This document shows, one piece after another, positions 1 to 64,000 of a stretch of 64,000 nucleotides of DNA; the first letter of the stretch is position 1, and every line of letters begins with the position of its first letter. The DNA is from a virus. The notes below the pieces were generated by a model. The model ran no database searches, was not told the DNA's origin, and worked only from the letters and a program-made list of their open reading frames with translations. The position numbers were made by a program, and so were the translations under genes. Where the stretch lies: positions 30,403 to 94,402 of IMG/VR virus record IMGVR_UViG_3300034073_004910, one strand, 5' to 3'.

Positions 1-101
1 ACAGTTTGAAGTTGTGCATTGCACAGAGGACAATGATACGTTACAAAGTTAATGTGAGTCACTACTCTGGGCTGAGGCAGATTTTTAAGTACAGCTTTCA
101 T
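1..101 (-). CDS. partial small protein with CxxC, cut by the window edge
   Basis: The reading frame opens with ATG at 101, one base after the stop of the upstream gene, and stays open to base 1, so at least 33 codons are visible. AGGAAG lies just upstream as a ribosome binding site. A CPLC motif near the visible end suggests half of a zinc-ribbon. Its function is unknown, and the tight spacing implies co-transcription with the glycosylase-like gene. Confidence 0.5.
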   Translation of the reverse strand, partial: MKAVLKNLPQPRVVTHINFVTYHCPLCNAQLQT

Positions 102-102
102 A

Positions 103-711
103 TTATCTTCCTGAAATTCTCCTATCGTAACTAGCAAAAGATTCGTCCCACCATTCGGGTTTATTTCTAAACTTCCACTGAGCAAACGTTGCTTTGTCGA
201 GCATATAAAAATATCTATAAGTTTGAACAGGGTCGTTTGGATTTCTTAGTTCTGGCGGGAAATGTTGGGATAAAGCTAACGCAAATTGCGTTAGCCCCAA
301 ATTGGGCATATTGTTAGGAATATTGAAATTCTTTACAATATGCTCGAGTTCACGAATTTTTCCATATCTATAGGTGTACTCATCACAAAGCTCTGCCGCA
401 TAATTAAAAGTGTAGGCATAGTTTTCATATGACGAGCGCACCCAGATAGTACACGGATGATTATACATAGTAGGCAGATACGGCGACAAAGGCCTCTCTG
501 GTAAAGGAAGGGGAGCGATTTCTTTCTTCGCTTTATTAAGAATACCAGTTTCTTCTTTGGTAAGAGCACGAGGAACAAAACCTAATAGTTTATCTACCCA
601 TAGAGCTGTGCTCATCATTTGAGCAGCTTCAAGCGGCATTTTCACTACATGCTTATCGACATGATATTCAATACTTTTTTTAAGATCGTGGTCGAGAATA
701 AAGATGTTCAC
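103..711 (-). CDS. pyrimidine-dimer glycosylase-like conserved phage protein
   Basis: This is a 202-residue protein with a GTG start. The N-terminus (MNIFILDHDLKKSIEYHVDK followed by HVVKMPLEAAQMMSTALW) matches a protein family common in marine phages that is often annotated as T4 endonuclease V/pyrimidine-dimer-glycosylase-like. In that family the conserved HVVKM and AQM(L/M)STA blocks dominate. A repair role is a family-level guess, because I cannot verify the catalytic residues of true endonuclease V. The gene heads a leftward unit with its own TTGACT/TATAAT promoter about 30 bases upstream, and the next gene follows after one base. Confidence 0.55.
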   Translation of the reverse strand: MNIFILDHDLKKSIEYHVDKHVVKMPLEAAQMMSTALWVDKLLGFVPRALTKEETGILNKAKKEIAPLPLPERPLSPYLPTMYNHPCTIWVRSSYENYAYTFNYAAELCDEYTYRYGKIRELEHIVKNFNIPNNMPNLGLTQFALALSQHFPPELRNPNDPVQTYRYFYMLDKATFAQWKFRNKPEWWDESFASYDRRISGR

Positions 712-737
712 TAAAGTTCTCTGACATTGAAAGATAT

Positions 738-766
738 ATTATATATAATTGACGTAATAAAGTCAA
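738..766 (-). promoter_or_regulatory. sigma70-type promoter
   Basis: Read on the minus strand, TTGACT (766-761) and TATAAT (743-738) are separated by 17 bp. The promoter lies upstream of the glycosylase-like gene. Confidence 0.75.
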
Positions 767-776
767 GAAACTTTTT

Positions 777-908
777 CTAAAATTTGAGGCGTAGCTTTAA
801 AATTAAATACCTGAGTACGAGTCTACAGCGTTCATCCGAAAGTTCACTTACAGTGAGTTCCTGATTCATAAGCTGCTGTAAAATTTTCTCGTACTCAGGC
901 TTAATCAT
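777..908 (-). CDS. small protein, 43 aa, unknown
   Basis: The frame runs from ATG 908 to a TAG at 777-779 with AGGAATAAC upstream. The sequence MIKPEYEKILQQLMNQELTV begins a predicted helical, charged peptide. I do not recognise a family. It follows the 59-aa gene by three bases, which suggests operon membership. Its stop lies just upstream of the next promoter. Confidence 0.45.
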   Translation of the reverse strand: MIKPEYEKILQQLMNQELTVSELSDERCRLVLRYLILKLRLKF

Positions 909-911
909 TAG

Positions 912-1091
912 TTATTCCTTATCATCCATTCCTTCTGTGTCTGAGTAAGCCCCAGATTTACCTCGATGTTGGTTCCAGGTAGAATAACAAACTGCAACTG
1001 CTTGCTGCTGATCGCGGCCTTCTCTTATAACTTCTGGCACACAGCGGGCAATAAAAGACTCTTCCGTTTCGTTTTTTCTAGGTTTTGGCAT
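912..1091 (-). CDS. small conserved phage protein (PKPRKNE...FIARC...AVCYSTW type)
   Basis: This 59-residue protein begins MPKPRKNETEESFIARCVPE and contains QQAVAVCYSTW. The pattern of a PKP(R/K)K.E start, FIARC and a later AVCYS.W is a short domain seen repeatedly in phages, either alone or fused to head proteins. Its function is not established. Its ATG lies inside the 3' end of the neighbouring gene with a 14-nt overlap, which suggests translational coupling. Confidence 0.65.
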   Translation of the reverse strand: MPKPRKNETEESFIARCVPEVIREGRDQQQAVAVCYSTWNQHRGKSGAYSDTEGMDDKE

Positions 1092-1521
1092 TATTTGATC
1101 TCATCAACTCTACATAACTAGAGAGTTCTCCTACTAGCTCCTCGATACGATCGAGCAACGAGTCAAAACTTTCATCGTCTTCGTCATCTTCATATGCAAC
1201 TTTATCGTTATTCAATTGCTCTACTTTATTTCGAGCCCAAGACTGCCCAGGATCACCTCCCCATAAAGCCCAGGCAATTCTCCCAGCACTAGGGTACCCC
1301 TGCTCTCCTGGGGAAAATCCTTGGCCTTGCTTATCGACTTCGTGTCGAGAAAAATAAGAATGCATACGCCGAACCGTGCGCGGAGAAAGATTTTCTTTTC
1401 GAATCAATTGATTTGCACGAGTGACTCCTACAATCGTACCACCTCGATTATATTCTTTGCGCCACTCTAAACCCCGCTTGGCTTCGGCTGCCATTGCATC
1501 TGTAGGAACTAAATCTACCAT
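1078..1521 (-). CDS. conserved phage protein with EWRKE...SRHEVDK...GRIAWALWGGDPG domain
   Basis: This 147-residue protein starts at ATG 1521. It carries a strongly recognisable block: AMAAEAKRGLEWRKEY, then RTVRRMHSYFSRHEVDKQG, then YPSAGRIAWALWGGDPG and WARNKV. The block recurs in phages, often next to or fused to capsid-maturation proteins, but no activity is assigned. The acidic stretch EDDEDDE separates it from a helical C-terminal tail. It lies directly downstream of the tRNA cluster on the minus strand and overlaps the 59-aa gene. Confidence 0.7.
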   Translation of the reverse strand: MVDLVPTDAMAAEAKRGLEWRKEYNRGGTIVGVTRANQLIRKENLSPRTVRRMHSYFSRHEVDKQGQGFSPGEQGYPSAGRIAWALWGGDPGQSWARNKVEQLNNDKVAYEDDEDDESFDSLLDRIEELVGELSSYVELMRSNNAKT

Positions 1522-1534
1522 TGTTTACTCCATA

Positions 1535-1610
1535 TGGTGCTTCGAGATGGGATTGAACCATCGACCTGACGCTTATAAGACGCCCGCTCTTACCCCTGAG
1601 CTACCGAAGC
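1535..1610 (-). tRNA. tRNA-Ile (anticodon UAU), CCA encoded
   Basis: A cloverleaf reads on the minus strand from 1610. The acceptor arms GCTTCGG/TCGAAGC pair with one G-U. The D-arm is GCTC/GAGC, the anticodon loop CTTATAA gives UAU, the T-arm is GATGG-TTCAATC-CCATC, and a 3' CCA is encoded (1535-1537). UAU decodes AUA, a codon used in this A+T-rich phage and usually poorly served by proteobacterial hosts. Confidence 0.9.
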
Positions 1611-1614
1611 GAAT

Positions 1615-1691
1615 TGGTGGGCTGTCTGGGATTCGAACCCAGGACACCCTGGTTAAAAGCCAGGTGCTCTAACCAACTGAGCTAACAGCCC
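1615..1691 (-). tRNA. tRNA-Lys (anticodon UUU), CCA encoded
   Basis: The acceptor GGGCTGT/ACAGCCC, D-stem GCTC/GAGC, anticodon stem CCTGG/CCAGG with loop CTTTTAA, and T-arm CTGGG-TTCGAAT-CCCAG form a canonical 77-nt tRNA including CCA. It is four bases from tRNA-Ile and belongs to the same minus-strand transcript. Confidence 0.93.
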
Positions 1692-1697
1692 TTACGA

Positions 1698-1771
1698 TGG
1701 TGCGGCTTGAGAGAATCGAACTCTCACCTCTAGCTTGGAAGGCTAGGGCACTACCTTTATGCAAAAGCCGC
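1698..1771 (-). tRNA. tRNA-Gly (anticodon UCC), CCA encoded
   Basis: The acceptor is GCGGCTT/AAGCCGC. The anticodon stem CTAGC/GCTAG encloses CTTCCAA (UCC), and the T-arm is GAGAG-TTCGATT-CTCTC followed by ACCA. The 5' end coincides with the last base of the stop codon of the speD-like gene, so RNase P cleavage must separate the mRNA from the tRNA. Confidence 0.9.
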
Positions 1772-2142
1772 TAAAGGGGAATTTCTGCTAGCCCAGATTC
1801 GCGATCTAGGTACTTGTAAGACACGTTGACTGGCTCAAATTCTTCCAGCGCCTGAAACACATCTCTTGGGTCCATAGGACCACAGGTATATACGTCAAGT
1901 TGAATAAGTCCAGGATTCGTTTCATCCCAAACATGAATCGCAATATGACTGGTCTCGATAATCACAACTCCAGTCAATCCACGATTTCCTTCGACATTTA
2001 AATAATGAGAAATAGGACCTTTACAAATTTTCATGCCAATCTTAGAGACTAGCGTAGTCATCCAGTGCTCCAAGTGCTCTGTAGCCGTTGGAGGATTTAG
2101 TACTTCTGCGCGAATGATTAAATGTACGTGTACAAGGTGCAT
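1771..2142 (-). CDS. speD: S-adenosylmethionine decarboxylase-like protein
   Basis: This 123-residue protein fits the length of class 1b AdoMet decarboxylase proenzymes, pyruvoyl enzymes that supply aminopropyl groups for spermidine synthesis. The visible motif VIIETSHIAIHVWDE, then IQLDVYTCG, aligns with the family pattern SESHxxIHTWPE...DVFTCG. The pyruvoyl-forming Ser, the following His and the catalytic Cys are present. The residue before the Ser is Thr instead of the usual Glu. speD homologues are known in cyanophages and other large phages. It is co-directional with the tRNAs. Self-processing cannot be confirmed from sequence. Confidence 0.72.
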   Translation of the reverse strand: MHLVHVHLIIRAEVLNPPTATEHLEHWMTTLVSKIGMKICKGPISHYLNVEGNRGLTGVVIIETSHIAIHVWDETNPGLIQLDVYTCGPMDPRDVFQALEEFEPVNVSYKYLDRESGLAEIPL

Positions 2143-2151
2143 ATATTTCTC

Positions 2152-2361
2152 TTAAAAATGTTTTGTCAAAATCTGTAGTTTTTCTTCCCACTCTGCTAGA
2201 ATTGCTACTTCCTGATCAATTGTTTTCATAATATCAGGATGCTCGCCAACTCCAACATGATTGTTCAATAGAATTTCAATATTTACTTTATGAAATTCTA
2301 TCTCTGCTTCGTACTTTTGTTTGAGAGCCTTTAAAATATTACTGCGATGAGTTATGCTCAT
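2152..2361 (-). CDS. small helical protein, 69 aa, unknown
   Basis: I chose ATG 2361 (MSITHRSNILKALKQKYEAE), because the longer frame would run into the tRNA-Leu 3' exon. Most of the sequence is predicted amphipathic helix (KYEAEIEFHKVNIEILL, VAILAEWEEKLQIL). The gene sits between the split tRNA-Leu and speD. I do not recognise a family. Confidence 0.55.
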   Translation of the reverse strand: MSITHRSNILKALKQKYEAEIEFHKVNIEILLNNHVGVGEHPDIMKTIDQEVAILAEWEEKLQILTKHF

Positions 2362-2427
2362 ATAATTCTCTAAAAGTGGTGCGGGTAGCCGGACTCGAAC
2401 CGGCACGCTATAAAAGCGACAGATTTT

Positions 2428-3076
2428 CTTACCACTACGTGTTTCCACGCCATTACTGTTTGTGGTCTGGACTTTGTCTTTACCATAGTGTTTCCACTTT
2501 AGGTACCTCGTGTAAAGTCTCTACACTCGTCTTTCGACTAGCACGGCGTTGCCATGACTAAAGGTTTCACCGTTTTAGCGAGGTCCACTTACTAAGTTTC
2601 CCTAGTAAGGCTCTTATTTGTATAGTGCGTTACAATAACTTCTTGCGAGCTAAAAGTTTCTATATTTTGAGAAGCTTTCCCAGCGCAGCTTCTGCTGCAA
2701 AACGGCCCTTTTTTCCTTTGCTTCTATTATGTTTAGCATCGTGTAGCTTTCTCCCTTCTAGGATAAAACTAGAATGGCACACTTCACATATAAAAGTTTG
2801 AGAGCCTATTCGTTTTGCGTCAAGTTTTGCATGTGCTGAGCGGTCAATAACCGCTAAGTTATCAATATCGTTATTAGTAACGTCTCCGTCAATGTGGTCT
2901 ACGGTTTCATTTTTGGTAAACTTTCTACCAATATGGTTTTCCATAATAAACTTAGGATATGAAACAGTTTTCTTTGTTCCATCAAGAAACACAATAACTA
3001 TTCTAGATCTATTATCCTTAGCTATGTAGGGGCCATATATTTTTTTAATATTTTCGTAAACCATACACTATACTAA
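2428..3076 (-). mobile_element. group I intron (IC3-like) carrying an HNH gene in its P1 loop
   Basis: The intron starts after exon U34 and ends in the expected terminal G (2428). After the HNH gene come a guide-like GAGCC (2613-2609) able to pair with exon CUU using the U-G splice-site wobble, and a P2 hairpin. Core segments follow that resemble the tRNA-Leu intron consensus: GTGTAGAGACTTTACACGAG and GGTAAAGACAAAGTCC, which form P7/P3-type pairings (AGACTTT with AAAGTC). The 0.45-kb insertion between splice site and guide places the endonuclease in L1. Subgroup assignment is by eye, so a covariance-model search would settle it. Confidence 0.82.
2660..3064 (-). CDS. intron-encoded HNH homing endonuclease
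   Basis: This 134-residue protein carries the HNH signature ETVDHIDGDVTNNDIDNL followed by an ASAHAKL-like helix (RSAHAKLDAKR). A zinc-knuckle Cys pair follows (FICEVCHSSF) with a basic C-terminus. It starts 12 bases inside the intron. The expected role is to cut intronless tRNA-Leu alleles and promote homing. The upstream sequence offers only a weak ribosome binding site. The location inside a catalytic intron makes homing endonuclease much likelier than a packaging HNH. Confidence 0.82.
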   Translation of the reverse strand: MVYENIKKIYGPYIAKDNRSRIVIVFLDGTKKTVSYPKFIMENHIGRKFTKNETVDHIDGDVTNNDIDNLAVIDRSAHAKLDAKRIGSQTFICEVCHSSFILEGRKLHDAKHNRSKGKKGRFAAEAALGKLLKI

Positions 3077-3114
3077 AAGTCTGTTGTGTCTACCGATTCC
3101 ACCATACCCGCGTA

Positions 3115-3270
3115 TCAATCATACCAATGGCGAAGCACTCCCGCCATAATTACAAAGTTTGTAAGCAGAGTGACTATTACTATCACTGTACGAATCAAAG
3201 CTATAGTGTTTGCTTCTTTGTCCGTACTGCCGCTTTTTTCGCCTAGAGCTTTTGCCCAAAGTCTCCACAT
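3115..3270 (-). CDS. small membrane protein, 51 aa
   Basis: The frame begins MWRLWAKALGEKSGSTDKEA at ATG 3270 and ends four bases before the tRNA-Leu 5' end. A hydrophobic stretch TVIVIVTLLTNFVIMAGV forms one membrane segment. A GGGAG sequence inside the tRNA-Thr 3' end sits at ribosome-binding distance. It fills the gap between two tRNAs. No family is recognised. Confidence 0.5.
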   Translation of the reverse strand: MWRLWAKALGEKSGSTDKEANTIALIRTVIVIVTLLTNFVIMAGVLRHWYD

Positions 3271-3273
3271 ATT

Positions 3274-3349
3274 TGGTGCTCCCAGAGAGAATCGAACTCC
3301 CAACCTACTGATTACAAATCAGTTGCTCTACCTGTTGAGCTATGGAAGC
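3274..3349 (-). tRNA. tRNA-Thr (anticodon UGU), CCA encoded
   Basis: The acceptor is GCTTCCA/TGGGAGC, the D-arm GCTC/GAGC, and the anticodon stem ACTGA/TCAGT encloses TTTGTAA (UGU). The T-loop is TTCGATT and CCA is encoded. It is the first tRNA of the cluster, directly downstream of the promoter at 3387-3415. The T-stem (TGGGA/TCTCT) is not perfectly paired. Confidence 0.87.
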
Positions 3350-3386
3350 CAAAAATTGCCGAATGCTCTTTTCAAATTTGAAATAT

Positions 3387-3415
3387 AGTATACTTAAAAA
3401 AACTAAAAAAGTCAA
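3387..3415 (-). promoter_or_regulatory. sigma70-type promoter of the tRNA cluster
   Basis: On the minus strand TTGACT (3415-3410) and TATACT (3392-3387) are spaced by 17 bp. The promoter reads into tRNA-Thr and the rest of the tRNA cluster. Confidence 0.72.
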
Positions 3416-3423
3416 CATATATT

Positions 3424-3705
3424 TTAGGATATCTTTTTATTTTTGTAAGGGTTATCTTGATAGAAGGTTTTTTGAATCATCCAATTGCATGGATAGTGAA
3501 ACACATCTTTTGTTGCAGTAAAAAGCACTGTTTGATAGTCCAGCTCAAGATAACTGAGCCAGCCTGGTTGAGTTTTTTCAATTTGTTTTTTTGAAAGAAC
3601 ATCCAAAATTTTATATGGCTCAGAAACTATACATACGTCTACTCCAATAAATTGAAAGTATACTGGATGCCATGTTATGGTAGCAATTGATCCTATTGGG
3701 TGCAT
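3424..3705 (-). CDS. unknown protein, 93 aa
   Basis: ATG 3705 overlaps the end of the upstream gene by 13 nt. The sequence (MHPIGSIATITWHPVYFQFI...) is mixed alpha/beta with many aromatics and a lysine-rich end. No motif or family is recognised. It is the last gene of the leftward operon that carries the lysis cluster. Confidence 0.55.
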   Translation of the reverse strand: MHPIGSIATITWHPVYFQFIGVDVCIVSEPYKILDVLSKKQIEKTQPGWLSYLELDYQTVLFTATKDVFHYPCNWMIQKTFYQDNPYKNKKIS

Positions 3706-4097
3706 AATTGATTATGTACTATGATTGCCTCTTCTGGCGTGGAAACAACAATCGAATCAATATTTTCATAATTGTTTCGAAATGCAACTGCTAGTCTTTG
3801 ATTTCCAAATAGACAAAGATATGGTTTTTTGGAGTCGTAAAGCGATAAGCAGTTTTCATCGACCGACTGCTTACCGTGATTGTAGGCTTCTAAAGTATTT
3901 TCTGTAACTATAATTGGATGTTTCATTCCATTTACTAGTATATCGTTTTCCAACTCATAAAAGTTTGGTTGAATTAGTCTACTTTCATGAGTAACAAAGT
4001 TTGCTATAGAACTTACTGGTAGATTTACTACATAGTATGTAGTTGTAACTATCTCAAGCAAAGGAGTGGCTCGAGTTATTGTAAAGCTATCTTTCAT
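3693..4097 (-). CDS. possible ParB/sulfiredoxin-like domain protein
   Basis: This is a 134-residue protein. The middle part has LENDILVNGMKHPIIVTENT followed by LCLFGNQRLAVAFRNNYENI. This resembles the ParB N-terminal fold (an L...I...G...PIiV strand-helix, then G(H/N)(R/Q)RL..A), which phages use in varied nucleases and regulators. No DNA-binding helix-turn-helix follows. The assignment rests on short motifs only. It overlaps both neighbours in the lysis operon. Confidence 0.4.
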   Translation of the reverse strand: MKDSFTITRATPLLEIVTTTYYVVNLPVSSIANFVTHESRLIQPNFYELENDILVNGMKHPIIVTENTLEAYNHGKQSVDENCLSLYDSKKPYLCLFGNQRLAVAFRNNYENIDSIVVSTPEEAIIVHNQLCTQ

Positions 4098-4410
4098 GAA
4101 TGCTTCGATAGAAGAGTATCACGCTCTGCGATTCTTTGATGTATCGCCGCAATTCCTGCACATTGTGAGACAGGTTTTCGTAGCCTTTTGGCGTAATCGC
4201 AAAAAACGGTTCATTTCCTGCTTTTGCTAAAAACTCGTCTAAATTTTTTTCTGATACGACATAAAATTCTACAGACCGTAATGTAACCGCACTTACGGGC
4301 GCGGCATGAATTATTGGAGTCGGTTCGCAGTAGTTCGGCGCAAGCTCAGGCTTTTGCTGCAAAAGCGAGCATCCGCTTAAAAGTGTTGCACAAATTATAA
4401 GTTTTTTCAC
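4087..4410 (-). CDS. outer-membrane spanin-like lipoprotein (Rz1 type)
   Basis: This 107-residue protein begins MKKLIICATLLSGCSLLQQK, a signal peptide ending in the lipobox LSGC, so a mature lipoprotein with N-terminal Cys is predicted. A proline-containing linker follows, as in o-spanins. It overlaps the i-spanin-like gene by four bases, the arrangement expected for separate Rz/Rz1-type pairs. The role would be fusing inner and outer membranes in the last step of lysis. At 107 residues it is longer than lambda Rz1. Confidence 0.65.
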   Translation of the reverse strand: MKKLIICATLLSGCSLLQQKPELAPNYCEPTPIIHAAPVSAVTLRSVEFYVVSEKNLDEFLAKAGNEPFFAITPKGYENLSHNVQELRRYIKESQSVILFYRSIHER

Positions 4411-4820
4411 TTTAAAAGCTCAGTTTGAAATTGCTGAGTTTCAGCCTCTATAGTGTCAAATACTTGCTGCGTCGCCCGATTCACTCGTATTTGTATCAGA
4501 TTTGGCTTAGCCGCCGATAATTTTGTTAAATCGTGTTTTTGAAATATTTCTTGTGCTTTAGCTGCTTCTTCTCTAATTTTCACCGTGCGAGCATTTAAAT
4601 TATTGAGCTCTAGTGTTTGAGTATTAATGCTTTGAGAAATTCGTTCAAGTGAAGTCGAAAGTTGTTGAATTTGATAAGTTCGCACTTGTAGTTGTGCTTG
4701 AAGAGTTTTATTTGAATTTGAAAGATTATTTACGAAAATATATAAATATGTAAATAATCCTAGAGTACCAAGAATAAAAACGAGGTTAAGAATTCTTTTA
4801 AATTCCAATAGAAAGTTCAT
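4407..4820 (-). CDS. inner-membrane spanin-like protein (Rz type)
   Basis: This 137-residue protein has one N-terminal membrane segment (residues about 11-30, LNLVFILGTLGLFTYLYIFV), then a long predicted coiled coil rich in Gln, Leu and Ser. This is the topology of type II i-spanins. It lies between the lysozyme-like gene (23-nt overlap) and the lipoprotein gene. Sequence identity to Rz is not evident, so the call relies on topology and neighbours. Confidence 0.65.
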   Translation of the reverse strand: MNFLLEFKRILNLVFILGTLGLFTYLYIFVNNLSNSNKTLQAQLQVRTYQIQQLSTSLERISQSINTQTLELNNLNARTVKIREEAAKAQEIFQKHDLTKLSAAKPNLIQIRVNRATQQVFDTIEAETQQFQTELLK

Positions 4821-5301
4821 GAATTATTCTCATTTTGGCAGTTAGTCTTCGAGCTTGTTCGCCATACTGTGCATACCAAAAACTGGACTCCATTTCTTTA
4901 GCTACATTTGCCCAGTTTTTAGTATAAACAGTTGCGATTAATTCTTTCAAAGAAAGGAAATTATCGCGGCCCAGGAAGAACAGCATATTTATTAATACTT
5001 CCTGGGCCTCGGCAGGGATGGTTTCCCAGTCTGGAAAGATGATTCTGAAGTCAGAAAATGCAATGGCGAGGTCTTCTTCAAACAACTCGCGACTCTGTGC
5101 TTCAGTAATTGTATCGCCTAATTTTAACGAGCGAATAGGTAAAGGATCTTTCTTAGATATTTTATGACCTATTCCTACGGTCAGAAATCCTTCTGTATCG
5201 CTGTAAACTCTTAACTTTTTTCCTGCGTCAATCTCAAGTTGACGAATTAGACGTTTTAAATTTACTTGTCCAGCATTATGTCTAGGAAACCACCCCATCA
5301 C
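4798..5301 (-). CDS. T4-type lysozyme (GH24) homologue lacking the catalytic Glu
   Basis: This 167-residue protein is close in length to T4 lysozyme (164). The active-site region reads LEIDAGKKLRVYSDTEGFLT followed by VGIGHK. It aligns with the T4 pattern IDEGLRLKIY.DTEGYYTIGIGH. The Asp and Thr of the catalytic triad are kept, but the position of the essential Glu is Ala (codon GCA, one base from GAA). It may be a non-enzymatic or decayed endolysin, since a GH108 muramidase is encoded 4 kb away. A spanin pair follows directly. Confidence 0.75.
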   Translation of the reverse strand: MMGWFPRHNAGQVNLKRLIRQLEIDAGKKLRVYSDTEGFLTVGIGHKISKKDPLPIRSLKLGDTITEAQSRELFEEDLAIAFSDFRIIFPDWETIPAEAQEVLINMLFFLGRDNFLSLKELIATVYTKNWANVAKEMESSFWYAQYGEQARRLTAKMRIIHELSIGI

Positions 5302-5306
5302 TTATA

Positions 5307-5411
5307 TCAGCCGAAAGGAAGCCCAGATGCTAATTCAAAAGCACCTACGCCTACCATCAACCCAAGAAGGGTAATACCGGCTTTTTCAAAAATGTTGGAA
5401 ATCGTGTTCAT
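5307..5411 (-). CDS. small membrane peptide, 34 aa (possible holin-related)
   Basis: ATG 5411 overlaps the stop of the small heat-shock gene (ATGA), and the frame ends six bases before the lysozyme-like gene. The peptide begins MNTISNIFEKAGITLLGLMV and forms a single hydrophobic helix. Position next to lysis genes suggests a holin, pinholin or antiholin-like role, but nothing in the sequence is diagnostic. Confidence 0.5.
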   Translation of the reverse strand: MNTISNIFEKAGITLLGLMVGVGAFELASGLPFG

Positions 5412-5794
5412 GATTGTATCTCAATATAATTGGCGGGGTTAACTGCCCGAGGCTTGAAAGTAATCTTTAATAGCCCGTCTTTAAACGTAGCGTCTGTCAC
5501 TTCAAGATTTTTTGGTACAAAAAAACTGCGCCGGAATGCTTTTCCACTTATACCCTTATGAATATAAGTTTCTGAGCTTAAACTTTTCTCTCCTTCTACA
5601 AGCAGAATACCGTTGTCAAAATGAATCTTCACTTGTTCTTTTGACCAACCTGGAAGAGCCAAATCTACTCTATAGTTCTGATCTTCAAGCTTTACGATAT
5701 TAAACCGAGGAAATGCGTCTACGTTCAGATCGCCAAAAAAGTCTGTAAAAAGCTTATCGCCACCCACAAAGAAGTGGTCAAGTAGTTTAGTCAT
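5408..5794 (-). CDS. small heat-shock protein (Hsp20/IbpA family)
   Basis: This 128-residue protein carries an alpha-crystallin domain: FPRFNIVKLEDQNYRVDLAL, PGWSKEQVKI, GILLVEGEK, then the G-AFRRSFFVP-ATFKDGLLKI block typical of IbpA/Hsp20. These ATP-independent chaperones hold unfolding proteins, and homologues are frequent in T4-like cyanophages. AGGAGA precedes the start. The stop overlaps the 34-aa membrane peptide gene, so translation is probably coupled. Confidence 0.85.
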   Translation of the reverse strand: MTKLLDHFFVGGDKLFTDFFGDLNVDAFPRFNIVKLEDQNYRVDLALPGWSKEQVKIHFDNGILLVEGEKSLSSETYIHKGISGKAFRRSFFVPKNLEVTDATFKDGLLKITFKPRAVNPANYIEIQS

Positions 5795-5841
5795 AATTTA
5801 TCTCCTAAAAAATAAACCCGCCCCTTGACGGAAGCGCCATA

Positions 5842-5872
5842 AAAAAGCTCACAGTAATACTGTGAGCTTTTT
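5842..5872 (-). terminator. strong symmetric terminator hairpin
   Basis: AAAAAGCTCACAGTA is followed after one base by its exact reverse complement, giving A- and T-tracts on both sides. It sits 10 bases after the stop of the minus-strand gene at 5883-6074 and can act in both directions. Confidence 0.85.
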
Positions 5873-5882
5873 CAAACAAAAC

Positions 5883-6074
5883 CTATTTTTCGCTAATCGG
5901 AGTTTTTGTTACTGCTCGGAGCGCAACAATCAATCCACCAAGAATGCTGCCGACTACAGTTACTTGTTCCGGAGTCAATCCCGACTCGCTAACTGTTTGC
6001 TGAGCCCAGGAAAGAACTACAGTAACTAAACCCAGCCATACAGTTTTCGATTTGAAATAATTAACAAAATTCAT
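5883..6074 (-). CDS. small membrane protein, holin-like (63 aa)
   Basis: The protein begins MNFVNYFKSKTVWLGLVTVV and has two hydrophobic segments (WLGLVTVVLSWAQ and VVGSILGGLIVALRAV) with the ending TKTPISEK. The pattern SKT(I/V)W ... LR..T.TPI occurs in small phage membrane proteins near lysis genes, often called holin-like. A strong terminator follows directly. A holin role is plausible but unproven. Confidence 0.55.
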   Translation of the reverse strand: MNFVNYFKSKTVWLGLVTVVLSWAQQTVSESGLTPEQVTVVGSILGGLIVALRAVTKTPISEK

Positions 6075-6135
6075 ACTTTTCTCCTAATTGAATTCCTAGA
6101 ATTCAATCTGCTCTTAAAAGAGCTAAGGAACGCAG

Positions 6136-6267
6136 CTAGAGAATTCTAGCCACATTATCGAACCCATCCTCTTCCTCGTCTTTATCCCACCAGTCCGAAC
6201 TTTCTCGAGTGGAATAAATATCGTTAACACCAGCAAACAAAAGTATAATAACTAAAAATAAATTCAC
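6136..6267 (-). CDS. small secreted or membrane protein, 43 aa, GTG start
   Basis: The frame uses GTG at 6265-6267 with AGGAAAA upstream. It encodes a hydrophobic N-terminus (VNLFLVIILLFAGVNDIY) and an acidic tail containing SSDWWDKDEEEDG. It lies between the tmRNA and the holin-like gene. The evidence is an open frame, a ribosome site and sensible composition, with no known homologue. Confidence 0.4.
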   Translation of the reverse strand: MNLFLVIILLFAGVNDIYSTRESSDWWDKDEEEDGFDNVARIL

Positions 6268-6284
6268 TATTGTTTTCCTAATTA

Positions 6285-6634
6285 GTGGGAGTTTTTCTGT
6301 TGCGAGGAGGTTCCTTTGGGGAACACAAAACTCCCGAAACCCCGAGAAATCATGCTGCTACAGCATATTCCTCATTATAAAAGTCATCGTTTGCTTTTAT
6401 ATTTATTTGCTTCTTCGACCGGGAAGTCCCAATCCTAACGGCTTTCGCATTGCCGGATCGTCCGCGTCTTTTTCCTGCTCTGTCGAAACCAGAACACCCC
6501 CATCAAAGTATACTCTGTCGCCGTTTTTGCTACGCTGGTAACGACCAAGACCTCAAAGAATATACTTTGGTGGAGGTGGGCGGAGTCGAACCGCCTTCCA
6601 AAACAGTTCCAATCAACATCATACGATCATAATT
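6285..6634 (-). ncRNA. ssrA: permuted two-piece tmRNA (tag ANDDFYNEEYAVAA)
   Basis: The acceptor piece comes first on the minus strand (about 6634-6568). It has T-arm GGCGG-TTCGACT-CCGCC, acceptor strand CACCTCC, A and encoded CCA. An intervening segment whose ends pair (AAAGTATA/TATACTTT) leads to the coding piece (6501 to about 6285). That piece starts GGGGGTG-TTCTGGTTTCGACAG, the classic tmRNA 5' end, and GGGGGTG pairs with CACCTCC. A resume frame at 6394-6350 encodes ANDDFYNEEYAVAA and a stop. A stem GGGAGTTTT/AAAACTCCC with an internal hairpin GTTCC/GGAAC follows. The order 3'-part then 5'-part defines a permuted gene. The exact outer ends are estimates. Confidence 0.9.
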
Positions 6635-6700
6635 GCTCAGTTTGGATTCGAACCTTGTCCGTGTATTGTCTACCCGCACGTCCCACCGTACTGACCGAGC
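6635..6700 (-). other. tRNA-like element upstream of the tmRNA acceptor piece
   Basis: The ends GCTCGGT and ACTGAGC can pair over 7 bp. A D-arm-like hairpin (GTAC/GTGC) and a T-loop-like GGTTCGAATCC are present. The T-stem is only 2 bp, no good anticodon arm with U33 can be drawn, and no CCA is encoded. It may be a decayed tRNA or a folded processing signal, since its 3' end abuts the tmRNA acceptor piece. Confidence 0.35.
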
Positions 6701-6728
6701 AAATTTATTTATTTACTTTACAGTGAGT

Positions 6729-6757
6729 ATTATAGTAAATCTTGAGCTAAAGGTCAA
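6729..6757 (-). promoter_or_regulatory. sigma70-type promoter of the tmRNA unit
   Basis: On the minus strand TTGACC (6757-6752) and TATAAT (6734-6729) are spaced by 17 bp. The start point would be near 6722, just before the tRNA-like element and tmRNA. Confidence 0.75.
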
Positions 6758-7014
6758 GAATTATTTTTGGGGAGGCTAGCGTTTTTATGACTATAAAACT
6801 CCTCTAAGTGCTCTTTGAAAGTGTTATAAGTTTTGTCAAACTTATAGCTATAGAGAGTTACAAGCGAGAGCATAAAATTGTCGATTTTATCCGTAAACTC
6901 AGCCGACAGCCCAGCAAATTCTTCGCTATCCAAAACTTCTCGAAAAAGTTTCAGATCGTCAATAATTTGCCAGACTTCCATAAGCTGTTGTTCAAGATCA
7001 AATTGTTTGCTCAT
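6754..7014 (-). CDS. FDLEQQ-family small protein (paralogue of 7689-8138)
   Basis: This 86-residue protein starts MSKQFDLEQQLMEVWQIIDD. The N-terminal block FDLEQQ(L/I)M..W.I(I/V)DDLK is shared with the 149-residue protein 0.7 kb upstream, so the two are paralogues and this one is shorter. The pattern is seen in other large phages without assigned function. The rest is predicted helical. It is the last gene before the tmRNA promoter. Confidence 0.65.
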   Translation of the reverse strand: MSKQFDLEQQLMEVWQIIDDLKLFREVLDSEEFAGLSAEFTDKIDNFMLSLVTLYSYKFDKTYNTFKEHLEEFYSHKNASLPKNNS

Positions 7015-7029
7015 TTTACTTTCGCCTAT

Positions 7030-7203
7030 TTAAGATTGCTGAAGATGCTCTAGCGTATGTTGAATTACAAGTTGAGTGTAGCGCTGTAGTTCTTCGTCAT
7101 AGCTACAAGACCAGTCAATTCTTTCATTGTTTTGGTTCCACTCTTCAGCTTCCCAAAAAGCAAAACCTGCTTGACGAGCTAAAAACCAAAAAATTTCGTT
7201 CAC
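7030..7203 (-). CDS. small protein, 57 aa, GTG start
   Basis: GTG 7203-7201 overlaps the stop of the upstream gene (GTGA). The protein reads VNEIFWFLARQAGFAFWEAE and ends in a helical QLVIQHTLEHLQQS. It resembles the short phage family beginning NERI.ELA.QAGF. Function is unknown. Coupled translation with the preceding gene is likely. Confidence 0.55.
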   Translation of the reverse strand: MNEIFWFLARQAGFAFWEAEEWNQNNERIDWSCSYDEELQRYTQLVIQHTLEHLQQS

Positions 7204-7406
7204 AGTCCAGCACCCTCTTTCAGCATTGCATCAGCAAAAGCATAAGCATCTTTTGCATACGTGCTAAATCCGCCCGCTCGCTCAGAGTCGGCAAGCATTC
7301 CAGCGAGGGCCTGCCCCGCGAAGTAGTCACGCAGGGACATGCCCGGACAAAAGTTTTTCAAGTCTCTATGGGTCGGGAATGCCGTCCCACCATCATTCTT
7401 CATCAT
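7200..7406 (-). CDS. conserved small phage protein (GMSLRDYFAGQAL family)
   Basis: This 68-residue protein contains DGGTAFPTHRD, then PGMSLRDYFAGQALAGML and a C-terminal AYAFADAML. The MSLRDYFA.QAL...Y..ADAML pattern is a very common small phage protein of unknown function. It has its own promoter just upstream (TTGACT/CATAAT) and overlaps the following gene by four bases. Confidence 0.75.
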   Translation of the reverse strand: MMKNDGGTAFPTHRDLKNFCPGMSLRDYFAGQALAGMLADSERAGGFSTYAKDAYAFADAMLKEGAGL

Positions 7407-7436
7407 TTTCTATTTCTCTTTTCGATTTCAGAAACT

Positions 7437-7465
7437 ATTATGACACGCCTCGACCAAAGAGTCAA
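7437..7465 (-). promoter_or_regulatory. sigma70-type promoter
   Basis: TTGACT (7465-7460) and CATAAT (7442-7437) on the minus strand have 17-bp spacing, upstream of the gene starting at 7406. Confidence 0.7.
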
Positions 7466-7473
7466 CAACTGTT

Positions 7474-7686
7474 TTATGTCTGGCCATAATAGTCCAAGAT
7501 GCGGAGAATTGCACGAATAGTTTTTCTAATCTTTTTTAGATCGGTCTCAAGATCAGAAGAAAATACTCCTGCCGGAATATTGCCGTTTTTTCGAGATTCA
7601 TACTCTATTTGTAAGTTAGTTAAATTTTGGTGTAAATCTTGGGTAACAATCTCACAAACCATAGGATACGGAAGTTCTATTTGCAT
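7474..7686 (-). CDS. small protein, 70 aa, unknown
   Basis: I chose the ATG at 7686 (MQIELPYPMVCEIVTQDLHQ), because GGGAG lies eight bases upstream. An ATG at 7701 would lie inside the upstream gene. The C-terminal half is helical and basic (LKKIRKTIRAILRIL). The pattern I.LPY.MV..IV..DL resembles a small family in other large phages. No function is known. Confidence 0.6.
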   Translation of the reverse strand: MQIELPYPMVCEIVTQDLHQNLTNLQIEYESRKNGNIPAGVFSSDLETDLKKIRKTIRAILRILDYYGQT

Positions 7687-7688
7687 TT

Positions 7689-8138
7689 TTAAATCTCCCA
7701 ATCAGGCGGACTAGAGCGATTCTTCAAAAATTCTCGTATCTCTTTGGCATAATGTTTAGCAACGGTTTCTGAAACCCCAGCATACTCAAAACGCTCTGCA
7801 TAAGACTCCAACATTTCTTCCGGCGTAAGCGGATAAGTTTCAGGCTTATTGATCCCCCTCATTGACTCTATACGGTCTGCTAAAGGTGTTAACGTTTCTC
7901 TGGGAGAAATGTCGGCAAGCTCGTATGGTTCAATCTTGCCAATCTCTTTCAGCATTTTCTCAAAAGTTTGAAATAGCTGATCAAACTTTAGATGATACAG
8001 CTTACTGATCCCCATCAATATGGTCGGGACTTCATCAGAGTCCTCGAACAAAGTATCAGAACTGTAGATCGACTTAAGATCGTCTACTATTCCCCAGCAG
8101 TCCATAATTTGTTGTTCTAGATCAAATTGAGTTGACAT
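7689..8138 (-). CDS. FDLEQQ-family protein, 149 aa
   Basis: The start at 8138 (MSTQFDLEQQIMDCWGIVDD) has AAAGGA upstream. The N-terminal 25 residues match the 86-residue paralogue at 6754. The C-terminal part (ERFEYAGVSETVAKHYAKEI) is extra and predicted helical. Function is unknown. The pair suggests a duplication within this operon with loss or gain of the C-terminal region. Confidence 0.65.
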   Translation of the reverse strand: MSTQFDLEQQIMDCWGIVDDLKSIYSSDTLFEDSDEVPTILMGISKLYHLKFDQLFQTFEKMLKEIGKIEPYELADISPRETLTPLADRIESMRGINKPETYPLTPEEMLESYAERFEYAGVSETVAKHYAKEIREFLKNRSSPPDWEI

Positions 8139-8155
8139 AGGTTTTCCTTTCAAAA

Positions 8156-8350
8156 CTATTCTCTTGTAATCTTCTGGCTAAGTATTTTAATAGATCCTTG
8201 TATACGATCAAATCTATTAATCCTCATGCTCTTAAAAGAAGCTCCAACTACTCTAAGACCATAACGCTCGGCTCTCACTAGCTTTTCTGCGGCCATCCTC
8301 GTTGGAGCTTCTACTTCTATCTCTGCTTTTAAGATATACTTATATTTCAT
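8156..8350 (-). CDS. small beta-rich basic protein, 64 aa
   Basis: ATG 8350 (MKYKYILKAEIEVEAPTRMA) is preferred, since GGAG precedes it and a longer frame would overlap the upstream gene by 62 nt. The sequence is basic in its C-terminal half (SMRINRFDRIQGSIKILSQK). No family is recognised. Confidence 0.55.
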   Translation of the reverse strand: MKYKYILKAEIEVEAPTRMAAEKLVRAERYGLRVVGASFKSMRINRFDRIQGSIKILSQKITRE

Positions 8351-8366
8351 CTCAGAGACTCCAGTT

Positions 8367-8840
8367 TTAATCCCAAAGATGTGAGTAATACTTTCCAAAA
8401 AGTCTAAAGCCATTTTGTATGCGATCACAATAGTCGTAATATTCTTTTGGGAGAGTAAACTCTCGTGTTTTAACTCGAAAAGATTCTTCGTCCTCTGCTT
8501 CTACCTCGGGAAAGAACTGATCTTCCCAGCTTTCGTCAATTTTATTATCAAACGCAAAGATCATCTCATCCAGTATCCAGTCCCACCGATCAAAATGAAA
8601 TTCATCGATTTCCCATACATCTTCTTTGGGGGAAGCCGAAGTAGATCGTAGGTGCTCTGGTACATCTTCGTCATCGGTATTCGGAGCACCGTGCTTAGTT
8701 GTCTTTAGCTGTTTCAGCATAGGAGAAATTATCAGCGCAAGAGTATGCTCCATATTGTAGGTATCCCACTTATCTATGCGAATCTCTATACTTCTTTCCT
8801 CGTCGTAACTGTCGGGGTAAGGACCAATATTTACATACAT
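8367..8840 (-). CDS. conserved phage protein (IDKWDTYNMEHTLA family)
   Basis: This 157-residue acidic protein has IRIDKWDTYNMEHTLALIIS and PMLKQLK, then HGAP..DDEDVP and FDRWDWILDEMIFAF. The order of a W-D-T-W/Y block, PMLKQLK, DDEDVP and WDW(V/I)LDEMI is a widely shared large-phage hypothetical of unknown role. It is the first gene after a promoter at 8928-8956 and has AGGAGCTACTT upstream. Confidence 0.7.
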   Translation of the reverse strand: MYVNIGPYPDSYDEERSIEIRIDKWDTYNMEHTLALIISPMLKQLKTTKHGAPNTDDEDVPEHLRSTSASPKEDVWEIDEFHFDRWDWILDEMIFAFDNKIDESWEDQFFPEVEAEDEESFRVKTREFTLPKEYYDYCDRIQNGFRLFGKYYSHLWD

Positions 8841-8857
8841 AAGTAGCTCCTAGAGTT

Positions 8858-8891
8858 AGGCTTCGCTACCCGGCGGCGAATAGCGAAGCCT
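8858..8891. terminator. hairpin in the 5' leader of the 8367-8840 gene
   Basis: AGGCTTCGCTA pairs with TAGCGAAGCCT across a GC-rich loop. A T-run follows only on the plus strand, so on the minus strand it lies in the leader between promoter and gene. It may attenuate or stabilise that transcript. Confidence 0.6.
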
Positions 8892-8927
8892 TTTGAATTG
8901 TTCAATGACTCTCTAACTTTCGGATAT

Positions 8928-8956
8928 ATAATACCGAAAACGAGCTATCAAGTCAA
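8928..8956 (-). promoter_or_regulatory. sigma70-type promoter
   Basis: TTGACT (8956-8951) and TATTAT (8933-8928) on the minus strand are spaced by 17 bp, upstream of the hairpin and the 8367-8840 gene. Confidence 0.7.
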
Positions 8957-8966
8957 GAACTAAATT

Positions 8967-9314
8967 TTAGAAGTACCGACGAATTTCTGTCTCGACCCGA
9001 GAGCCAATTTCACCTTCGAAGCTGTCAAGCTGAAAGGTTTCTACTTCTCCTCGAATCTCCCAGTTATCCGCGAACGGAATCGAATAGCCAGCCTCCAGAG
9101 CAAGCCCATACTCACCGTCATAAAATGCCGGACCTACTTCGGCATACAGGTACTTTCCCTGAGCGCCAAGGCTTACAGTATTAATCGAGCTATTGTCTAC
9201 ATAGTGTTCGTCAACAAAACCGACCTCGTTTCGATACTCGCCATAGAAACGAACCTCTGCCAAAGCAGAGCTTGCAACTGCCAGCAGTCCAGCTGCGATA
9301 AGATATTTAGTCAT
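8967..9314 (-). CDS. secreted beta-rich (outer-membrane-like) protein
   Basis: This 115-residue protein has a clear Sec signal peptide (MTKYLIAAGLLAVASSALA, cleavage after ALA). It then has alternating short strands with aromatic and acidic residues (VRFYGEYRNEVGFVDEHYVD, YLYAEVGPAFYDGEYGLAL) and ends in Phe. Similar secreted small proteins occur in marine myophages without known function. A periplasmic or outer-membrane location during infection is likely. Confidence 0.62.
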   Translation of the reverse strand: MTKYLIAAGLLAVASSALAEVRFYGEYRNEVGFVDEHYVDNSSINTVSLGAQGKYLYAEVGPAFYDGEYGLALEAGYSIPFADNWEIRGEVETFQLDSFEGEIGSRVETEIRRYF

Positions 9315-9323
9315 ACATTCTCC

Positions 9324-9842
9324 TTAAAATTTTGTTAGCATTGAAAGAGCTTCTTCAGTGACTTCTTCTGTTCGGCGGCTCCAGCCCTTTCCAAAAACTG
9401 GAAAAGTAGAAAGTCGACGATAGTAGTCAAGTCGAAGCGTTTTAAATTCCATAATCGCCACTACAGGATTATGAATGTTTAATGCTGCACTAATGGTACG
9501 GGGCCCAAGCACGCCATCCTCTTTAGCTTTTACAATTTTTTGTAAAAATCGAACAGCGCGCGAAGGCCCCGCGTTGACACCAAAATCAAATACTATTAAA
9601 TCAATACCTACAGGTAATTGATCGCAGGACATGCGGTCCCAGTATTGCTTTCGGTAGATAGGCTCAACATCTTTTATCGTCAAAGCTTTAATGTCTTCGA
9701 CCGATACGGTTCGTTTCACCCATCGTTCATAGGTGGCTTTTGTAATGCCAAGATTTGTAGCACCTCCTGGATCTTGGGGATGGTTTACAAAGCCACCTTC
9801 GTGTTTTAGAACAATTTTTAGACAGTGATCAAACGTTTTCAT
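9324..9842 (-). CDS. GH108-type N-acetylmuramidase (endolysin)
   Basis: From ATG 9842 the protein has 172 residues and begins MKTFDHCLKIVLKHEGGFVN, then HPQDPGGATNLGITKATYE, the signature of glycosyl hydrolase 108. The Glu of HEGG is the expected catalytic acid. A PG_binding_3-like C-terminal region follows (VKAKEDGVLGPRTISAALN). It would cleave peptidoglycan. Since the T4-type homologue lacks its catalytic Glu, this is probably the active endolysin. The start lies inside the preceding 57-aa gene. Confidence 0.85.
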   Translation of the reverse strand: MKTFDHCLKIVLKHEGGFVNHPQDPGGATNLGITKATYERWVKRTVSVEDIKALTIKDVEPIYRKQYWDRMSCDQLPVGIDLIVFDFGVNAGPSRAVRFLQKIVKAKEDGVLGPRTISAALNIHNPVVAIMEFKTLRLDYYRRLSTFPVFGKGWSRRTEEVTEEALSMLTKF

Positions 9843-10002
9843 TCGTGAAAGCTGCATCAGCCTTTTCAGGCTTCTTGGCAGCATTTGCCAGTGCATGATT
9901 TAATACTTTTAAGGCCTCGCTAGGCTTATCATTCCACAAAGCTTGAATTGCTTCTAGCATTGCCTCCATATTTTCATCGCACTTACAATTTTTGCACGCC
10001 AT
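9829..10002 (-). CDS. small Cys-rich N-terminus protein, 57 aa
   Basis: ATG 10002 gives MACKNCKCDENMEAMLEAIQ, with a CxxCxC motif that could bind a metal, followed by an alpha-helical Ala/Lys-rich tail. It overlaps the gene on each side (20 nt and 14 nt). Function is unknown. Confidence 0.55.
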   Translation of the reverse strand: MACKNCKCDENMEAMLEAIQALWNDKPSEALKVLNHALANAAKKPEKADAAFTNENV

Positions 10003-10228
10003 CGCTGTGTTTCTCCACCTCCACAAGAATGTTCTCACACAATCTTCGGAGCTCGTCCAATAGAACGTAGTATTTTTGTACATCAATTAATTTTTCAATT
10101 AATTCATTCGGTAGTCGACTTTTCAGCCGTTCAGCCTCTAGTTCATTTCGTAGCTGCTCGACTTCGCTGGGTAAACCTCGCTTTGGATGAGCTATTTCTA
10201 AAGCAAATCCACACTTGGTACAATGCAT
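9983..10228 (-). CDS. zinc-knuckle plus coiled-coil protein, 81 aa
   Basis: The protein begins MHCTKCGFALEIAHPKRGLP, with a single CxxC, then a coiled coil (EVEQLRNELEAERLKSRLP...). One Cys pair could support zinc binding by dimerisation. No family is recognised. It lies four bases downstream of the 10232-10468 gene in the endolysin operon. Confidence 0.55.
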   Translation of the reverse strand: MHCTKCGFALEIAHPKRGLPSEVEQLRNELEAERLKSRLPNELIEKLIDVQKYYVLLDELRRLCENILVEVEKHSDGVQKL

Positions 10229-10231
10229 AAT

Positions 10232-10468
10232 TTAAACAAACTCTTTTAAACGTCTTACAAGAGCGTCTCTGCCCGCCTTTACTCCCGATGCTCTTTCAGA
10301 AAGATCAAGAGCATTTCGTTGAGAGTCGATAGTAGCTATCGCTTCTCTCCACAATAAAACAGCAAATTCCTCAATATCTGAAGTAGTTATACCGCTTGCA
10401 ACGCTAGGAATATCTGAGCTTGTTACAAGCCCCGCTTCGGCTGCCAGTTCAAATATACGATTTGTCAT
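10232..10468 (-). CDS. small conserved phage protein (NRI.ELA.EAG type)
   Basis: This 78-residue protein begins MTNRIFELAAEAGLVTSSDI and contains IEEFAVLLWREAIATIDSQR. The pattern N.RI.ELA..AG ... (E/F)FA.L..REC/A is a common short phage protein family of unknown function. It is two bases from the glycosyltransferase gene stop. Confidence 0.6.
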   Translation of the reverse strand: MTNRIFELAAEAGLVTSSDIPSVASGITTSDIEEFAVLLWREAIATIDSQRNALDLSERASGVKAGRDALVRRLKEFV

Positions 10469-10470
10469 GA

Positions 10471-11304
10471 TTAATTAGGCGGAGCGTTTACTGCTGACAG
10501 TGCGCTGAGATTTCCTTGGAATCCGTATGTTCCCACATGAGTGAGAGAAATCCAAGGGCAAGCCCAAACTTTTAATCCAATATCAATAATCTTTCGCGAA
10601 AAGTAATAATCTTCGGAAAGATAACGTCGGCTAACCGGATCAATTGCACAGTCAAAGTATGCTACAATATCTCTCTCGCCGTTAAAGTCTGTCGAGTATT
10701 TGTGATCTGGCGAGTACGAATTTTCTGGGTAGGCAGCTTTAAACTGATCAAACACATGCCGTTGAATAAGCATAAATCCAGTAGCGCCTTCTAAAATTTG
10801 TACCGGCTCAGTAAGTTTAAAGCTTTCTGTGCCAGGAATCAAATTAAAAGCAAATCCTCCTCCAAACTGAGCAAGTTCATCAGGATTTTTAAGTTCAATG
10901 TTGTCTTGAACCGCCTTTTGAATACGATCCCAGTGAATTTGTTTTTTCGGATACAGCCCACAAAGCACATCATATTCAGACTTTTTATCGGCCAAAGCCA
11001 GCATTCCTAGAATATCCATAGGATTAAAAGAAATGTCAGAGTCGATAAACATCATGTGCGAACAGTCGCTACGCAAAAATCCATCTACTAGATAGTTTCG
11101 TGCTCGCTGAATCAGCGATTCATTATAGTGAAAACTAGCATCCCATTGAAGATCGTATTGGCGACAAACGGTAGAAAACTGAAGCATAGAGTGAACGTAT
11201 GGTCCAGTGCACATACCGCCGTACATAGGTGTAGCAATGAAGAGTTTTCGTTTTCGAAGCTCTTCAATATCAATCGTTATTTTTCTATCCTCTACCTTGG
11301 CCAC
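10471..11304 (-). CDS. glycosyltransferase, GT2-like fold (277 aa)
   Basis: The GTG start (11304) overlaps the upstream basic-protein gene. The N-terminus KLFIATPMYGGMCTGPYVHS and the DxD-containing HMMFIDSDISFNPMDILGML match phage glycosyltransferases of the GT-A fold. LCGLYPKKQIHWD and a C-terminal CPWISLTHVGTYGF block agree with them. The DSD motif would coordinate the metal and nucleotide sugar. It may modify phage DNA, virion or host surface. The substrate is not predictable. Confidence 0.7.
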   Translation of the reverse strand: MAKVEDRKITIDIEELRKRKLFIATPMYGGMCTGPYVHSMLQFSTVCRQYDLQWDASFHYNESLIQRARNYLVDGFLRSDCSHMMFIDSDISFNPMDILGMLALADKKSEYDVLCGLYPKKQIHWDRIQKAVQDNIELKNPDELAQFGGGFAFNLIPGTESFKLTEPVQILEGATGFMLIQRHVFDQFKAAYPENSYSPDHKYSTDFNGERDIVAYFDCAIDPVSRRYLSEDYYFSRKIIDIGLKVWACPWISLTHVGTYGFQGNLSALSAVNAPPN

Positions 11305-11443
11305 GATATTTTTTGTAACTCCTTTTTTGATGTTTAGACATTGTGCTTCGCTTCATCATACTAGGATTACCGCTCGATGAAGTACGCTTCGGCTTGTGCT
11401 TAATCTTTTGTTGTTGTTTCGAAGCCGTTGATCCTTTAGCCAT
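11285..11443 (-). CDS. small basic protein, 52 aa
   Basis: Runs from ATG 11443 (MAKGSTASKQQQKIKHKPKR) to a TAG at 11285-11287 and ends KKYRGQGRG. It is very rich in Lys, Arg and Ser. The C-terminal YRGQGR ending recurs in small phage proteins. It overlaps the glycosyltransferase GTG by 20 nt. A nucleic-acid-binding role is possible from the charge only. Confidence 0.55.
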   Translation of the reverse strand: MAKGSTASKQQQKIKHKPKRTSSSGNPSMMKRSTMSKHQKRSYKKYRGQGRG

Positions 11444-11630
11444 TTTTTGCCTTTTCTATTGCTTCTAAAAAGTAAATGAACGTGCCATCCGGCTGTTCTT
11501 CTACACGATAGCGAGTTGCCCAGTCGCGCGCTTCCGCTTCTGACGAAAAAAGATCAGAAAGAATGCCGCCACTAGGCAACTGCCAAGACCACGTATTTTC
11601 TAATAATCCTTTATTCTTCACCAACTTCAC
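11436..11630 (-). CDS. small protein, 64 aa, unknown
   Basis: The sequence MKLVKNKGLLENTWSWQLPS, then SEAEARDWATRYRVEEQPDG, is a compact alpha/beta pattern. It overlaps neighbours on both sides (8 nt and 20 nt), typical of this operon. No family is recognised. Confidence 0.55.
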   Translation of the reverse strand: MKLVKNKGLLENTWSWQLPSGGILSDLFSSEAEARDWATRYRVEEQPDGTFIYFLEAIEKAKNG

Positions 11631-11904
11631 GAGGGTCGTCTCCTGCTAGAAGCGAGAGATAAAAAATTGCTTTTCGAATATCTGCTTCCATATTGTCCTT
11701 AAAAGGAGCGCGCATAAGGTACGCAAGAGCTGAGCAATAGTAATGCGGCTCTATAGACGAAGACATTACATACGACTCTGCATCAATTTTATCGCACAAC
11801 GCTTCCAAAATACTAAGAACATCGGTATCAAAAGTTTCTTCAGAGTTTACGCTCTTTACATTACAAAGCTGATAATGCTGAGGGTGATTAATAAAATCTT
11901 CCAT
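11611..11904 (-). CDS. DUF3310-like protein (97 aa)
   Basis: INHPQHYQL near the N-terminus and the C-terminal YLMRAPFKDNMEADIRKAIF-YLSLL match the DUF3310 layout (HP.HY ... KY..R...K....D..KA..YL), a small phage family sometimes labelled nucleotide kinase without proof. The middle is divergent. Start and stop touch the MazG-like gene upstream and overlap the next gene by 20 nt. Confidence 0.6.
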   Translation of the reverse strand: MEDFINHPQHYQLCNVKSVNSEETFDTDVLSILEALCDKIDAESYVMSSSIEPHYYCSALAYLMRAPFKDNMEADIRKAIFYLSLLAGDDPREVGEE

Positions 11905-12299
11905 TAGATATCTCCTTTTGCGCGATTTTCAGAATTTTCTACTTGAAATCCGTTTGGATAACGAGCGCTCAACTTATGAATATTTTCATTAATAACCGAT
12001 TGCGGATCGAACTCGAGTGCTCGACAGGCCGAAATCCAATAAAAGAAAATATCTCCAAGTTCGCGCTTCATGTGATAGATATTATCACCTGTCATGGGCT
12101 TGCCTTGAAAGAAGATTTTCTTCACAACTTCTTGAAACTCTCCAGTCTCGCTTCCCAGCCCAATGGCAGAAGTGAGAAGCAGCGGAGCATTGACAGTATC
12201 ATTATGCAACTCTCGAAGGCGATCTGCAAAGGACGTTAGATAAGTACTTTGATCGCTAGTAATACTCGCAATAAACTTTGAATACTGATTAAGATTCAT
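11904..12299 (-). CDS. MazG-like nucleotide pyrophosphohydrolase
   Basis: This 131-residue protein contains LLTSAIGLGSETGEFQEVVK followed by a second helix MKRELGDIFFYWISACRAL, the MazG/all-alpha NTP-PPase metal-binding pattern (E..E...K ... E..D). The C-terminal VINENIHKLSARYPNGF is typical of phage members. It would hydrolyse (d)NTPs or ppGpp-like nucleotides. It partners with adjacent ThyX in nucleotide metabolism and overlaps it by 11 nt. Confidence 0.8.
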   Translation of the reverse strand: MNLNQYSKFIASITSDQSTYLTSFADRLRELHNDTVNAPLLLTSAIGLGSETGEFQEVVKKIFFQGKPMTGDNIYHMKRELGDIFFYWISACRALEFDPQSVINENIHKLSARYPNGFQVENSENRAKGDI

Positions 12300-12945
12300 C
12301 TTTTTTTCCGTTCAATAGTTCGAAAAGAATTTGTCCACAAGCCTGAGCAATTTTTTGATGCTCTTTTTGAGTTCCATTTGCGGAGCGCAGTTCTACATAA
12401 TGTAGCCAAGATCGCACTGTACCCGCCATATAAAGACGCGAAGGCGTCATACCTTCTGGAAGAACAGCTCTCGCTTGCTCTTTTGCTATTCCATTTTCCA
12501 GAGCACTATTATACACATCTTGAGCGTGCAATGCAAGTTCTTTTTGTAGCGTTGCCCAAAGTTCGTTCAAATTTTCATTTGTAGATTCAATGGAGTTTTG
12601 TCGATTTTTTGTATCTTGAAGCCTGGTTTCTCGAATTTCCCACTCCGTTGGGACGATTGAGTATCTTTGGCTAAACTCCTGAAAGGAAAAGCTACGATGC
12701 CGAAGTATTTGACGAGCAATGTCTCGAGTTGTATTAATTTCCATACAAACCCAAGCCATTTCAAATGGACTCCAGTGTCCATGTTTTTGCAAATAATTTA
12801 ACAGCTTAGGAGCTGTTTCTGTATTTATTTGATTTTCTGGGTTTGATACTCGAGCAACATACGCAATCAAATCAGATAAAGTTTGCAGACCAAGAGATTG
12901 TAAGTCTTCGCTAGGAGTGGAGTAAGAAATTAATTTTACATTCAT
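12289..12945 (-). CDS. thyX: flavin-dependent thymidylate synthase ThyX
   Basis: This 218-residue protein has the ThyX signature in the form RHRSFSFQEFSQRY (canonical RHRxxSxNExSxRY with Gln for Asn), preceded by HGHWSPFEMAWVCMEINTTR. EQARAVLPEGMTPSRLYMAG contributes the substrate-binding region. It makes dTMP from dUMP with FAD and methylenetetrahydrofolate. Length is normal. ATG 12945 overlaps the stop of the upstream gene. Confidence 0.93.
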   Translation of the reverse strand: MNVKLISYSTPSEDLQSLGLQTLSDLIAYVARVSNPENQINTETAPKLLNYLQKHGHWSPFEMAWVCMEINTTRDIARQILRHRSFSFQEFSQRYSIVPTEWEIRETRLQDTKNRQNSIESTNENLNELWATLQKELALHAQDVYNSALENGIAKEQARAVLPEGMTPSRLYMAGTVRSWLHYVELRSANGTQKEHQKIAQACGQILFELLNGKKDES

Positions 12946-13118
12946 TCTAAAAGCTCTAGCTGTGTTCTCAGCGCCCAGCCATTTTTAGGCCAAGTATTAT
13001 TGTCAATATACCTAAAACAAAAGGAGTCTAACTTAGGTATATATTTTGTAAGCTCAACTACCGCATAGGGTCCACCAAAAAAGCGAACTCGAACTATGTG
13101 TCCTACTTTTAATTTCAT
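12942..13118 (-). CDS. small KVGD-type protein, 58 aa (tandem paralogue)
   Basis: Begins MKLKVGHIVRVRFFGGPYAV and contains VELTKYIPKL, then WPKNGWALRTQLELLE. The gene immediately upstream has the same plan (KVGD..KIR, V.LTKYLP, KKGWA..T..E.L), so the two are tandem duplicates. The layout suggests a small beta-barrel (KOW/SH3-like). Function is unknown. ATGA overlaps link both to their neighbours. Confidence 0.6.
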   Translation of the reverse strand: MKLKVGHIVRVRFFGGPYAVVELTKYIPKLDSFCFRYIDNNTWPKNGWALRTQLELLE

Positions 13119-13309
13119 AAAGGTTCGAAGTGAGTTGTAGGAGCCCAGCCTTTTTTAATTATACTTCCTGGGCTCATAATTTTAAAGTAAAAGCCATCTA
13201 CTTCTACTTCTTCACTTTGAGGAAGATATTTAGTAAGCTGAACTTCTACATAAACGTTCTCTAAAAGACGAATTTTTGCTCGATCTCCGACTTTAAAAGG
13301 GATTGTCAT
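13115..13309 (-). CDS. small KVGD-type protein, 64 aa (tandem paralogue)
   Basis: Begins MTIPFKVGDRAKIRLLENVY, then EVQLTKYLPQSEEVEVDGFY and IIKKGWAPTTHFEPL. It is the paralogue of the 58-residue neighbour. A small SH3-like barrel is inferred from the strand pattern. It precedes ThyX by one gene. Confidence 0.6.
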   Translation of the reverse strand: MTIPFKVGDRAKIRLLENVYVEVQLTKYLPQSEEVEVDGFYFKIMSPGSIIKKGWAPTTHFEPL

Positions 13310-13502
13310 ATACTATTTTAGCAGTCAGCATACTAGTATCAGTCTTGAGAATAAGCCAATCCTCTTTGTCTATTGTAAAAGTTACCCAGAGAAGATCGGG
13401 GTCTTTCTTAAAGAGCGATGCCTGTTCGTACACTTCGATCGGAGTCACGCTTTTCAGTTCGCTCCTCTTCCCGTAGCAGATGTTCGTGATACTTTTTGAC
13501 AT
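13293..13502 (-). CDS. small protein, 69 aa, unknown
   Basis: ATG 13502 (MSKSITNICYGKRSELKSVT) follows GAGGAAC. The frame overlaps the 3' part of the upstream gene by 95 nt in a different frame, much more than the usual 4-20 nt here. The C-terminal half is a credible beta-rich sequence (LLWVTFTIDKEDWLILKTDT). It ends inside the next gene's start. Confidence 0.5.
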   Translation of the reverse strand: MSKSITNICYGKRSELKSVTPIEVYEQASLFKKDPDLLWVTFTIDKEDWLILKTDTSMLTAKIVYDNPF

Positions 13503-13617
13503 AAGTTCCTCGTTCTTCTGAGTTCCAGATAAGAGTTCCATATTTCCAGGCTTTTTCTGCTTGTCGACTACACGTTCCGACTTTTCGTCTTTCTAAAATT
13601 TCATACTGAATACTCAT
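13408..13617 (-). CDS. small basic/acidic protein, 69 aa, unknown
   Basis: ATG 13617 (MSIQYEILERRKVGTCSRQA) follows GGAGA and overlaps the stop of the 29-aa membrane gene (ATGA). The C-terminus is highly charged (REEERTEKRDSDRSVRTG) and is the part shared, out of frame, with the next gene. No family is recognised. Confidence 0.5.
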   Translation of the reverse strand: MSIQYEILERRKVGTCSRQAEKAWKYGTLIWNSEERGTYVKKYHEHLLREEERTEKRDSDRSVRTGIAL

Positions 13618-13703
13618 AGTCTCTCCGTAACAAACCAAACAAGTAGGCTAAGCCAAGCGACCCCGCCGACAATGAAAATAAGAGCTGCAAATCGGTCTTT
13701 CAT
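13614..13703 (-). CDS. tiny membrane protein, 29 aa
   Basis: ATG 13703 overlaps the stop of the secreted protein gene, and its own stop overlaps the next ATG. It encodes MKDRFAALIFIVGGVAWLSL and one membrane helix. The double ATGA linkage supports translation. Function is unknown. Confidence 0.5.
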   Translation of the reverse strand: MKDRFAALIFIVGGVAWLSLLVWFVTERL

Positions 13704-14065
13704 AGCACTCTCATTCTGATAATTACACGACTGGGGCGATTGTCATTAATAGTGAGAGAAACTTCATTACTGCGACGAGACTCTTTCAGTTCTGCACTTG
13801 TCGCCGTCAATGTAAAGTAATGAGTGCCAGGAGCAAGATTATTTAATGCAATCGAGCGAGTAGTAGGAGAAATTGTAGTCTTTCGTGTGTACTGACCGGA
13901 AGTAGTTCCTCGATACAATGTATATTTTACAATGTCTCGAGATGGAGTTAAAGTTCGTCCGTCTTCATACTTTGTAGGAGCAACAAATCTTAATACTGTA
14001 GTTGTGTCTGCATAAGCAGCTCCGCCAATAAAAGTCAATAACAAAAGTAGTTTTTTCATAGCCAT
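13700..14065 (-). CDS. secreted fibronectin-type-III-like protein
   Basis: This 121-residue protein starts with a signal peptide (MKKLLLLLTFIGGAAYA; ATG 14059 or 14065), cleaved near AYA-DTT. The rest fits a single FN3-like domain: VKYTLYRGTTSGQYTRKTTI, then LNNLAPGTHYFTLTATSAEL. Such secreted Ig-like or FN3 proteins in phages may act in the periplasm or decorate particles. There is no lipobox. Confidence 0.6.
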   Translation of the reverse strand: MAMKKLLLLLTFIGGAAYADTTTVLRFVAPTKYEDGRTLTPSRDIVKYTLYRGTTSGQYTRKTTISPTTRSIALNNLAPGTHYFTLTATSAELKESRRSNEVSLTINDNRPSRVIIRMRVL

Positions 14066-14244
14066 TCCGCGAATACGATCTCTCGAGCGGCGGCCGCAGC
14101 CGCTTCTCTACTGTGGGATTTATGTTTATAAAGCCGGTTCAAAAGAGAACCGGCTGTTTCAACTAGTGCAACTTCATCTACTTGAGCTTTTTTCAGATCT
14201 TGCAATACACTGCAAATGAGTTCTTGTTTTTCAAGGCTGTTCAT
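14056..14244 (-). CDS. small helical protein, 62 aa, unknown
   Basis: Begins MNSLEKQELICSVLQDLKKA and contains an Ala-rich segment (REAAAAAAREIVFAEWL). Entirely helical by composition. It overlaps the secreted protein gene by 10 nt. No family is recognised. Confidence 0.5.
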   Translation of the reverse strand: MNSLEKQELICSVLQDLKKAQVDEVALVETAGSLLNRLYKHKSHSREAAAAAAREIVFAEWL

Positions 14245-14268
14245 TCTTTAGCCCTTCGATTTCGTGGC

Positions 14269-14400
14269 CTACCACTCGTCACTCCCGAAGTATCCGTAAT
14301 CTTCGTCAGTTCCCCAACCTGCGGAGGTCATAGCAGAGTCATGATCTCCATCCATGCTGTCGTCGTAGTACTCTTCTTCTTCAAGCTCTTCTGGTTCCAT
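14269..14400 (-). CDS. small acidic protein, 43 aa
   Basis: ATG 14400 directly follows the stop of the upstream gene (14401). The product begins MEPEELEEEEYYDDSMDGDH and ends YGYFGSDEW, with a strong negative charge. AGGCGTTAA lies upstream. Acidic small phage proteins can be DNA mimics, but nothing here proves it. Confidence 0.45.
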   Translation of the reverse strand: MEPEELEEEEYYDDSMDGDHDSAMTSAGWGTDEDYGYFGSDEW

Positions 14401-14658
14401 TTAACGCCTCATTTTAGCTAGGTCTTTTGCTTGTTCGTTCGAAGTTACTGGAATTGCATTTGACTTGTGCATAGTGCCGATTCCGATAACATATGTACCA
14501 GTGTACTCCATTCGTGGCTTAAGACTCGTACTTGCAGTCTTAGGAGCTACGCTTGGATAGACCTTGCGATCTTCGTAAAAGGGATTGACTCGTCTCGTAG
14601 TTTTAGCGCGAAGGCGCTCGGCTCGAGAATAAATTGCATACTCATCAATACTTTTCAT
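14401..14658 (-). CDS. conserved phage protein (IGTMHKSNAIPV family)
   Basis: This 85-residue protein has TYVIGIGTMHKSNAIPVTSN followed by EQAKDLAKMRR, a block conserved in many large-phage small proteins with no assigned function. Promoter TTTACT/TATACT (17 bp) lies upstream inside the direct repeat copy at 14684-14778. Its stop is next to the acidic-protein gene. Confidence 0.68.
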   Translation of the reverse strand: MKSIDEYAIYSRAERLRAKTTRRVNPFYEDRKVYPSVAPKTASTSLKPRMEYTGTYVIGIGTMHKSNAIPVTSNEQAKDLAKMRR

Positions 14659-14683
14659 TTTTTACTCTTTTCACTTACAAACT

Positions 14684-14778
14684 ATAGTATAGAATATCCG
14701 AGCGAAAAAGTAAAGTCAAAAAAATTGATTGCCAAGAGCGCCCTTCAAATCAAACCAACGAATGGTTATTTTAGTTTC
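14684..14778. repeat. direct repeat copy A flanking the Gly/Tyr operon
   Basis: About 95 bp nearly identical to 15980-16075. It contains, on the minus strand, the last 20 codons of the 16013-16312 gene (...TIRWFDLKGALGNQFF-stop) as a gene remnant, plus a TTTACT/TATACT promoter for the next gene. Confidence 0.85.
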
Positions 14779-14903
14779 CTGATGATTGGTTCTGCTTTAA
14801 TAAAGGGAACGAACGGCCACACAAACAGTAAAGCTGCAACTACTGTTACTATTATCAGAGGCCATGCAATGGTTAGAATAACTCTGTTTAGAACTTCTTT
14901 CAT
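14766..14903 (-). CDS. small membrane protein, 45 aa
   Basis: ATG 14903 overlaps the stop of the last Gly/Tyr-rich gene (ATGA). It encodes MKEVLNRVILTIAWPLIIVT and a membrane helix extending through AALLFVWPFVPFI, with a short basic tail. It is the final gene of the cassette and runs into the repeat copy A. The coupling suggests it works with, or anchors, the Gly/Tyr proteins (inference). Confidence 0.55.
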   Translation of the reverse strand: MKEVLNRVILTIAWPLIIVTVVAALLFVWPFVPFIKAEPIIRKLK

Positions 14904-15160
14904 TTCCTTCTGCCTCTTCCAGACTCGACGTTCCCGTAGCCGTAGCCGCTGCTATAGCCGTCGCCATAGCCGCAGCCACCGCCGTAGCTGTAGCCGTAGC
15001 CGTAGCCATCCCCGTTGCCGTTGCCGTAGCCATTACCGTCGCCATAGCTATAGCTATAGCCATTGCCGTCGCCGTAGCCGTAGCCGTAGCCATCGCCATC
15101 TCCGTAGCCATCGCCGTTGCCGTAGCCGTCACTGTAGCCAATCGGATAAAAGCTATTCAT
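14900..15160 (-). CDS. Gly/Tyr-rich repeat protein 3 of 3 (86 aa)
   Basis: Begins MNSFYPIGYSDGYGNGDGYG, continues as GYG(D/N)G-type repeats, and ends GYGNVESGRGRRK. N-terminal FYP(I/V)GY and C-terminal VES.R.RR are shared with the two upstream paralogues. The sequence is low-complexity and probably disordered or stacking through Tyr/Gly. Start and stop both overlap neighbours by ATGA. Codon choice is GC-rich (GGC, TAC) compared with flanking genes. Function is unknown. Confidence 0.65.
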   Translation of the reverse strand: MNSFYPIGYSDGYGNGDGYGDGDGYGYGYGDGNGYSYSYGDGNGYGNGNGDGYGYGYSYGGGCGYGDGYSSGYGYGNVESGRGRRK

Positions 15161-15417
15161 TCCCGCCTACTTCTCCTAGACTCGACGGTCCCGTAGCCGT
15201 AGCCGTCGCTGTCGCCGTAGCTGTCGCCGTTGCCGTAGCCGTCGCCGCAGCCCTCGCCGTAGCCCTCGCCGTAGCCGTAGCCCTGGCCGTAGCCGCATCC
15301 CCAGCCGCATCCCCAGCCGCCGCCGTCGCCGTTGGCGTAGCCGTCGCCGTTGCCGTAGCCGTAGCCCTCGCCGTAGCCGTAGCCCTCGTCGTAGCCAACC
15401 GGGTAAAAGATATTCAT
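15157..15417 (-). CDS. Gly/Tyr-rich repeat protein 2 of 3 (86 aa)
   Basis: Begins MNIFYPVGYDEGYGYGEGYG and ends TVESRRSRRE. The middle has four Cys in GWGCGWGCGYG and GEGCGDG contexts, absent from paralogue 1. It belongs to a tandem triplicate with ATGA couplings. The minus-strand repeat units make long spurious frames on other strands, which I excluded. Confidence 0.65.
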   Translation of the reverse strand: MNIFYPVGYDEGYGYGEGYGYGNGDGYANGDGGGWGCGWGCGYGQGYGYGEGYGEGCGDGYGNGDSYGDSDGYGYGTVESRRSRRE

Positions 15418-15668
15418 TTTCTTCTCTGCCTCCCAGACTCAACGGACCCGTAGCCGGAGCCGGAGCCGCGTCCGTAGCCGTAGCCGTTGCCGTAGCCGTA
15501 GCCGCGTCCGTAGCCAGCATCGTCGGCGTAGCCGTCGTCGCCGCCGTAGCCGTTGGCGTAGCCGTCGCCGTTGCCGTAGCCGTAGGCGTTGCCGTAGCCG
15601 TTGCTGTAGCCCTTGCCAACCGGACGAAAAACGACGGCTTGATCCCCCGCCGTCACTTGAGCCCCCAT
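15414..15668 (-). CDS. Gly/Tyr-rich repeat protein 1 of 3 (84 aa)
   Basis: Begins MGAQVTAGDQAVVFRPVGKG and then GYSNGYGNAYGYGNGDGYAN, ending SVESGRQRRK. The FRPVGKGY block corresponds to FYPVGY in the paralogues, so the real start could be nearer to it. It overlaps the DUF6948-like gene by 16 nt. First of the three coupled repeat proteins. Confidence 0.6.
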   Translation of the reverse strand: MGAQVTAGDQAVVFRPVGKGYSNGYGNAYGYGNGDGYANGYGGDDGYADDAGYGRGYGYGNGYGYGRGSGSGYGSVESGRQRRK

Positions 15669-15946
15669 CCGTCACGAACGGGCACGCAGAATATCTCCGC
15701 ACCCTCCGGCATATCTACGTCGGCAATTGGACGCAGATCGGCGTTCTCGGTCTCGACCATTTTTGCAAATCCAATGGAGTCCCAAGAAAAAACATGAATT
15801 GCTCTACTTAGGCGAATTCGACCGTTCTCGCGAGTCACATCGCCTGCGAAGATCCAGCCACGGTCAACGACCACGACCGCACGAGTACCAGTCGGACGAT
15901 TGCCAACCGGAGCATACTCAACACCATTGATGATTAAATTTTCCAT
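15653..15946 (-). CDS. DUF6948-like small protein (97 aa)
   Basis: ATG 15946 (MENLIINGVEYAPVGNRPTG) has AAGGAA upstream. The layout (INGVEY.P..., VVVDRGWIFAGDVTRENGRI, a W-containing strand, late hydrophobic core) resembles phage DUF6948 proteins, small beta-rich proteins of unknown function. It leads the Gly/Tyr operon and lies downstream of the promoter in repeat copy B. Confidence 0.5.
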   Translation of the reverse strand: MENLIINGVEYAPVGNRPTGTRAVVVVDRGWIFAGDVTRENGRIRLSRAIHVFSWDSIGFAKMVETENADLRPIADVDMPEGAEIFCVPVRDGWGLK

Positions 15947-15979
15947 ATCAATTCCTTCTATGCTTTCCCAATCAACCAA

Positions 15980-16075
15980 TATAGTATAGGCTATTCAGTC
16001 GAAAAAGTAAAGTCAAAAAAATTGATTGCCAGGAGCGCCCTTCAAATCAAACCAACGAATGGTTATTGCAGTTTC
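15980..16075. repeat. direct repeat copy B flanking the Gly/Tyr operon
   Basis: Near-identical partner of 14684-14778. It covers the 3' end of the 16013-16312 gene and a TTTACT/TATACT (17-bp) leftward promoter for the DUF6948-like gene. The operon between the copies is about 1.2 kb. Confidence 0.85.
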
Positions 16076-16312
16076 TTTTTCAAACAACGACACAAGTTCC
16101 AACAGCGTAAGCGGCTCTACACTTGTGAAGCTTTCTGCCCAAATACTAAACTGCGTGTAGTCGTGCTTGTGCATAGTGGGAAGAGGAATTTCGTAGTCAT
16201 TCACTTGGGCTTTACCATAGACATTGATACGCCCGCCAGCCCATTGATCGGTGTTTTTCTGAATCCACTCGTAGTTCACTGGACCCATCCAGCAAGTTGA
16301 GTATCTATACAC
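16013..16312 (-). CDS. conserved phage protein (99 aa, YSTCWMGPVN type)
   Basis: Begins MYRYSTCWMGPVNYEWIQKN, has WAGGRINVYGKAQVNDYEIP, LPTMHKHDY and ends with LFEKETAITIRWFDLKGAPG. The order of MGP(V/I)N..W, GGRI.(V/I)YG, P.MH and E...I.WF marks a widely distributed phage hypothetical. Its 3' end is duplicated in repeat copy A. Confidence 0.65.
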   Translation of the reverse strand: MYRYSTCWMGPVNYEWIQKNTDQWAGGRINVYGKAQVNDYEIPLPTMHKHDYTQFSIWAESFTSVEPLTLLELVSLFEKETAITIRWFDLKGAPGNQFF

Positions 16313-16463
16313 GACTAAGCTCCTTTCTCAGCTCCAAAATTTCATCACAAAGCCGATCAATGATACTTTCTTGAGCGTCGATCGTATCTGCAAACTCTTT
16401 AAGTTGCAAACTCATTCGAGTTATGGTAGCCAAATGCTCGTCACAAAACTGACAGTCGTACAT
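16305..16463 (-). CDS. CxxC coiled-coil protein, 52 aa
   Basis: ATG 16463 (MYDCQFCDEHLATITRMSLQ) follows GAGG. The rest is a heptad-like helix (FADTIDAQESIIDRLCDEIL). One CxxC could bind metal in a dimer. It is the first gene of the leftward operon below the divergent promoters. Confidence 0.55.
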   Translation of the reverse strand: MYDCQFCDEHLATITRMSLQLKEFADTIDAQESIIDRLCDEILELRKELSRV

Positions 16464-16523
16464 TTTTTGCCTCAATACTTTGTAGTAGCTCAAGATATGC
16501 GAATTTTCCCATTTGAAGTACAT

Positions 16524-16552
16524 ATTATAAAGTAAAAGAAGGAGTTTGTCAA
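16524..16552 (-). promoter_or_regulatory. leftward consensus sigma70 promoter
   Basis: TTGACA (16552-16547) and TATAAT (16529-16524) on the minus strand with exactly 17 bp. It faces away from the rightward promoter at 16584-16612. The -35 boxes sit in an inverted repeat (TTGTCAAGAGTT / AACTCTTGACAA). Confidence 0.88.
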
Positions 16553-16583
16553 GAGTTAAAATTATACATGCTAAAAATAACTC

Positions 16584-16612
16584 TTGACAATATGCTCAGT
16601 ATTTTTTATAAT
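16584..16612 (+). promoter_or_regulatory. rightward consensus sigma70 promoter
   Basis: TTGACA (16584-16589), 17 bp, TATAAT (16607-16612), a perfect consensus. It drives the short bS21 operon. With the leftward partner it forms a divergent control region. Confidence 0.9.
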
Positions 16613-16635
16613 ATACACTTTGGAGTAATACGCGC

Positions 16636-16785
16636 ATGAGATGGAGCTACAAAGAAAATGTAATACTACAAAAAAATTATGGCAAGTGTTCATCAGAAGA
16701 GCTTTTAAAGCTACTGCCGGGCAAGAGCCTGAACAGTATTTATGCTCAGGTTCACCGACTAAGGAAAAAAGGATGGCGACTATAA
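16636..16785 (+). CDS. small Myb/SANT-like helix-turn-helix protein, 49 aa
   Basis: ATG 16636 gives MRWSYKENVILQKNYGKCSS, then EELLKLLPGKSLNSIYAQVH-RLRKKGW. The pattern W...E...L...Y...S..EL...LPG(R/K)S..(A/S)I..... RL is a one-repeat Myb/SANT-like fold common in small phage DNA-binding proteins. TTGGAG precedes it. It is the first gene after the rightward promoter, so autoregulation is possible. It overlaps the next gene by 13 nt. Confidence 0.62.
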   Translation: MRWSYKENVILQKNYGKCSSEELLKLLPGKSLNSIYAQVHRLRKKGWRL

Positions 16786-17027
16786 TACCCTTTCCTGTGC
16801 AGCCTTATACACGCACATCGCGACGAGAAGACTATCTTCAGTATTTTTATTATACAGTAGCGTCACTGGCAAATGAGCTGGACATGGATACGGAGAATCT
16901 AGAGGAAGACTTTGCCGTATTGTTTGAAAACATAGAAACTTTAGTAAATAAGCATCTGGAAATTTATGATTATACAAGTGAAGAATTTGGATCGAGCGAT
17001 GAAGAAGTTCAAGAGATTATCGAATGA
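16773..17027 (+). CDS. small acidic protein, 84 aa
   Basis: Start ATG 16773 (MATIIPFPVQPYTRTSRRED) has AAGGAA upstream. The body is helical and acidic (NELDMDTENLEEDFAVLFEN; SSDEEVQEIIE). The N-terminal IIPFP short motif is seen at the start of other small phage proteins. Function is unknown. The last 62 nt overlap the bS21 gene in another frame. Confidence 0.55.
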   Translation: MATIIPFPVQPYTRTSRREDYLQYFYYTVASLANELDMDTENLEEDFAVLFENIETLVNKHLEIYDYTSEEFGSSDEEVQEIIE

Positions 17028-17160
17028 GAAACTTCTAGATTTGAGAAAGTATGAGTACTGGGAAAAGCAAAGTGTTCGAAAGCGACGGCGACTTAACTCC
17101 GCCAAACGACGGGAATATTTACGCCAGCGAAACAGTGAGAGTAACGATACGAAGTATTGA
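16966..17160 (+). CDS. rpsU: ribosomal protein bS21 homologue
   Basis: This 64-residue protein begins MIIQVKNLDRAMKKFKRLSN and then EKLLDLRKYEYWEKQSVRKR followed by RRLNSAKRREYLRQRN. It matches the bS21 plan (V.....DVALRRFKR, R(R/K).E(F/Y)(Y/W)EK, ..RK...A.KR). Phage-encoded bS21 is known from marine phages and is thought to replace host S21 on ribosomes, which could bias initiation to phage mRNAs. Both ends overlap neighbouring genes (62 and 110 nt). Confidence 0.82.
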   Translation: MIIQVKNLDRAMKKFKRLSNEKLLDLRKYEYWEKQSVRKRRRLNSAKRREYLRQRNSESNDTKY

Positions 17161-17332
17161 AAGCTCTAACTGGGAGCGCCGACCTACCGAAACCAAGATC
17201 GTTCATGTACTTAGCGGTACACTTACTTTAAATGGAAAACCGGTACATTCAACTGCAACAATTTTGCCAGGTACTTGGCACAGGTTTGCAGGCCCCGCTG
17301 AAATATTAGAAGTAGTTCACTACTCTAAGTGA
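17051..17332 (+). CDS. cupin-like protein (93 aa)
   Basis: The core KIVHVLSGTLTLNGKPVHST-ATILPGTWHRFAGPAEILEV has the cupin strand order (G.(L/V)...G......PG..H.F..), though the metal-binding His set is incomplete. ATG 17051 would overlap bS21 by 110 nt. A GTG at 17135 would remove most of the overlap but lacks a clear ribosome site. A strong terminator follows, so this closes the bS21 operon. Possible small-molecule binding only. Confidence 0.55.
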   Translation: MSTGKSKVFESDGDLTPPNDGNIYASETVRVTIRSIESSNWERRPTETKIVHVLSGTLTLNGKPVHSTATILPGTWHRFAGPAEILEVVHYSK

Positions 17333-17333
17333 G

Positions 17334-17365
17334 AAAAATAGCGAGCTTAGTCTCGCTATTTTTTT
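17334..17365 (+). terminator. rho-independent terminator of the bS21 operon
   Basis: AAAAATAGCGAG pairs with CTCGCTATTTTT across a 6-nt loop and continues in a T-run, right after the cupin-like gene stop. Confidence 0.92.
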
Positions 17366-17377
17366 ATTTAAAAAATT

Positions 17378-18115
17378 ATGCATAAATATGAAACTGTCTT
17401 TATTTCCGACCTGCATCTTGGCAGCAAAGGCTGCCAGGCGGAGAAACTGAACGAATTTCTAAAAATTGTAGAGTGTAAAAATCTTTTTCTAGTGGGCGAT
17501 ATACTTGACGGCTGGAAAGTTGCTCAAAATAAAATGCACTGGAAAAACTCTCATACGAGCGTAATTCGTCATATTCTTCGACTGGCAAAGAATGGTACGA
17601 AAGTTCATTATGTTGTGGGCAATCACGATGAGTTTCTTCGACCCCTGTTAAAGTATTCCATGACTTTTGGACGAATTGAAATTGCAAACTCTTTTACTCA
17701 CGTTGGGCTGAACGGTAAACGATATCTAGTAGTGCATGGAGATTTTTTCGACGGCATTACTCGATTGGCTCCGTGGCTAAGCTTTTTAGGTGATCGAGCT
17801 TATGGAATATTGCTTAGTATAAACTACCGATTTAACTGGATACGCCGTAAGTTTGGTTTTGGATACTGGAGTTTGAGTGCTTGGCTGAAGCATCGAGTGA
17901 AAAGAGCAATTGACTTTTTATTTGAGTTTGAAAACAATATTACTAGCTATGCGAACCGAAAAGGTTATCAAGGAGTAATTTGTGGCCACATTCATACTGC
18001 TAGTATTAAAATGATTAACGATATTGAATACATGAACGACGGAGACTGGGTAGAATCTTGTACTGCACTGGTCGAGACCGAAGAAGGAGAATGGAGAATA
18101 TTATGCTTGTCCTGA
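17378..18115 (+). CDS. LpxH-like metallophosphoesterase
   Basis: This 245-residue protein has the calcineurin-type motifs in order: VFISDLHLGSKG (DxH), FLVGDILDG (GD), HYVVGNHDEF (GNHD), VVHGDFFDG and VICGHIHTAS (GHxH). The helical middle and the family pattern point to UDP-2,3-diacylglucosamine hydrolases and relatives, enzymes of lipid A synthesis at the membrane. It overlaps the next glycosyltransferase by 13 nt. Together they may remodel the host envelope, which is inference from family and neighbour. Confidence 0.82.
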   Translation: MHKYETVFISDLHLGSKGCQAEKLNEFLKIVECKNLFLVGDILDGWKVAQNKMHWKNSHTSVIRHILRLAKNGTKVHYVVGNHDEFLRPLLKYSMTFGRIEIANSFTHVGLNGKRYLVVHGDFFDGITRLAPWLSFLGDRAYGILLSINYRFNWIRRKFGFGYWSLSAWLKHRVKRAIDFLFEFENNITSYANRKGYQGVICGHIHTASIKMINDIEYMNDGDWVESCTALVETEEGEWRILCLS

Positions 18116-19053
18116 TTACTGACGCCTGGCATCCGCAGGTAAATGGAGTTGTTACCACTTACACAAACATACTGAATCATTTGACAATTCCGTATGAAGT
18201 GATTTCACCTCAAAACTTTAAATCAATTTACAATCCTTTTTATCCAGAAATTCGACTGGCTTTACCTTTTGGATTGAAACAAAAATTACTTAGTTACGAA
18301 CCCAACACTTCATTTCACATTGCAACTGAAGGACCGCTCGGCTGGAGAGCTCGCAGCATATTGAACAAAGCGGGACGAAGATACAGTACAGCTTTTCATA
18401 CACGCTTTCCTGAGTACTGTAACGTACGCTTTGGAATTCCAGTAAGCTGGGGATATAAATTTATAAATAAATTTCATTCCACTTCCAGTCGAGTATTTGT
18501 ACCGTCAAATGAAATTGCAAAAGAGTTTTCGAACCGATCAACTGCTGTAATTTCTCGAGGCTACGATACGGAATATTTTTATGACGATAAGAAAATGGAA
18601 AGAAATAGCATACTGTATGTCGGACGACTGAGCAAAGAGAAAAACATAGAAGCCTTTTGTTCATTGCCGTATGACAATCTCGTAGTAGTTGGCGATGGCC
18701 CCGAGCGCAAAAGACTGGAGCGTAGATATAAAAATGTTCAGTTTGTGGGCTATAAGTTTGGACAAATTCTAGGCAATTATTATCGGCAAGCAAAAGTAAC
18801 AGTATTTCCCAGCAAAACGGATACATTTGGAATCACTTTACTGGAGGCAATGGCGTGCGGAAGCCCCGTGGCGAGTTATAACTGTAACAATACTAAAAAT
18901 ATAATTATAAATGAATTGAACGGCTATCGCAATGACAATCTACATTTTGCTGTCAAAAAGTGTTTGACGATGAACAACAAAAGTGTAGCGAAAAGCGTGA
19001 CGAAATATAACTGGCCTGAAGTGGCTCAAGAATTTCAGAAATGGCTGGTATAG
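18103..19053 (+). CDS. GT4-family glycosyltransferase (316 aa)
   Basis: ATG 18103 follows GGAGA. The N-terminal VLITDAWHPQVNGVVTTYTN, the middle ISRGYDTEYF and SILYVGRLSKEKNIEAF, and the E-x7-E block DTFGITLLEAMACGSPVASY identify a GT-B fold GT4 enzyme close to MgtA/SQD2-like lipid mannosyltransferases. The gene is coupled to an LpxH-like phosphoesterase, a pairing also found in bacteria. The acceptor is probably a lipid or glycan, but cannot be named. Confidence 0.85.
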   Translation: MLVLITDAWHPQVNGVVTTYTNILNHLTIPYEVISPQNFKSIYNPFYPEIRLALPFGLKQKLLSYEPNTSFHIATEGPLGWRARSILNKAGRRYSTAFHTRFPEYCNVRFGIPVSWGYKFINKFHSTSSRVFVPSNEIAKEFSNRSTAVISRGYDTEYFYDDKKMERNSILYVGRLSKEKNIEAFCSLPYDNLVVVGDGPERKRLERRYKNVQFVGYKFGQILGNYYRQAKVTVFPSKTDTFGITLLEAMACGSPVASYNCNNTKNIIINELNGYRNDNLHFAVKKCLTMNNKSVAKSVTKYNWPEVAQEFQKWLV

Positions 19054-19120
19054 TTCGCACACAGTAAGATTTAATTAACCCCTACTCAAAAATAAAATAG
19101 TACTTTTTTAACTGAAAGAC

Positions 19121-19149
19121 TTGACTTCTTACAAAAGTCATGATATAAT
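19121..19149 (+). promoter_or_regulatory. promoter of the 19.2-kb noncoding RNA
   Basis: TTGACT (19121-19126), 17 bp, TATAAT (19144-19149). No coding frame follows for 450 bp on this strand. The structured segment at 19188-19317 begins about 30 bp past the predicted start. Confidence 0.78.
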
Positions 19150-19187
19150 AATAGCATATAATTTATTACAAGCGACATTAACAGTTT

Positions 19188-19317
19188 CGTGCTAGGGTCT
19201 GGGAACTAGTTTAATTGATTAGTAAGCTGCATGATCACCTCTCGGGAGCCTGAAGCGGGAGAGAGGACAGTGATGCTGTTTACAATCTAATGTTAGTTGT
19301 TTCCATACCCTAGCACG
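19188..19317 (+). ncRNA. structured noncoding RNA with long closing stem
   Basis: CGTGCTAGGGT (19188-19198) pairs perfectly with ACCCTAGCACG (19307-19317). Inside lie an imperfect rod (GATTAGTAA with TTTACAATC; GATCAC with GTGAT) and an apical CCTCTC/GAGAGG hairpin. A promoter precedes it and a short T-run follows. The rod shape with a GC-rich cap recalls 6S RNA in outline, but I see no decisive 6S consensus. It lies between convergent genes. Confidence 0.7.
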
Positions 19318-19416
19318 CGGTTTTTACATACCCTAAACGTGATTTCATTCTAAATATACGGTTTACATAATTGAATTTTACGGTTTGTATGGTTGAATGA
19401 ATTGAAATTGCGGTTT
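19318..19416. repeat. CGGTTT direct repeats (iteron- or operator-like)
   Basis: CGGTTT occurs at 19318, 19359, 19381 and 19411. The middle two belong to 20-bp near-copies (TACGGTTTACATAATTGAAT and TACGGTTTGTATGGTTGAAT) 22 bp apart. No gene lies here. The remaining stretch to 19610 is A+T-rich with no feature I can support. Confidence 0.5.
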
Positions 19417-19610
19417 GTAAAAACTACAAAGTTCTAATCAATAATAAGTCGTAAAGTTTATTTGATTTATGTAATTACGTACAATATGAAGTCTAATTGC
19501 GTCAATTCGCGATTCTCGGGCGATACCGTTTATTGATTTTTGAATGAGCTGAGGAATTTAATAGCTAATAAGCTTATCTTAAATTTATAGGTAATTTTTA
19601 TTAATTGTCT

Positions 19611-19952
19611 CTAGCTTTGGGCCTTTATGCTTGCATGTTTCTCCAGTATTGCTTTTTCCAGCAGTTGAAGTTCCAGCTTAGGAGCTTTTTCTAGTCCTTG
19701 AATACGCTCTGGGTTGAGGTTCAACAACCCCGCCAGGCGTGCAATAATCTCCTTTTTGGTTTCTGGTAGCTCGCCTCGCTTATTGAGATACCGCGTCTTT
19801 TCATACACTCCTTCTCTTGCTAGCTTGCCGATGATGCTTTTTTCGCTCTTGGAATAGCGGTCCGCCAGCTCCTCAATAGCACGCCTCTTGTTCTCACTCG
19901 CCACATAAAACGATACGATCTCATTAGTAATTTCTAGGTTGTAATTGCTCAT
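19611..19952 (-). CDS. KSIIxKLxREGVY-family putative DNA-binding protein, copy 1
   Basis: This 113-residue protein carries AIEELADRYSKSEKSIIGKL-AREGVYEK, then ETKKEIIARLAGLLNLNPER and GLEKAPKLELQLLEKAI. The first block looks like a helix-turn-helix (ELA...S.KSIIGKL) and is shared with three other proteins in this window (21279, 24231, 28665). The C-terminal block recurs as LEKA.K..L..L. A transcription-regulator role is inferred. It is followed by the ORF-free interval. Confidence 0.6.
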   Translation of the reverse strand: MSNYNLEITNEIVSFYVASENKRRAIEELADRYSKSEKSIIGKLAREGVYEKTRYLNKRGELPETKKEIIARLAGLLNLNPERIQGLEKAPKLELQLLEKAILEKHASIKAQS

Positions 19953-20167
19953 AAACTCAACTCCAATTGATAGGGTTCAGACAGCCGCACGTCGCAGTTT
20001 TTAATCATGGTTGAAAAAATACTGTCGTAGTTGTGAACTTCAACGGCCAGCTCGATGTTGTAGTGATCTATAATTTCTACAAGAGCTGCGATTTTAGTTT
20101 CACTTTCCGCTAATCGAGCCAGATAAGATTCTCTCGAAGTATTAGTGATAGGAAATTGTACGATCAT
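19949..20167 (-). CDS. small protein, 72 aa, unknown
   Basis: Begins MIVQFPITNTSRESYLARLA and is helical through ESETKIAALVEIIDHYNIEL. ATGA overlap with the downstream KSIIxKL-family gene suggests coupling. Its start lies 19 bases from the terminator of the noncoding RNA unit. No family is recognised. Confidence 0.55.
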   Translation of the reverse strand: MIVQFPITNTSRESYLARLAESETKIAALVEIIDHYNIELAVEVHNYDSIFSTMIKNCDVRLSEPYQLELSL

Positions 20168-20185
20168 ATTTACTCCAATAAAAAA

Positions 20186-20466
20186 CCCCGCAGAAGTTTC
20201 CCTCTGCGGGGTTGTATTCTGAGTAGCTCCCCGCTGCTCTCAGATTGAAAGTTTTACACTTTCTCCCGTACCTACGCTATTCATTCCAGAGTAGCGTCGC
20301 TATTTTATAGTAGCTTAGTAATTCGCTACTTGCAGCAATTCGGTCCTGAAAGGACCAAACCCCGCTGGGGTTTTAAATAGAGCTTAAATCTAACAATTTA
20401 AGATATTTTGCGCTGAAAGCGCACAACCCCGCTGAAGTTTGTGTTAACATGTAACTCAACTTCAGA
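20186..20466 (-). ncRNA. ORF-free transcription unit with multiple hairpins
   Basis: A perfect minus-strand promoter (20473-20501) is followed by hairpins CTGAAGTT/AACTTCAG, TGCGC-TTTCA-GCGCA, TTAAAT/ATTTAA, AACCCC/GGGGTT and GGTCC-TTTCA-GGACC. It ends in a terminator (ACCCCGCAGA/TCTGCGGGGT plus T-run, 20212-20186). The module CAGCGGGGTT + NNNNN-TTTCA-NNNNN appears twice. No reading frame with a ribosome site is present, so a structured RNA of about 280 nt is the simplest reading. Confidence 0.65.
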
Positions 20467-20472
20467 AAATAC

Positions 20473-20501
20473 ATTATAGAGCACTTGAGCTAGAATGTCA
20501 A
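20473..20501 (-). promoter_or_regulatory. consensus promoter of the hairpin RNA unit
   Basis: TTGACA (20501-20496), 17 bp, TATAAT (20478-20473) on the minus strand, starting four bases after the stop of the 20505-20675 gene. Confidence 0.85.
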
Positions 20502-20504
20502 CAA

Positions 20505-20675
20505 CTATTTTTCAATTGCTGCTAACTTCTGGGCTACTTGAACCGCCTCAATGTAAAGTGGATGCCCACGATGTTTAATCGCTTCGTTTCTTAGAAACCA
20601 GCGAGCATTGAGAGGAGTACCCTCTTGGCGGTTCTCAGGAACACCTAGCTTTTTCATTATGCTTGCAAAAGTCAT
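20505..20675 (-). CDS. small basic protein, 56 aa
   Basis: ATG 20675 overlaps the stop of the upstream gene (ATGA). It encodes MTFASIMKKLGVPENRQEGT then PLNARWFLRNEAIKHRGHPL, ending in an Ala/Gln helix. A compact basic helical protein, possibly DNA-binding by composition only. No family is recognised. Confidence 0.5.
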   Translation of the reverse strand: MTFASIMKKLGVPENRQEGTPLNARWFLRNEAIKHRGHPLYIEAVQVAQKLAAIEK

Positions 20676-20926
20676 GTTTCTGATCTCCGCTGTCGAAGAT
20701 CCTCAAGAGCTACGCGAAACATTTCTTTTTCCAGCGTCATGAGCGTGCTTTCGTAAATTACGGCTACGTCAGCTAACGCAGAAAAAAGTTCTGCATCAGT
20801 AAACTCGCCTTGAATTCCACAGTGCTCTTTCATCTCAGAAACTTCCAAAAGAGAGGCAACAACGCAGCCGTTACGATCTTCCCAAGATTGAAGTTCCCGC
20901 CATTTTTGTTTTGCTTTAATATTCAT
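20672..20926 (-). CDS. small helical protein, 84 aa
   Basis: Begins MNIKAKQKWRELQSWEDRNG and continues as charged helices (LMTLEKEMFRVALEDLRQRR). Overlaps both neighbours by four bases. No family is recognised. Confidence 0.52.
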   Translation of the reverse strand: MNIKAKQKWRELQSWEDRNGCVVASLLEVSEMKEHCGIQGEFTDAELFSALADVAVIYESTLMTLEKEMFRVALEDLRQRRSET

Positions 20927-21141
20927 GCCTTAGGACTCCGCACCAAATAATAGGTATTGTTTTCGATGTAACAGCCGTAGTCGTGTTTTACACGAAGATA
21001 GAAAATTGCATTTTCTGTTCGTCCATGTACGAAAGCTACTGGACCTTTCCAGCATTCTTCAAAGAAGTCATTGCTTTCGCGTACAAAATGACAAATTCGT
21101 AGTTGAAGTAGAGCTGCTGCTCTGCTTTTCCACTCGTACAT
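20923..21141 (-). CDS. small protein, 72 aa, unknown
   Basis: Begins MYEWKSRAAALLQLRICHFV and has a beta-rich second half (NAIFYLRVKHDYGCYIENNT). GGAG precedes ATG 21141. It is first of a three-gene coupled set that ends at the RNA promoter. Confidence 0.52.
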   Translation of the reverse strand: MYEWKSRAAALLQLRICHFVRESNDFFEECWKGPVAFVHGRTENAIFYLRVKHDYGCYIENNTYYLVRSPKA

Positions 21142-21259
21142 TGTTGCACTCCTTGAAATACAAAAGTCGCCCCTCTCCCGCGCTTTTGTTGACTTTCCAC
21201 ACTTGTTGAAAGTCTTACCGCACTTCTATGCGAGATCAGCGTTGCGCTGCTCGTAAGAA

Positions 21260-21280
21260 GAGGAAGCTTTGCACTTCCTC
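21260..21280 (-). terminator. hairpin after the copy-2 regulator gene
   Basis: GAGGAAG pairs with CTTCCTC across a 7-nt loop. On the minus strand it follows the gene at 21279-21617 and is followed by TTCTT. Between here and 21142 I see a second hairpin (GACTTTC/GAAAGTC near 21193) and no gene. Confidence 0.6.
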
Positions 21281-21617
21281 AGACCTGACCAACTGCCGCA
21301 ACTTTAAGCTCTTCGAGCTTACGATACAAGCGAATCAGGTCAATTTTGCTTGCCTTGCCGAAGGATTCTACAGGAAAACCCAGAGTACCTTCGATCATGG
21401 AGACAAGCATTTCTTTGCGTACCGGGAGCTCCCCAGTCTTGGTGAGACGAGGCTGCTTCCGGTAAACACCTTCACGAGAAAGCTTAGCAATGATCGACTT
21501 TACAGGTCGATTCATTTCTTCTGCAAGCTCCTGAACCGTCTGAAGATTGGGTTCAGCCGAATAGCGCTCTACCATGTGAGCCACCATTTCGCTCGTGTAG
21601 TTCGTTGCTTCTTTCAT
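21279..21617 (-). CDS. KSIIxKLxREGVY-family putative DNA-binding protein, copy 2
   Basis: I chose the ATG at 21617 (MKEATNYTSEMVAHMVERYS) because GAGGGA precedes it. The core VQELAEEMNRPVKSIIAKLS-REGVYRK and the C-terminal FGKASKIDLIRLYRKLEELK match copies 1, 3 and 4. Two upstream leftward promoters (21644-21673 and 21749-21777) give it a long leader of about 100 nt from the distal one. Regulator role inferred. Confidence 0.62.
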   Translation of the reverse strand: MKEATNYTSEMVAHMVERYSAEPNLQTVQELAEEMNRPVKSIIAKLSREGVYRKQPRLTKTGELPVRKEMLVSMIEGTLGFPVESFGKASKIDLIRLYRKLEELKVAAVGQV

Positions 21618-21643
21618 TTGCTTTTCCCTCATTTCGAAAAACT

Positions 21644-21673
21644 ATTATACAGGCAATCGAGGTGAAAAATCAA
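21644..21673 (-). promoter_or_regulatory. proximal promoter of regulator copy 2
   Basis: TTGATT (21673-21668), 18 bp, TATAAT (21649-21644) on the minus strand, directly upstream of the copy-2 gene. Confidence 0.6.
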
Positions 21674-21748
21674 GTACTATTTTTTTAATCCTTGGAGCTG
21701 CTTGCTGAATAAAAATTGGTACTTGCTTTCCCGCCGAATTGAGAAACT

Positions 21749-21777
21749 ATTATGCGCTCACCAAGCAGTAAAGTCAA
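21749..21777 (-). promoter_or_regulatory. distal promoter of regulator copy 2
   Basis: TTGACT (21777-21772), 17 bp, CATAAT (21754-21749) on the minus strand, just after the 25-aa membrane gene. Confidence 0.68.
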
Positions 21778-21780
21778 GAG

Positions 21781-21858
21781 TCATTTTTCGATTGTAAACA
21801 AAATGTACAGACCAATGACAAGTGCTGCTAGCATTGCAAAATCCATAAGAAACTGCAT
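21781..21858 (-). CDS. tiny membrane protein, 25 aa
   Basis: ATG 21858 overlaps the upstream stop (TAATG). It encodes MQFLMDFAMLAALVIGLYIL and one membrane helix with the end FTIEK. The stop is next to the -35 of the following promoter. Similar coupled one-helix peptides recur in this genome. Confidence 0.45.
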   Translation of the reverse strand: MQFLMDFAMLAALVIGLYILFTIEK

Positions 21859-22142
21859 TAGGTACTCCCAGTTACAATTGCATTGTGAATGTCTAGAAAA
21901 CCTGCTTCTTGTGCAAGACCGTATGCAGAGCGATCAAAACCAAAAACATTATACAGCACATGCCGATAACTGCCTTGATCGACAATTTCACCCTGATGAA
22001 TACGTCGAATAACAGCACAAAACAATGCCAGTTGATCTTCTTTCGAAAAAGAATTCCAAAATTCTTCTTGCTTTTGAATTACAGCAGGCCGTCGAGCTTC
22101 GTAGCTTTGTTGAAGTGCATAAAAAAATTCAATGTTTTCCAT
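21858..22142 (-). CDS. unknown protein, 94 aa
   Basis: Begins MENIEFFYALQQSYEARRPA and has EFWNSFSKEDQLALFCAVIR, then YRHVLYNVFGFDRSAYGLAQ. Helical with conserved aromatics. It is directly joined to the 22142-22498 gene. No function is recognised. Confidence 0.57.
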   Translation of the reverse strand: MENIEFFYALQQSYEARRPAVIQKQEEFWNSFSKEDQLALFCAVIRRIHQGEIVDQGSYRHVLYNVFGFDRSAYGLAQEAGFLDIHNAIVTGST

Positions 22143-22498
22143 TAAATAAACTCCCGTCCTCGAAAACTATAGCCTTCTGCGTCGATCCAATCCTGCACAC
22201 TCATACCAACTTCATTGAGAGAAATATTTTTTATGCCGTCTTCAGAAACATAGTTTGGAGATTTATACGTTTCAACGTAGTTTACAAACCAGGAGTAAGT
22301 AACTCGATCTCCAAACTCATCATAAATTTGTTCGTTCTTAAGAAACTCTTTCCACTCCTGCCACGACTCTAGCTTTTCGTGAGTGTACCCACGAAAAATA
22401 AACGCATGACCAAATGCCGCAACACCGATATGATAAAGTTCATCAAATCGCTTGCAGCATTTACAGAAGTTGTTCCCTGTGTAATAATTAACTTTCAT
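22142..22498 (-). CDS. conserved phage protein with CxxC (ELYHIG type), 118 aa
   Basis: The N-terminus NYYTGNNFCKCCKRFDELYH-IGVAAFGHAFIFRGY follows a pattern frequent in phage small proteins (N.C..C.R.....HIG....G..F). It is followed by a W/E-rich helix (ESWQEWKEFL). The Cys pair may bind zinc with the following His. Function is unknown. It overlaps the winged-helix-like gene by 11 nt. Confidence 0.6.
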   Translation of the reverse strand: MKVNYYTGNNFCKCCKRFDELYHIGVAAFGHAFIFRGYTHEKLESWQEWKEFLKNEQIYDEFGDRVTYSWFVNYVETYKSPNYVSEDGIKNISLNEVGMSVQDWIDAEGYSFRGREFI

Positions 22499-22784
22499 TA
22501 TTCATTCCCTCTGCAAACGCTTCATAACCTTTTTGCGTCAATACAATCGTCTCATCGAAAGACTGTATCAATTCCTTTCGAACAAGAGAGCTGCAAACTC
22601 CTGAAAGAGCTCTTCCTTCCAGACCAGAAGGATATTTTGCATCATTGATACAATTCGTCCAGACTTCTGCATTTGCTTCTTCGTAGCAAGTAGGAATTCC
22701 GTAGTTCATGTGATTGAAACAATTCGTTGCAATCGCACGAAGAACTGCAAACTCTTTATTCGTTAGATTCATTTTCTTCGACAT
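22488..22784 (-). CDS. small winged-helix-like phage protein, 98 aa
   Basis: The sequence LTNKEFAVLRAIATNCFNHM ... GRALSGVCSSLVRKELIQSF-DETIVLTQKGYEAF matches a common phage layout (LT.KE..VL.AI ... GV.SSL..K.L ... LT..G), which resembles MarR-like winged helices. An alternative start ATG 22772 (MNLTNKEF) fits better with the upstream gene. Likely small DNA-binding regulator, not proven. Confidence 0.6.
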   Translation of the reverse strand: MSKKMNLTNKEFAVLRAIATNCFNHMNYGIPTCYEEANAEVWTNCINDAKYPSGLEGRALSGVCSSLVRKELIQSFDETIVLTQKGYEAFAEGMNNES

Positions 22785-22950
22785 TCCACATACGAATATA
22801 GTTTAGTGCAAATGCGACTTGATTAGCAGGATAACCACTATCCAACAGAAAAATTCTCAGATCTGGATCTTTTTGAGAATTCCAGATCTTAGGAAAACCA
22901 AATCTCCAGCCTTCTGGTGGGTCTATCCAAACTTTACCGTAATTATACAT
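22756..22950 (-). CDS. conserved phage protein (DPPEGWRFGFPK), 64 aa
   Basis: ATG 22950 (MYNYGKVWIDPPEGWRFGFP) has GAGGA upstream. The VW(I/V)DPPEGWRFGFPK(I/V)W block followed by a GYP is a well conserved small protein of T4-like and other large phages with no known activity. It overlaps the next gene by 29 nt. Confidence 0.72.
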   Translation of the reverse strand: MYNYGKVWIDPPEGWRFGFPKIWNSQKDPDLRIFLLDSGYPANQVAFALNYIRMWNVEENESNE

Positions 22951-22951
22951 T

Positions 22952-23242
22952 TCAGTAATCCTCGTTATCTCGACCGGTCGTACCCCAGGAAACTGGACCA
23001 TATGCAGTCGACTTAATGCTGTTGTAGAGAATCACTCGCCATGCGTCGTAGTATGCTTGAGTCGAATTGTCAAACTCCTCCAAATCGTCTTCGGTAGGAG
23101 GGGGCAGTTCTTCAAAGGCTTCTTCTGCCATGATCACAGCTTGCTCATAACCATAATCTTCTGCATCTTCACGCGAACACGCCGAGATGACAAGCTCGTA
23201 GTCTTTGTTGTAGATTCCATAATTAACGAGGTACCTAGGCAT
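22952..23242 (-). CDS. unknown acidic protein, 96 aa
   Basis: ATG 23242 (MPRYLVNYGIYNKDYELVIS) follows GGAGAGC and is preferred to ATG 23278. A strand-helix N-terminus (RYLVNYGIYNKDYELVISAC, EDAEDYGYEQA) is followed by acidic DEE-rich helices. It is the first gene after the 23290-23318 promoter. No family is recognised. Confidence 0.57.
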   Translation of the reverse strand: MPRYLVNYGIYNKDYELVISACSREDAEDYGYEQAVIMAEEAFEELPPPTEDDLEEFDNSTQAYYDAWRVILYNSIKSTAYGPVSWGTTGRDNEDY

Positions 23243-23289
23243 GTATGCTCTCCATTTGTGATTGCAAGCTTTTTCCAAATTCGAAAAGT

Positions 23290-23318
23290 ATTATAGGTTC
23301 ATTGGGTCGCAAAGTCAA
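23290..23318 (-). promoter_or_regulatory. sigma70-type promoter of the 22-23-kb operon
   Basis: TTGACT (23318-23313), 17 bp, TATAAT (23295-23290) on the minus strand. Confidence 0.8.
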
Positions 23319-23319
23319 G

Positions 23320-24014
23320 AGAGAAATTCGGTTTCCTAAGGATTCGATTGAGCAAAATTTTCGGGGCCCAGCAAATTTTGTCAACTACTTTTTTATAATT
23401 TGGACAAAATTTTCCCCAAAATTGTATAAAACCGGATTAAATTCCTGCAATTCCACGGACCCCGCTCCGGGGGCCGGAAAAAATTGGGGTAATTTGTGCG
23501 GGGTCGGTGCAAGCCGAGTCGGGGTTTGTGCAAATTACTGCAAATTAGTGCACCCGCCCGGGCGGTTGTAAAAAGACTAGCAAAAGCAACTCGGTGGAGC
23601 AAATAAAAAATTTGACTTGACAAATAGGGGGTGCGAAAAGTATAATGGGCGCGCGCAAGTGCAGCGCAATTTGCATTGCTTTTGCACTTGGGCGCGGAAA
23701 ATATTGCATTGATTTTGCACTTGCTGGTCGGCGCGCGGGTTCAAGCGGGGTTGGAAAGCAAAACGGGGTTGCTGCAAATTTATTGATAATTAGTGCAAAT
23801 TGGTGCACCCGCCCGGGCACTCGTAAATTTAGTACTTGACATCGCTTTCGCACTTGGGCGCAGGCTCGCTGCAAATTTTTTTCTTCAAAAAAATTTTTTT
23901 AAGTGCAAAAAACTTGACTAAAGTACAAAAATGCAGCAAATTCAGCAGCATACGTAGATTTAGTACTTGCATCGCTTTTGCACTTGGGCGCAGGAGGCGC
24001 CGGGGGTTGAATGG
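23320..24014. other. ORF-free, repeat-rich intergenic region with a rightward promoter
   Basis: No frame here has a credible ribosome site. Repeats include (T)TGCACTTGGGCGC three times (about 23686, 23850, 23978) and GTGCACCCGCCCGGGC twice. A rightward promoter TTGACA (23617), 18 bp, TATAAT (23641) is followed by GGGCGCGC and a hairpin CAAGTGCA/TGCACTTG. It resembles a degraded or ancestral form of the promoter cassettes to the right. Confidence 0.6.
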
Positions 24015-24119
24015 GCAGGTAGCTTGCCGCCGGGGGGTTGAATGGGCAGGTGGGTTGACGAAATCGGGGGCAATGGCAGGTAGCTTGCGCAAACCCCGCC
24101 CGATGAGCAAGAAACTTGA
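24015..24119. repeat. phased dyad array A (four sites)
   Basis: Sites with the form GCA(A/G)G-N3-(C/G)TTG(C/A) begin at 24015, 24046, 24076 and 24107, that is every 30-31 bp, about three helical turns. The same dyad recurs at 29.5-29.75 kb and in each promoter cassette. Confidence 0.7.
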
Positions 24120-24230
24120 CGAACGCCCCCAGGCGGCAAATGCGAATGAGAATCATTCGCATTTCCGGCGCAATGTTATAACATACCATTGAGCGAGTAA
24201 ATGAAGGGGCGCTCGTCGCGCCCCAGTCAT

Positions 24231-24551
24231 CTATCGAGCGATCGCTTCGAGCAACCGTTCGAGTGACACCTTACTTGCCTTTTCCAGCCCATCCAGACTG
24301 TTAGCGGCCAGACTCAATGCCTGCTCAATTCGGTCTACCGTGACTTCCTTGGAAGCAACCGGCTTTCCATCCTTACGAACCCGTTCGAGTTTTTGGTAGG
24401 GAATTCCTTCCCGAATCGCTTTTGCGATGATGCTTTTGACTTTCGCATCAAACTGCTCTGCCAGCCCTTCTACCTTTTCAAGGTTGAGCGGGGCCGCATC
24501 GCGCATCGCGGTCAGAAGGGTCGGGTTAAACGTGCTAGCTTTCTCTGCCAT
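24231..24551 (-). CDS. KSIIAKxIREG-family putative DNA-binding protein, copy 3
   Basis: This 106-residue protein begins MAEKASTFNPTLLTAMRDAA and carries EGLAEQFDAKVKSIIAKAIR-EGIPYQK, then SKEVTVDRIEQAL and GLEKASKVSLERLLEAIAR. It is almost identical to copy 4 (28665-28985), with three visible differences. Flanking DNA is also duplicated, including a GGGGCGC/GCGCCCC terminator-like hairpin after the stop. Codon use is GC-richer than in copies 1 and 2. Regulator role is inferred from the helix-turn-helix-like core. Confidence 0.62.
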   Translation of the reverse strand: MAEKASTFNPTLLTAMRDAAPLNLEKVEGLAEQFDAKVKSIIAKAIREGIPYQKLERVRKDGKPVASKEVTVDRIEQALSLAANSLDGLEKASKVSLERLLEAIAR

Positions 24552-24671
24552 TTTGGCTTCCTCTTTTGGCTCGCTGGCCTATCCAGCGAATGAGAGAATT
24601 ATACGCCCATCGAGCCGAAAAGGAAAGAACTCTTTTTCATATCGCTGGCCGTTTTCATGCGAAAAAATTCC

Positions 24672-24815
24672 TTGACAAGCGCAGCGCGCTTGTGATAAAA
24701 TCGGCGCGGCTATTGTCAAGTAAGTTGACAATTCGCCCCCAGGCGCCAAATGCGAATGAGAATCAATCGCATTTGGCAAGCAAAAAATAAGGCGTTATAA
24801 CGCCTTATTTTAAAT
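24672..24815 (+). ncRNA. rightward promoter cassette 1 with terminator (short RNA)
   Basis: TTGACA (24672-24677), 18 bp, TAAAAT (24696-24701), then GGCGCGG, a dyad TTGTCAA-GTAAG-TTGACAA (24713-24731), an AAATGCGA-rich imperfect hairpin, and a terminator AAATAAGGCGTT/AACGCCTTATTT with T-run (24786-24814). The RNA would be about 105 nt with no frame. The UP-like sequence TTTTCATATCGCTGGCCG precedes it. The gap to 24922 holds nothing else I can support. Confidence 0.62.
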
Positions 24816-24922
24816 ATGCATCCTCGTATGTATCAAATATAAACGCGCATTCTAGCAGAAGATTTATTATTAGCGGGTTTAGGCAAATTAGCCTAAACCC
24901 TTCTACCAGTTCCATCATATTA

Positions 24923-25594
24923 TTATGCCGCCTTTTGAACAATACGCCACGGATTAGGCGTTATTACATTGTAGGGAACCTTGCGCTTATGCTTGAAACA
25001 TTCTGCAAGAATTTCCGTTTCGATAATAGCGTCCGACAATGCAGTATGATCCTCGATAAAGTCATGATTACCGGAAATAAAACGATAGGCAAACTCTGCA
25101 CCAGTCTTAATATTACCCTTAGCAGAAACCCAACCGCTATTCTGAGCGAGTTTAATGTAAGACTTTTTGTTGAGTCTTACTTCGCAAGCAAAACGCCAGA
25201 TATCGAGTTCACGAATATCGGACGAAAACAGCGGAGCGGTATTATATTGTTCGCCCATGTTACGCAATACACGTTCATCGAATCCCAGATTATAAGCGGC
25301 TACAGTATCAATCTTATAATCAATCGCAAGATTGCGAATAGTATTAGATACCGTTTCCCATGATTCCATCTTAACAGTACCGTCGTTCAGCATGGGGGCG
25401 TAGTGCGTGAACATCTTGCGAGCGTAGAATGCGCCCATCATTCGTTCCGCATTCGTGAATACTTCGCGCACCAGTGCATTGTACTGGTGAACAATGTTAC
25501 CCTGACGATCAGTAATCGTAAGGCCAACGTCGTAAACGTGACCGTTCAGGTCGCACGTTTCGGTATCGAGAACCATAATCATTTGCTTTGCCAT
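24923..25594 (-). CDS. DnaQ-like DEDDh 3'-5' exonuclease
   Basis: ATG 25594 (MAKQMIMVLDTETCDLNGHV) is chosen, because the upstream extension crosses the promoter. Exonuclease motifs are Exo I LDTET, Exo II AAYNLGFDERVL and Exo III EDHTALSDA, the DEDDh set (D, E, D, H, D). The 223-residue size fits stand-alone RNase T/DnaQ-like enzymes. It may trim DNA or RNA ends. It has its own TTGACA/TATAGT promoter. Confidence 0.82.
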   Translation of the reverse strand: MAKQMIMVLDTETCDLNGHVYDVGLTITDRQGNIVHQYNALVREVFTNAERMMGAFYARKMFTHYAPMLNDGTVKMESWETVSNTIRNLAIDYKIDTVAAYNLGFDERVLRNMGEQYNTAPLFSSDIRELDIWRFACEVRLNKKSYIKLAQNSGWVSAKGNIKTGAEFAYRFISGNHDFIEDHTALSDAIIETEILAECFKHKRKVPYNVITPNPWRIVQKAA

Positions 25595-25625
25595 CTTCGC
25601 GAACCCTTGCTGTGAGTGAGAACCT

Positions 25626-25654
25626 ACTATACTCAACGCCGAACCGGCTGTCAA
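25626..25654 (-). promoter_or_regulatory. promoter of the exonuclease gene
   Basis: TTGACA (25654-25649), 17 bp, TATAGT (25631-25626) on the minus strand. Its -35 overlaps the stop region of the metallopeptidase gene. Confidence 0.72.
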
Positions 25655-26076
25655 CGGTTTTCGTATCGAAAGACAAAAAATTCCTGCATCGCTCGGGCTT
25701 CCATTTCCCAAGGGGCGAGCCAATAGTCTAAATCCGTTTCGTTGGAATAAACCTTGCCTTTATATAAAACCTTATCGTTTGCAATATCTTGCAATTCTCC
25801 TTTTACCCATTGTTTAATATGCGTCATTTCATGCGCTACTAATTCCATTAGTCGCTGTTCTGACAACATAAGTTCTTCATTAATAATAATAAAGAACAAA
25901 TCGTCATCGCCCCTAAAACATGCAGCATCCGCAGCACCAGAAACAAAATTTTCTATGCAGTCTGCCGATATATCAACGCCAATGTTTTTTGGCAGCTTAT
26001 AAAAGCTTACGCAATCTTTTGCGATAGCTTTCGCAATAGTATTAAAGCGCTTAAAGCCCAAATCAACCTCGATCAT
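25651..26076 (-). CDS. zinc metallopeptidase-like protein (HEMTH)
   Basis: This 141-residue protein contains LMELVAHEMTHIKQWVKGEL, an HExxH zinc-binding helix. A downstream Glu in WLAPWEMEARAMQEF could be the third ligand (gluzincin-like arrangement E..EA). Similar small phage proteins are annotated as SprT-like or peptidase-like. Leader AAGGAACGCGAAAATG is shared with other genes of this region. Promoter TTTACT/TATAAT (17 bp) lies near 26110-26140. Confidence 0.7.
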   Translation of the reverse strand: MIEVDLGFKRFNTIAKAIAKDCVSFYKLPKNIGVDISADCIENFVSGAADAACFRGDDDLFFIIINEELMLSEQRLMELVAHEMTHIKQWVKGELQDIANDKVLYKGKVYSNETDLDYWLAPWEMEARAMQEFFVFRYENR

Positions 26077-26204
26077 TTTCGCGTTCCTTCACAACCAACA
26101 CAGATATTATAGTCTAACGGGGGCCAAAAGTAAACATGAGAATTTCGTTTAGAATCAATGACTTAGATCAACCCGACCTTCGAGTTTTTCAATTTCAGTC
26201 ATAC

Positions 26205-26390
26205 TTACCACACCAAGCGACGTACTTCCGAATCTAGCATCCATTCTTCAATGTAAACTGTTTCTACCATTTTACATTCATTATCGAGTTCAAGAGCCCG
26301 ACATTTCGCTTTTTCGAGGTCAGAATATACTGCTACCGTAACGCGACCGTTCTGCGTACTTTCAAGAACAATACCATACACTACATTCAT
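26205..26390 (-). CDS. DUF7336-like small protein, paralogue 1 (61 aa)
   Basis: Begins MNVVYGIVLESTQNGRVTVA and has VYSDLEKAKCRALEL then ETVYIEEWMLDSE. The (A/G)VYSD..KA ... VYIEEW.(L/M)DS pattern is shared with 27326-27520 and 30522-30710, so a three-member family occurs here. DUF7336-like phage proteins have this plan but no known role. The leader GGAACGCGAAAATG is conserved. Confidence 0.62.
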   Translation of the reverse strand: MNVVYGIVLESTQNGRVTVAVYSDLEKAKCRALELDNECKMVETVYIEEWMLDSEVRRLVW

Positions 26391-26483
26391 TTTCGCGTTC
26401 CTTCATTCGATGACAAGCATTCTAGCGGGTTTCATGCAGCCAGACTAGTGAAAGATTTTCATGGTGCCATGAGAAAAATTCGC

Positions 26484-26586
26484 TTGACAAGTATGGGATG
26501 GGGATGGTATAATTTCGGCGCCATATTGACAAGTAGCTTGTCAATCGCCGAGGCGCCAAATGCGAATGATTCGCATTCGCATTTGC
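26484..26586 (+). promoter_or_regulatory. rightward promoter cassette 2
   Basis: TTGACA (26484-26489), 18 bp, TATAAT (26508-26513), TCGGCGCC, dyad ATTGACAAG-TAG-CTTGTCAAT (26526-26544), GAGGCG, then AATGCGAA-TGA-TTCGCATT. The promoter opposes the genes on both sides, which are minus strand. Confidence 0.65.
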
Positions 26587-26589
26587 CCG

Positions 26590-26844
26590 TTATTGGTAAA
26601 CAATCAACGCCAAAAGCGATGATTGTAAAAAGAACCCTATTCCGTTTGACGTTATATGCAAAAAGTCACGGTTGCCTATTGCGCGAATAAAATAAAGCGC
26701 CAGCCCAGCCCACACCATTAAGACTAATGAAATTTCAGGCAATTTAACATCCTGCCCGTTCAGTATTCCTATCGTAGTGGGAACCGTCGCGCCTTGAATA
26801 AATAGCATACCGAGCCATCCGCAAAATTCGCAAAGGTTTTTCAT
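26590..26844 (-). CDS. SemiSWEET/PQ-loop-like membrane protein (84 aa)
   Basis: Three predicted membrane segments: FCGWLGMLFIQGATVPTTIG, LVLMVWAGLALYFIRAI and ITSNGIGFFLQSSLLALIVY. The order of a Pro-containing first helix, PEISL between helices 1 and 2, W.GL.LY.I in helix 2 and N-containing helix 3 is the plan of bacterial SemiSWEET (MtN3/PQ-loop) sugar transporters of similar size. A transporter in a phage would be unusual. Identity is by pattern only. Confidence 0.5.
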   Translation of the reverse strand: MKNLCEFCGWLGMLFIQGATVPTTIGILNGQDVKLPEISLVLMVWAGLALYFIRAIGNRDFLHITSNGIGFFLQSSLLALIVYQ

Positions 26845-27059
26845 TCCTTCACCTTGACTTCAGTAATGCTGCAAGTCAGAAAATGATCTGGAGTCGCTCC
26901 CCAGATATACCCGTTTTCAGAATGCCAAGTTATTGGGTCACCATCTAACATTTTGTGTATCGCTTTTTGCGCGGCCTTCACGCTAACGTAAAGCCCTGCA
27001 ATTGCACCGATTTCTTGGATATATACAACCGGATCTATGGTTAGCTTGTAAACGATCAT
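26841..27059 (-). CDS. small protein, 72 aa, unknown
   Basis: Begins MIVYKLTIDPVVYIQEIGAI, then YVSVKAAQKAIHKMLDGDPI and a W-rich strand region (TWHSENGYIWGATPDHFL). AAGGAACGCAAAATG is the regional leader. A TTGACA/TAGAAT promoter (17 bp) lies at about 27087-27115. It overlaps the SemiSWEET-like gene by four bases, so the two are coupled. No family is recognised. Confidence 0.57.
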   Translation of the reverse strand: MIVYKLTIDPVVYIQEIGAIAGLYVSVKAAQKAIHKMLDGDPITWHSENGYIWGATPDHFLTCSITEVKVKE

Positions 27060-27110
27060 TTTGCGTTCCTTCAGTTGAGAGAAGTATTCTAGCCCAGCGC
27101 GCGCTCGGTG

Positions 27111-27320
27111 TCAATCATTTTCTTCGGGCTTTTTCCAGTAGACTGCCAAGCGCTTGCAATTGAAGCGAATCGTGATTGATTCGTGCCCGTCGCGAATCGA
27201 AGTGTATCGCTTATAATTGGGACCAATGCTATCAACTTGAAAATCCCTGCCATTTTCCCAGTCTGCCAGCGCCTTAGCGGCTGAAGTGTAATCGCGACCA
27301 TACCCCGGAATTACTGTCAT
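27111..27320 (-). CDS. conserved phage protein (TVIPGYGRDYTS), 69 aa
   Basis: ATG 27320 gives MTVIPGYGRDYTSAAKALAD then WENGRDFQVDSIGPNYKRYT. The (V/T)IPAYGRDY.S...A...W..GKDF(I/Q) pattern with a later I(R/F)(Y/F)N is a known small phage family of unknown function. The stop of the DUF7336-like gene is six bases upstream, suggesting one transcript. Confidence 0.68.
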   Translation of the reverse strand: MTVIPGYGRDYTSAAKALADWENGRDFQVDSIGPNYKRYTSIRDGHESITIRFNCKRLAVYWKKPEEND

Positions 27321-27325
27321 TTTAT

Positions 27326-27520
27326 TTATTCCCTCGACCAAACTGTAACAGAAAATTCGCTATCCATCATCCATTCTTCAATATAAACGCTTTCTCCCAT
27401 TTCGCATTGGCTCAATAATTCTTCAGCGAGTTTCACCGCCTTATTATAATCGGAATAAACTCCGACCGTAGCATAGCTGTTGTCCGAAGGCTCGCCAAAT
27501 ACAACAGTGTATACATTCAT
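27326..27520 (-). CDS. DUF7336-like small protein, paralogue 2 (64 aa)
   Basis: Begins MNVYTVVFGEPSDNSYATVG and has VYSDYNKAVKLAEELL and ESVYIEEWMMDSE. Clear paralogue of 26205-26390. The upstream DNA is duplicated as well (the segment around GATGACAAGCATTCTAGCG occurs before both genes). Confidence 0.62.
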   Translation of the reverse strand: MNVYTVVFGEPSDNSYATVGVYSDYNKAVKLAEELLSQCEMGESVYIEEWMMDSEFSVTVWSRE

Positions 27521-27613
27521 TTTTACATCCCTCTATTCGATGACAAGCATTCTAGCGGGGTTCGTGCGAATAGACTAGTGAAATATTTTCATGATGCCAT
27601 GAGAAAAATTCGC

Positions 27614-27705
27614 TTGACAAGTAATGGATAGGGGTGATATAATTTTGGCGCCATATTGACAAGTAGCTTGACAATTCGCCCCGAGGCGGCAAATGCGAAT
27701 GATTC
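27614..27705 (+). promoter_or_regulatory. rightward promoter cassette 3
   Basis: TTGACA (27614-27619), 18 bp, TATAAT (27638-27643), TTGGCGCC, dyad TTGACAAG-TAG-CTTGACAA (27656-27674), then GGCGGCAAATGCGAATGATT. The 3' end of the downstream minus-strand gene lies within the last hairpin. Confidence 0.65.
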
Positions 27706-27849
27706 TCATTTGCATCGCTGCTCTTGTACCTCGCGCCTAACCAAATGCTTGACAATTGCGCGCTTAACATGCTTACCATGTTTAGCGGAATGCGTTCCTG
27801 CTCGCCCTGCTAAATGCGCGTTTTTAGCTACAAAATTTTGCGCTTTCAT
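27706..27849 (-). CDS. small basic protein, 47 aa
   Basis: ATG 27849 overlaps the HAD gene stop (TAATG). It encodes MKAQNFVAKNAHLAGRAGTH then SAKHGKHVKRAIVKHLVRRE. It resembles a common short phage family that starts with K.(R/Q)N.VAK.AH and is rich in Lys/His. Function is unknown. The stop is embedded in promoter cassette 3. Confidence 0.52.
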   Translation of the reverse strand: MKAQNFVAKNAHLAGRAGTHSAKHGKHVKRAIVKHLVRREVQEQRCK

Positions 27850-28295
27850 TATACGTCCCTCGGGTGTATTGCGTTAATTCCCAGTATTTTAACAGTGTTT
27901 CTTACAGAATCATTATCTTCATAAAATACATTAGAAACGCGGTGAAAGTCTACATTTAATCCTGACAGTAAGTCATATTTTAGAAGTGCATCGGGCCGAT
28001 TATCGTTCTCACCTTCGCGGGACAATACGCGATCAAAGTGTAACCCATGAGTACGCAAAAAGGTAAAGTCTGCCATCTGCAATACTCGCGCAGTACAAAT
28101 TACGACAATATTACCAGCATTCCAAACGTCACGCCAAACGTTAGCGAGCGGTAAAAGTTTATCTTGCATAATCTTTTCGGGCGTAGAATTTGCTCGCCAT
28201 CCGGCAAGGCAAAAGCTACCGTCCGCATTCGCAACAGAACGATGGCTTGAATCTATGACCGTTCCATCTAAATCGAAAATGTTATATCTTGGCAT
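27849..28295 (-). CDS. HAD-superfamily phosphatase
   Basis: ATG 28295 (MPRYNIFDLDGTVIDSSHRS) places the DxDGT nucleophile motif at the N-terminus as expected. Motif II is VVICTARVLQM, and FYEDNDSVRNTVK provides the acidic motif IV. The 148-residue size resembles phage HAD phosphatases related to the 3'-phosphatase domain of polynucleotide kinase. The substrate may be a nucleic-acid end or a nucleotide. Confidence 0.78.
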   Translation of the reverse strand: MPRYNIFDLDGTVIDSSHRSVANADGSFCLAGWRANSTPEKIMQDKLLPLANVWRDVWNAGNIVVICTARVLQMADFTFLRTHGLHFDRVLSREGENDNRPDALLKYDLLSGLNVDFHRVSNVFYEDNDSVRNTVKILGINAIHPRDV

Positions 28296-28299
28296 TTTC

Positions 28300-28395
28300 T
28301 TAAACCCCGTAAACGTGTGCGCTGGCAACAATGATTGCAAAAAGAACGACTCTGCTAAGAGCGGAAGTGAGTACTAATTCTGCGAGCTTTTTCAT
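28300..28395 (-). CDS. tiny membrane protein, 31 aa
   Basis: ATG 28395 gives MKKLAELVLTSALSRVVLFA and a continuous hydrophobic helix to VASAHVYGV. It is the first frame after a TTGTAC/TAGAAT promoter (17 bp, about 28426-28454) and lies just before the HAD gene. Confidence 0.45.
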   Translation of the reverse strand: MKKLAELVLTSALSRVVLFAIIVASAHVYGV

Positions 28396-28497
28396 TCGTT
28401 CCGTTTCCTGATTCAATGGGAGTATTCTACCGGGTCCGAGCAAAAAGTACAAGAACTCTTTTTCATATCGCTGGCCGTTTTCATGCGAAAAAATTCC

Positions 28498-28600
28498 TTG
28501 ACAAAACCCATGCGGTTATCGTAAAATCGGCGCGGCTATTGACAAGTAGCTTGTCAATTCGCCGAGGCGGCAAATGCGAATGATTCTCATTTGCATTTGC
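28498..28600 (+). promoter_or_regulatory. rightward promoter cassette 4
   Basis: TTGACA (28498-28503), 18 bp, TAAAAT (28522-28527), CGGCGCGG, dyad ATTGACAAG-TAG-CTTGTCAAT (28539-28557), GGCGGCAAATGCGAATGATT. It is preceded by the conserved TTTTCATATCGCTGGCCG segment and by the leftward promoter of the 28300-28395 gene, so the two promoters diverge. Confidence 0.65.
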
Positions 28601-28664
28601 CGAGCAACGTTATAACATACCATTGAGCGGGTAAATGAAGGGGCGCTCATCGCGCCCCGATCAT

Positions 28665-28985
28665 CTATCGAGCAATCGCTTCCAGCAACCGCTCGAGTGA
28701 CACCTTACTTGCCTTTTCCAGCCCATCCAGACTGTTAGTGGCCAGATTCAATGCTTGCTCAATTCGGTCTACCGTGACTTCCTTGGAAGCAACTGGCTTT
28801 CCATCCTTGCGAACCCGTTCGAGTTTCTGGTAGGGAATTCCTTCCCGAATCGCTTTTGCGATGATGCTCTTGACTTTCGCATCAAACTGCTCTGCAAGGC
28901 TCTCTACCTTTTCAAGGTTCAGAGGCGCTGCATCGCGCATCGCGGTCAGAAGGGTCGGGTTAAACGTGCTAGCTTTCTCTGCCAT
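28665..28985 (-). CDS. KSIIAKxIREG-family putative DNA-binding protein, copy 4
   Basis: This 106-residue near-duplicate of copy 3 has differences at VESLAEQ, LNLATNS and little else. The duplication includes the hairpin after the stop (GGGGCGC/GCGCCCC at about 28641-28659) and the upstream region. TTGTAC/TAGAAT at 17 bp forms its leftward promoter (about 29032-29060). Recent duplication is the simplest explanation. Regulator function is inferred. Confidence 0.62.
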   Translation of the reverse strand: MAEKASTFNPTLLTAMRDAAPLNLEKVESLAEQFDAKVKSIIAKAIREGIPYQKLERVRKDGKPVASKEVTVDRIEQALNLATNSLDGLEKASKVSLERLLEAIAR

Positions 28986-29105
28986 TTTGGCTTTCTCCTT
29001 TGGCTCGCTGGCCTATCCAGCGAATGAGAGTATTCTACAGGGCCTGAGCAAAAAGTACAAGACCTTTTTTTCATATCGCTGGCCGTTTTCATGCAAAAAA
29101 ATTCC

Positions 29106-29190
29106 TTGACAAGCGCAGCGCGCTTATGATAAAATCGGCGCGCCCATTGTCAAGTAGCTTGACAATTCGCGCCGAGGCTACAAATGCGAA
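29106..29190 (+). promoter_or_regulatory. rightward promoter cassette 5
   Basis: TTGACA (29106-29111), 18 bp, TAAAAT (29130-29135), CGGCGCGCC, dyad TTGTCAAG-TAG-CTTGACAA (29148-29166). It transcribes into the repeat arrays at 29.2-29.75 kb, which contain no gene. Confidence 0.65.
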
Positions 29191-29400
29191 GATTTTTCAC
29201 TTGCAAACCAGGCCCAGGCCTGGCATTGAAATTTCACTTGCAAATTCGCCCCAGGCCTGGCATTGAAATTTCACTTGCAAACCAAACCCAGGCCTGGCAT
29301 TGAAATTTCACTTGCAAATTCGCCCCAGGCCTGGCATTGAAATTTCACTTGCAAATTCGCCCCGGGCCTGGCATTGAAATTTCACTTGCATAGGTTTCTA
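29191..29400. repeat. 37-bp tandem repeats (five full units)
   Basis: Units starting GGCATTGAAATTTCACTTGC begin at 29222, 29259, 29296, 29333 and 29370, exactly 37 bp apart, preceded by a partial unit. The variable part alternates AAATTCGCCCCAGGCCT with AACCAAACCCAGGCCT. There are no spacers, so this is not CRISPR. Confidence 0.9.
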
Positions 29401-29442
29401 ACTTGCATAGATTTCTAACTTGCATAGATTTCTAACTTGCAT
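29392..29442. repeat. 17-bp tandem repeats
   Basis: AGRTTTCTAACTTGCAT is repeated three times directly after the 37-bp array. Each unit contains the half-site ACTTGCA found in the dyad array. Confidence 0.8.
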
Positions 29443-29467
29443 GTGCAGGTTTCTTGCCTTTCCCCTC

Positions 29468-29755
29468 GATGGGCAGGTAGCTTGCAGGTGAGCCCGCCGA
29501 TGGGCAGGTAGCTTGCAGGTGAGCCCGCCGATGGGCAGGTAGCTTGCAGGTGAGCCCGCCGATGCGCAAGAGACTTGCCTTTGCCCGCCCGATGGGCAGG
29601 CAAGTTGACGAATTCCATGAGATGCGCAGAAAACTTGCATTTTCGGCGCGGTTGGCACGTTTCTTGCACATGAGTCAAAGCTGGCATGAATTTTGCATGT
29701 ACTCCACAATTGGCATGATTCTTGCAGATTCGGCGCGGTCCGCAAGATGCTTGCA
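29468..29755. repeat. phased dyad array B (ten sites)
   Basis: Ten copies of GCA(A/G/T/C)(G/A)-N3-(C/G/T)TTG(C/A) start at 29473, 29504, 29535, 29566, 29596, 29626, 29655, 29684, 29713 and 29742. Spacing falls from 31 to 29 bp. The first three are 31-bp tandem repeats, and the later ones share only the dyad and phase. Two are perfect palindromes (GCAAG-AGA-CTTGC, GCAAG-ATG-CTTGC). No gene is present. Confidence 0.85.
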
Positions 29756-29756
29756 C

Positions 29757-29795
29757 AATTCCGACAAATGCGAGTAATTCGCATTTGTCGGAATT
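29757..29795. terminator. perfect 17-bp hairpin closing the array
   Basis: AATTCCGACAAATGCGA pairs with TCGCATTTGTCGGAATT across a 5-nt loop. It lies between array B and the HNH gene stop (29807) and may terminate transcription in both directions. Confidence 0.75.
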
Positions 29796-29806
29796 ATAAG
29801 CGATTA

Positions 29807-30151
29807 TTAAGTAGTCGCTTTATGTTCTTCTAGCATACGCGCGAACAATGCGCGCTTATTATTAATAATCGCTTCGGCTTTTATTAGAATATCGAGTTCT
29901 TCTGCCGTTAACTCAATCGGATCAAGTTTCGGCAATCCTTCTGTAGCGTTCTTTTTATTATTGCAGTCATGGCAAAGGCATTGTAACCATTCAGGATCAT
30001 TTAAATCGATACCCATTGCAAGCAACGTTTTGCGTGGATAAACATGATCAATTTCAAGATTAGAACCACTACCGCAAGCTGCGCAGCGATAGTTATATGC
30101 TGCAAATACTTGCGCGCGCAGTCTCATTTCAACCTTGCTAAACTTTGCCAT
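29807..30151 (-). CDS. HNH endonuclease (114 aa)
   Basis: ATG 30151 (MAKFSKVEMRLRAQVFAAYN) is chosen, because a TATAAT box (30187-30182) lies directly upstream and earlier starts would precede the transcript. The HNH core is YRCAACGSGSNLEIDHVYPR with LQCLCHDCNNKKNATEG, giving two Cys pairs, the His-Asn-type metal site and a D-H. It could be a free-standing homing endonuclease mobilising this cassette region. Confidence 0.8.
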   Translation of the reverse strand: MAKFSKVEMRLRAQVFAAYNYRCAACGSGSNLEIDHVYPRKTLLAMGIDLNDPEWLQCLCHDCNNKKNATEGLPKLDPIELTAEELDILIKAEAIINNKRALFARMLEEHKATT

Positions 30152-30269
30152 CTCGTCTCTCCAGTACCGTTGCTCTATGGTTCCCATTATACAGGCATCC
30201 TCGAGCATGGCAATAGGCGAGTTAGACCTTTTTTTCATATCGCTGAGCTTTCTTATGCGAAAAAAATCC

Positions 30270-30516
30270 TTGACACGCTCTGGCGTGGTAAGGTAAAATC
30301 GGCGCGCCCATTGTGAAGTAGACTGACAATCATTCAGCGGCCTACATGAAAAAAATTCGCTTGACAAGTATAGGATAGGTGAGGTATAATTTTGGCGCCA
30401 TATTGGCAAGTAGACTGACAATCATTCACCGGCCTACATAAAAAAATTCGCTTGACACGCTCTGGCGTGGTAGGGTATAATCGGCGCGCCCAAATGAGAG
30501 GTATTCTCATTTGGGT
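30270..30516 (+). promoter_or_regulatory. triplicated rightward promoter cassettes 6-8
   Basis: TTGACA at 30270, 30361 and 30452, each with 18-bp spacers to TAAAAT/TATAAT/TATAAT and GGCGC(G/C) just after. The three are spaced exactly 91 bp. Degenerate dyads GAAGTAGACTGACAAT and GCAAGTAGACTGACAAT follow the first two. A hairpin CCCAAATGAGA/TCTCATTTGGG (30490-30516) ends the block next to the minus-strand gene at 30522. Confidence 0.68.
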
Positions 30517-30521
30517 TACCG

Positions 30522-30710
30522 TTACTCCTCGCTTCGCCACACGACCGAGGAGGCATTTGAATTCAACAACCATTCCTCCACAAACACAAGTTCGCCAGTC
30601 TCATGTGCGAGTCGCTCGGCCTCTTGCACGGCAGCCTCGAGCGTGCTATAGATTGCTTCCAGCGAGTCAGCTTCATGATCGACTGCGGTCCCGACTACGT
30701 ATACTTGCAT
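30522..30710 (-). CDS. DUF7336-like small protein, paralogue 3 (62 aa)
   Basis: Begins MQVYVVGTAVDHEADSLEAI, then YSTLEAAVQEAERLA and ELVFVEEWLLNSNASSVVW. It is the most GC-rich of the three paralogues. It has the regional leader AGGAACGCGAAAATG and a TTGTAC/TAGAAT promoter with 17-bp spacing (about 30751-30779). Confidence 0.62.
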   Translation of the reverse strand: MQVYVVGTAVDHEADSLEAIYSTLEAAVQEAERLAHETGELVFVEEWLLNSNASSVVWRSEE

Positions 30711-30797
30711 TTTCGCGTTCCTCTGTTTCCTGATTCAATGAGAGTATTCTACACGGTCTGCCGAGAGAGTACAAGACTTTTTTGTAACAGAATGTAA

Positions 30798-30851
30798 CGT
30801 GCGTCGACTTGTTACCGTGCGTCGACTTGTTACCGTGCGTCGACTTGTTAC
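30798..30851. repeat. 18-bp tandem repeats (three units)
   Basis: CGTGCGTCGACTTGTTAC occurs three times in tandem. A further dyad TCAAG-TAG-CTTGA follows at 30876-30888, and 14-bp repeats (CAAGCAATTTGCC type) at about 30943-30995. No gene is present to 31063. Confidence 0.85.
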
Positions 30852-31027
30852 CAGCCCGGGGCGGTTCCGAGACTGTCAAGTAGCTTGACGCTCAGGCTAC
30901 CCCGCACGTACAACTTTTGGAATTTTTCAAAAATTGAAAATTAAAGCAATCTGCCCAAGCAATTTGCCCAAGTAATTTGCCCAAGCAATTTACTCTTCAA
31001 AAATTTTTACCATCAAAAAAATAATGT

Positions 31028-31056
31028 TTGACATTTCGTTTCGTAGCAACTATAAT
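31028..31056 (+). promoter_or_regulatory. consensus promoter of the packaging/structural module
   Basis: TTGACA (31028-31033), 17 bp, TATAAT (31051-31056). The predicted start point falls at or next to the ATG at 31064. Confidence 0.88.
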
Positions 31057-31063
31057 AGTCGTC

Positions 31064-31510
31064 ATGAATTTGGTAAAAATTTCTCCTGAAAGTCTTGAAA
31101 TTGCAAATGCATATTTGCAAAATGGCAGCATTGCTAGTGTTGCAAAGGCGCTCGCACTTCCAGAAAATGAGGTGACAGAAATTCTCTCTCGCCGAGAAGT
31201 AAAAGCGTATCTAGATTCCATTTATCTAGATCACGGCTATCGAAATAGATTCAAGTTAGCAGAGACTCTCGATCTTCTCATAGACGAAAAACTTCGTGAA
31301 GCAGAAAGTACCGAGATGTACACTAACAAGGACTTAGCCGATCTGTTACACCTAGCTCATAAGATGCGTATGGATGAAATTAAAGCAATGACCGAACTTG
31401 AGAAAGCTCGAGCAACGCCGATTAAAAATCAAACCAACGTTCAGATTAATGAGACTCCATTTGGTGCTGGCAACTACGGCAAGTTAATGGAAAAACTTTT
31501 GCAATCATGA
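31064..31510 (+). CDS. putative terminase small subunit
   Basis: This 148-residue protein begins MNLVKISPESLEIANAYLQN, with a helix-turn-helix-like GSIASVAKALALPENEVTEI typical of TerS DNA-binding domains, followed by helical regions for oligomerisation. It is two genes upstream of TerL. ATG 31064 is seven bases past TATAAT and has no ribosome site, so a leaderless mRNA is predicted. Identity rests on fold-like pattern and position. Confidence 0.62.
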   Translation: MNLVKISPESLEIANAYLQNGSIASVAKALALPENEVTEILSRREVKAYLDSIYLDHGYRNRFKLAETLDLLIDEKLREAESTEMYTNKDLADLLHLAHKMRMDEIKAMTELEKARATPIKNQTNVQINETPFGAGNYGKLMEKLLQS

Positions 31511-31794
31511 AAGAATTTCTAGCAGAACTCGGCATGAACGCCGGTCTCATTGTCGCGGGTCTGTTTGGCTCGCTTTTAACTTTGCGGGGGGATGCCGCGA
31601 AGAGGCTTGGAAGTGTTATGGTAAGTTTAGGAACAGGAGTAGGGTCCGCAAACTATTTAACTCCAGTAGTTATTGATCTACTGGGCGTTCAAAGTCGAAA
31701 TCTCGAGTTTGGAATAGCTTTTATACTAGGCTATTTGGGGCTAAATGGCATTGATTTTCTAGCTCGACGACTTTTTGAGAGCAAAAAACCATGA
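31507..31794 (+). CDS. membrane protein, holin-like (95 aa)
   Basis: Begins MKEFLAELGMNAGLIVAGLF and has two or three hydrophobic stretches (GLIVAGLFGSLL, VMVSLGTGVGSANYLTPVVI, FGIAFILGYLGLNGIDF). Similar proteins in phages sit beside terminase or lysis genes and are often called holins. It overlaps TerS by four bases. Its place in the structural module separates it from the lysis cluster at 4-6 kb. Confidence 0.55.
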   Translation: MKEFLAELGMNAGLIVAGLFGSLLTLRGDAAKRLGSVMVSLGTGVGSANYLTPVVIDLLGVQSRNLEFGIAFILGYLGLNGIDFLARRLFESKKP

Positions 31795-32030
31795 TCGAAA
31801 GCGCACTTTGTCTATCCATGATATTTTTTTACGTTTCATTGCTGAATGATAAAAAAATTTGCTCTTGGTCGAAGCCGAAAGTGTGGATATTGCGTTCACT
31901 TTTTGCAGGCAGCATTGCTTCCGTAGCTTGGAGTGTATTTTACGAAACAGAATTACCCTATCTATTTCTTACTGCAATTTTTGGTTGGGGCTTTTATTAC
32001 CATCGGTATACGTTAAATGGAAATCAGTAG
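31791..32030 (+). CDS. membrane protein, 79 aa, unknown
   Basis: Begins MIESALCLSMIFFYVSLLND and has further hydrophobic segments (ILRSLFAGSIASVAWSVFY, YLFLTAIFGWGFYYH). It overlaps the holin-like gene and TerL. Possibly a holin partner. No family is recognised. Confidence 0.52.
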   Translation: MIESALCLSMIFFYVSLLNDKKICSWSKPKVWILRSLFAGSIASVAWSVFYETELPYLFLTAIFGWGFYYHRYTLNGNQ

Positions 32031-33300
32031 ATCAGATATACAGTGCGAGTACGTTGAAGAATGTAAAACTTTCATTAAACTTCCAATTGTACCGTATCTT
32101 GAACTTCTAAACATAAATCCCATTCCATCTCAAATTGCAATTATCAATGCGATACAGAAATATCGCTTTGTGGTCGCCGCAGTTTCTCGAAGACAGGGTA
32201 AAACTTTCATCGCAAATGTCATCGGACAACTGGTTACACTAGTACCCGGGTGTAATGTGCTCATCATGGCACCCAACTACAATCTTTCTCAAATTTCTTT
32301 TGATCTACAAAGATCGCTGATAGATCATTTCAGCATTGAAGTTGAGCGAGACAACGCGAAAGATCGTGTAATTGAGCTTGTAAATCGTTCTACCATTCGC
32401 ATGGGCTCGGTAAATCAAGTCGATTCGGCAGTAGGACGCTCTTACGATCTCATTATTTTTGACGAAGCCGCTCTTGCAGACGGTGAAAATGCTTTTAACG
32501 TTGCTTTGAGACCTACGCTGGACAAACCGAACGCACGCGCGATCTTTATTTCAACTCCTCGAGGTAAAAATAACTGGTTTAGCCGCTTCTGGGCTCGGGG
32601 TTTCTCGGATGAGTACCCTCAGTGGGCTTCGATTCGCGCAACTTGGAAAGACAATCCTCGAGAAAACAAGGAAAACATTGAAGAAGCGCGTAAAACCATG
32701 TCAGCCGCAGAGTTTTCGCAGGAATATTTAGCAGACTTCAATGTTTTCGAAGGACAAGTGTGGAGATTTGATGGCGAACATTGTGTTGCCAATCTGGATG
32801 AGCTTAACATTTCCGGTATGGACATTATTGCAGGGCTGGACTGGGGCTTTCGTGACCCTACAGCCATGTGCATAGTTGCGTATGACTGGGACAAAGAAAT
32901 TTATTATCTACTCGACGAGTACTTACATGCCGAGCGAACTACTGAACAGCACGCTTTTGAAATTCAAAAGCTTTTGGACCGTTGGAATCCAGACTTTATT
33001 TTTATCGACTCTTCGGCTCAGCAAGTTCGATTTGATCTAGCACAAAATTACAACATTGCAACTACCAATGCGGAAAAAGATGTTTTAAGTGGTATTGGGC
33101 ATGTGGCGGGTATTGTAGACAACAATCGTTTAATCGTATCTCGAGATTGTAAAAATACACTTGCTGCTCTAGACGCCTATCAATGGGACGACAATCCAAA
33201 TTTGTTGAAGGAAAAGCCGAAGCATAACTATGCTAGTCACATGGCTGACGCGTTGCGATACGCTCTTTATAGTTTTAAAACTTCGTCCACGATATTTTAG
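32017..33300 (+). CDS. terL: terminase large subunit
   Basis: This 427-residue protein has ATPase motifs VAAVSRRQGKTFIANV (Walker A variant RRQGKT) and YDLIIFDEAALAD (Walker B plus catalytic Glu), coupling ISTPRGKNNWF, and the RNase-H-like nuclease with MDIIAGLDWGFRDPTAMCIV, FIFIDSS and YASHMADALRYAL as acidic sites. It packages DNA into proheads. Length is on the short side for HK97/lambda-type TerL but complete. Confidence 0.95.
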   Translation: MEISRSDIQCEYVEECKTFIKLPIVPYLELLNINPIPSQIAIINAIQKYRFVVAAVSRRQGKTFIANVIGQLVTLVPGCNVLIMAPNYNLSQISFDLQRSLIDHFSIEVERDNAKDRVIELVNRSTIRMGSVNQVDSAVGRSYDLIIFDEAALADGENAFNVALRPTLDKPNARAIFISTPRGKNNWFSRFWARGFSDEYPQWASIRATWKDNPRENKENIEEARKTMSAAEFSQEYLADFNVFEGQVWRFDGEHCVANLDELNISGMDIIAGLDWGFRDPTAMCIVAYDWDKEIYYLLDEYLHAERTTEQHAFEIQKLLDRWNPDFIFIDSSAQQVRFDLAQNYNIATTNAEKDVLSGIGHVAGIVDNNRLIVSRDCKNTLAALDAYQWDDNPNLLKEKPKHNYASHMADALRYALYSFKTSSTIF

Positions 33301-33320
33301 TACATAAAAAAATTTAGTAG

Positions 33321-33349
33321 TTGACACTTACGCCATCATTCTCTATAAT
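33321..33349 (+). promoter_or_regulatory. consensus promoter upstream of HNH/portal
   Basis: TTGACA (33321-33326), 17 bp, TATAAT (33344-33349), preceded by AATTTAGTAG as at the 57-kb promoter. Confidence 0.87.
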
Positions 33350-33363
33350 GTGAAAATCGAAAT

Positions 33364-33732
33364 ATGACAAAACCAGTTCGAGATTTAGTAAAATATGTTC
33401 GAGACAAAGCAAAAGCAAGGTACAATCGAGGAAACAAGTGTTTCGTCTGTGAATCATCAGATAATTTAGACTTTCATCACTTCTACAGTCTAACTGAGTT
33501 GTTGAATGTGTGGTTGCGAAAAAATCGCATCACCGTAAAAACAGAAGAAGAAATTTTAAATGTTCGAGATTTATTCATAGAAACGCATACACGAGAACTT
33601 TATGACGAGGCTGTTACGCTTTGCCACTCACATCATTTACAATTACATTCGGTCTATGGAAAAAATCCTGGGCTCGGAACCGCTGAAAAACAAAAGCGAT
33701 GGCTGGAAAAATTAAGAAATGGCATGGTATAA
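33364..33732 (+). CDS. HNH endonuclease of the packaging cluster
   Basis: This 122-residue protein has NRGNKCFVCESSDNLDFHHF, then EAVTLCHSHHLQLHSVYG, an HNH fold with two Cys and His clusters. HNH proteins beside terminase and portal genes are known to assist DNA cleavage in packaging by cos-type phages such as HK97. The upstream promoter gives it separate expression. It overlaps the portal gene by 14 nt. Confidence 0.75.
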   Translation: MTKPVRDLVKYVRDKAKARYNRGNKCFVCESSDNLDFHHFYSLTELLNVWLRKNRITVKTEEEILNVRDLFIETHTRELYDEAVTLCHSHHLQLHSVYGKNPGLGTAEKQKRWLEKLRNGMV

Positions 33733-34936
33733 CTTTCGCAAAACAGAGAAGTTGAATCCAGCACAGCCGAGTATCGCTTTATCGGAAGGCAGCGTTATTG
33801 AATCTCGAGAGATTGTAACAAATTATCGAATTCAATATGAAAATTTAGAAGTTGTAAATCGAGCAGTAAACATGCTCGTAGACGACATTGCAGAAATTAG
33901 CATTGCTGTCAATGAGCGTTTAACAGGAATCGTACCAGCCGCACGCCCAACCGTGGAAACGGGTGCGGTAGTTCCGGTTTTTCGACAAAAGCAAGTTTAC
34001 AATCTTTTAAATTTACAGCCCAATCCTTATCAAGATATTAATAGTTTTCGTCGCAATCTTTTTGTTGACTATCTTATCGACGGAAACATCTTTGTATACT
34101 TTGATGGCGTGTATTTGTATCATCTGCCCGCCAATCTGGTAGAAATTATACCAGACAAAAAGAACTATATTGCAGGCTACACCTATGATGGTCTGCTCGA
34201 TTTTAAGCCGTGGGAAATCATTCACGTTAAAGAAAATTCGTTTTATTCGATTTATCGTGGAGTTTCTCGCTTACGCCCAGCTTATCGCACTATGCAGCTT
34301 CTTTCGAAGATGCGTAAATTTCAGGACAACTTCTTCGACAACGGAGCAGTACCTGGACTAGTCATTAAAAGTCCTAGCACTTTAAGCGATAAAGTAAAAG
34401 AGCGTATGTTGCAGTCGTGGCAAACTCGCTATCGGCCCGACGGCGGAGGCCGCCGTCCGATTATTTTAGACGGTGGACTTGAAATTGATAGCATTAGCAA
34501 TATCAACTTCAAAGAAATGGATTTTCAGTCTTCCGTCAATTCGATTGAAAATATTATATTGAAAGCAATTGGAGTTCCTCCATTGCTTTTGGACTCGGGC
34601 AACAATGCAAACATTCGTCCGAATCATCGACTGTATTATCTGGAAACTGTAATTCCAATTCTTCGAAAGTATATGTTTGCTTTTGAAAGATTTTTCGGTT
34701 ACAATCTCACAGAGGATGCATCGAATATTCCAGCATTGCAACCGGAGTTGAGCGAACAAGCGCGTTACTATTCTACTTTAGTAAACAGTGGTATTATAAC
34801 GCCAAACGAAGCTCGACTGAAACTGGGCAAGCCTGCACTTGAAGGATTGGATGAAATTCGAATTCCTCAAAATATTGCAGGCTCCTCTGTGAATCCCGCC
34901 GTAGGCGGGCGGCCCAGTGAAGAGGAGCGAGCGTGA
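33719..34936 (+). CDS. portal protein (HK97 type)
   Basis: This 405-residue protein has the HK97 portal layout: VYNLLNLQPNPYQDINSFRR, VDYLIDGNIFVYFDG, IIHVKENSFYSIYRGVSRL, FQDNFFDNGAVPGLVIKSP and NIILKAIGVPPLLLDSGNNA. It forms the dodecameric DNA channel at the capsid vertex. The C-terminus NEARLKLGKPALEGLDEI is characteristic of the family. Complete length. Confidence 0.93.
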   Translation: MAWYNFRKTEKLNPAQPSIALSEGSVIESREIVTNYRIQYENLEVVNRAVNMLVDDIAEISIAVNERLTGIVPAARPTVETGAVVPVFRQKQVYNLLNLQPNPYQDINSFRRNLFVDYLIDGNIFVYFDGVYLYHLPANLVEIIPDKKNYIAGYTYDGLLDFKPWEIIHVKENSFYSIYRGVSRLRPAYRTMQLLSKMRKFQDNFFDNGAVPGLVIKSPSTLSDKVKERMLQSWQTRYRPDGGGRRPIILDGGLEIDSISNINFKEMDFQSSVNSIENIILKAIGVPPLLLDSGNNANIRPNHRLYYLETVIPILRKYMFAFERFFGYNLTEDASNIPALQPELSEQARYYSTLVNSGIITPNEARLKLGKPALEGLDEIRIPQNIAGSSVNPAVGGRPSEEERA

Positions 34937-35268
34937 GCTACGATTACATCTCCGGTACGCTCGGAGGAGCAATGCGACGTCGTCGTCGGCGTCCTCGTGT
35001 TAGATTTGCGTATAAAACGAATAATGCAATCGAATTAACACTTACAGCTCGCGGAGAACAAGAATTTAATTTTGCATCGTATTTTAGCGGTGAAAACTTA
35101 AGTTTTAGTCTAAGCGGGGATACAGCAAATCTTTCTATTGATGAAAGCACTGGAATTGCCAATACATCACTAGTGCCAGAAGGAAGCGCGGTTTACAACT
35201 TCTACGTGACTGCAACCAGTACACTCGGAAGTGTTCAATCGCCTGTCTTCGTGCTAAGTACGGAGTAA
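34933..35268 (+). CDS. small virion-associated protein with cadherin-like domain (111 aa)
   Basis: GTG 34933 overlaps the portal stop. An Arg-rich segment (MRRRRRRPRVRF) precedes a beta-rich domain (FSLSGDTANLSIDESTGIAN, YNFYVTATSTLGSVQSPVF) of the putative-Ig/cadherin type. Position between portal and protease suggests a head protein, perhaps DNA- or capsid-binding through the Arg cluster. This is inference. Confidence 0.55.
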   Translation: MSYDYISGTLGGAMRRRRRRPRVRFAYKTNNAIELTLTARGEQEFNFASYFSGENLSFSLSGDTANLSIDESTGIANTSLVPEGSAVYNFYVTATSTLGSVQSPVFVLSTE

Positions 35269-35270
35269 TT

Positions 35271-35546
35271 ATGACAAAAGGACAATTACTTGAAACCATT
35301 GCAAACTATTTTGTTGCAAAAGGTAAATATTTAAATATGCGAGAGTACAAGCAGCAGCCTGACTTTCCTGTAAGTCCGAACTTAGTACTTCGTGCTTACG
35401 GATCGTGGGGTCGTCTACCGAGCAAGATCAAGAAGTATTATCCTGATATTGCAGCTAAGATTGGAGCGCCTGTGGCTGCCCCTAAGCCTGCGCTCAAAAA
35501 AGCAAAGGTAGCTGAGCCTGTAAATGAGCAAAGCAGCGAATCTTAA
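35271..35546 (+). CDS. unknown head-module protein, 91 aa
   Basis: Begins MTKGQLLETIANYFVAKGKY, has FPVSPNLVLRAYGSWGRLPS and an Ala/Lys/Pro-rich tail. The N-terminal half could be a small helical DNA-binding fold (R-Y-GSW-RL pattern as in homing-related domains), the tail a linker. It overlaps the capsid gene by 23 nt. No firm function. Confidence 0.5.
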   Translation: MTKGQLLETIANYFVAKGKYLNMREYKQQPDFPVSPNLVLRAYGSWGRLPSKIKKYYPDIAAKIGAPVAAPKPALKKAKVAEPVNEQSSES

Positions 35547-37809
35547 GACAGGAGACTATGTAAAGTGGAATTCGTCTGGCGGCATAGCCAAAGGACGAAT
35601 TGAGCACACAATGAAAGAAGGCGTGTTAGGAATTCCTGGTAGTAGTTTTTCGATTACTGCTACAGAAGAAGATCCGGCAGCTTTAATTCGTATTTACAGG
35701 GACGGTAAAGAGACTGAAACTCTGGTAGGCCATAAGTTTTCTACTCTTACTAAAATTTCCCGAGAAGAAGCTTTAAAGGCTGCGGACGGAATTAATATCA
35801 TGACAAAAAATTTCTTTTTAGATACAGAGTTTAAAGCCTATGTAAGCGACGACGGGGATACTTACATTACAGGGCTTGCCAGTACTCCGGAAGTAGATCG
35901 CACTGGCGATATTATTGAATCGAATGCATGGTTAAAAGGCGGACTGGAAAATTACAAGAAAAATCCAGTAATTCTTTTTAATCACTCTTATGCGAAGCCA
36001 ATCGGTAAAGCGGTAGAAATTCAAACCGATGTAGAAGGCTTACGAATTAAAGCTAAGATTTCTCGTGCTGCGGGCGAGATTTTAGATCTTATCAAAGATG
36101 GAGTCCTTGGAGCTTTCTCCGTTGGTTTTCGAATCAAGGATGCCGATTATATGCCAGAAACCGACGGATTTCGTATCAAAGATGCAGAGTTGTTTGAAAT
36201 TTCAGTAGTATCTGTTCCTGCAAATCAATCTGCAATTTTTTCTTTGTCAAAGTCCTTTGAAAGCTCAGAGGAATATCAAAGTTTTAAACAGACCTTTATG
36301 AATGACGGCCTAGACGGGTTAGAAGAGAAAGTAAATGCTGAATCTTCGAGCGCCCCTGCGCCGGGAGAAGCGACTTCAGTCGCAACTATGGAGATAAAAA
36401 AGATGGATCCAAAAGAGTTAGAAGCACTAGTAGCTTCTGTTGCAGAAAAAACTGCACAAACATTAGCTGCTGCACAAGTCGAGCGTGAAGAAAAGTCTCG
36501 TCTTGCTGCCGAAGAAGCTGCTCGAAAAGCATCGGAAGAAAAGCAACTCTCCGATAAAATCTCGGTAGCAGTTACTACGGGGGCGGAACGACTTGTTGCA
36601 GATATTGAGAAGCGTTTTGCTGATAAGAACGCTGATCTGGAAAAGATCGTTAGCGATCTTCGCAATGAAATTTCTGAGAAGTCTCATGAAATTATGCAAA
36701 TTCGTGAATCCAAGCGAATTTTTGCCGATCGTGCAGATGGCGACTGGAAGAAGGCTTTTGCAAAAGATGCGGATGACGCATTTATTCTTGGCCTGGTTAC
36801 TCGCAAAGGCTGGCAGCAGACTTCGCTGGGTCGCCAACTGGTTGAGAAAGTTAACCAGCATTCTGGCGTTGAAGTTTCGAGTGCCGACTTTGAACAGACG
36901 GTATCGACGAACATTGAGCGTGATATTCAGAACGAGCTGATTCTGGCTCCTCTGTTCCGCGAAATTCCGATGACAGCAGCTAGCCTGATTCTGCCGATTC
37001 TGCCTGACGCTGGTTACGCAGAGTTTACGTCTTCGCAAGCTGCTGGCGGTTCTTCGCCGAAAGGTAACTTAGATCCGCGTTCGAATGCTTATGGTTCGCC
37101 CTACATCGGTGTTACCATGTCCGAGCGTGTACTGACAACCAAGAAGCTGATTTCGAAGAGCTATCTGGGCAACGAGACAGAAGAAGATGCAATTCTTCCG
37201 ATTCTGCCTCTGATTCGTGAGTCGATGGTTCGTTCGCACGCTCGTGCAATCGAAGCTTCGATTCTCGTAGGTAATCACGCTGACGGTCCTTTTGGAACTG
37301 GTGGAGCTTCGTATGACGGTCTGATTACTCTGGCCGCCGCTGATAGCGATAAGACTCAAAGCTCGACTGTAACGTATGCAAATACGGTCTTTACAGCAGC
37401 TGATCTGCTTGGTCTGCGTAAGAACATGGGCAAGTATGGCGTTCGTCCGGAAGACGTTGTTTACATCGTTAACCAGCGTACCTACTTCGAACTGCTCGAA
37501 GATGCTGAGTTCCAGGACATGAACCTGGTTGGAAATCTGGCTACGAAGATCAATGGTCAAGTTGGTCAGATCTATGGCAGCCGTGTTCTGCTCTGCGATG
37601 AGTTCGCAACTCCGGCTGCTGGAAAGTATGCCGCTATCGCAGTCTATCCGCGTAACTTCGTTGTTCCGCGTCTGCGTGGAGTTACGATTGAATCGGATTA
37701 CGATGTTGAGAATCAGCGTCGTGTGCTGGTTGCATCGCAGCGTCTTGGCTTTATTGATATTATCGACGGAGCTACGTCTAAGTGGGCACTTCAGTACCCT
37801 GGTTCGTAA
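35524..37809 (+). CDS. TUDOR-like domain + prohead protease + HK97 major capsid fusion (761 aa)
   Basis: Domain order: residues about 1-85 a hypervirulence-associated/DUF2945 TUDOR-like barrel (GDYVKWNSSGGIAKGRIEHT ... LVGHKFSTLTKI). About 95-245 is a HK97 prohead protease with LFNHSYAKPIG (His) and GVLGAFSVGFRI (Ser). A Lys/Glu/Ala coiled coil (about 290-400) serves as scaffold. From about 405 the HK97-fold capsid protein follows (SILVGNHADGPFGTGG, VLVASQRLGFIDIIDGA). The protease should cut itself and the scaffold off. Codon use shifts strongly to CTG/CGT in the capsid part, as in highly expressed genes. Confidence 0.92.
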   Translation: MSKAANLKTGDYVKWNSSGGIAKGRIEHTMKEGVLGIPGSSFSITATEEDPAALIRIYRDGKETETLVGHKFSTLTKISREEALKAADGINIMTKNFFLDTEFKAYVSDDGDTYITGLASTPEVDRTGDIIESNAWLKGGLENYKKNPVILFNHSYAKPIGKAVEIQTDVEGLRIKAKISRAAGEILDLIKDGVLGAFSVGFRIKDADYMPETDGFRIKDAELFEISVVSVPANQSAIFSLSKSFESSEEYQSFKQTFMNDGLDGLEEKVNAESSSAPAPGEATSVATMEIKKMDPKELEALVASVAEKTAQTLAAAQVEREEKSRLAAEEAARKASEEKQLSDKISVAVTTGAERLVADIEKRFADKNADLEKIVSDLRNEISEKSHEIMQIRESKRIFADRADGDWKKAFAKDADDAFILGLVTRKGWQQTSLGRQLVEKVNQHSGVEVSSADFEQTVSTNIERDIQNELILAPLFREIPMTAASLILPILPDAGYAEFTSSQAAGGSSPKGNLDPRSNAYGSPYIGVTMSERVLTTKKLISKSYLGNETEEDAILPILPLIRESMVRSHARAIEASILVGNHADGPFGTGGASYDGLITLAAADSDKTQSSTVTYANTVFTAADLLGLRKNMGKYGVRPEDVVYIVNQRTYFELLEDAEFQDMNLVGNLATKINGQVGQIYGSRVLLCDEFATPAAGKYAAIAVYPRNFVVPRLRGVTIESDYDVENQRRVLVASQRLGFIDIIDGATSKWALQYPGS

Positions 37810-37827
37810 GAACTTAGGCGATACTAG

Positions 37828-37853
37828 GAAGGAGAGGGGTTTCCCTCTCCTTC
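37828..37853 (+). terminator. terminator after the capsid gene
   Basis: GAAGGAGAGGG pairs with CCCTCTCCTTC across a short loop and is followed by TTTATT, 19 bases after the capsid stop. Confidence 0.88.
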
Positions 37854-37898
37854 TTTATTAATCTGATTTCCATATCAAGTTTTTTACAAGTTGATTAT

Positions 37899-38477
37899 AT
37901 GAGCGCAAATCTTATTACTATAGAAGATTATAAAACTTTGATGGGAATTACAGGCGTAAAGGATGATGAAAAACTTTATGTACTTATTCCCAGCATTAGT
38001 CAGCTTGTAAAAAACTACTGTGATAATACGATATTAGATTACTACTCCACTCCGTATACGGAGTATTTTGATATTCAGTGGGATACTTACACTGTTCAGT
38101 TAAAGTATAGCCCAATTGTTACTGTATCGCAAGTTTATGAGCGAGAAAGCCAAACTTCTGAATATCAATTGTTGGACGCAAATACAGATTATTGGATCGA
38201 CCACATTTCTGACAGCGTATTTCGTACTGATGGATCGGGTCGGTACTCAGATTGGAAGAAAGGTGTTGGAGCTGTTAAAGTTATTTACACAAACGGCTAT
38301 GAAAATACGCCGGAAGATTTAAAGCTTGCTGTAGTTGATCTCATTACTTATTATCTAAAGGACGAAAGAAAAGAACGTCGCAGCCTTGGAGCTGCAACAA
38401 TTTCTTATGCAAAAAACGCTAATGATGGCAGTTTTCCTGATTACATCAAAAGAGTTTTGGATATGTATAGAACATGA
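37899..38477 (+). CDS. head-tail connector (HK97 gp6-like adaptor)
   Basis: This 192-residue protein begins MSANLITIEDYKTLMGITGV-KDDEKLYVLIPSISQLVKNY, then strand-rich YTVQLKYSPIVTVSQVYERE and VGAVKVIYTNGYENTPEDLK-LAVVDLITYYLKDER. This helix-strand-helix layout is the gp6-like connector fold. It would sit below the portal. Position after the capsid gene agrees. Confidence 0.75.
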   Translation: MSANLITIEDYKTLMGITGVKDDEKLYVLIPSISQLVKNYCDNTILDYYSTPYTEYFDIQWDTYTVQLKYSPIVTVSQVYERESQTSEYQLLDANTDYWIDHISDSVFRTDGSGRYSDWKKGVGAVKVIYTNGYENTPEDLKLAVVDLITYYLKDERKERRSLGAATISYAKNANDGSFPDYIKRVLDMYRT

Positions 38478-39817
38478 GCAAAACAAGGTTAAATAGGTTA
38501 TTAACAGAGTTAGAAACTGGTTTATCTGAAAATTTTAGAAAAATTATAGATTATAATAACTTATGTTTTCAATTCAGCGTAGCTCAGGTAGAAAAAGAAA
38601 TCAAAGATGAATTAGAATTGATAGGACAAGGACAAAAGCTACGAAACGGTATAGTAAGCCTTATTGCCAGAGAAGCTGTAGTAAACTTAAAAAATGCATT
38701 TACAAAAAGCAACAGTCCGACTCTAGTCAAAGATAAAGCAGAAAGAGCAAAAGAAGTAGCGGCAGGAAAAATATTTTTATCTAATAAAAGTGGTACTAAT
38801 ACTTTTAGAGCTTTAACAGAAATTTTAAAGCCTGTTAAAGCAACGATAATACAAAGAGTAAGAATTGCCGGAGTTTCTTTACCTACTGGTCCAGAAGGAG
38901 AAGAGTCTCAGTTTTTTAATATTGAGCACTTAACCACTGTCTCCGATATACGAATGGCAGACGTTATACTTAAGGCGGCGGGCAGCAAGAAAAAAGCAAC
39001 AAATTTAATAGGTAAAATAAAACAATTTTCCTCCCCCGAAGCTAAAATTATTTTTGACGAGTTTATTTTAACTGTAATAAATCAAACCAAAGGTAACAAA
39101 GGAACTATAGAAAAAGACCTAGAATTAAAGTTAGAATGGAAGTCGGAAAAAAGAAACAAGAAAGAGGGAAGAGAAGAAATCGCGGCAAGAAAAAGAATTT
39201 TAGTCGAAGAATTAAAAAGAATTATTAGCGAGCAAATTAAGCATAGACAAACTCTAGGGGCCTCAGATACAGTCGAAGAATTAACAAGTAAAAAAGTTAC
39301 TGCTCTTATTGACGAAGCGATAGCAGATACTCCCAAAATAAAAAAAAAGTTTAGAAATACAAAAATAAAAAATACAACTACAAAAGCAAAGAAAGTTGTA
39401 AAAGTACCGTCTAAAATAAAGGCTAATAAAAGCGCGCGCATGGGCCCTTCTGGCATTTCTTTACCGGAGAAAAAAGCAATGCCCGAAGTACAAGGACCAA
39501 GCGCTCTAGAGATGCTAGCGTATATTAATTCTAGATTACCGGATACTGTAGCTAAAAATATGGACTTACCAGGGCTACAATATCAAACAGGCCGCTTTGC
39601 TCAAAGCGTAAAAGCGCTTAATGTACTAAAAACTAAAGGTGGATTCCCTAGCATTGAATATACTTACCAACGAGATCCTTATCAAGTATTTGAAATGGGA
39701 GCAGGAAGAGCTCCATGGGCAACGCCAGATCGTGACCCAAGAAAACTAATTGATCGGTCTATTCGTGAAATTGCTGTGGAGCTTTTGACAGGTAGACTTT
39801 ACACACGGAGAGTTTAA
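38474..39817 (+). CDS. large head-tail joining/neck candidate (447 aa)
   Basis: ATGA overlap with the connector. The middle (about 190-300) is Lys/Glu/Arg-rich and helical (KSEKRNKKEGREEIAARKRI). The C-terminal part LQYQTGRFAQSVKALNVLKT, YQRDPYQVFEMGAGRAPWAT resembles the gpG/HK97 gp10-like neck domain (TG.F..S......Y.VFE.G......P.R.P..LI). AGA/ATA/TTA codons dominate, unlike the capsid gene. Extended N-terminus is unexplained. Confidence 0.6.
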   Translation: MSKTRLNRLLTELETGLSENFRKIIDYNNLCFQFSVAQVEKEIKDELELIGQGQKLRNGIVSLIAREAVVNLKNAFTKSNSPTLVKDKAERAKEVAAGKIFLSNKSGTNTFRALTEILKPVKATIIQRVRIAGVSLPTGPEGEESQFFNIEHLTTVSDIRMADVILKAAGSKKKATNLIGKIKQFSSPEAKIIFDEFILTVINQTKGNKGTIEKDLELKLEWKSEKRNKKEGREEIAARKRILVEELKRIISEQIKHRQTLGASDTVEELTSKKVTALIDEAIADTPKIKKKFRNTKIKNTTTKAKKVVKVPSKIKANKSARMGPSGISLPEKKAMPEVQGPSALEMLAYINSRLPDTVAKNMDLPGLQYQTGRFAQSVKALNVLKTKGGFPSIEYTYQRDPYQVFEMGAGRAPWATPDRDPRKLIDRSIREIAVELLTGRLYTRRV

Positions 39818-40272
39818 TGACCGAAGCAAGACTGTACACAACCCGAAGGCTTGCTATTGTAGGAGCAATTGTAGATAAGCTTGCTCTTATTAATGGCGAC
39901 GGGGTTTATGTAACAGACGTTGGTGGAAACGTACATCCTCGCCTTAAGTACTGGGATGAAATAGAAGAATTTCCTTCAATTTGTGTAAACGCCGGAGCAG
40001 AGACTCGAGAATATCAAGGTGGCGGGTACAAAGATCGTTTTTTAAATGTAAAAATTACTTGTTATGTAAATGAAGAAGATCCAGTAAGCGCTCTAGAAGC
40101 CTTAATGGAAGATGTGGAAACCTGCCTCGAAGAAAACAGTAGACTAATGTATACTACAAGATCAGGCAAGGTAGGCTATACGCAAATGATCACAATATTA
40201 AGCTTAGATACCGACGAAGGAGTAATGGCTCCTTTAGGAATTGGCGAAATATTGTGCGAAGTACGATATTAA
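39817..40272 (+). CDS. tail terminator-like protein (151 aa)
   Basis: Begins MTEARLYTTRRLAIVGAIVD and contains FPSICVNAGAETREYQGGGY, then FLNVKITCYVNEEDPVSALE-ALMEDVETCLE. The pattern of a helix, strand with FP.I.V..G.E, and V.CYV...DP..ALE.L..DVE fits tail terminator/completion proteins (gpU-like). It caps the tail tube at its head-proximal end. It overlaps the joining gene by one base. Confidence 0.7.
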   Translation: MTEARLYTTRRLAIVGAIVDKLALINGDGVYVTDVGGNVHPRLKYWDEIEEFPSICVNAGAETREYQGGGYKDRFLNVKITCYVNEEDPVSALEALMEDVETCLEENSRLMYTTRSGKVGYTQMITILSLDTDEGVMAPLGIGEILCEVRY

Positions 40273-40323
40273 TTTTGAGCTTACTAGTAAGCTCAATGCT
40301 GAGAAATCAGTTCGGAGAAAAAA

Positions 40324-41550
40324 ATGGCGGAAAAATTACAACTTAGTAGAAATACTAAAGTTTATATCAGAGATGTGGACAGCACTCTGACGAATGCCAC
40401 CCCCGTATGGTGGGAACTGCCTGTATTAGACGGGTTTGCGTTTAGTCAAGGTACAGAAAGTATCGAAATTACACTGTCCGAAGCAGCTGATTCCAATAAT
40501 AACACGCGTCGCGGTAAGCTCGCGTTTAACACAGCGTTGGCTCCTGTAGAATGGAGTTTAACAACCTATGTTCGTCCCTTTAAGAGCGTAGGCGGCCGCA
40601 CAGCCTCCGTCGGTGGATTTGTAGACAACGTCGCGGGGTATGTGCACGCTGTAGAAGAGCCTCTCTGGGCTTATATGGTCATGGGAGCTGGAGAGACTTA
40701 CACTTCGAATACAGGCAGCACTCGGGCAGCCGGCAATAACTGGGGCAGCACAACGACTGGTGTATGGTCGAATACTAGCCTTATGAGTATTGACTTTGCA
40801 AAGTCGAACAAGACCGCATTGCGTACATTTGAAATGTACTTTGCAATGTCTTCGACGGGTACGGGGTCTCCGGACACTGTTTATCGGTTAGTGGATGCTT
40901 GTGTTAACAGCGTAACTATTGACTTTGATATTGAAGGAATTGCACAGTTGCAGTGGGCTGGATTTGCAAAGCAAATTACTCATGCAAACTCTGCTCCGTT
41001 CTTGTCTGGAACTGCAAATAGCATTACAGAAGCAGTAAACTCTACAAATACATTTATTCGTAATCGACTTACTACTGCAAACGTTGGCACGAAGATGACA
41101 AACTTTGGTGGTGACGGTGTTAATAATAAGTATTACAATATCATTTTGACAGGTGGTTCGATTACCATTGAAAACAACATTACTTATTTGACCCCAGAAG
41201 AGCTTGGAAAAGTAAATATTCCTCTTGGTCATGTAACTGGAACTCGCAGCGTTTCGGGAACTTTTACAGCTTATCTTGACGACGACACAAGTGCAAACAG
41301 CTCTGGTGCATTGTTACGGGACATGGCTGCAAATACTAGCGCTGCTCGTAACGAATTTGCTGTATTGTTTTCGATTGGTGGAGCAACCGCTCCCAAAGTT
41401 GAGTTTAATATTCCCACAACTCACCTCGAAATTCCGACGCATAATATTGAAGATGTGATCGGTGTTGAGGTAAACTTTATGGGACTGCCCACAGATATTT
41501 CGAATACAAACGAAATGTCGGTTCGTTACTATGGAGTTGTACCTGCTTAA
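40324..41550 (+). CDS. major tail tube protein (408 aa)
   Basis: Begins MAEKLQLSRNTKVYIRDVDS and is beta-rich (FAFSQGTESIEITLSEAADS ... RGKLAFNTALAPVEWSLTTY). It contains long Thr/Asn/Ser-rich loops and an IENNITYLTPEELGKVNIPL insertion. Location between terminator and tail chaperones fixes the role. Length is long for a tube protein, suggesting an added surface domain. Confidence 0.78.
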   Translation: MAEKLQLSRNTKVYIRDVDSTLTNATPVWWELPVLDGFAFSQGTESIEITLSEAADSNNNTRRGKLAFNTALAPVEWSLTTYVRPFKSVGGRTASVGGFVDNVAGYVHAVEEPLWAYMVMGAGETYTSNTGSTRAAGNNWGSTTTGVWSNTSLMSIDFAKSNKTALRTFEMYFAMSSTGTGSPDTVYRLVDACVNSVTIDFDIEGIAQLQWAGFAKQITHANSAPFLSGTANSITEAVNSTNTFIRNRLTTANVGTKMTNFGGDGVNNKYYNIILTGGSITIENNITYLTPEELGKVNIPLGHVTGTRSVSGTFTAYLDDDTSANSSGALLRDMAANTSAARNEFAVLFSIGGATAPKVEFNIPTTHLEIPTHNIEDVIGVEVNFMGLPTDISNTNEMSVRYYGVVPA

Positions 41551-41559
41551 AAAAAGTAG

Positions 41560-41625
41560 TTGACTTTTAGGTAGTATTAACTTATAATAGGTAACAAATA
41601 GAGGGAGAATTTTCTCCCTCTATTT
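41560..41625 (+). promoter_or_regulatory. promoter followed at once by a terminator-like hairpin
   Basis: TTGACT (41560-41565), 17 bp, TATAAT (41583-41588). AAATAGAGGGAGAA pairs with TTCTCCCTCTATTT (41596-41625) with T-rich ends. The hairpin starts within about 5 nt of the predicted start point. It also serves as the tail-tube terminator. Confidence 0.78.
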
Positions 41626-41657
41626 TACATAACAATAAAAATTTTTTGGAATATATT

Positions 41658-42089
41658 ATGACAGATTCAATTTCTTTATCTACGCTTTTAACGCCAAGCA
41701 AAACAGTAAGTTTTGAATATCCTGGATTTCCCGGCTTTTTTGTAGACCTTTGTTTTTTGTCTCGGGACGAAATGTTAAAACTGCGTAAGCGTTGTGTGAC
41801 TACAAAATTTAATCGCCGTACTCGTCAGCCTGAAGAAGAGCTGGACGAGGACAAGTTCGCTGTAGAGTATACTCAGGCTGTAATCAAAGGTTGGAAGGGT
41901 CTCAAAGTATCTTACTTAGAAGAGCTTCTGTTAGTGGATACATCGTCGCTTCCGGCAGATATGAAAGAGCTTGTCTACACTCAAGACAACGCAATCACTC
42001 TGATGAAAAACAGCTCAGACTTTGATACTTGGGTTGTGGAAACTGTGGGTGAACTTGCAAATTTTTCGAAAGCCAAGTCGAAGAAGTAA
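41658..42089 (+). CDS. tail assembly chaperone, short form (gpG-like)
   Basis: ATG 41658 with GGAA upstream (MTDSISLSTLLTPSKTVSFE). The 143-residue product is helical after a beta start (FLSRDEMLKLRKRCVTTKFN). It precedes the tape measure and has an overlapping frame behind it, the standard gpG/gpGT arrangement. It would coat the tape measure during tail assembly. Confidence 0.78.
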   Translation: MTDSISLSTLLTPSKTVSFEYPGFPGFFVDLCFLSRDEMLKLRKRCVTTKFNRRTRQPEEELDEDKFAVEYTQAVIKGWKGLKVSYLEELLLVDTSSLPADMKELVYTQDNAITLMKNSSDFDTWVVETVGELANFSKAKSKK

Positions 42090-42466
42090 GTAAACTTATT
42101 CGACGACGCATAAAGCAAGAATCTGACATATCAATAGAGAGTTACCTAGCTATATGTGAACAGCTAGGTCGCCTGCCTGATCCTGACAAAATGCCACTGA
42201 CCGACGCTGATTTTCCCGCGGAGGCTCAAGTGGCATTTTTTATTTATAGTTATTTGCCAGATCGTTGGGACGGAGCTTCCGGAGCTTTTATGGGCAAAGA
42301 CTGGTCTTCTCTTTCTACTATTTTTGATTTATTTGAAATTGAAGACAGAAGATTTATTTTTCAGCTTATAAAGATTATAGAAATAACTTCGATAGATGCG
42401 ATAAATGATAGAATTTCTCAGAAGCGAAAATCTTCTGAAAGAGCTGCAAAAGCTAGAGCACAGTAA
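41658..42466 (+). CDS. tail assembly chaperone, -1 frameshift product (gpGT-like)
   Basis: The slippery heptamer A-AAT-TTT lies at 42059-42065 in the zero frame (GCA AAT TTT). The -1 frame is open from before it to 42466 (VEEVSKLIRRRIKQESDISI ... FQLIKIIEITSIDAINDRIS), giving about 269 residues. The T part has no good start of its own near the overlap. Frequency of shifting cannot be read from sequence. Confidence 0.8.
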
Positions 42467-45400
42467 TGGCAAGAAATATAATCACTGTTGATGTAGAAGC
42501 AAGGTCTGGAGGCTCTTTTGATAGAGTTGGTCTCGAGGCTCGGCGTGCTGGAGGTGGTTTAAATCAAGCAGCAGAAGGAGCTGCCCAAGCCGATCGTAAT
42601 ATTAAAGGTGCGGCTAATGCTTCATCTAACGCCACAAAAAACTTTTCTAAAATGTCACAAGGCATGGGTGGACTTGTCGCTGCCTATGCTACCGTTGCCG
42701 CTCAAGTTTTTGCTTTATCTGCTGCGTATCAATTTTTATTAAATGCGGCAGATTTTCGTATTCTTTTGGAAGGTCAAAAAGCTTTAACAGCTACTACTGG
42801 TCTTGCTTATACTTCGATTACCAAATCTATTCAAAAAGCTACAAATGCTCAGTTAGCATATCAAGAAGCTGCTCAATCGGCAGCCATCAGTACAGCAGCA
42901 GGGCTTGGCGCAGATCAAGTTACTCGCTTAGCAGAACTTGCTGATACAATTTCGAAGACGCTAGGCCGTGATTTAACGGATACTTTTAATCGACTTGTTC
43001 GAGGTATTACAAAAGCCGAACCAGAACTGTTGGACGAATTAGGTATTGTACTTCGATTAAAAGACGCTACAGAAGAATATGCTCTTTCTGTAGGCAAGAG
43101 CGCATCCTCTTTAACTTCGTATGAAAGAACTCAAGCCGTATTTTTAAATACAGTTGGTCAAGGAGAGGAAAAATTTGGAGCGCTTGGTGATACACTCGAC
43201 GGCTCTTCAAATAAAATACGACAACTTGGCGTCGCTTTAGGCGAAGTCGCAAATAAACTAAAGCCTGTTATCAGTGCTGTAAGCGAGTTTGCTGCGGGAG
43301 CTTTAACTGAAAATCTTGCTGCGACTATTACAACTTTTGGCCTTTTGGCGGGAGGAGTACTAAAACAACTTCTTCCGAGTATTCGAGAGGTAGAAGAAAA
43401 TTATGCCGCCGCCGCGGATCGAATGGCAGAGAAACAAACAAGGTTTAATAAATCATTAGAAGAAACTCGAGCCTCTCAGCGAGTTTTGAGCCGAATGGCG
43501 GGCAGAGAAGCACAAGGCGCACAAGCGGCAATTGGTGATATTAATGCGGAAACTAGAGCAGCTCGAGCCGCTCAAGGCATACAAACGCCAATTTCTAAAA
43601 CAATGCAAAAACTTGCAACTGGACAACTTGATCCAAATTCAGCAGCTTTTAAAAAATTTAGAGCTAGTGTAGATAAAGAATTAAAACTTTTAGAACAAAG
43701 CAATGCCACAACTGTTACTCGTATGAGAACTCAATTTGTAGGCATGACACGCGCACAATTACTTGCTATGCAAAACGCCACTACACTTATGATGGGGCAG
43801 CAGACTCGATTGGAAATAAACCAACAAAGATTAATTAATGCGGGCACGATAGGCTACACAAGACTTCGACTAGCTATCAATGGCGTAGCAGCAGCACTTT
43901 CAACTGGCGCCCGTGCTGCTGCTACTTTTGGCATGGCACTATTAAGCTTTTTAGGCTGGGTTGGCCTTGCTATAACTTTAGGCACTCTTCTTTATCAGGG
44001 TATTGTAGCAATATATAACTATCTTAATAAGCCTGTAAAAACTGACGGGTTAACGCCGTTGTCAGAGAGGCTTACTTCTTTAAGTGACGAGACAAAAACA
44101 CTAGTTCAAGATTTTGAAAAAATGCAAGAAAAGGCGGACTCGTTTAACATTAAAGGAGTCTCCGGCCAAATAGAGTTTTTTGGAAATGCCGCAACCTCCC
44201 TTCCGATTGATAGTCTTATAAGTTCCCTTGGTAAATTAGATGCTAAACAAAGATTTTTTACTTCTACTCTTCTAGAGACTTCGAGCGTAGAAAGAGAAGT
44301 TGCCGCAAATAGACAAAAAGCTCAATCAAATTTAGAAGATGCTACAAATAGTAGCATAGCTAGCCTAGAAAAGTATAGAAAGAAACAAGAAGAGCTTAAA
44401 GCTTTAGAGTCTTTTTCTGAAAAGGAAGCAAATGCTATAGCTAATCTGACTACAGAAACTTATGCTTCATTAGCTGCATTTGCCAAGCTCGATCCTAGAT
44501 TAAAAGAGCAGGCTGCAATTCTCAGTGATGCTGCCGTAGAATCAAATAAACTGTCAGAGCAGTTCAAAGAAGGTAAAAAAGACGTTTTTGCTCTTAGTGC
44601 AGGGCTCTCTCGTCTCGCTAGAGATACAAAATCGGCGACAACCGAAGTTATAGCGGCTGCTCAGAAATGGAGGGATGCTTCCGCAGCTTTTTCTTCTTTA
44701 CAGCAATCTATAAAAACTTACAATGATAGAATACGGGGTTCTATAAACTTAACTGAAATTCAGCAATCTTACTTAGAACTGTCTAATATTGCCAAAAATT
44801 ATAATGATACTGTAGCAGCTCTTCCGACTAACGTTAATATTAAGACTTACCAACAATTGGAACAAGTTAAGAACGCTTACAAAGAAGTAATAAAAGTAGT
44901 TAAAGATCTTTATGAAAGACAAAAACTTCTGTCGAAGGAAAAAATTCAACTTAATATTAACGAGAAACAGCTTGGCTTAATTCAAGGAAGCTCGGAAGAG
45001 CTTATAAGATTAAGAGCTAAACAAGAAAGAGCTGCTATTGCTCTTCGGAAAAGAGAAGAAGAATTAGAAATAGAGCGCTTAAATTCAAAATTGAAAGAGC
45101 TTCGTGCAGCAGGGCTTAATATTAAGCCTGAAGCCTTAGCTACCCCAATCGGTGAGTCTATAACAGAAGCAGGAAAAACTCAAGCTGAGTTAGTCGGGGA
45201 GGCTATTGAAAGCTCAGCAGATTATCATGCTAGAGCTATTGCTGAAGCAATGACAGGAAAGTCTTTAAAAGACTTAGGAGAAGAAAACGCTGTCTTTGCT
45301 GACGTTCTCAAAAGAATAGGGGCAAGACAACAACCTAATCAACCAGTCCCCGAAGACGAGATTACGGATGTACCAATACCTTTTAGACCATTAATAATGC

Positions 45401-47280
45401 CAAAAGCAGGCTTACAGGGTGCCTTCGAAGGCGCAGCTATAGATAGCGCTGCACTTTTTGTTGATGCCCTTGATACAGAAATAAAGAATAAAGGACTTAG
45501 TTTAAAACTTTTTGATAATGAAACATTAAAATCGCAAGTTAACGAAGTTTTTGACATATATAAACAAAAAATAGAGAATGCAACTCGCGAAAGCGAGCAA
45601 CGCCTCGCGCCGCTGCGCGAAATTGCCAGTACCGCAGAAGGTTCGGAGCGAGTTCGACAACAACTTTATATTGCAGAGCAAGAAAAAGTGTTATCGGAGC
45701 GTACTGTAGAACTAACTAGAGAAAGAAATGCAGAAGTATTTAAGCTTTTATCTGCCCAAGGTAACTTACAAAGCGTACAACAGGCTATTCTTGATATAGA
45801 AACAAATACTTTAGAACTTGCTGACGAAGCGAAACAAAAAGCGCTTGATAAATTGAGATATGAAGAACAACTTTTACTTATCGCAGAAAAATACAATAAG
45901 CTGAATCAAGAAAGACAAATTCAAGAAAAGTTTTTAAGTTTATCCGCAGGATCTTATGCCGACGCAGCACGTGAAAGTCTTGCTGTTGCGAGCGCTACAA
46001 ATGAAACTAATCAAATTGCTGAAGAAATTAATGCTCGAAAATTGCGTATGTTAGATTTAACCAGTGCTTTAGAAATGGAAGCAGATGGCAAAAAGCAACA
46101 GCAATTACTCAAAGAAATTCAGGCCGAACAAAGCCTTTTAGAAAAGAATGCAGAATCTTATGCTCTTTCAAAAGCATCTCTTGAAGTTTTAAAAGAGCAG
46201 GTAAGCGTTGTATACAAAATTGGAGAGGCCGCAAAAAGTGCCCTCGGAGAAGGGCTGACTCAAGAATTTGCAAACTTTTTAAAAGGCGGATTGGTCGATG
46301 TAGAAAAAAGCTTTTTAACTATTCTTCAGGGCGTAGGAAATGCTGTTGCAGATCAGATGGCAAAAATGCTTTCTGATAGTGCAATGAATATACTCGGAAT
46401 GGGTCCTATATCTGAAGAGCAAAAAGCATTAGAGCGCGCTAAAGTAATTGCGGAAGCGCAAGCAAAAATTCATACTGATGCACTTATTCCAGTATTTGAA
46501 GCGCACGCAAATAGTATTAGAGGAGCTCTTCCAGCCGGGGCAATTAGTGGGGTCCCTCTTGTAGATGCAAATGCTGTACCGCCTGGCTTCACTTTAGAAG
46601 GAGGGCTAGCAGGAACTGCTCAACCAGAGGCGGGGCCTAAAACTCTTAGTAAAAAATTTCAAGGCTTGGGAGATGATTTAAGAAACTGGAGTAAAAACGT
46701 TAAAGAAACTTTTGCTAAAGAGGATACTCCATTTTTAGATAAGTTAGGGAGTATATTTAATCCTGAGGCTGACTGGCTTAAAGGCATGGTAGGGGGCTTG
46801 ACCGGAGTTCTCGGAGCTTTTGCCATGAGTAAGCTCGGAGGAGGGGACCCCGGATCTTGGAGAAATGCAATTGTAGGTGGAATTATTTCTGCCGCTACTG
46901 CCGGATTTGGTGGATTTATGCAAGGCGTAGGAACTTCCTTTTTTGCAGCAAATGGAGCTGTATTCCCGGGCGGTTTTCGTTCATATGCAAACGGTGGAAT
47001 GGTAAAAGAGCCTACTCTTGGGCTGGTTGGCGAAGGAAAGTATAATGAAGCAATTGTACCTTTGCCCGACGGAAGATCTATTCCAGTAATTATGCAAGGA
47101 GCCGGAGGGGATCGAACAACTGTAGGAATTAATGTTAATGTTAACTCTTCCGGTCAAGCTCAAACTAACAGTCAAGGTCAAGGAGACCGGGGAGTTGCGA
47201 TGGCTCAAGCGCTCTCGGCAGTTGTTCAACAAGAAATTAAGAGACAAAAACGTCCTGGCGGTTTATTAAGCCCGTACTAA
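42466..47280 (+). CDS. tape measure protein (1604 aa)
   Basis: Starts MARNIITVDVEARSGGSFDR, then GGGLNQAAEGAAQ and long Ala/Lys/Glu helices. A hydrophobic zone occurs near residues 480-520 (FGMALLSFLGWVGLAITLGT). The C-terminus has SYANGGMVKEPTLGLVGEGK followed by NEAIVPLPDGRSIPVI, typical of tape measures. At about 1.5 A per residue it predicts a tail near 240 nm, fitting a long siphovirus tail. ATG overlaps the frameshift stop by one base. Confidence 0.93.
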   Translation: MARNIITVDVEARSGGSFDRVGLEARRAGGGLNQAAEGAAQADRNIKGAANASSNATKNFSKMSQGMGGLVAAYATVAAQVFALSAAYQFLLNAADFRILLEGQKALTATTGLAYTSITKSIQKATNAQLAYQEAAQSAAISTAAGLGADQVTRLAELADTISKTLGRDLTDTFNRLVRGITKAEPELLDELGIVLRLKDATEEYALSVGKSASSLTSYERTQAVFLNTVGQGEEKFGALGDTLDGSSNKIRQLGVALGEVANKLKPVISAVSEFAAGALTENLAATITTFGLLAGGVLKQLLPSIREVEENYAAAADRMAEKQTRFNKSLEETRASQRVLSRMAGREAQGAQAAIGDINAETRAARAAQGIQTPISKTMQKLATGQLDPNSAAFKKFRASVDKELKLLEQSNATTVTRMRTQFVGMTRAQLLAMQNATTLMMGQQTRLEINQQRLINAGTIGYTRLRLAINGVAAALSTGARAAATFGMALLSFLGWVGLAITLGTLLYQGIVAIYNYLNKPVKTDGLTPLSERLTSLSDETKTLVQDFEKMQEKADSFNIKGVSGQIEFFGNAATSLPIDSLISSLGKLDAKQRFFTSTLLETSSVEREVAANRQKAQSNLEDATNSSIASLEKYRKKQEELKALESFSEKEANAIANLTTETYASLAAFAKLDPRLKEQAAILSDAAVESNKLSEQFKEGKKDVFALSAGLSRLARDTKSATTEVIAAAQKWRDASAAFSSLQQSIKTYNDRIRGSINLTEIQQSYLELSNIAKNYNDTVAALPTNVNIKTYQQLEQVKNAYKEVIKVVKDLYERQKLLSKEKIQLNINEKQLGLIQGSSEELIRLRAKQERAAIALRKREEELEIERLNSKLKELRAAGLNIKPEALATPIGESITEAGKTQAELVGEAIESSADYHARAIAEAMTGKSLKDLGEENAVFADVLKRIGARQQPNQPVPEDEITDVPIPFRPLIMPKAGLQGAFEGAAIDSAALFVDALDTEIKNKGLSLKLFDNETLKSQVNEVFDIYKQKIENATRESEQRLAPLREIASTAEGSERVRQQLYIAEQEKVLSERTVELTRERNAEVFKLLSAQGNLQSVQQAILDIETNTLELADEAKQKALDKLRYEEQLLLIAEKYNKLNQERQIQEKFLSLSAGSYADAARESLAVASATNETNQIAEEINARKLRMLDLTSALEMEADGKKQQQLLKEIQAEQSLLEKNAESYALSKASLEVLKEQVSVVYKIGEAAKSALGEGLTQEFANFLKGGLVDVEKSFLTILQGVGNAVADQMAKMLSDSAMNILGMGPISEEQKALERAKVIAEAQAKIHTDALIPVFEAHANSIRGALPAGAISGVPLVDANAVPPGFTLEGGLAGTAQPEAGPKTLSKKFQGLGDDLRNWSKNVKETFAKEDTPFLDKLGSIFNPEADWLKGMVGGLTGVLGAFAMSKLGGGDPGSWRNAIVGGIISAATAGFGGFMQGVGTSFFAANGAVFPGGFRSYANGGMVKEPTLGLVGEGKYNEAIVPLPDGRSIPVIMQGAGGDRTTVGINVNVNSSGQAQTNSQGQGDRGVAMAQALSAVVQQEIKRQKRPGGLLSPY

Positions 47281-47288
47281 GTAAAATT

Positions 47289-47660
47289 ATGGCAATAGGA
47301 TTTAATGATGGAGTTGCAAATCGAATTCCCGATCGTACGATGCAAAAGCGAAGCACTGCTAGAGTTCTGCTTGCTTCCTTTGGAGATGGGTACGAGCAGC
47401 GCCTCCCTTTAGGTATCAATACCTTGAATCAAGAATATGGAGTTACATTCCGAACGCGGCCAAAAGCCGAAATAGATGATATTGTAACTTTTCTTGAGGG
47501 CACAAAAGGTGCTAATAGCTTTAACTTTACAGTGCCAAATACAAACTCTACAAATAACGAGAGCACAATTAAAGTTGTTTGTGCAGATTTTTCTACAACC
47601 TATGAATATGATGAGTTTTATACTCTTGAAGCAACTTTTAGACGAGTTTACGAACCATGA
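47289..47660 (+). CDS. minor tail protein M-like (123 aa)
   Basis: Contains ARVLLASFGDGYEQRLPLGI-NTLNQEYGVTFRTRPKAEID and ends FYTLEATFRRVYEP. The FGDGYEQR.P.GIN motif is the signature of phage minor tail protein M/DUF2460-like proteins of the tail tip. It overlaps the L-like gene by four bases. Confidence 0.82.
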   Translation: MAIGFNDGVANRIPDRTMQKRSTARVLLASFGDGYEQRLPLGINTLNQEYGVTFRTRPKAEIDDIVTFLEGTKGANSFNFTVPNTNSTNNESTIKVVCADFSTTYEYDEFYTLEATFRRVYEP

Positions 47661-48817
47661 CAGATATAGTACGCGATTTACAAAAACAAAATCCTGGCTC
47701 CTCTTTAATTGTATTATACGAATTGGAAATGCCAGATGGAGTAACTACTTGGTACTTTCACGATGGAAAAAATGCAAATACTAGTCAAAATATTACTTTT
47801 GATGGAAATACTTATGAGTGTATCCCTGTTCAATTTGATGGGGTAGACATTACTTCCGATGGGCCTGGGTCCAGGCCTACTCTTATAATCGGAAATGTAC
47901 TTACAGTATTTAAAGACGCATTAGGAGCTGGGTATACTTATGAAGATCTGCTTGGTCGAAAATTTACTCGACGCCGTACTCTTTCCGCCTATCTAACCTC
48001 CAGTCCTGCTGTGGAGCTTCCCAAAGACATTTTTTATGTTGATCGTATTGCAAGTACTTCAATTTTAAGTGTTTCAATTGAGCTTGCTTCGCCCTTTGAT
48101 ATTGAAGGAATCAAGCTTCCAGCTCGAACCATTATTGGTGGCGGTTGTAGTTGGCAATATCAAGGAGCCTCCTCTGGGTTAAGTGAAAGTCAAAAAGTGG
48201 GGGGATGTACTTGGAATCGTTTTAGCTCAATTAGTATACCCGGAGGAAGCGATTACACAAACTATGTGAACTCAAACGATGAACCTGTAGTTCCAATTGC
48301 CGCGGTTGTAGGAGCTTGGGCGGGTTCGGGAAGTGTTAATTCTATTTATTCTACTGACCAAGATGGGCTAACTCGAATTAACAAAGATCGAACTTTTACA
48401 ACTGGAGTTACGGGTAAAAATTATTGGCAAATGGTTAAAGCTTCACCAGGTACTCCAAGTGACACAAACCCAGCCTGGCGACGTGTTCGAGTATATTCAT
48501 CTTATAGCTCATCTGGTACTTATACAGTATTTACCGATCCTAGCTATAATAGTTATGTTACTTATAACTATGACGGCGGTACTCGACTATTTAAAAAAAT
48601 TTATGCAACACAAGGTAGTACGTCGGAAGGATCAACTCCTGCTTATAATAAATTTTGGGAATTAGGAGACGTTTGTGGAAAAAGACTTTTTTCTTGTACT
48701 CGAAGATTTCAATACAGACCAGCAACTTCTAGTGGACAGCCTGTTCCAAGCACCGACTATAATCAAGAAATTATACTCCCGTTTGGAGGATTTCCTGGCT
48801 CCAGATCATATAACTAA
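47657..48817 (+). CDS. minor tail protein L-like, Fe-S-binding candidate (386 aa)
   Basis: The N-terminal 190 residues follow gpL (DGNTYECIPVQFDGVDITSD, LIIGNVLTVFKDALGAGYTY-EDLLGRKFTRRRTL, ISSTSILS-type strand). Four conserved-context Cys (GGGCSW, VGGCTW, DVCGKRLFSC) match the [4Fe-4S] ligands of lambda gpL. A Ser/Thr/Tyr-rich insertion of about 120 residues splits the Cys pairs. Part of the tail-tip hub. Confidence 0.82.
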   Translation: MTDIVRDLQKQNPGSSLIVLYELEMPDGVTTWYFHDGKNANTSQNITFDGNTYECIPVQFDGVDITSDGPGSRPTLIIGNVLTVFKDALGAGYTYEDLLGRKFTRRRTLSAYLTSSPAVELPKDIFYVDRIASTSILSVSIELASPFDIEGIKLPARTIIGGGCSWQYQGASSGLSESQKVGGCTWNRFSSISIPGGSDYTNYVNSNDEPVVPIAAVVGAWAGSGSVNSIYSTDQDGLTRINKDRTFTTGVTGKNYWQMVKASPGTPSDTNPAWRRVRVYSSYSSSGTYTVFTDPSYNSYVTYNYDGGTRLFKKIYATQGSTSEGSTPAYNKFWELGDVCGKRLFSCTRRFQYRPATSSGQPVPSTDYNQEIILPFGGFPGSRSYN

Positions 48818-49106
48818 TTTAGTCTTTGATTGTTGCAGAGAGTACCCGAAAGAAATCTGTGGAGTGACTTTAAATTCAAAATGGTACAAAGCTAAAAATG
48901 TGGCAGAAACTCCTAACAATGATTTTGTAATGAACGATTTAGATTGGATTAAATTTCAGTTATTAGGCAGCCCTTCAGCAATTGTTCATAGTCATCCAAG
49001 AAGCGGAGCAAATTTAAGCGAATTTGATAGAGTACAGCAGGCTCGATTTAAAATACCTTTTATAATAATCTCATTACGAGATTGGAATGTGGAAATTTAT
49101 TCATGA
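48783..49106 (+). CDS. tail assembly protein K-like, JAMM peptidase domain
   Basis: Contains EICGVTLNSKWYKAKNVAET, then AIVHSHPRSGANLSEFDRVQ, the Mov34/JAMM zinc site HxHPx7SxxD, as in gpK N-terminal domains. The NlpC/P60 half of gpK is absent. The start is uncertain: in-frame TTG at 48783, or CTG 48795 six bases after GGAGG. Both overlap the L-like stop. It may process tail-tip proteins. Confidence 0.75.
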   Translation: MEDFLAPDHITNLVFDCCREYPKEICGVTLNSKWYKAKNVAETPNNDFVMNDLDWIKFQLLGSPSAIVHSHPRSGANLSEFDRVQQARFKIPFIIISLRDWNVEIYS

Positions 49107-49894
49107 TACGAAAAGTTCATTTAATGGGAAATTTAGGAAAACAGTTCGGAGAGGAGTGGTCAGTAAACTGCACCACTGTTTCAGAATGTCTTCGTCTTAT
49201 CGAGTGCCAAGCCACAAATTTTAGAAAATACCTTATAGAAATCGTAGAGCAGGGCACAAATTTTTCTGTTCGTACAGGAGAAGAACTAATAGGAACGGGC
49301 GAAGAGCTATTCATGAATGTAAATGCAGAAGATATTTATATTACTGAGATTCCTGCGGGCTCTGGGGGTTGGGGAAAAATTCTCGTTGGAGCTTTACTGA
49401 TTACAGCAGCAATTTTTGTACCCTATTTACCAGTGTTTCTTTCCACAGTTACTACTACAACTATAGGTGCTGGAGGACTGGCTACAGCTACCGTAACTCT
49501 TGGCACTACTGGTGCCGGGGCTTTTGCGGCGATGGCTCTTGGTAGTATAGGATTAAATTTAATCATGGCTGGAGTAAATGAACTTCTTATGCCTAAACCA
49601 GATAAAGGAAAAGCTGGTGGAGCAATATTTTCAGGCCCTGTAAATAACGTCAAACAGGGGCAGCCTGTTCCTTTGCTTTATGGTGAATTAATCGTAGGCG
49701 GATCTCCAATTTCTTCCACGTTTACAAAAGCAAAAATTAACTCAACCGGAGTAGCTTATAGCTCTGCTAGTTCAATTCCAGGCGCTACGCCTACATATAC
49801 TGGAGGCAGCCCGACACCTTTTGTTTCTGAAGGAAGTTTTAATAGTCCAATGGAAGTACTTCCGTTACTTCGTATTACACCAGAGGGGGTCTAA
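49103..49894 (+). CDS. tail assembly protein I-like (263 aa)
   Basis: ATG 49103 overlaps the K-like stop (ATGA). An N-terminal ubiquitin-like segment (MIRKVHLMGNLGKQFGEEWS ... ELIGTGEELFMNV), two hydrophobic helices (LVGALLITAAIFVPYLPVFL) and GPVNNVKQGQPVPLLYGELI-VGG match lambda gpI. It helps to place the J-like protein at the tip. Confidence 0.82.
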   Translation: MIRKVHLMGNLGKQFGEEWSVNCTTVSECLRLIECQATNFRKYLIEIVEQGTNFSVRTGEELIGTGEELFMNVNAEDIYITEIPAGSGGWGKILVGALLITAAIFVPYLPVFLSTVTTTTIGAGGLATATVTLGTTGAGAFAAMALGSIGLNLIMAGVNELLMPKPDKGKAGGAIFSGPVNNVKQGQPVPLLYGELIVGGSPISSTFTKAKINSTGVAYSSASSIPGATPTYTGGSPTPFVSEGSFNSPMEVLPLLRITPEGV

Positions 49895-52800
49895 ATGGGC
49901 GGCATACCAAATTATAATAAGATTAACTCTAATCCAAATCAGCCTGATACAACTAGTGCTACCTCGCAGAGTACCATACAGTTTAATAATAACGCTCAAT
50001 ATGCTCTTATCTATGATTTGATTTCAGAAGGCGAAATTAGCGGATTGGTTGAAGGAGCTAAAAGTGTATTTTTAAATGGTACTCGTCTTACTGATACAGC
50101 TTCTGCATCCTCGGTTAGTCCTATCGGCACTACTACAGGAACTTTTACAGCCAGTAGTACTACGGTAACTGCTTCTGGCGGTCTTTCTGGAACTCTGAAT
50201 AGACTAATAATTTTAGAAAGGGGCGGTAAACGTTCTTCTACTTTTTCCGGGACATCTGGTAGTAATGTACTGAATACAGGAAGTGCTTATTTTGAAAATA
50301 GTATGATTGGAGGCTCCACAAGCGGAGCGGGGTTAGCAACAACTCGCAGAATTCGAGTAGATGGTTTAGGTCCAAATGGGCGTGAATATATTGGTACAAT
50401 TGTAAAACGTATAAGCGACACTAGCGCTGAAGTTTCTCCTGCTATTTCAACTACAGGCTCTGGAAAATCAGGAGGGCTAGATCATCTTACTGTAGTTACT
50501 GCCGTAAATAGCTCATCTTCTATAACAGTAGCTCAAGCTCCTCAAAGCTCTGGCACTAAGTTTCAAATTGTTACAATTACTCCTAATAATACTATTCAAG
50601 CTCCTGTAGACGATCGCTGGAACTTTAAAAATGTAACTCTTGACTTTAGAGCTGGATCAAGAGAGCAAAGCATAGTAGAAAAAAATAGTTTACCTACTGC
50701 AAGTTTTTTGACTAGCATTGGAGAAGAACTACAATGGGGCTTAGGGTACGGTGGGGACGCAAACCCTCTGGCCTATAGTAGTGCAGCTCTTGGGGTCGGT
50801 ACAGATCCCTCAGAAGTAGATAAGATAAAAATAGGTATAGAATTTCCTGGGGGGCTTTATGTAAATACAGGGGAAAAGGCTAAAATTCAACGTACTGTTA
50901 TGGGAATTCGCGTTGAATTTCAATATACTCAAGGCGGCGTTTCAAAATCTGCTGTAATTGTTGGACCAACGTCTTCAGCAGGCTGGCCCGATGCTGTGCG
51001 AGGGTTTGATTGGATTAGCTATTTACAAAATAGAGGAGGAATAATTGGAGAGTCTACTTCACCTTTTGTGCAAGACATTGAGTTTTCTGTAGAAAAATTT
51101 AAGCCTTTTACAGATTTTTCTATTTTAGTTACCAGAACAACTCCTCATATTTCTGACGATTTTCCTACTAAAGACAATACTTTTATATTTTCTGCTCGAT
51201 TGAAGTATGTTGAACTTCAAATTGTTGATAAATTTAGTTACCCATTAAGTGCTTATGCAGCAATGAGCTTTCCTGCCGAAGGATTCTCTAATCTTCCAAC
51301 ACGCTCATATCATGTTCGCGGGCTAAAGATTAAAGTACCTAGTAACTATATTACTCGAGAAGAGAGCGCTGATAGCGTTGCAAAATATATTGGTCAGTGG
51401 GACGGAACCTTTATTACAAAGTATACCAATAATCCTGCGTGGATTTTTTACGATCTTGCAACAAACAATCGTTATGGATTAGGTAAATATATAGATCCTA
51501 CGCTTATAGATAAGTTTTCATTGTATAGAATTGCAAGATATTGCGACGAGCTTGTTCCCGACGGAAAAGGCGGCCAAGAGCCGCGATTTACGTGTAACGT
51601 TTATATTTTTCAAGCTGAAGAAGCTTATAAGCTAATGAGAGACCTGGCTAGTACTTTTAGAGCGCTTACTTACTGGGCTCAAGGTAGCTTAATCACTGTA
51701 CAGGATAGTCCAAAAGAAGCAATTTATACTTTTACGCAAGGTAATGTAATTGATGGGATATTTAATTATGAGTACTCTGGAAGAAATGCTCGATATAATG
51801 AGATTAACGTAACTTGGACAAATCCTGATCAATTTTATCAACAAGACGTATTAACGGTTACCGATCATACCGACGTTATTAAGCGTGGAAGAGTCGTACC
51901 TATGGATACGATTGCTTTTGGCTGTACTAGCGAAAGTCAAGCATACCGAGTTGCAAACTGGAATTTATTGACTTCGCAGCTTGAAACGGAATTTATCTCT
52001 TTTGGCACAGGCATAAATGCCAGCTTTTTACTGCCTGGAGATATTATAAATGTACAAGATCACCATTTACAAGCAGTTCAAGCTAGCGGACGAGTTCGGT
52101 CTGCGGCGAGCGCAACTTCTATTACTCTTGATAGAAATGTTACTTTGACTGCCGGAAGCACTTATAAACTGCATTTAATTTTTGACGGCCCCGGATGTTA
52201 TTTACAGCAAGCTTCAGCAACAATTGGGGGAACAACTTATACTCGAGGCGATTTAATTCCAGGAATTGATACTAGCGAAGAGGCCGCTCTTTTAGTAGAC
52301 GCTAGTAATAATCCTGTTGCGGTATCTTTTAGTGCGGATAGTCATGTTCAAACTAAAACTATCAATAATTCTTTGCCGTATACAGGAAATACAATTACTG
52401 TGTCATCTGCCTTTTCTTCTACTCCTTCGAGCGAAGTAATTTGGGCAATAGAAAACGCAACACTTGATGCTGCTGGAAACGCTAAACAATATCGAATTTT
52501 AAATATTAAAGAAGAAGAGAACCACACATATTCAATTGTAGCAGCATTGTACGCTCCTGAAAAATTTGAAGAGCTTGAAGCTAAAGTTAAAATTGCCGCG
52601 CCTCCATTCTCTGGGCCTCGCCCCGGGGACGATGTCCCTCCAGTAACAAACTTAAATGTTGTGTATACTCGTACAGTTCTGGACGAAGAATTCGAAGAGG
52701 TTGACAGTACTTATTATGCTCTTATTTCTTGGACACCTCCTGAAGAGACCTATAGAGACAGCGCTAATAATTCCGTTACTCGAGCCTACCCGTATGTTGT

Positions 52801-55687
52801 GGCATATCAAATTGAATATAGCTTTTTTGATATTCCTTCTACACAAATAAAAGAGTATGTGACAGAAGAAATTACGGGAGATAGAAATAGTTTACGAGTT
52901 TTTGGCGTAGCTCCTGGAACCTATGAAGTTCGTGTTCGAGTAAAAAATTCTATCGGAGAGTTTTCTCCTTGGGTCAGTCGAACTCTTACTCTTGAACCAG
53001 ACTCCTCTCTCGGCGGAGCTCAGCTTAATGGGCTGCAACTGGGCGGGGCTTTAGATACTGCTACGCGCTTTACGGATAATACTTATAGTATTACCGATAC
53101 GTTCTACACTTATACTGCACCTAACTTCAGAACATACTCAATAGAGCCAGCAACCAGCGCGCAGAGCGCGCAAAGCTTCGCTAATTTAAGTGCAAACTCT
53201 GAATACTATTTATTGTGGGATTCGAGCAATACAGAAGATCCGCTCAAAGCAGTAGCACATTACGAAGATACCAATGTTGCTTCCCCTTACGGAGCTACAA
53301 GTTCGTACTGGAGAGACGCTTATGCCGCAAATGATGGCATGGAAGCGCTTCCAGGTACGATCAGTGCAAGTCAGTTTACTAATAAAATTACTGGCACAAG
53401 CACCTTTTTTGAATCAAATCTTGCAGTTGGAAACTTTATAAAACTGTATGATTCTTCCAACTCTGCAAATTCGTTTTATACTGTCGTTACAGAAATTACA
53501 AGTAATACAGAATTGTACACGCGAGAAATTATACTTAAGAATTTTACTAACAAACAAATTCAAGTTCCCACCTATCGTGTAAACTATCGAAATGACGTAA
53601 TACTTGCAAAAATTGTTACAGATGAAAATACAGTCGCATCGCTGGAAGCTCAATATGTAACTACTACAATTGATGAACCGCAGTTTTTGGACGTATTGTC
53701 GAACGGTCAAACTTTTACTTATTATGCAAACAATGAACTGATCGGTCCTCAGCAAATTGACTTTACCGTTAATAAGCAAAATATTCTTGCAGCTACTGAG
53801 TGGGAACTTCGAGATTCGGAAGACAATCTTCTTAGCAATACTTATCTAGATGCTATAACAAACACGAGCGCTACGCTAAATGCAAATAGCTTTGGTTCAA
53901 TTACAAACAATTCATTTGTTCAAGTAACTGCTAAAGCACTTGATTTAAGCGATACCGTTTTAGTCAACAAACTTTTGTATGGACAAGATGGATTAATTGG
54001 AGAAGATGCAGTAACAATAAGAATTGCTGGATCTCGTCAAATTTTTACTTTTGACGCAAATAATGCTTTTAAGCCTGCCGGACAGTCCATTGTTTTAACT
54101 GTATCAAAACAAAACAGTACAAACACAGTAAACTGGACTTCATCTCCTTCTGTAAACTTACGAGAAGGTGTCTCTCCTTCCAGCCCCATTGTAACAACAG
54201 GAGATACTGTTTATTTATATATTGAAGATTTTGGACAAAATAATGAAGTAGTTGAATTTACTGCCACGCTAGATGGAACTTCTATTTTTGATAAGTTTAG
54301 CGTTTATAAATTGCGAGAAGGTCGAGAAGGACATACAATTGTATTAAGCAATGAAAATCATAGTATTCCTTTGGAGTATGACGGACTTTCGGGAAACTAC
54401 TTAGGCTCAGGTACGGACATTCGAGTTTGGGAAGGAACTACAGCCTTAACTTATAATGCTACGGCCGCTTCAAATGCAACCTTCAATGTAAGCGTATTAA
54501 GTAACACGAATATAACTCCTGATCCTACTCCGACTACAATTACTACTATAGTTACAAACGATACTCGTCGCTACGGTAACGCTAGTAATATAACAGCGAA
54601 TACTGCAAGCATTGTTTATACGATTGGAGTTCGTGATAAATTTGGTAATTTTAGTACTTATACGCGTCAACAAAGTTTTTCAGCAGTTCGAGAAGGTGCA
54701 CCAGGAGCTGATGGAGCTAATGGAGCCAACGGAACTCCGGCAGTAAGTATGTTTCTTTCGCGAGCTGGAGTGACTTTATTTGCTTATGCAGATGGCTACG
54801 TAACAGGCTATGCGGATGCAACAGGTCAAGCTGAACTTTATAGTGGATCTACTCGAGTTACTGAAAGTGCTTCTTGGTCGCGCACTCAGTCAACTGGACT
54901 AACTGGTACAGTTTCAAATACCGCGGGAACTAAAGGGGCTTACTCAGTTACAGCGTTATCAAATACTGTTCTTACTGGCACGCTTACAATTAATGCAAGT
55001 TATCAAGGTCAAACTTATACTAGTCGTTTTTCAGTTGCAAAAGCCGTAGGGGGTTATCAAATCGTATCTTCTCTTCCGAGCACAGATCTTTTTGAAGGAA
55101 GAGTTGTATTTTTACTTTCAGACGATAAGCTTTATCGCTATACTGTTCCTGGAGGCTGGACCGCATCGGTTCCAAACGTAGATATTAGCGGACTTATTAC
55201 GAACGCTCAAATTCAGTCTATTGCAAATACAAAACTGACGGGGACCATAACGAGCACTCAAATTGGTGCAAATGCTGTAACTACTCCAGCATTGGCGGCG
55301 GGGTCAGTAAATACTGCTCAGCTTGCAGCAAATTCTGTGATTGCAGGTAAAATTGCTGCTTTGGCAGTAAATACAATTCATTTAGCTGCGGACTCCGTGA
55401 CGGCGAATAAAATTGCTGTAAATGCAATTACAGCAGATAAAATAAACGTAGGAGCAGTAACCGCAGCAAAAATAAATGTAACAAATCTTTCTTCAATTAA
55501 AGCAGACGTAGGTATTTTAAATGCAGGAACAATTAACGTTACTAACATGACAATTACCGGAATTTCAAATACTGCGCTGAGTGTTAAAAGCGCTTTTTCA
55601 GGCGAGCGTCTTGAAATTTCGAGTGACGTTATTCGAATTTATGATTCCAGCGATGTACTACGAGTTAAATTAGGAAAACTGACATAA
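49895..55687 (+). CDS. J-like central tail-tip/host-specificity protein (1930 aa)
   Basis: N-terminal ALIYDLISEGEISGLVEGAK-SVFLNGTRL is the gpJ signature. Next come the hub domains (about 250-600), FN3-like parts (about 900-1040, ISWTPPEETYRDSANN ... APGTYEVRVRVKNSIGEFSP), a short collagen-like GAPGADGANGANG (about 1606), and a helical Ala/Asn repeat end (NTAQLAANSVIAGKIAALAV ... NAGTINVTNMTI). It forms the tail tip that contacts the host receptor. The start is two bases after gpI. Confidence 0.93.
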   Translation: MGGIPNYNKINSNPNQPDTTSATSQSTIQFNNNAQYALIYDLISEGEISGLVEGAKSVFLNGTRLTDTASASSVSPIGTTTGTFTASSTTVTASGGLSGTLNRLIILERGGKRSSTFSGTSGSNVLNTGSAYFENSMIGGSTSGAGLATTRRIRVDGLGPNGREYIGTIVKRISDTSAEVSPAISTTGSGKSGGLDHLTVVTAVNSSSSITVAQAPQSSGTKFQIVTITPNNTIQAPVDDRWNFKNVTLDFRAGSREQSIVEKNSLPTASFLTSIGEELQWGLGYGGDANPLAYSSAALGVGTDPSEVDKIKIGIEFPGGLYVNTGEKAKIQRTVMGIRVEFQYTQGGVSKSAVIVGPTSSAGWPDAVRGFDWISYLQNRGGIIGESTSPFVQDIEFSVEKFKPFTDFSILVTRTTPHISDDFPTKDNTFIFSARLKYVELQIVDKFSYPLSAYAAMSFPAEGFSNLPTRSYHVRGLKIKVPSNYITREESADSVAKYIGQWDGTFITKYTNNPAWIFYDLATNNRYGLGKYIDPTLIDKFSLYRIARYCDELVPDGKGGQEPRFTCNVYIFQAEEAYKLMRDLASTFRALTYWAQGSLITVQDSPKEAIYTFTQGNVIDGIFNYEYSGRNARYNEINVTWTNPDQFYQQDVLTVTDHTDVIKRGRVVPMDTIAFGCTSESQAYRVANWNLLTSQLETEFISFGTGINASFLLPGDIINVQDHHLQAVQASGRVRSAASATSITLDRNVTLTAGSTYKLHLIFDGPGCYLQQASATIGGTTYTRGDLIPGIDTSEEAALLVDASNNPVAVSFSADSHVQTKTINNSLPYTGNTITVSSAFSSTPSSEVIWAIENATLDAAGNAKQYRILNIKEEENHTYSIVAALYAPEKFEELEAKVKIAAPPFSGPRPGDDVPPVTNLNVVYTRTVLDEEFEEVDSTYYALISWTPPEETYRDSANNSVTRAYPYVVAYQIEYSFFDIPSTQIKEYVTEEITGDRNSLRVFGVAPGTYEVRVRVKNSIGEFSPWVSRTLTLEPDSSLGGAQLNGLQLGGALDTATRFTDNTYSITDTFYTYTAPNFRTYSIEPATSAQSAQSFANLSANSEYYLLWDSSNTEDPLKAVAHYEDTNVASPYGATSSYWRDAYAANDGMEALPGTISASQFTNKITGTSTFFESNLAVGNFIKLYDSSNSANSFYTVVTEITSNTELYTREIILKNFTNKQIQVPTYRVNYRNDVILAKIVTDENTVASLEAQYVTTTIDEPQFLDVLSNGQTFTYYANNELIGPQQIDFTVNKQNILAATEWELRDSEDNLLSNTYLDAITNTSATLNANSFGSITNNSFVQVTAKALDLSDTVLVNKLLYGQDGLIGEDAVTIRIAGSRQIFTFDANNAFKPAGQSIVLTVSKQNSTNTVNWTSSPSVNLREGVSPSSPIVTTGDTVYLYIEDFGQNNEVVEFTATLDGTSIFDKFSVYKLREGREGHTIVLSNENHSIPLEYDGLSGNYLGSGTDIRVWEGTTALTYNATAASNATFNVSVLSNTNITPDPTPTTITTIVTNDTRRYGNASNITANTASIVYTIGVRDKFGNFSTYTRQQSFSAVREGAPGADGANGANGTPAVSMFLSRAGVTLFAYADGYVTGYADATGQAELYSGSTRVTESASWSRTQSTGLTGTVSNTAGTKGAYSVTALSNTVLTGTLTINASYQGQTYTSRFSVAKAVGGYQIVSSLPSTDLFEGRVVFLLSDDKLYRYTVPGGWTASVPNVDISGLITNAQIQSIANTKLTGTITSTQIGANAVTTPALAAGSVNTAQLAANSVIAGKIAALAVNTIHLAADSVTANKIAVNAITADKINVGAVTAAKINVTNLSSIKADVGILNAGTINVTNMTITGISNTALSVKSAFSGERLEISSDVIRIYDSSDVLRVKLGKLT

Positions 55688-55980
55688 TGGCATACGGACT
55701 AGAAATTTATAACGCAAGCGGAAATACTGTGCTGTCTTATACGAGTCGCGTACCGCGGTTTGTACAAAATGGGATTTTTTCTTTAGCCTCTGGAGCGAAC
55801 GTGGATATAACAGTAGTAGGAATGCAAAATAATGACTCTTGGGAAGTTTTTATAAATGCTACTCCCCGTACATTTATTCCTGCGACTGTTACTTGCAATT
55901 TGCATTCTGGATATTTCAATGCTAAAAATAATACTATTGGACAGCTTGATAATATCGCTTATTGGGTGATACGATCATGA
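55687..55980 (+). CDS. small tail-fibre-associated protein 1 (97 aa)
   Basis: Begins MAYGLEIYNASGNTVLSYTS, a start shared with the next gene (M.YG.EI.N) and with the DUF6453 family found behind gpJ genes. All beta. It may decorate the tip or serve as an adhesin. The start overlaps the J-like stop by one base. Confidence 0.62.
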   Translation: MAYGLEIYNASGNTVLSYTSRVPRFVQNGIFSLASGANVDITVVGMQNNDSWEVFINATPRTFIPATVTCNLHSGYFNAKNNTIGQLDNIAYWVIRS

Positions 55981-56657
55981 GTTATGGAGTTGAGATATTA
56001 AATGATAATGATAGAATTGTAATTGACACTAACTATGTAAACATAGTTCCTTTATTAGATCCTCCTACAGTAGTTGCCGGCGCGGCAGCTTACCCAGGCT
56101 ACGCTAACTCTTCAAATTCTGATTTAGTAGTTGCACAGCCTTCTACCACAGTTAATACAACGTTAGCTGTAAGAACAGGTGCAGGAGGGAGCGCTACTTG
56201 GAGTGCAGCCTCTAGGTATAATGTACTTCGTAGATTTGATAGTTTTTCTGATGATATCTTGCCGAGTTATGGGCTACTTGTTCGTAATGAATCGGCTAAT
56301 ATTATTTTTAGCTCAAATATAGGAAGAAATTTTGAAATTGTTACAATAGGAGTCTTTAATAGTTCTAAAGCAAATACTTTAAATATTGTATTACCCTCTT
56401 CAACTACATTATACTCAGATTTTAATAAATATTATTGTTGTATGGCAGGTACTTTGCTTTTTAGCTTTAATCTTTTTACCCCTCCTACTGGTTACGATTA
56501 CGTCCAAGCATACACTTTTTTATATGCTAATTCTACTCATGGCCAAATACGAATAGACAGTTATACTGCTACAAGAAATCTTGACCCGCCATATGGCACA
56601 ACATATGGCACAAGATTTTCTGATTTTCAATACATGATTTTAAAGGAGTTATCATGA
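55977..56657 (+). CDS. small tail-fibre-associated protein 2 (226 aa)
   Basis: ATG 55977 overlaps the previous stop. Begins MSYGVEILNDNDRIVIDTNY. N-terminal plan as in protein 1, but longer with further beta-rich Tyr/Ser segments. Likely a tip or fibre component. No receptor specificity can be inferred. Confidence 0.6.
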   Translation: MSYGVEILNDNDRIVIDTNYVNIVPLLDPPTVVAGAAAYPGYANSSNSDLVVAQPSTTVNTTLAVRTGAGGSATWSAASRYNVLRRFDSFSDDILPSYGLLVRNESANIIFSSNIGRNFEIVTIGVFNSSKANTLNIVLPSSTTLYSDFNKYYCCMAGTLLFSFNLFTPPTGYDYVQAYTFLYANSTHGQIRIDSYTATRNLDPPYGTTYGTRFSDFQYMILKELS

Positions 56658-57112
56658 AACAATTTGCATCTGTAAGTTCTGATGGACAAATAGTCTCCGT
56701 CTTTTCACCCGGAAGAGACTCAGATTATTATGATGGTCAAGATTTAGGAAATAATCTTACCGCCTATGAAATTTCTTCTAATCTGGATCAAGCTACATTT
56801 TTGCACAACAACTATCGCAAAAATGGGGAATGGAAAACAAAACCGCCCCGACCCGGCGAGTATTATTTTTGGAATTTAGAAGCCGAAAACTGGATTTTCG
56901 ACTCCAATACATTATATTCACTTTTGCGAGAACAACGAGACGGCAGGCTATTTCGATCCGACTGGACTCAATTATCTGATGCTCCGTTGACAGAAAGTAA
57001 AAAACAAGAGTGGGCATTGTATCGCCAAGAACTGCGAGATCTGCCTCAAACTTATCCAAATCTAACTTCTCTCGAAGAAGTAATTTGGCCACAAGAGCCT
57101 TCAAATTCGTAA
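56654..57112 (+). CDS. tail fibre assembly chaperone-like protein (152 aa)
   Basis: The C-terminus LREQRDGRLFRSDWTQLSDA-PLTESKKQEWALYRQELRDL-PQTYPNL matches phage tail assembly chaperones of the PF16778 type (R..LL..(C/S)DWTQ..D.......W..YR..LRDLP). A beta-rich N-terminus precedes it. It probably helps to fold or attach fibre proteins. A promoter lies downstream for the fibre genes. Confidence 0.75.
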   Translation: MKQFASVSSDGQIVSVFSPGRDSDYYDGQDLGNNLTAYEISSNLDQATFLHNNYRKNGEWKTKPPRPGEYYFWNLEAENWIFDSNTLYSLLREQRDGRLFRSDWTQLSDAPLTESKKQEWALYRQELRDLPQTYPNLTSLEEVIWPQEPSNS

Positions 57113-57156
57113 TTTAAACTAACTCATTTTTAAAAAGCATACAAAAAAATTAGTAG

Positions 57157-57185
57157 TTGACACAAAAGTGTGTGTTTGTTATAAT
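57157..57185 (+). promoter_or_regulatory. consensus promoter of the fibre genes
   Basis: TTGACA (57157-57162), 17 bp, TATAAT (57180-57185), preceded by AAATTAGTAG as at 33.3 kb. GGAGG precedes the following ATG. Confidence 0.9.
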
Positions 57186-57208
57186 GAGTTCACAATGGAG
57201 GTACTATC

Positions 57209-57553
57209 ATGGCAGCAGGCACACATAATATAATCATTGACAAAGGCTCAGACTTTTCAATGCAACTTAGTTTAGTTCAGAGCGGAGCACCTGTAAGTTT
57301 GAGTGGGTACTCTGCACGTGCACATTTGCGAAGTTCAAAAAGTGTCTCAGCGCCTTTAGTTGCAACTTTTGTGTGCACTATACTGTCACCAAATACAGAT
57401 GGTAAAATTCATGTGCACATGCCAAATGCAAATACAAGTAATGTGACTCCAGGTAGATATTACTACGATCTTGAGATTTATACTGCAAACGATGCTACGG
57501 TCACACGACTTGTGCAAGGAGACGTTACTATAACGCCGGAAGTGACAAGATAA
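57209..57553 (+). CDS. beta-rich fibre-module protein (114 aa)
   Basis: Begins MAAGTHNIIIDKGSDFSMQL, then VSLSGYSARAHLRSSKSVSA and GRYYYDLEIYTANDATVTRL-VQGDVTITPEVTR. The pattern G....I..G..F......L.(G/S)Y.AR..(I/L)R...... YDLE......V.R..QG.V.. is a common phage protein next to collagen-like fibres, probably a baseplate or fibre-adaptor Ig-like domain. Ends one base before the fibre ATG. Confidence 0.65.
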   Translation: MAAGTHNIIIDKGSDFSMQLSLVQSGAPVSLSGYSARAHLRSSKSVSAPLVATFVCTILSPNTDGKIHVHMPNANTSNVTPGRYYYDLEIYTANDATVTRLVQGDVTITPEVTR

Positions 57554-60500
57554 ATGAGTGAAAATCGCTTAGAAATTATCGTTCAAGAAAACGTTACTCA
57601 GGTAGTACCAGCGACTGAGCCTATAATTATTGAAACTTCTCTTGCAGTCGGCGAAGGCCCGCAAGGTGCTCAAGGATTTCAAGGCGATGCTGGCCCTACC
57701 GGCGCTCAGGGTGATGCTGGCGCTCAAGGTGACACAGGAGCTCAGGGCGACACAGGCCCGCAAGGAGATGCAGGCCCTCAAGGTGACATAGGAGTTCAAG
57801 GCGACGTAGGAGCTCAAGGCTTTCAAGGCGATGCAGGCCCACAAGGCGACGCAGGCCCTCAAGGTGATACAGGAGCTCAAGGCGACGTAGGTGCTCAAGG
57901 CTCCCAAGGCGATACTGGTGCTCAGGGCTTCCAAGGCGATACTGGTGCTCAAGGCTTTCAGGGCGATGTAGGCGCTCAAGGCGATGTAGGTGCCCAAGGC
58001 TTTCAAGGATACCAAGGCGATACTGGTGCTCAAGGCTTTCAGGGCGACACTGGTGCTCAAGGATTTCAAGGCGATATCGGGTCTCAAGGAAATGACGGAA
58101 ACTTTGGTGGCGCCACGTTTGACTACACTTTTGACACTGGAATAACTGAAGCAGACCCTGGAACGGGGAGACTGCGCTTTAATAATGCATCTGATATTAC
58201 TCTCGCCTCTGAGATGTATATTGATGACACTGACGACAATGCAACAGATATTCAGCCTTTTTTACGCACTATCGACGACTCCACTTCTACTATCAAAGGC
58301 CACTTTAGAGTTTCAAACAAATTTGATTCTTCGGACTTTGCTTTGTTTACGATCAGTGCAGTTACAGAAAACTCTGGGTACTTTAAGGTCACTTGTTCAT
58401 ATGTAAGTGGATCTTCAGCAACTTTTGATCAAAATGAAGACATTTTAATTACTTTTGCTCGAACTGGAGACAAAGGTGATACCGGTGCTCAAGGCTTTCA
58501 AGGCGATACTGGTGCTCAAGGCTTCCAAGGGGATACTGGCGCTCAAGGCTTTCAAGGCGATACAGGCGCTCAAGGATTTCAAGGCGATACGGGTGCTCAG
58601 GGCTTTCAAGGCGATATCGGTGCTCAAGGCTTCCAAGGCGATATCGGTACTCAAGGATTTCAAGGTGATGTAGGCGCTCAAGGCGATACAGGCGCTCAAG
58701 GCTTTCAGGGTGATACTGGCGCGCAAGGCTTTCAAGGCGATATAGGCGCTCAAGGCTTTCAAGGCGGTACCGGCGCTCAAGGCTTTCAGGGTGATATTGG
58801 AGCTCAAGGATTTCAAGGCGACACTGGCGCTCAAGGCTTTCAGGGTGATACTGGCGCGCAGGGCGACACTGGAGCTCAAGGCTTTCAAGGCGATACTGGC
58901 GCGCAAGGCTTTCAGGGGGATACTGGCGCGCAAGGATTTCAAGGCGATACTGGTGCGCAGGGCGATACAGGTGCTCAAGGATTTCAAGGCGATACTGGTA
59001 CTCAAGGATTTCAAGGCGACACAGGCGCTCAAGGCTTTCAAGGCGACACAGGCGCTCAAGGCTTTCAAGGCTTTCAAGGCGATACTGGCGCTCAAGGCTT
59101 TCAAGGCGACACAGGCGACACAGGCGCTCAAGGCTTTCAAGGCGACACAGGCGCTCAAGGCTTTCAAGGCGACACAGGCGCTCAAGGCTTTCAAGGCTTT
59201 CAAGGCTTTCAAGGCGATACTGGCGCTCAAGGCTTTCAGGGGGATACTGGCGCGCAAGGCTTTCAGGGCAACACTGGTGCGCAGGGCGACACTGGCGCTC
59301 AAGGCTTTCAGGGTGATACTGGCGCGCAAGGCTTTCAGGGCAATACTGGTGCGCAGGGCGACACTGGAGCTCAAGGCTTTCAAGGCGACACAGGCGGGCA
59401 GGGCGCTCAAGGCGACACTGGCGCTCAAGGCTTTCAAGGCGACACTGGCGCTCAAGGCTTTCAGGGTGATACTGGCGCGCAAGGCTTTCAGGGCGGCACT
59501 GGCGCTCAGGGTTTTCAGGGTGATACTGGCGCTCAAGGCTTTCAAGGCGACACTGGCGCTCAAGGCTTTCAGGGTGATACTGGCGCTCAAGGCTTTCAAG
59601 GCGACACTGGCGCTCAGGGTTTTCAAGGCGATACTGGCGCTCAAGGCTTTCAGGGTGATACTGGCGCGCAAGGCTTTCAGGGCAATACTGGTGCGCAGGG
59701 CGACACTGGAGCTCAAGGCTTTCAAGGCGACACAGGCGGGCAGGGCGCTCAAGGCGACACTGGCGCTCAAGGCTTTCAAGGCGACACTGGCGCTCAAGGC
59801 TTTCAGGGTGATACTGGCGCGCAAGGCTTTCAGGGCGGCACTGGCGCTCAGGGTTTTCAGGGTGATACTGGCGCTCAAGGCTTTCAAGGCGACACTGGCG
59901 CTCAAGGCTTTCAGGGTGATACTGGCGCTCAAGGCTTTCAAGGCGACACTGGAGCTCAAGGCTTTCAAGGCGACACTGGCGCTCAAGGCTTTCAGGGCAA
60001 TACTGGTGCGCAGGGCGACACTGGAGCTCAAGGCTTTCAAGGCGACACAGGCGGGCAGGGCGCTCAAGGCGACACTGGCGCTCAAGGATTTCAAGGCGAC
60101 ATAGGCGCTCAAGGCTTTCAGGGTGATACTGGCGCGCAAGGCGCTCAAGGCGACACAGGCGCTCAAGGCTTTCAAGGCGATACAGGCGCTCAAGGCTTTC
60201 AAGGCGACACTGGCGCTCAAGGCTTTCAGGGCAATACAGGTGCTCAAGGCTTTCAAGGCGATACGGGCGATACGGGCGCTCAAGGCTTCCAGGGTAGTAC
60301 GGGTGCTCAAGGGGACGCAGGCGCTCAGGGTTTTCAAGGCGACACTGGCGCTCAAGGCTTTCAGGGCAATACAGGTGCTCAAGGCTTTCAAGGCGATACA
60401 GGCGCTCAAGGTTTCCAAGGCGATATAGGTGCTCAAGGCTCACAGGGATTTCAAGGAGATACTGGCGCTCAAGGCTTTCAGGGCGATACTGGTGTTCAGG

Positions 60501-62275
60501 GATCCCAAGGGGATGCTGGTCCGGGCCTTCCTGCTGGAGGTCTTCCGGGCGAGTATATTGTTAAAAATACGTCTACTGACTATGATACAGTTTGGACTGA
60601 TCGCGTTAATGCTAAGACAATTTATGAAAATGTAAAAAATATTTCTGGTACCGCTTTAGTCAAAGGAACTCCAGTCTATCAAATCGGAGTAACAGGAAAT
60701 ACAGTTACGGTTGGTGTTGCAAGAGCAGACGATCCGGATAAATTTGCCATAGGTGTTTTAGATGAACCCTTAACTGACGAGCAAGAAGGACGAATGCTTG
60801 TTCTTGGCGAAATTAAAAACGTCAATACAGCAGGTTTTTCTTCTGGAGACAAGGTATATTTAGGTGCAACTGGAGGTTATACCAATATTCCTCCTACAGA
60901 TTCAAATACTGCTCGCCAATTTTTAGGAATTGTAATTCGTGTTGATACTGATGTAGGCTCTGGATATATTACTGGCACTTTGACAGAGGATGCAGTAAAA
61001 TATCAAAGTGGATCTTTTTATGGGTGGACTGGCAGCGCCTGGGAATTATTGGAACTTCAAGGCCCTCAAGGCGACGTAGGCGCTCAAGGCGCTCAGGGAG
61101 ATACTGGTGCTCAGGGCGCTACGGGCGCTCAAGGCGATACAGGTGCTCAGGGCGCTACGGGCGCTCAGGGCGCTACGGGGGCTCAAGGCGATACCGGTGC
61201 TCAAGGCGATACTGGAGCTCAAGGCGACTCGGGTGCTCAAGGCGATACTGGAGCTCAAGGCGACTCGGGTGCTCAAGGCGATACTGGTGCTCAGGGCGCT
61301 ACGGGCGCTCAAGGCGATACTGGTGCTCAGGGCGCTACAGGTGCTCAGGGCGCTACGGGCGCTCAAGGCGACACAGGTGCTCAAGGCGATACAGGTGCTC
61401 AGGGCGCTACGGGAGCTCAAGGCGCTACGGGAGCTCAAGGCGCTACGGGTGCTCAAGGCGATACTGGTGCTCAAGGCGCTACTGGCGCTCAAGGCGATAC
61501 TGGTGCTCAGGGCGCTACGGGCGCTCAAGGCGCTACTGGCGCTCAAGGCGATACTGGTGCTCAAGGCGACACGGGCGCTCAGGGCGCTACAGGCGCTCAA
61601 GGCGATACTGGCGCTCAAGGCGCTACGGGCGCTCAAGGCGACACGGGCGCTCAAGGCGATACTGGTGCTCAGGGCGCTACGGGAGCTCAAGGCGATACTG
61701 GTGCTCAAGGCGACACGGGCGCTCAGGGCGCTACGGGCGCTCAGGGCGCTACGGGCGCTCAAGGAGATACTGGTGCTCAGGGCGCTACAGGCGCTCAAGG
61801 CGATACTGGTGCTCAAGGCTTTCAAGGCGATACTGGTCCGACAATATATCCCGGGGCAGGGGTTGCAATATCAACAGGAACAGCGTGGGGCACCAGTAAA
61901 ACAGCTCCAAGCGGCGATATTGTTGGCACTACAGATACGCAAACTCTTACTGCTAAAACTCTTGGCAACTACACAGAAACAGTTTTTGCAATATCGGATG
62001 GCTCCACAGTAAATCTTGACCCAACAAACGGTTCTATTCAGACATGGACATTAGGAGCCAGCCGCACACCAGGACAAGCTAATTGGTCTGCTGGACAATC
62101 AATTACACTTTTAATTGACGATGGTACTGACTATGCAATTACCTGGAGTTCTCTGTCCGTTGTCTGGAAGACAGGAGGCGGCGTAGCTCCAACCCTTGAA
62201 ACTACTGGAGTTACTGTCATTGTATTATGGAAAGTTAGCACGACGATCTACGGTGCTCGGGTAGGTAACGCTTAA
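57554..62275 (+). CDS. collagen-like tail fibre (1573 aa)
   Basis: A short N-terminal head ([20 protein letters not shown]) precedes Gly-X-Y repeats from about residue 36, interrupted by a globular insert (about 178-295). A long array of GAQGFQGDT units then runs to about residue 990, a second globular domain (about 995-1170, [20 protein letters not shown] ...), a [12 protein letters not shown] array (to about 1430) and a beta-rich C-terminal domain ([20 protein letters not shown] ...). Gly-X-Y trimers form collagen triple helices. The protein is probably a long trimeric fibre. Confidence 0.88.
57658..60535 (+). repeat. collagen-repeat array 1 with higher-order duplications
   Basis: Nine-base Gly-X-Y codon triplets are organised in 18-27-bp units (GGCGCTCAAGGCTTTCAAGG type). 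A block starting CAATACTGGTGCGCAGGGCG occurs at about 59341, 59683 and 59998, so larger segments of 342 and 315 bp were duplicated recently. Interrupted by non-repeat sequence at about 58090-58470. Confidence 0.85.
61066..61845 (+). repeat. collagen-repeat array 2
   Basis: Units GGTGCTCAGGGCGCTACGGG and GGCGCTCAAGGCGATACTGG alternate over 0.78 kb, encoding [12 protein letters not shown]. The third-position changes differ from array 1. Confidence 0.85.
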
Positions 62276-62961
62276 TGCTGGCTACATACCTCAAAGGAGG
62301 GTCTTCTGTACGAGCGGAATTCGTCAGTGCCTCCGCAGCGGTAGGAGGGAGCAGTAGCTTGTCGCCATCGCTTCCAGACGGGACAGCCATAGGTGATGTT
62401 GTGTTCATTTACTGCGCAAACCGCAACGGCCTGAACAGGTGGAACACGCCTACTGACTGGGAGCTGTTAGAGGAGACCACTAGCCATTCTGTCTTTGCAA
62501 GGCGTCGAGACTCGGAGTGGTCGATGCCGACGCTTACTTATACTGGGAATATCGCGCAAAGCGTAGCGCAGGCTGTAGCTATTCGAGGCTTGTTAAATAT
62601 ATCCACGGTCGAATCAATACTAGTCGCCGAGGCCGAAGTCACGGGGACCCAGCAGGATATGCCAATTCCAGCCTTGACAATTAGCAGTGGAAGCAATCTT
62701 TTTGTGATTTGTTTTGCTACTAAAGCGGCCACATCGGTTGCCGATGGTTTTTCGGTTTCGGATCTTGATGCGCCGTCACCCTGGACCGTCGGCAGCGCCG
62801 GAAAAGGTATTAATGGCACTTCATTAATATGCGCGACGTTTTACGTGCAGCAAGTCGGAGCGGCAACGAATATAAGCTCTGATACCGCGTTAATCGTCGC
62901 CGACCAAGATGAATCGTTATTCTGCCGGTCGTCCATTTTTGCTTTTCAAACTTCTGGGTAA
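62275..62961 (+). CDS. putative adhesin or fibre-tip protein (228 aa)
   Basis: ATG 62275 overlaps the fibre stop (TAATG). Begins [20 protein letters not shown] and has beta-rich segments (IGDVVFIYCANRNGLNRWNT; TYTGNIAQSVAQAVAIRGLL). The layout DGD.V......W.....W ...A......AVAIRG is seen in phage receptor-binding domains. GC and codon use (GTC, GCC, ACG) differ from the flanking A+T-rich genes, so acquisition by transfer is likely. Confidence 0.55.
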   Translation: MLATYLKGGSSVRAEFVSASAAVGGSSSLSPSLPDGTAIGDVVFIYCANRNGLNRWNTPTDWELLEETTSHSVFARRRDSEWSMPTLTYTGNIAQSVAQAVAIRGLLNISTVESILVAEAEVTGTQQDMPIPALTISSGSNLFVICFATKAATSVADGFSVSDLDAPSPWTVGSAGKGINGTSLICATFYVQQVGAATNISSDTALIVADQDESLFCRSSIFAFQTSG

Positions 62962-63030
62962 ATCAATTTGAGATTTGTGAATAACAAAAAACTATTTTGG
63001 GCGAAGAGTAGTCCAATCGGAGCAATTTAA

Positions 63031-63573
63031 ATGTACATAAAAATTATAAATACTATTCCTGTAAAATATACTCTCTCGCAACTACGAAAAGATAATCCGC
63101 AAGTTAGTTTTCCTGTTAACATTTCTAATAACTTAGCGGAGGAGTTTGGAGTCTATCCGTTACAAGCTACCCCTCGCCCACAAATAGATTATATTACTCA
63201 AAACTGTACTGAAGGAACCCCACAGTTTATAAACGGTAGCTGGGCTCAGACTTGGGTTATCTCTGACGCCTCTCAGGAAGAAATCGCAGAAAGAAAACAA
63301 AATTTAATAGACTCGATTACTGATGAAACTCAAAACAGGTTAGATTCATTTGCTCAAACAAGATTGTACGAAGGAATATTAAGCCTTTGTTCTTACCAAA
63401 ACAGTCCAAATCTTAAATTTAGAACCGAAGGTCAGTATGGAGTGGAAGCTCGAGATGCAACATGGTCAAAACTATATGAGTTGTTAGATGAAGTACTCTC
63501 AGGTACTAGACCAATTCCTTCCGGCTATGAAGACATTGCATCTGAGCTTCCAGTATTAGAGTGGCCTAATTAA
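63031..63573 (+). CDS. tail-fibre assembly-like protein (180 aa)
   Basis: Begins MYIKIINTIPVKYTLSQLRK-DNPQVSFPVNIS and has INGSWAQTWVISDASQEEIA plus a helical C-terminus with LDSFAQTRLYEGILSLCSYQ and VEARDATWSKLYELLDEVLS. The helical part follows the DUF4376-like pattern of fibre chaperones behind fibre genes. Last rightward gene in the window. Modest certainty. Confidence 0.55.
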   Translation: MYIKIINTIPVKYTLSQLRKDNPQVSFPVNISNNLAEEFGVYPLQATPRPQIDYITQNCTEGTPQFINGSWAQTWVISDASQEEIAERKQNLIDSITDETQNRLDSFAQTRLYEGILSLCSYQNSPNLKFRTEGQYGVEARDATWSKLYELLDEVLSGTRPIPSGYEDIASELPVLEWPN

Positions 63574-64000
63574 ATTTGTACTATACCAGGAATTCGCGGT
63601 CCGTTCTTCAACGCGAATAACCAAGCGTCCGTAATAGCTACATTATTATCCCACCAAAAGGTATTTAATTTAGCTTCCTGAAAGCGTATCGTTTTATTAC
63701 GAATATACATTGCTTTATTTTCCCGAGTATAATACCAAAAACTATTTTCATTCCAGTAGCTTACATGAGTAGGGTCTTGCCAGGCGCCTCTACCGTCTGT
63801 GCTCGGTACTTGAATAAATGCCCACCCGCCATGAGCTAATACTCGATGAATTTCGCTCATAATTTTTTGTTTGTCGTAAAGATGTTCAATAATGTGCGAG
63901 GCGTTAAGTACTCCGACACTGTTGTCTTCTAGTGGAATTCCTTCGTTTAAATTTGCGATTATATCTGCATCCTGCTGATCAATTGTTAGACACCCCGGTT
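63570..64000 (-). CDS. class I SAM-dependent methyltransferase, partial
   Basis: The minus-strand frame enters at the right edge and ends at 63570. It contains LTIDQQDADIIANLNEGIPL-EDNSVGVLNASHIIEHL, then IMSEIHRVLAHGGWAFIQVP, typical of Methyltransf_11-type enzymes (acidic ribose motif, D/N-S-hIIEHL, RVLa.GG). The SAM-binding glycine loop lies beyond the window. It overlaps the convergent assembly gene by four bases. Substrate may be a glycan or small molecule. Confidence 0.75.
   Translation of the reverse strand, partial: PGCLTIDQQDADIIANLNEGIPLEDNSVGVLNASHIIEHLYDKQKIMSEIHRVLAHGGWAFIQVPSTDGRGAWQDPTHVSYWNENSFWYYTRENKAMYIRNKTIRFQEAKLNTFWWDNNVAITDAWLFALKNGPRIPGIVQI

What the first reader, a model, noticed from the sequence alone, without database searches (positions are those of the whole stretch)
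6285..6700. Phage-encoded permuted (two-piece) tmRNA
The acceptor half (CCA end, T-arm) precedes the coding half (GGGGGTG-TTCTGGTTTCGAC...) on the minus strand. The acceptor strands are complementary, the intervening ends pair, and the tag ANDDFYNEEYAVAA ends in the AVAA degron. Permuted tmRNAs are established for alphaproteobacteria, some betaproteobacteria and cyanobacteria. Phage tmRNAs I know of are one-piece. The tag is close to the Caulobacter type (ANDNFAEEFAVAA), which hints at the host lineage.
Basis: partly seen in the sequence, partly recalled or inferred. Interest (0 to 1): 0.9.

Follow-up and report, generated by a model that had tools for sequence, protein, structure and literature searches.

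The report
Phage two-piece tmRNA with extra hairpin
A T5-like phage carries a real, rearranged (two-piece) ribosome-rescue RNA; phages with such RNAs were already known, but this one belongs to a viral branch marked by an extra hairpin.

Summary
On the minus strand at about 6632-6287 lies a permuted tmRNA gene: acceptor half, 66-nt spacer, then coding half with tag ANDDFYNEEYAVAA. ARAGORN calls tmRNA*; Rfam tmRNA_permuted scores 116.4 bits (E 4.9e-22). Acceptor stem, G3-U70, CCA and T arm are intact. The record is a T5-like phage.

The claim of novelty does not hold. Two-piece phage tmRNAs are in print (PMC9004378: 53 predictions). Of 16 INPHARED records I tested, 12 have one, 10 of them phages of Pseudomonas, Xanthomonas, Stenotrophomonas, Acinetobacter, Achromobacter or Alcaligenes. 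The tag therefore says little about the host.

Less ordinary: the window tmRNA has an 18-nt hairpin between PK1 and tag (TTAG-hairpin-GAAGAAGCAA). A relaxed pattern finds it widely in IMG/VR: 90 of 123 matches carry tmRNA signals, 87 an ARAGORN permuted call. It covaries (63 compensatory cells, shuffles 18). A model of it scores 76-79 bits in four members (all training rows), but at most 25.5 bits, outside tmRNA, in 398 Pseudomonadota genomes. Other phyla were not searched. I call it a new variant of a known kind. The hairpin's function is unknown.

The parts
6729..6757 (-). sigma-70-type promoter TTGACC-17-TATAAT directly upstream of the tmRNA transcript
   Evidence: 11 of 12 consensus positions; 2 sites found in the region, shuffles mean 2.0, so the count alone is not significant; position and match are the argument
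6633..6701 (-). degenerate tRNA-like sequence abutting the acceptor piece (8-bp acceptor stem, GGTTCGAATCC, but 2-bp T stem, no U33, no CCA)
   Evidence: ARAGORN finds it at the 85% but not the 90% threshold; 0 of 1000 dinucleotide shuffles reach 85%; no Rfam tRNA match at E<=10; MFE z -2.5 (80 nt) or -1.55 (69 nt)
6568..6632 (-). acceptor piece of the tmRNA: 5' motif TTATGATCGTATGATG, T arm 6595-6579, acceptor 3' strand CACCTCC 6578-6572, ACCA 6571-6568; the 5' end is inferred
6502..6567 (-). intervening segment, 66 nt, ends paired (AAGTATA...TATACTT), UUUGAU just before the coding piece
   Evidence: fold z -1.50
6287..6501 (-). coding piece: acceptor 5' strand GGGGGTG 6501-6495, D loop TGGTTTCGAC, PK1 hairpin, extra hairpin, tag, 3' stem; the 3' end is inferred
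6439..6455 (-). PK1 hairpin CGGC...GCCG
   Evidence: 4 of 4 pairs formed in all 51 rows, 2 with compensatory changes (the outer two have their 3' bases fixed by the search pattern)
6417..6434 (-). extra hairpin GATTGGG-ACTT-CCCGGTC, the mark of the viral subfamily
   Evidence: 7 pairs, 99.4% of cells paired, 3 pairs with changes on both sides
6350..6394 (-). tag reading frame, resume codon GCA, ANDDFYNEEYAVAA, stop TGA
6287..6335 (-). 3'-terminal stem GGGAGTTTT...AAAACTCCC, possibly crossed by GGGG/CCCC into a pseudoknot (read by eye)
   Evidence: z -2.25, 6 of 200 shuffles fold as well
5841..5872 (-). terminator-like inverted repeat AAAAAGCTCACAG...CTGTGAGCTTTTTT downstream of the small ORF at 6074-5883
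   Evidence: read from the sequence; self-complementary hit; not in the scan's own list

Best explanation
This is a working permuted (two-piece) tmRNA gene of a T5-like phage. One transcript starts at the promoter at 6757-6729. The acceptor and coding halves fold into one tRNA-like domain across the 66-nt spacer. Host RNase P and 3' processing cut the spacer out, leaving two RNAs held by base pairing. Host AlaRS charges it through G3-U70, and with host SmpB it rescues ribosomes stalled on broken mRNA, adding ANDDFYNEEYAVAA, which host proteases degrade. The likely benefit is to keep ribosomes available while host and phage mRNAs are cut up. It belongs to a viral subfamily with an added covarying hairpin between PK1 and the tag. 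Shown here: gene anatomy, recurrence of the subfamily, covariation, no SmpB match in the 94-kb record. Inferred: transcription, processing, charging, rescue and benefit.
For: ARAGORN tmRNA* and RF04321 116.4 bits. Intact 7-pair acceptor, G3-U70, discriminator A, CCA, T arm. Promoter of 11/12 at the right place. In the related viral loci the 55 distinct copies that my parser could read keep 7 acceptor pairs (12 different pairings), G3-U70 and discriminator A; 52 of 55 encode CCA; 51 of 55 have UGAU before the coding piece (89 examined, 14 redundant, 20 not parsed; the parser itself asked for at least 6 acceptor pairs, at least 4 T-stem pairs and CC). Compensatory changes in PK1 and the extra hairpin. 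SmpB family PF01668: 0 matches in the own record, with 10 of 14 control genomes positive, so host SmpB would have to serve. T5-like identity: terminase, portal, head and tail families, terminase 47-48% identical to Klebsiella T5-like phages.
Against: No RNA data: two pieces, charging and tagging are not shown. The beta model is passed by only 1.5 bits and the alpha model by 0.1 bit, so it is a divergent copy. The promoter scan found no more sites than shuffles. The record is classed as linear by IMG/VR and may be a fragment, so a phage smpB outside it is not excluded. The host is unknown.
Confidence: 0.87

Rival explanations
1. A decoy or inhibitor: a tmRNA-like RNA that competes with the host tmRNA and blocks trans-translation, as the CDS-less tmRNA of phage DS6A is reported to do when expressed in E. 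coli.
For: A phage inhibitor of the endogenous tmRNA is reported (PMC11915505, passage read). The added hairpin near PK1 could alter ribosome passage (inference).
Against: The tag frame is intact with resume codon GCA, an AA ending and a stop, and tags with AA ends recur in the family. A decoy would not need to keep a tag.
Confidence: 0.07
2. A host tmRNA captured recently and carried as a passenger without function.
For: Phages often carry tRNA genes and pieces of ssrA (recalled; pieces of ssrA in prophages also in a passage of PMC9004378); a degenerate tRNA lies beside it.
Against: The paired elements are intact and the family shows compensatory change. No close bacterial match: 0 of 398 genomes with the hairpin block at up to 3 mismatches; a T-arm/acceptor/D-loop pattern found 0 genome contigs, a second one, one T-stem base freer but with a 30-60 nt spacer that excludes the window's own 66 nt, found 2, both Herbaspirillum.
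Confidence: 0.04
3. The contig stretch is bacterial or the match is chance.
For: IMG/VR contigs are predicted viruses.
Against: E 4.9e-22; phage terminase, portal, capsid and tail genes on the same record; the same locus in a second record.
Confidence: 0.01

Closest known systems
Two-piece ssrA of Methylophilales phage Melnitz and Pelagibacter phage Mosig (PMC9004378)
   Same: Phage-encoded permuted tmRNA; Mosig tested here, RF04321 93.6 bits. Melnitz itself was not fetched.
   Different: Melnitz has a glutamine riboswitch at its ssrA; none was found in the window. Mosig shows no match to the hairpin model at E<=1 in L065. Both are myophages, not T5-like.
Betaproteobacterial permuted tmRNA, Rfam RF01850
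   Same: Overall layout; acceptor GGGGGTG/CACCTCC and UGAU before the coding piece, as in Herbaspirillum for L058; best subtype score 85.5 bits.
   Different: Only 1.5 bits above cut-off; 18-nt hairpin inserted between PK1 and tag.
Alphaproteobacterial permuted tmRNA (Caulobacter type), Rfam RF01849
   Different: 50.1 bits against a cut-off of 50; weaker than beta.
Permuted tmRNAs of Pseudomonas Samunavirus SM1, Xanthomonas XacN1/X1/Rb1, Stenotrophomonas Moby/DLP6, Acinetobacter BUCT628/3098, Achromobacter JWDelta, Alcaligenes QDWS595
   Same: Phage-borne, permuted, G3-U70.
   Different: With the hairpin model only Rb1 (13.6 bits) and XacN1 (11.7 bits) appear at E<=1, against 76.5 for the window. 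Acinetobacter 3098 does not encode the full CCA.
T5-like (Demerecviridae-type) phages
   Same: Terminase 47-48% identical over 98% to the 20 listed Klebsiella phages.
   Different: Under 60% identity to all 1407 phage records matched; best blastn match of the tmRNA region among INPHARED phages covers 9%.

Membership tests
Permuted tmRNA (RF04321) | Covariance-model match over the curated cut-off | tested here: met
   116.4 bits against 47; below the cut-off the model also rings on standard tmRNAs (124 of 185 genomes at E<=0.001, 3 over the cut-off)
Permuted tmRNA (RF04321) | Acceptor half precedes coding half, spacer between with paired ends | tested here: met
Permuted tmRNA (RF04321) | Alanine identity G3-U70 and CCA end | tested here: met
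Permuted tmRNA (RF04321) | Tag frame with resume codon and degron-like AA end | tested here: met
Permuted tmRNA (RF04321) | Mature RNA in two pieces, aminoacylated with alanine | not testable with these tools
   needs RNA from infected cells
beta_tmRNA (RF01850) | Score over cut-off | tested here: met
   85.5 against 84, marginal
alpha_tmRNA (RF01849) | Score over cut-off and best of the subtypes | tested here: inconclusive
   50.1 against 50, but beta is the match kept
Melnitz-type ssrA under a glutamine riboswitch | glnA-type riboswitch at the gene | tested here: not met
   no riboswitch in the Rfam scans of the window and of 6200-6900
Viral TTAG-hairpin-GAAGAAGCAA subfamily (defined here) | Extra covarying hairpin between PK1 and tag | tested here: met
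   window scores 76.5 bits with R1, but it is one of the 51 training rows; the patterns were drawn from the window and L044, the latter first found by its T-arm pattern

The most novel reading that the evidence does not exclude
There is a large virus-owned lineage of permuted tmRNAs, spread across unrelated phage groups by transfer between phages, marked by an added structured hairpin beside PK1 that host tmRNAs lack. The hairpin is a viral adaptation, for example one that lets the phage tmRNA out-compete the host tmRNA or escape a host or phage nuclease, or binds a phage or ribosomal factor.
Probability: 0.35. Interest if true: 0.68.

Novelty: new variant of a known kind. Interest (0 to 1): 0.45.

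Why it matters
Ribosome rescue during infection is little studied (recalled). A common viral tmRNA branch with a distinct structural insert would suggest that phages keep and tune their own rescue system. It also means that a permuted tmRNA in a viral contig should not be used alone to assign an alpha-, beta- or cyanobacterial host. The covariance model for the hairpin gives a simple way to look for the branch in metagenomes. In 11 of the 12 named phage records with a permuted tmRNA that I opened, no tmRNA is annotated at its place.

Tried and rejected
Upstream tRNA-like sequence as a conserved processing handle: rejected as a family feature. It is beyond chance in the window (0 of 1000 shuffles at the 85% threshold), but of 72 distinct upstreams in the subfamily only the window has such a sequence within 45 nt at that threshold and one other (L173) has a tRNA found at the default threshold. 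A tRNA lies 6 nt before the acceptor piece in Menderavirus Moby and 40 nt before it in Samunavirus SM1, and a weak one near that of XacN1. The 85% threshold also reported a tRNA across the promoter stretch of L042, so it is not free of false calls. I read the window sequence as a decayed tRNA.

tRNA-like cloverleaf inside the spacer (as in L042): 18 spacers examined, found only in L042 (L064 and L065 were not in that set). No Rfam tRNA match over its cut-off there. The window spacer does not show it.

Host from tmRNA similarity: the first bacterial pattern found 0 contigs, the second, with a shorter spacer range than the window's, 2 Herbaspirillum contigs. Not enough to name a host.

Vertical descent of the tmRNA in the T5-like group: mixed. 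Of 17 records behind terminase relatives (of 36 loci found), 3 carry a permuted tmRNA over the cut-off, one of them the same virus. The sisters G005 and G002 show no match to the hairpin model (L040, L042), and in the tree they group with SM1 (97/95) and JWDelta (97/97), while the window groups with L044 (90/82, not starred) (19 rows, 11 of 16 inner branches open, 3 bacterial rows; L003, like L002, and L064 were left out). But G866 (L126), terminase 65% identical to the window's, has the block. Of 20 records with the block, 2 matched the window terminase, one only at 25% identity.

Results against a virus-only hairpin: only Pseudomonadota were sampled (398 genomes, the latter with stricter filters; 300 genomes of one order: 10 genomes match at up to one mismatch, none with the hairpin by eye, fewer than the 20 matches of the backwards control). 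Other phyla were not searched. IMG/VR contigs are predicted viruses and may include host DNA. The relaxed pattern fixes CGTTAG and GAAGAAGCAA, so those columns are invariant by construction. 33 of 123 matches had no tmRNA signal and were dropped without inspection; 3 of the 90 kept (L120, L144, L211) rest on context without an ARAGORN call, of which L120 passes RF04321 and the other two were not tested with it.

A first version of the acceptor parser read only 25 distinct copies; it was loosened.

Full report
What is there. On the minus strand the window holds, in order: a sigma-70-like promoter TTGACC-17-TATAAT at 6757-6729 (11 of 12 positions, though the region has no more such sites than shuffles); a degenerate tRNA at 6701-6633; the tmRNA acceptor piece at 6632-6568; a 66-nt intervening segment at 6567-6502; and the coding piece from 6501 to about 6287. 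ARAGORN calls tmRNA* with tag ANDDFYNEEYAVAA. Rfam release 15 gives tmRNA_permuted 116.4 bits, E 4.9e-22, and beta_tmRNA 85.5 bits against a cut-off of 84; alpha_tmRNA gives 50.1 against 50. The acceptor stem has 7 of 7 pairs with G3-U70, discriminator A and an encoded CCA; the T stem has 5 pairs; the spacer ends form an 11-bp stem, though the whole spacer fold is not significant (z -1.50). The tag frame runs 6394-6350.

Whose genome. The window is 30403-94402 of a 94,402-base IMG/VR record. It has terminase, portal, head and tail proteins; the terminase is 47-48% identical to the 20 listed Klebsiella phages, which I take as T5-like (the group name is recalled). Thirty-six IMG/VR terminase relatives were found. 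A second record, G001, is identical over the 3,500 bases compared and is counted as the same virus. No SmpB match in the record. The host is not known.

Is a two-piece phage tmRNA new? No. The Melnitz paper (PMC9004378; passages read) describes one under a glutamine riboswitch and reports 402 of 18,146 phage genomes with tmRNA, 133 unique structures, 53 of them two-piece by ARAGORN, 50 of those marine or aquatic. The tmRNA database paper (PMC11915505; passages read) lists 79 bacteriophage sequences and made the permuted model used here. The Marzo note (PMC8928761; passages read) calls its phage tmRNA Betaproteobacter-class. Eight paper searches were made; I saw no description of the hairpin subfamily below in their listings or in those passages, but most subscription papers are not held and the listed papers other than these three were not opened.

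How common is it in named phages? Starting from blastn hits I tested 16 INPHARED records, chosen by hand, with RF04321: 12 over the cut-off (5 of 5; 7 of 11). They are Pseudomonas SM1, Xanthomonas XacN1 (two copies), X1 and Rb1, Achromobacter JWDelta, Alcaligenes QDWS595, Acinetobacter BUCT628 and 3098, Stenotrophomonas Moby and DLP6, Pelagibacter Mosig (a published case) and Synechococcus BUCT-ZZ01. The four not over it are VspSw_1 and Slicko01 (no match), Sushi23 (37.0) and MT835879 (32.7), the last two standard by ARAGORN. Of the 12 records, Mosig has a tmRNA feature at the place; the tables of the other 11 show none there, although some relatives of Moby, such as Marzo, are annotated. In 185 genomes of the class of a Herbaspirillum genome, 3 pass the cut-off (with stricter filters): the Herbaspirillum itself, one other that ARAGORN calls permuted, and one that it calls standard. 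That Pseudomonas, Xanthomonas, Stenotrophomonas and Acinetobacter have one-piece tmRNA is recalled, not tested genome by genome. If so, a permuted tmRNA in a phage does not tell the host.

The extra hairpin. Against the permuted consensus the window has a 20-nt insertion after PK1. It is an 18-nt hairpin in the frame TTAG-hairpin-GAAGAAGCAA. The exact block with a mostly free loop occurs in 9 IMG/VR stretches, one of them the same virus; the other 8 each carry a permuted tmRNA over the cut-off (93.7 to 119 bits). Of 123 matches examined, the window and earlier loci included, 90 have tmRNA signals, 87 of them an ARAGORN tmRNA* call. The 90 reduce to 51 distinct 54-nt rows. On these, 99.6% of cells pair, 5 of 11 pairs have changes on both sides, 63 cells are compensatory (shuffles 18.1, sd 7.9; 0 of 500 as high), and the covariation score is 0.362 (shuffles 0.176; 0 of 500), while slid structures pair 21-47%; the number of further pair types (13) is not unusual (72 of 500 shuffles as high). 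The commonest swaps are A-U to G-C at the second pair of the hairpin (25 rows each) and G-C to A-U at the sixth (14 rows). So the hairpin is very likely real RNA structure under selection, with the usual caution that the rows are related.

Where the hairpin is not. INPHARED phages: no match to the 70-nt window stretch, and searches with two other members list no place that covers the hairpin (6 of 6 records, 40 of 67 listed). Plasmids: none. Model R1 over 25 sources finds the 4 members at 76.5-79.3 bits (all training rows) and nothing else above 13.6, with the Mosig gene, the T5-like sisters and Herbaspirillum among the sources. In 398 Pseudomonadota genomes the block at up to 3 mismatches has 0 matches, and R1 gives 2 weak matches of 25.5 and 24.0 bits in places where ARAGORN finds no tmRNA. 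Other phyla were not searched.

How it works. The anatomy is that of working two-piece tmRNAs: transcription from the promoter, folding of both halves into one tRNA domain, removal of the spacer by RNase P and 3' processing, alanine charging, entry into stalled ribosomes with host SmpB, tagging, degradation (steps inferred from the known pathway). The 55 distinct subfamily members that could be parsed keep 7 acceptor pairs, G3-U70 and discriminator A, in 12 different acceptor pairings; 52 encode CCA and 51 keep UGAU before the coding piece (20 of 89 not parsed). The hairpin's role is open; I can only say that it sits beside PK1, upstream of the resume codon, the region that sets the reading frame in known tmRNAs (recalled).

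Evolution. In a small tree (19 rows, 3 bacterial, 11 of 16 inner branches open) the tmRNAs of the T5-like sisters G005 and G002 group with those of Pseudomonas SM1 (97/95) and Achromobacter JWDelta (97/97) rather than with the window. This suggests exchange between phages but does not prove it. The record G866 (terminase 65% identical to the window's) does share the hairpin, which speaks for some descent within the T5-like group.

Verdict. A sound observation with an overstated novelty claim.

Noticed in passing
window 6633-6701 (-): Degenerate tRNA directly upstream of the acceptor piece: good acceptor stem and T loop, 2-bp T stem, no U33, no CCA.
   Followed up: yes
window 2377-2448 (-): Another tRNA-like sequence with an intact T arm and CCA that ARAGORN reports at 80% but not 90% threshold.
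   Followed up: partly
L042 1132-1214: The spacer of the permuted tmRNA in a T5-like sister phage (G002) folds as a tRNA-like cloverleaf with its own T arm; ARAGORN finds it at 90% threshold, Rfam does not match it as a tRNA over its cut-off.
   Followed up: partly
L051 and L055 (Xanthomonas phage XacN1): Two equally scoring permuted tmRNA genes 319 kb apart in one record, perhaps in long terminal repeats; about 1 kb from the first lie two tRNAs with CUA anticodons.
   Followed up: no
L119, L126: Permuted tmRNAs whose acceptor ends in CCT rather than CCA in the DNA, so the host would have to remake the end.
   Followed up: no
L048 1487-1563 and L046 20-178: Alcaligenes phage tRNA with a UUA (stop) anticodon and XacN1 tRNAs with CUA anticodons, possible suppressor tRNAs.
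   Followed up: no
window 5408-5794, 1771-2142, 12289-12945 (-): Phage-borne Hsp20-like protein, S-adenosylmethionine decarboxylase and ThyX-like thymidylate synthase in the same accessory region.
   Followed up: no
L071 and L072: In the T5-like sisters G005 and G002 the tmRNA also lies about 1 to 3 kb from the thyX homologue (about 6 kb in the window's record), so the region may be a shared site for RNA genes.
   Followed up: partly
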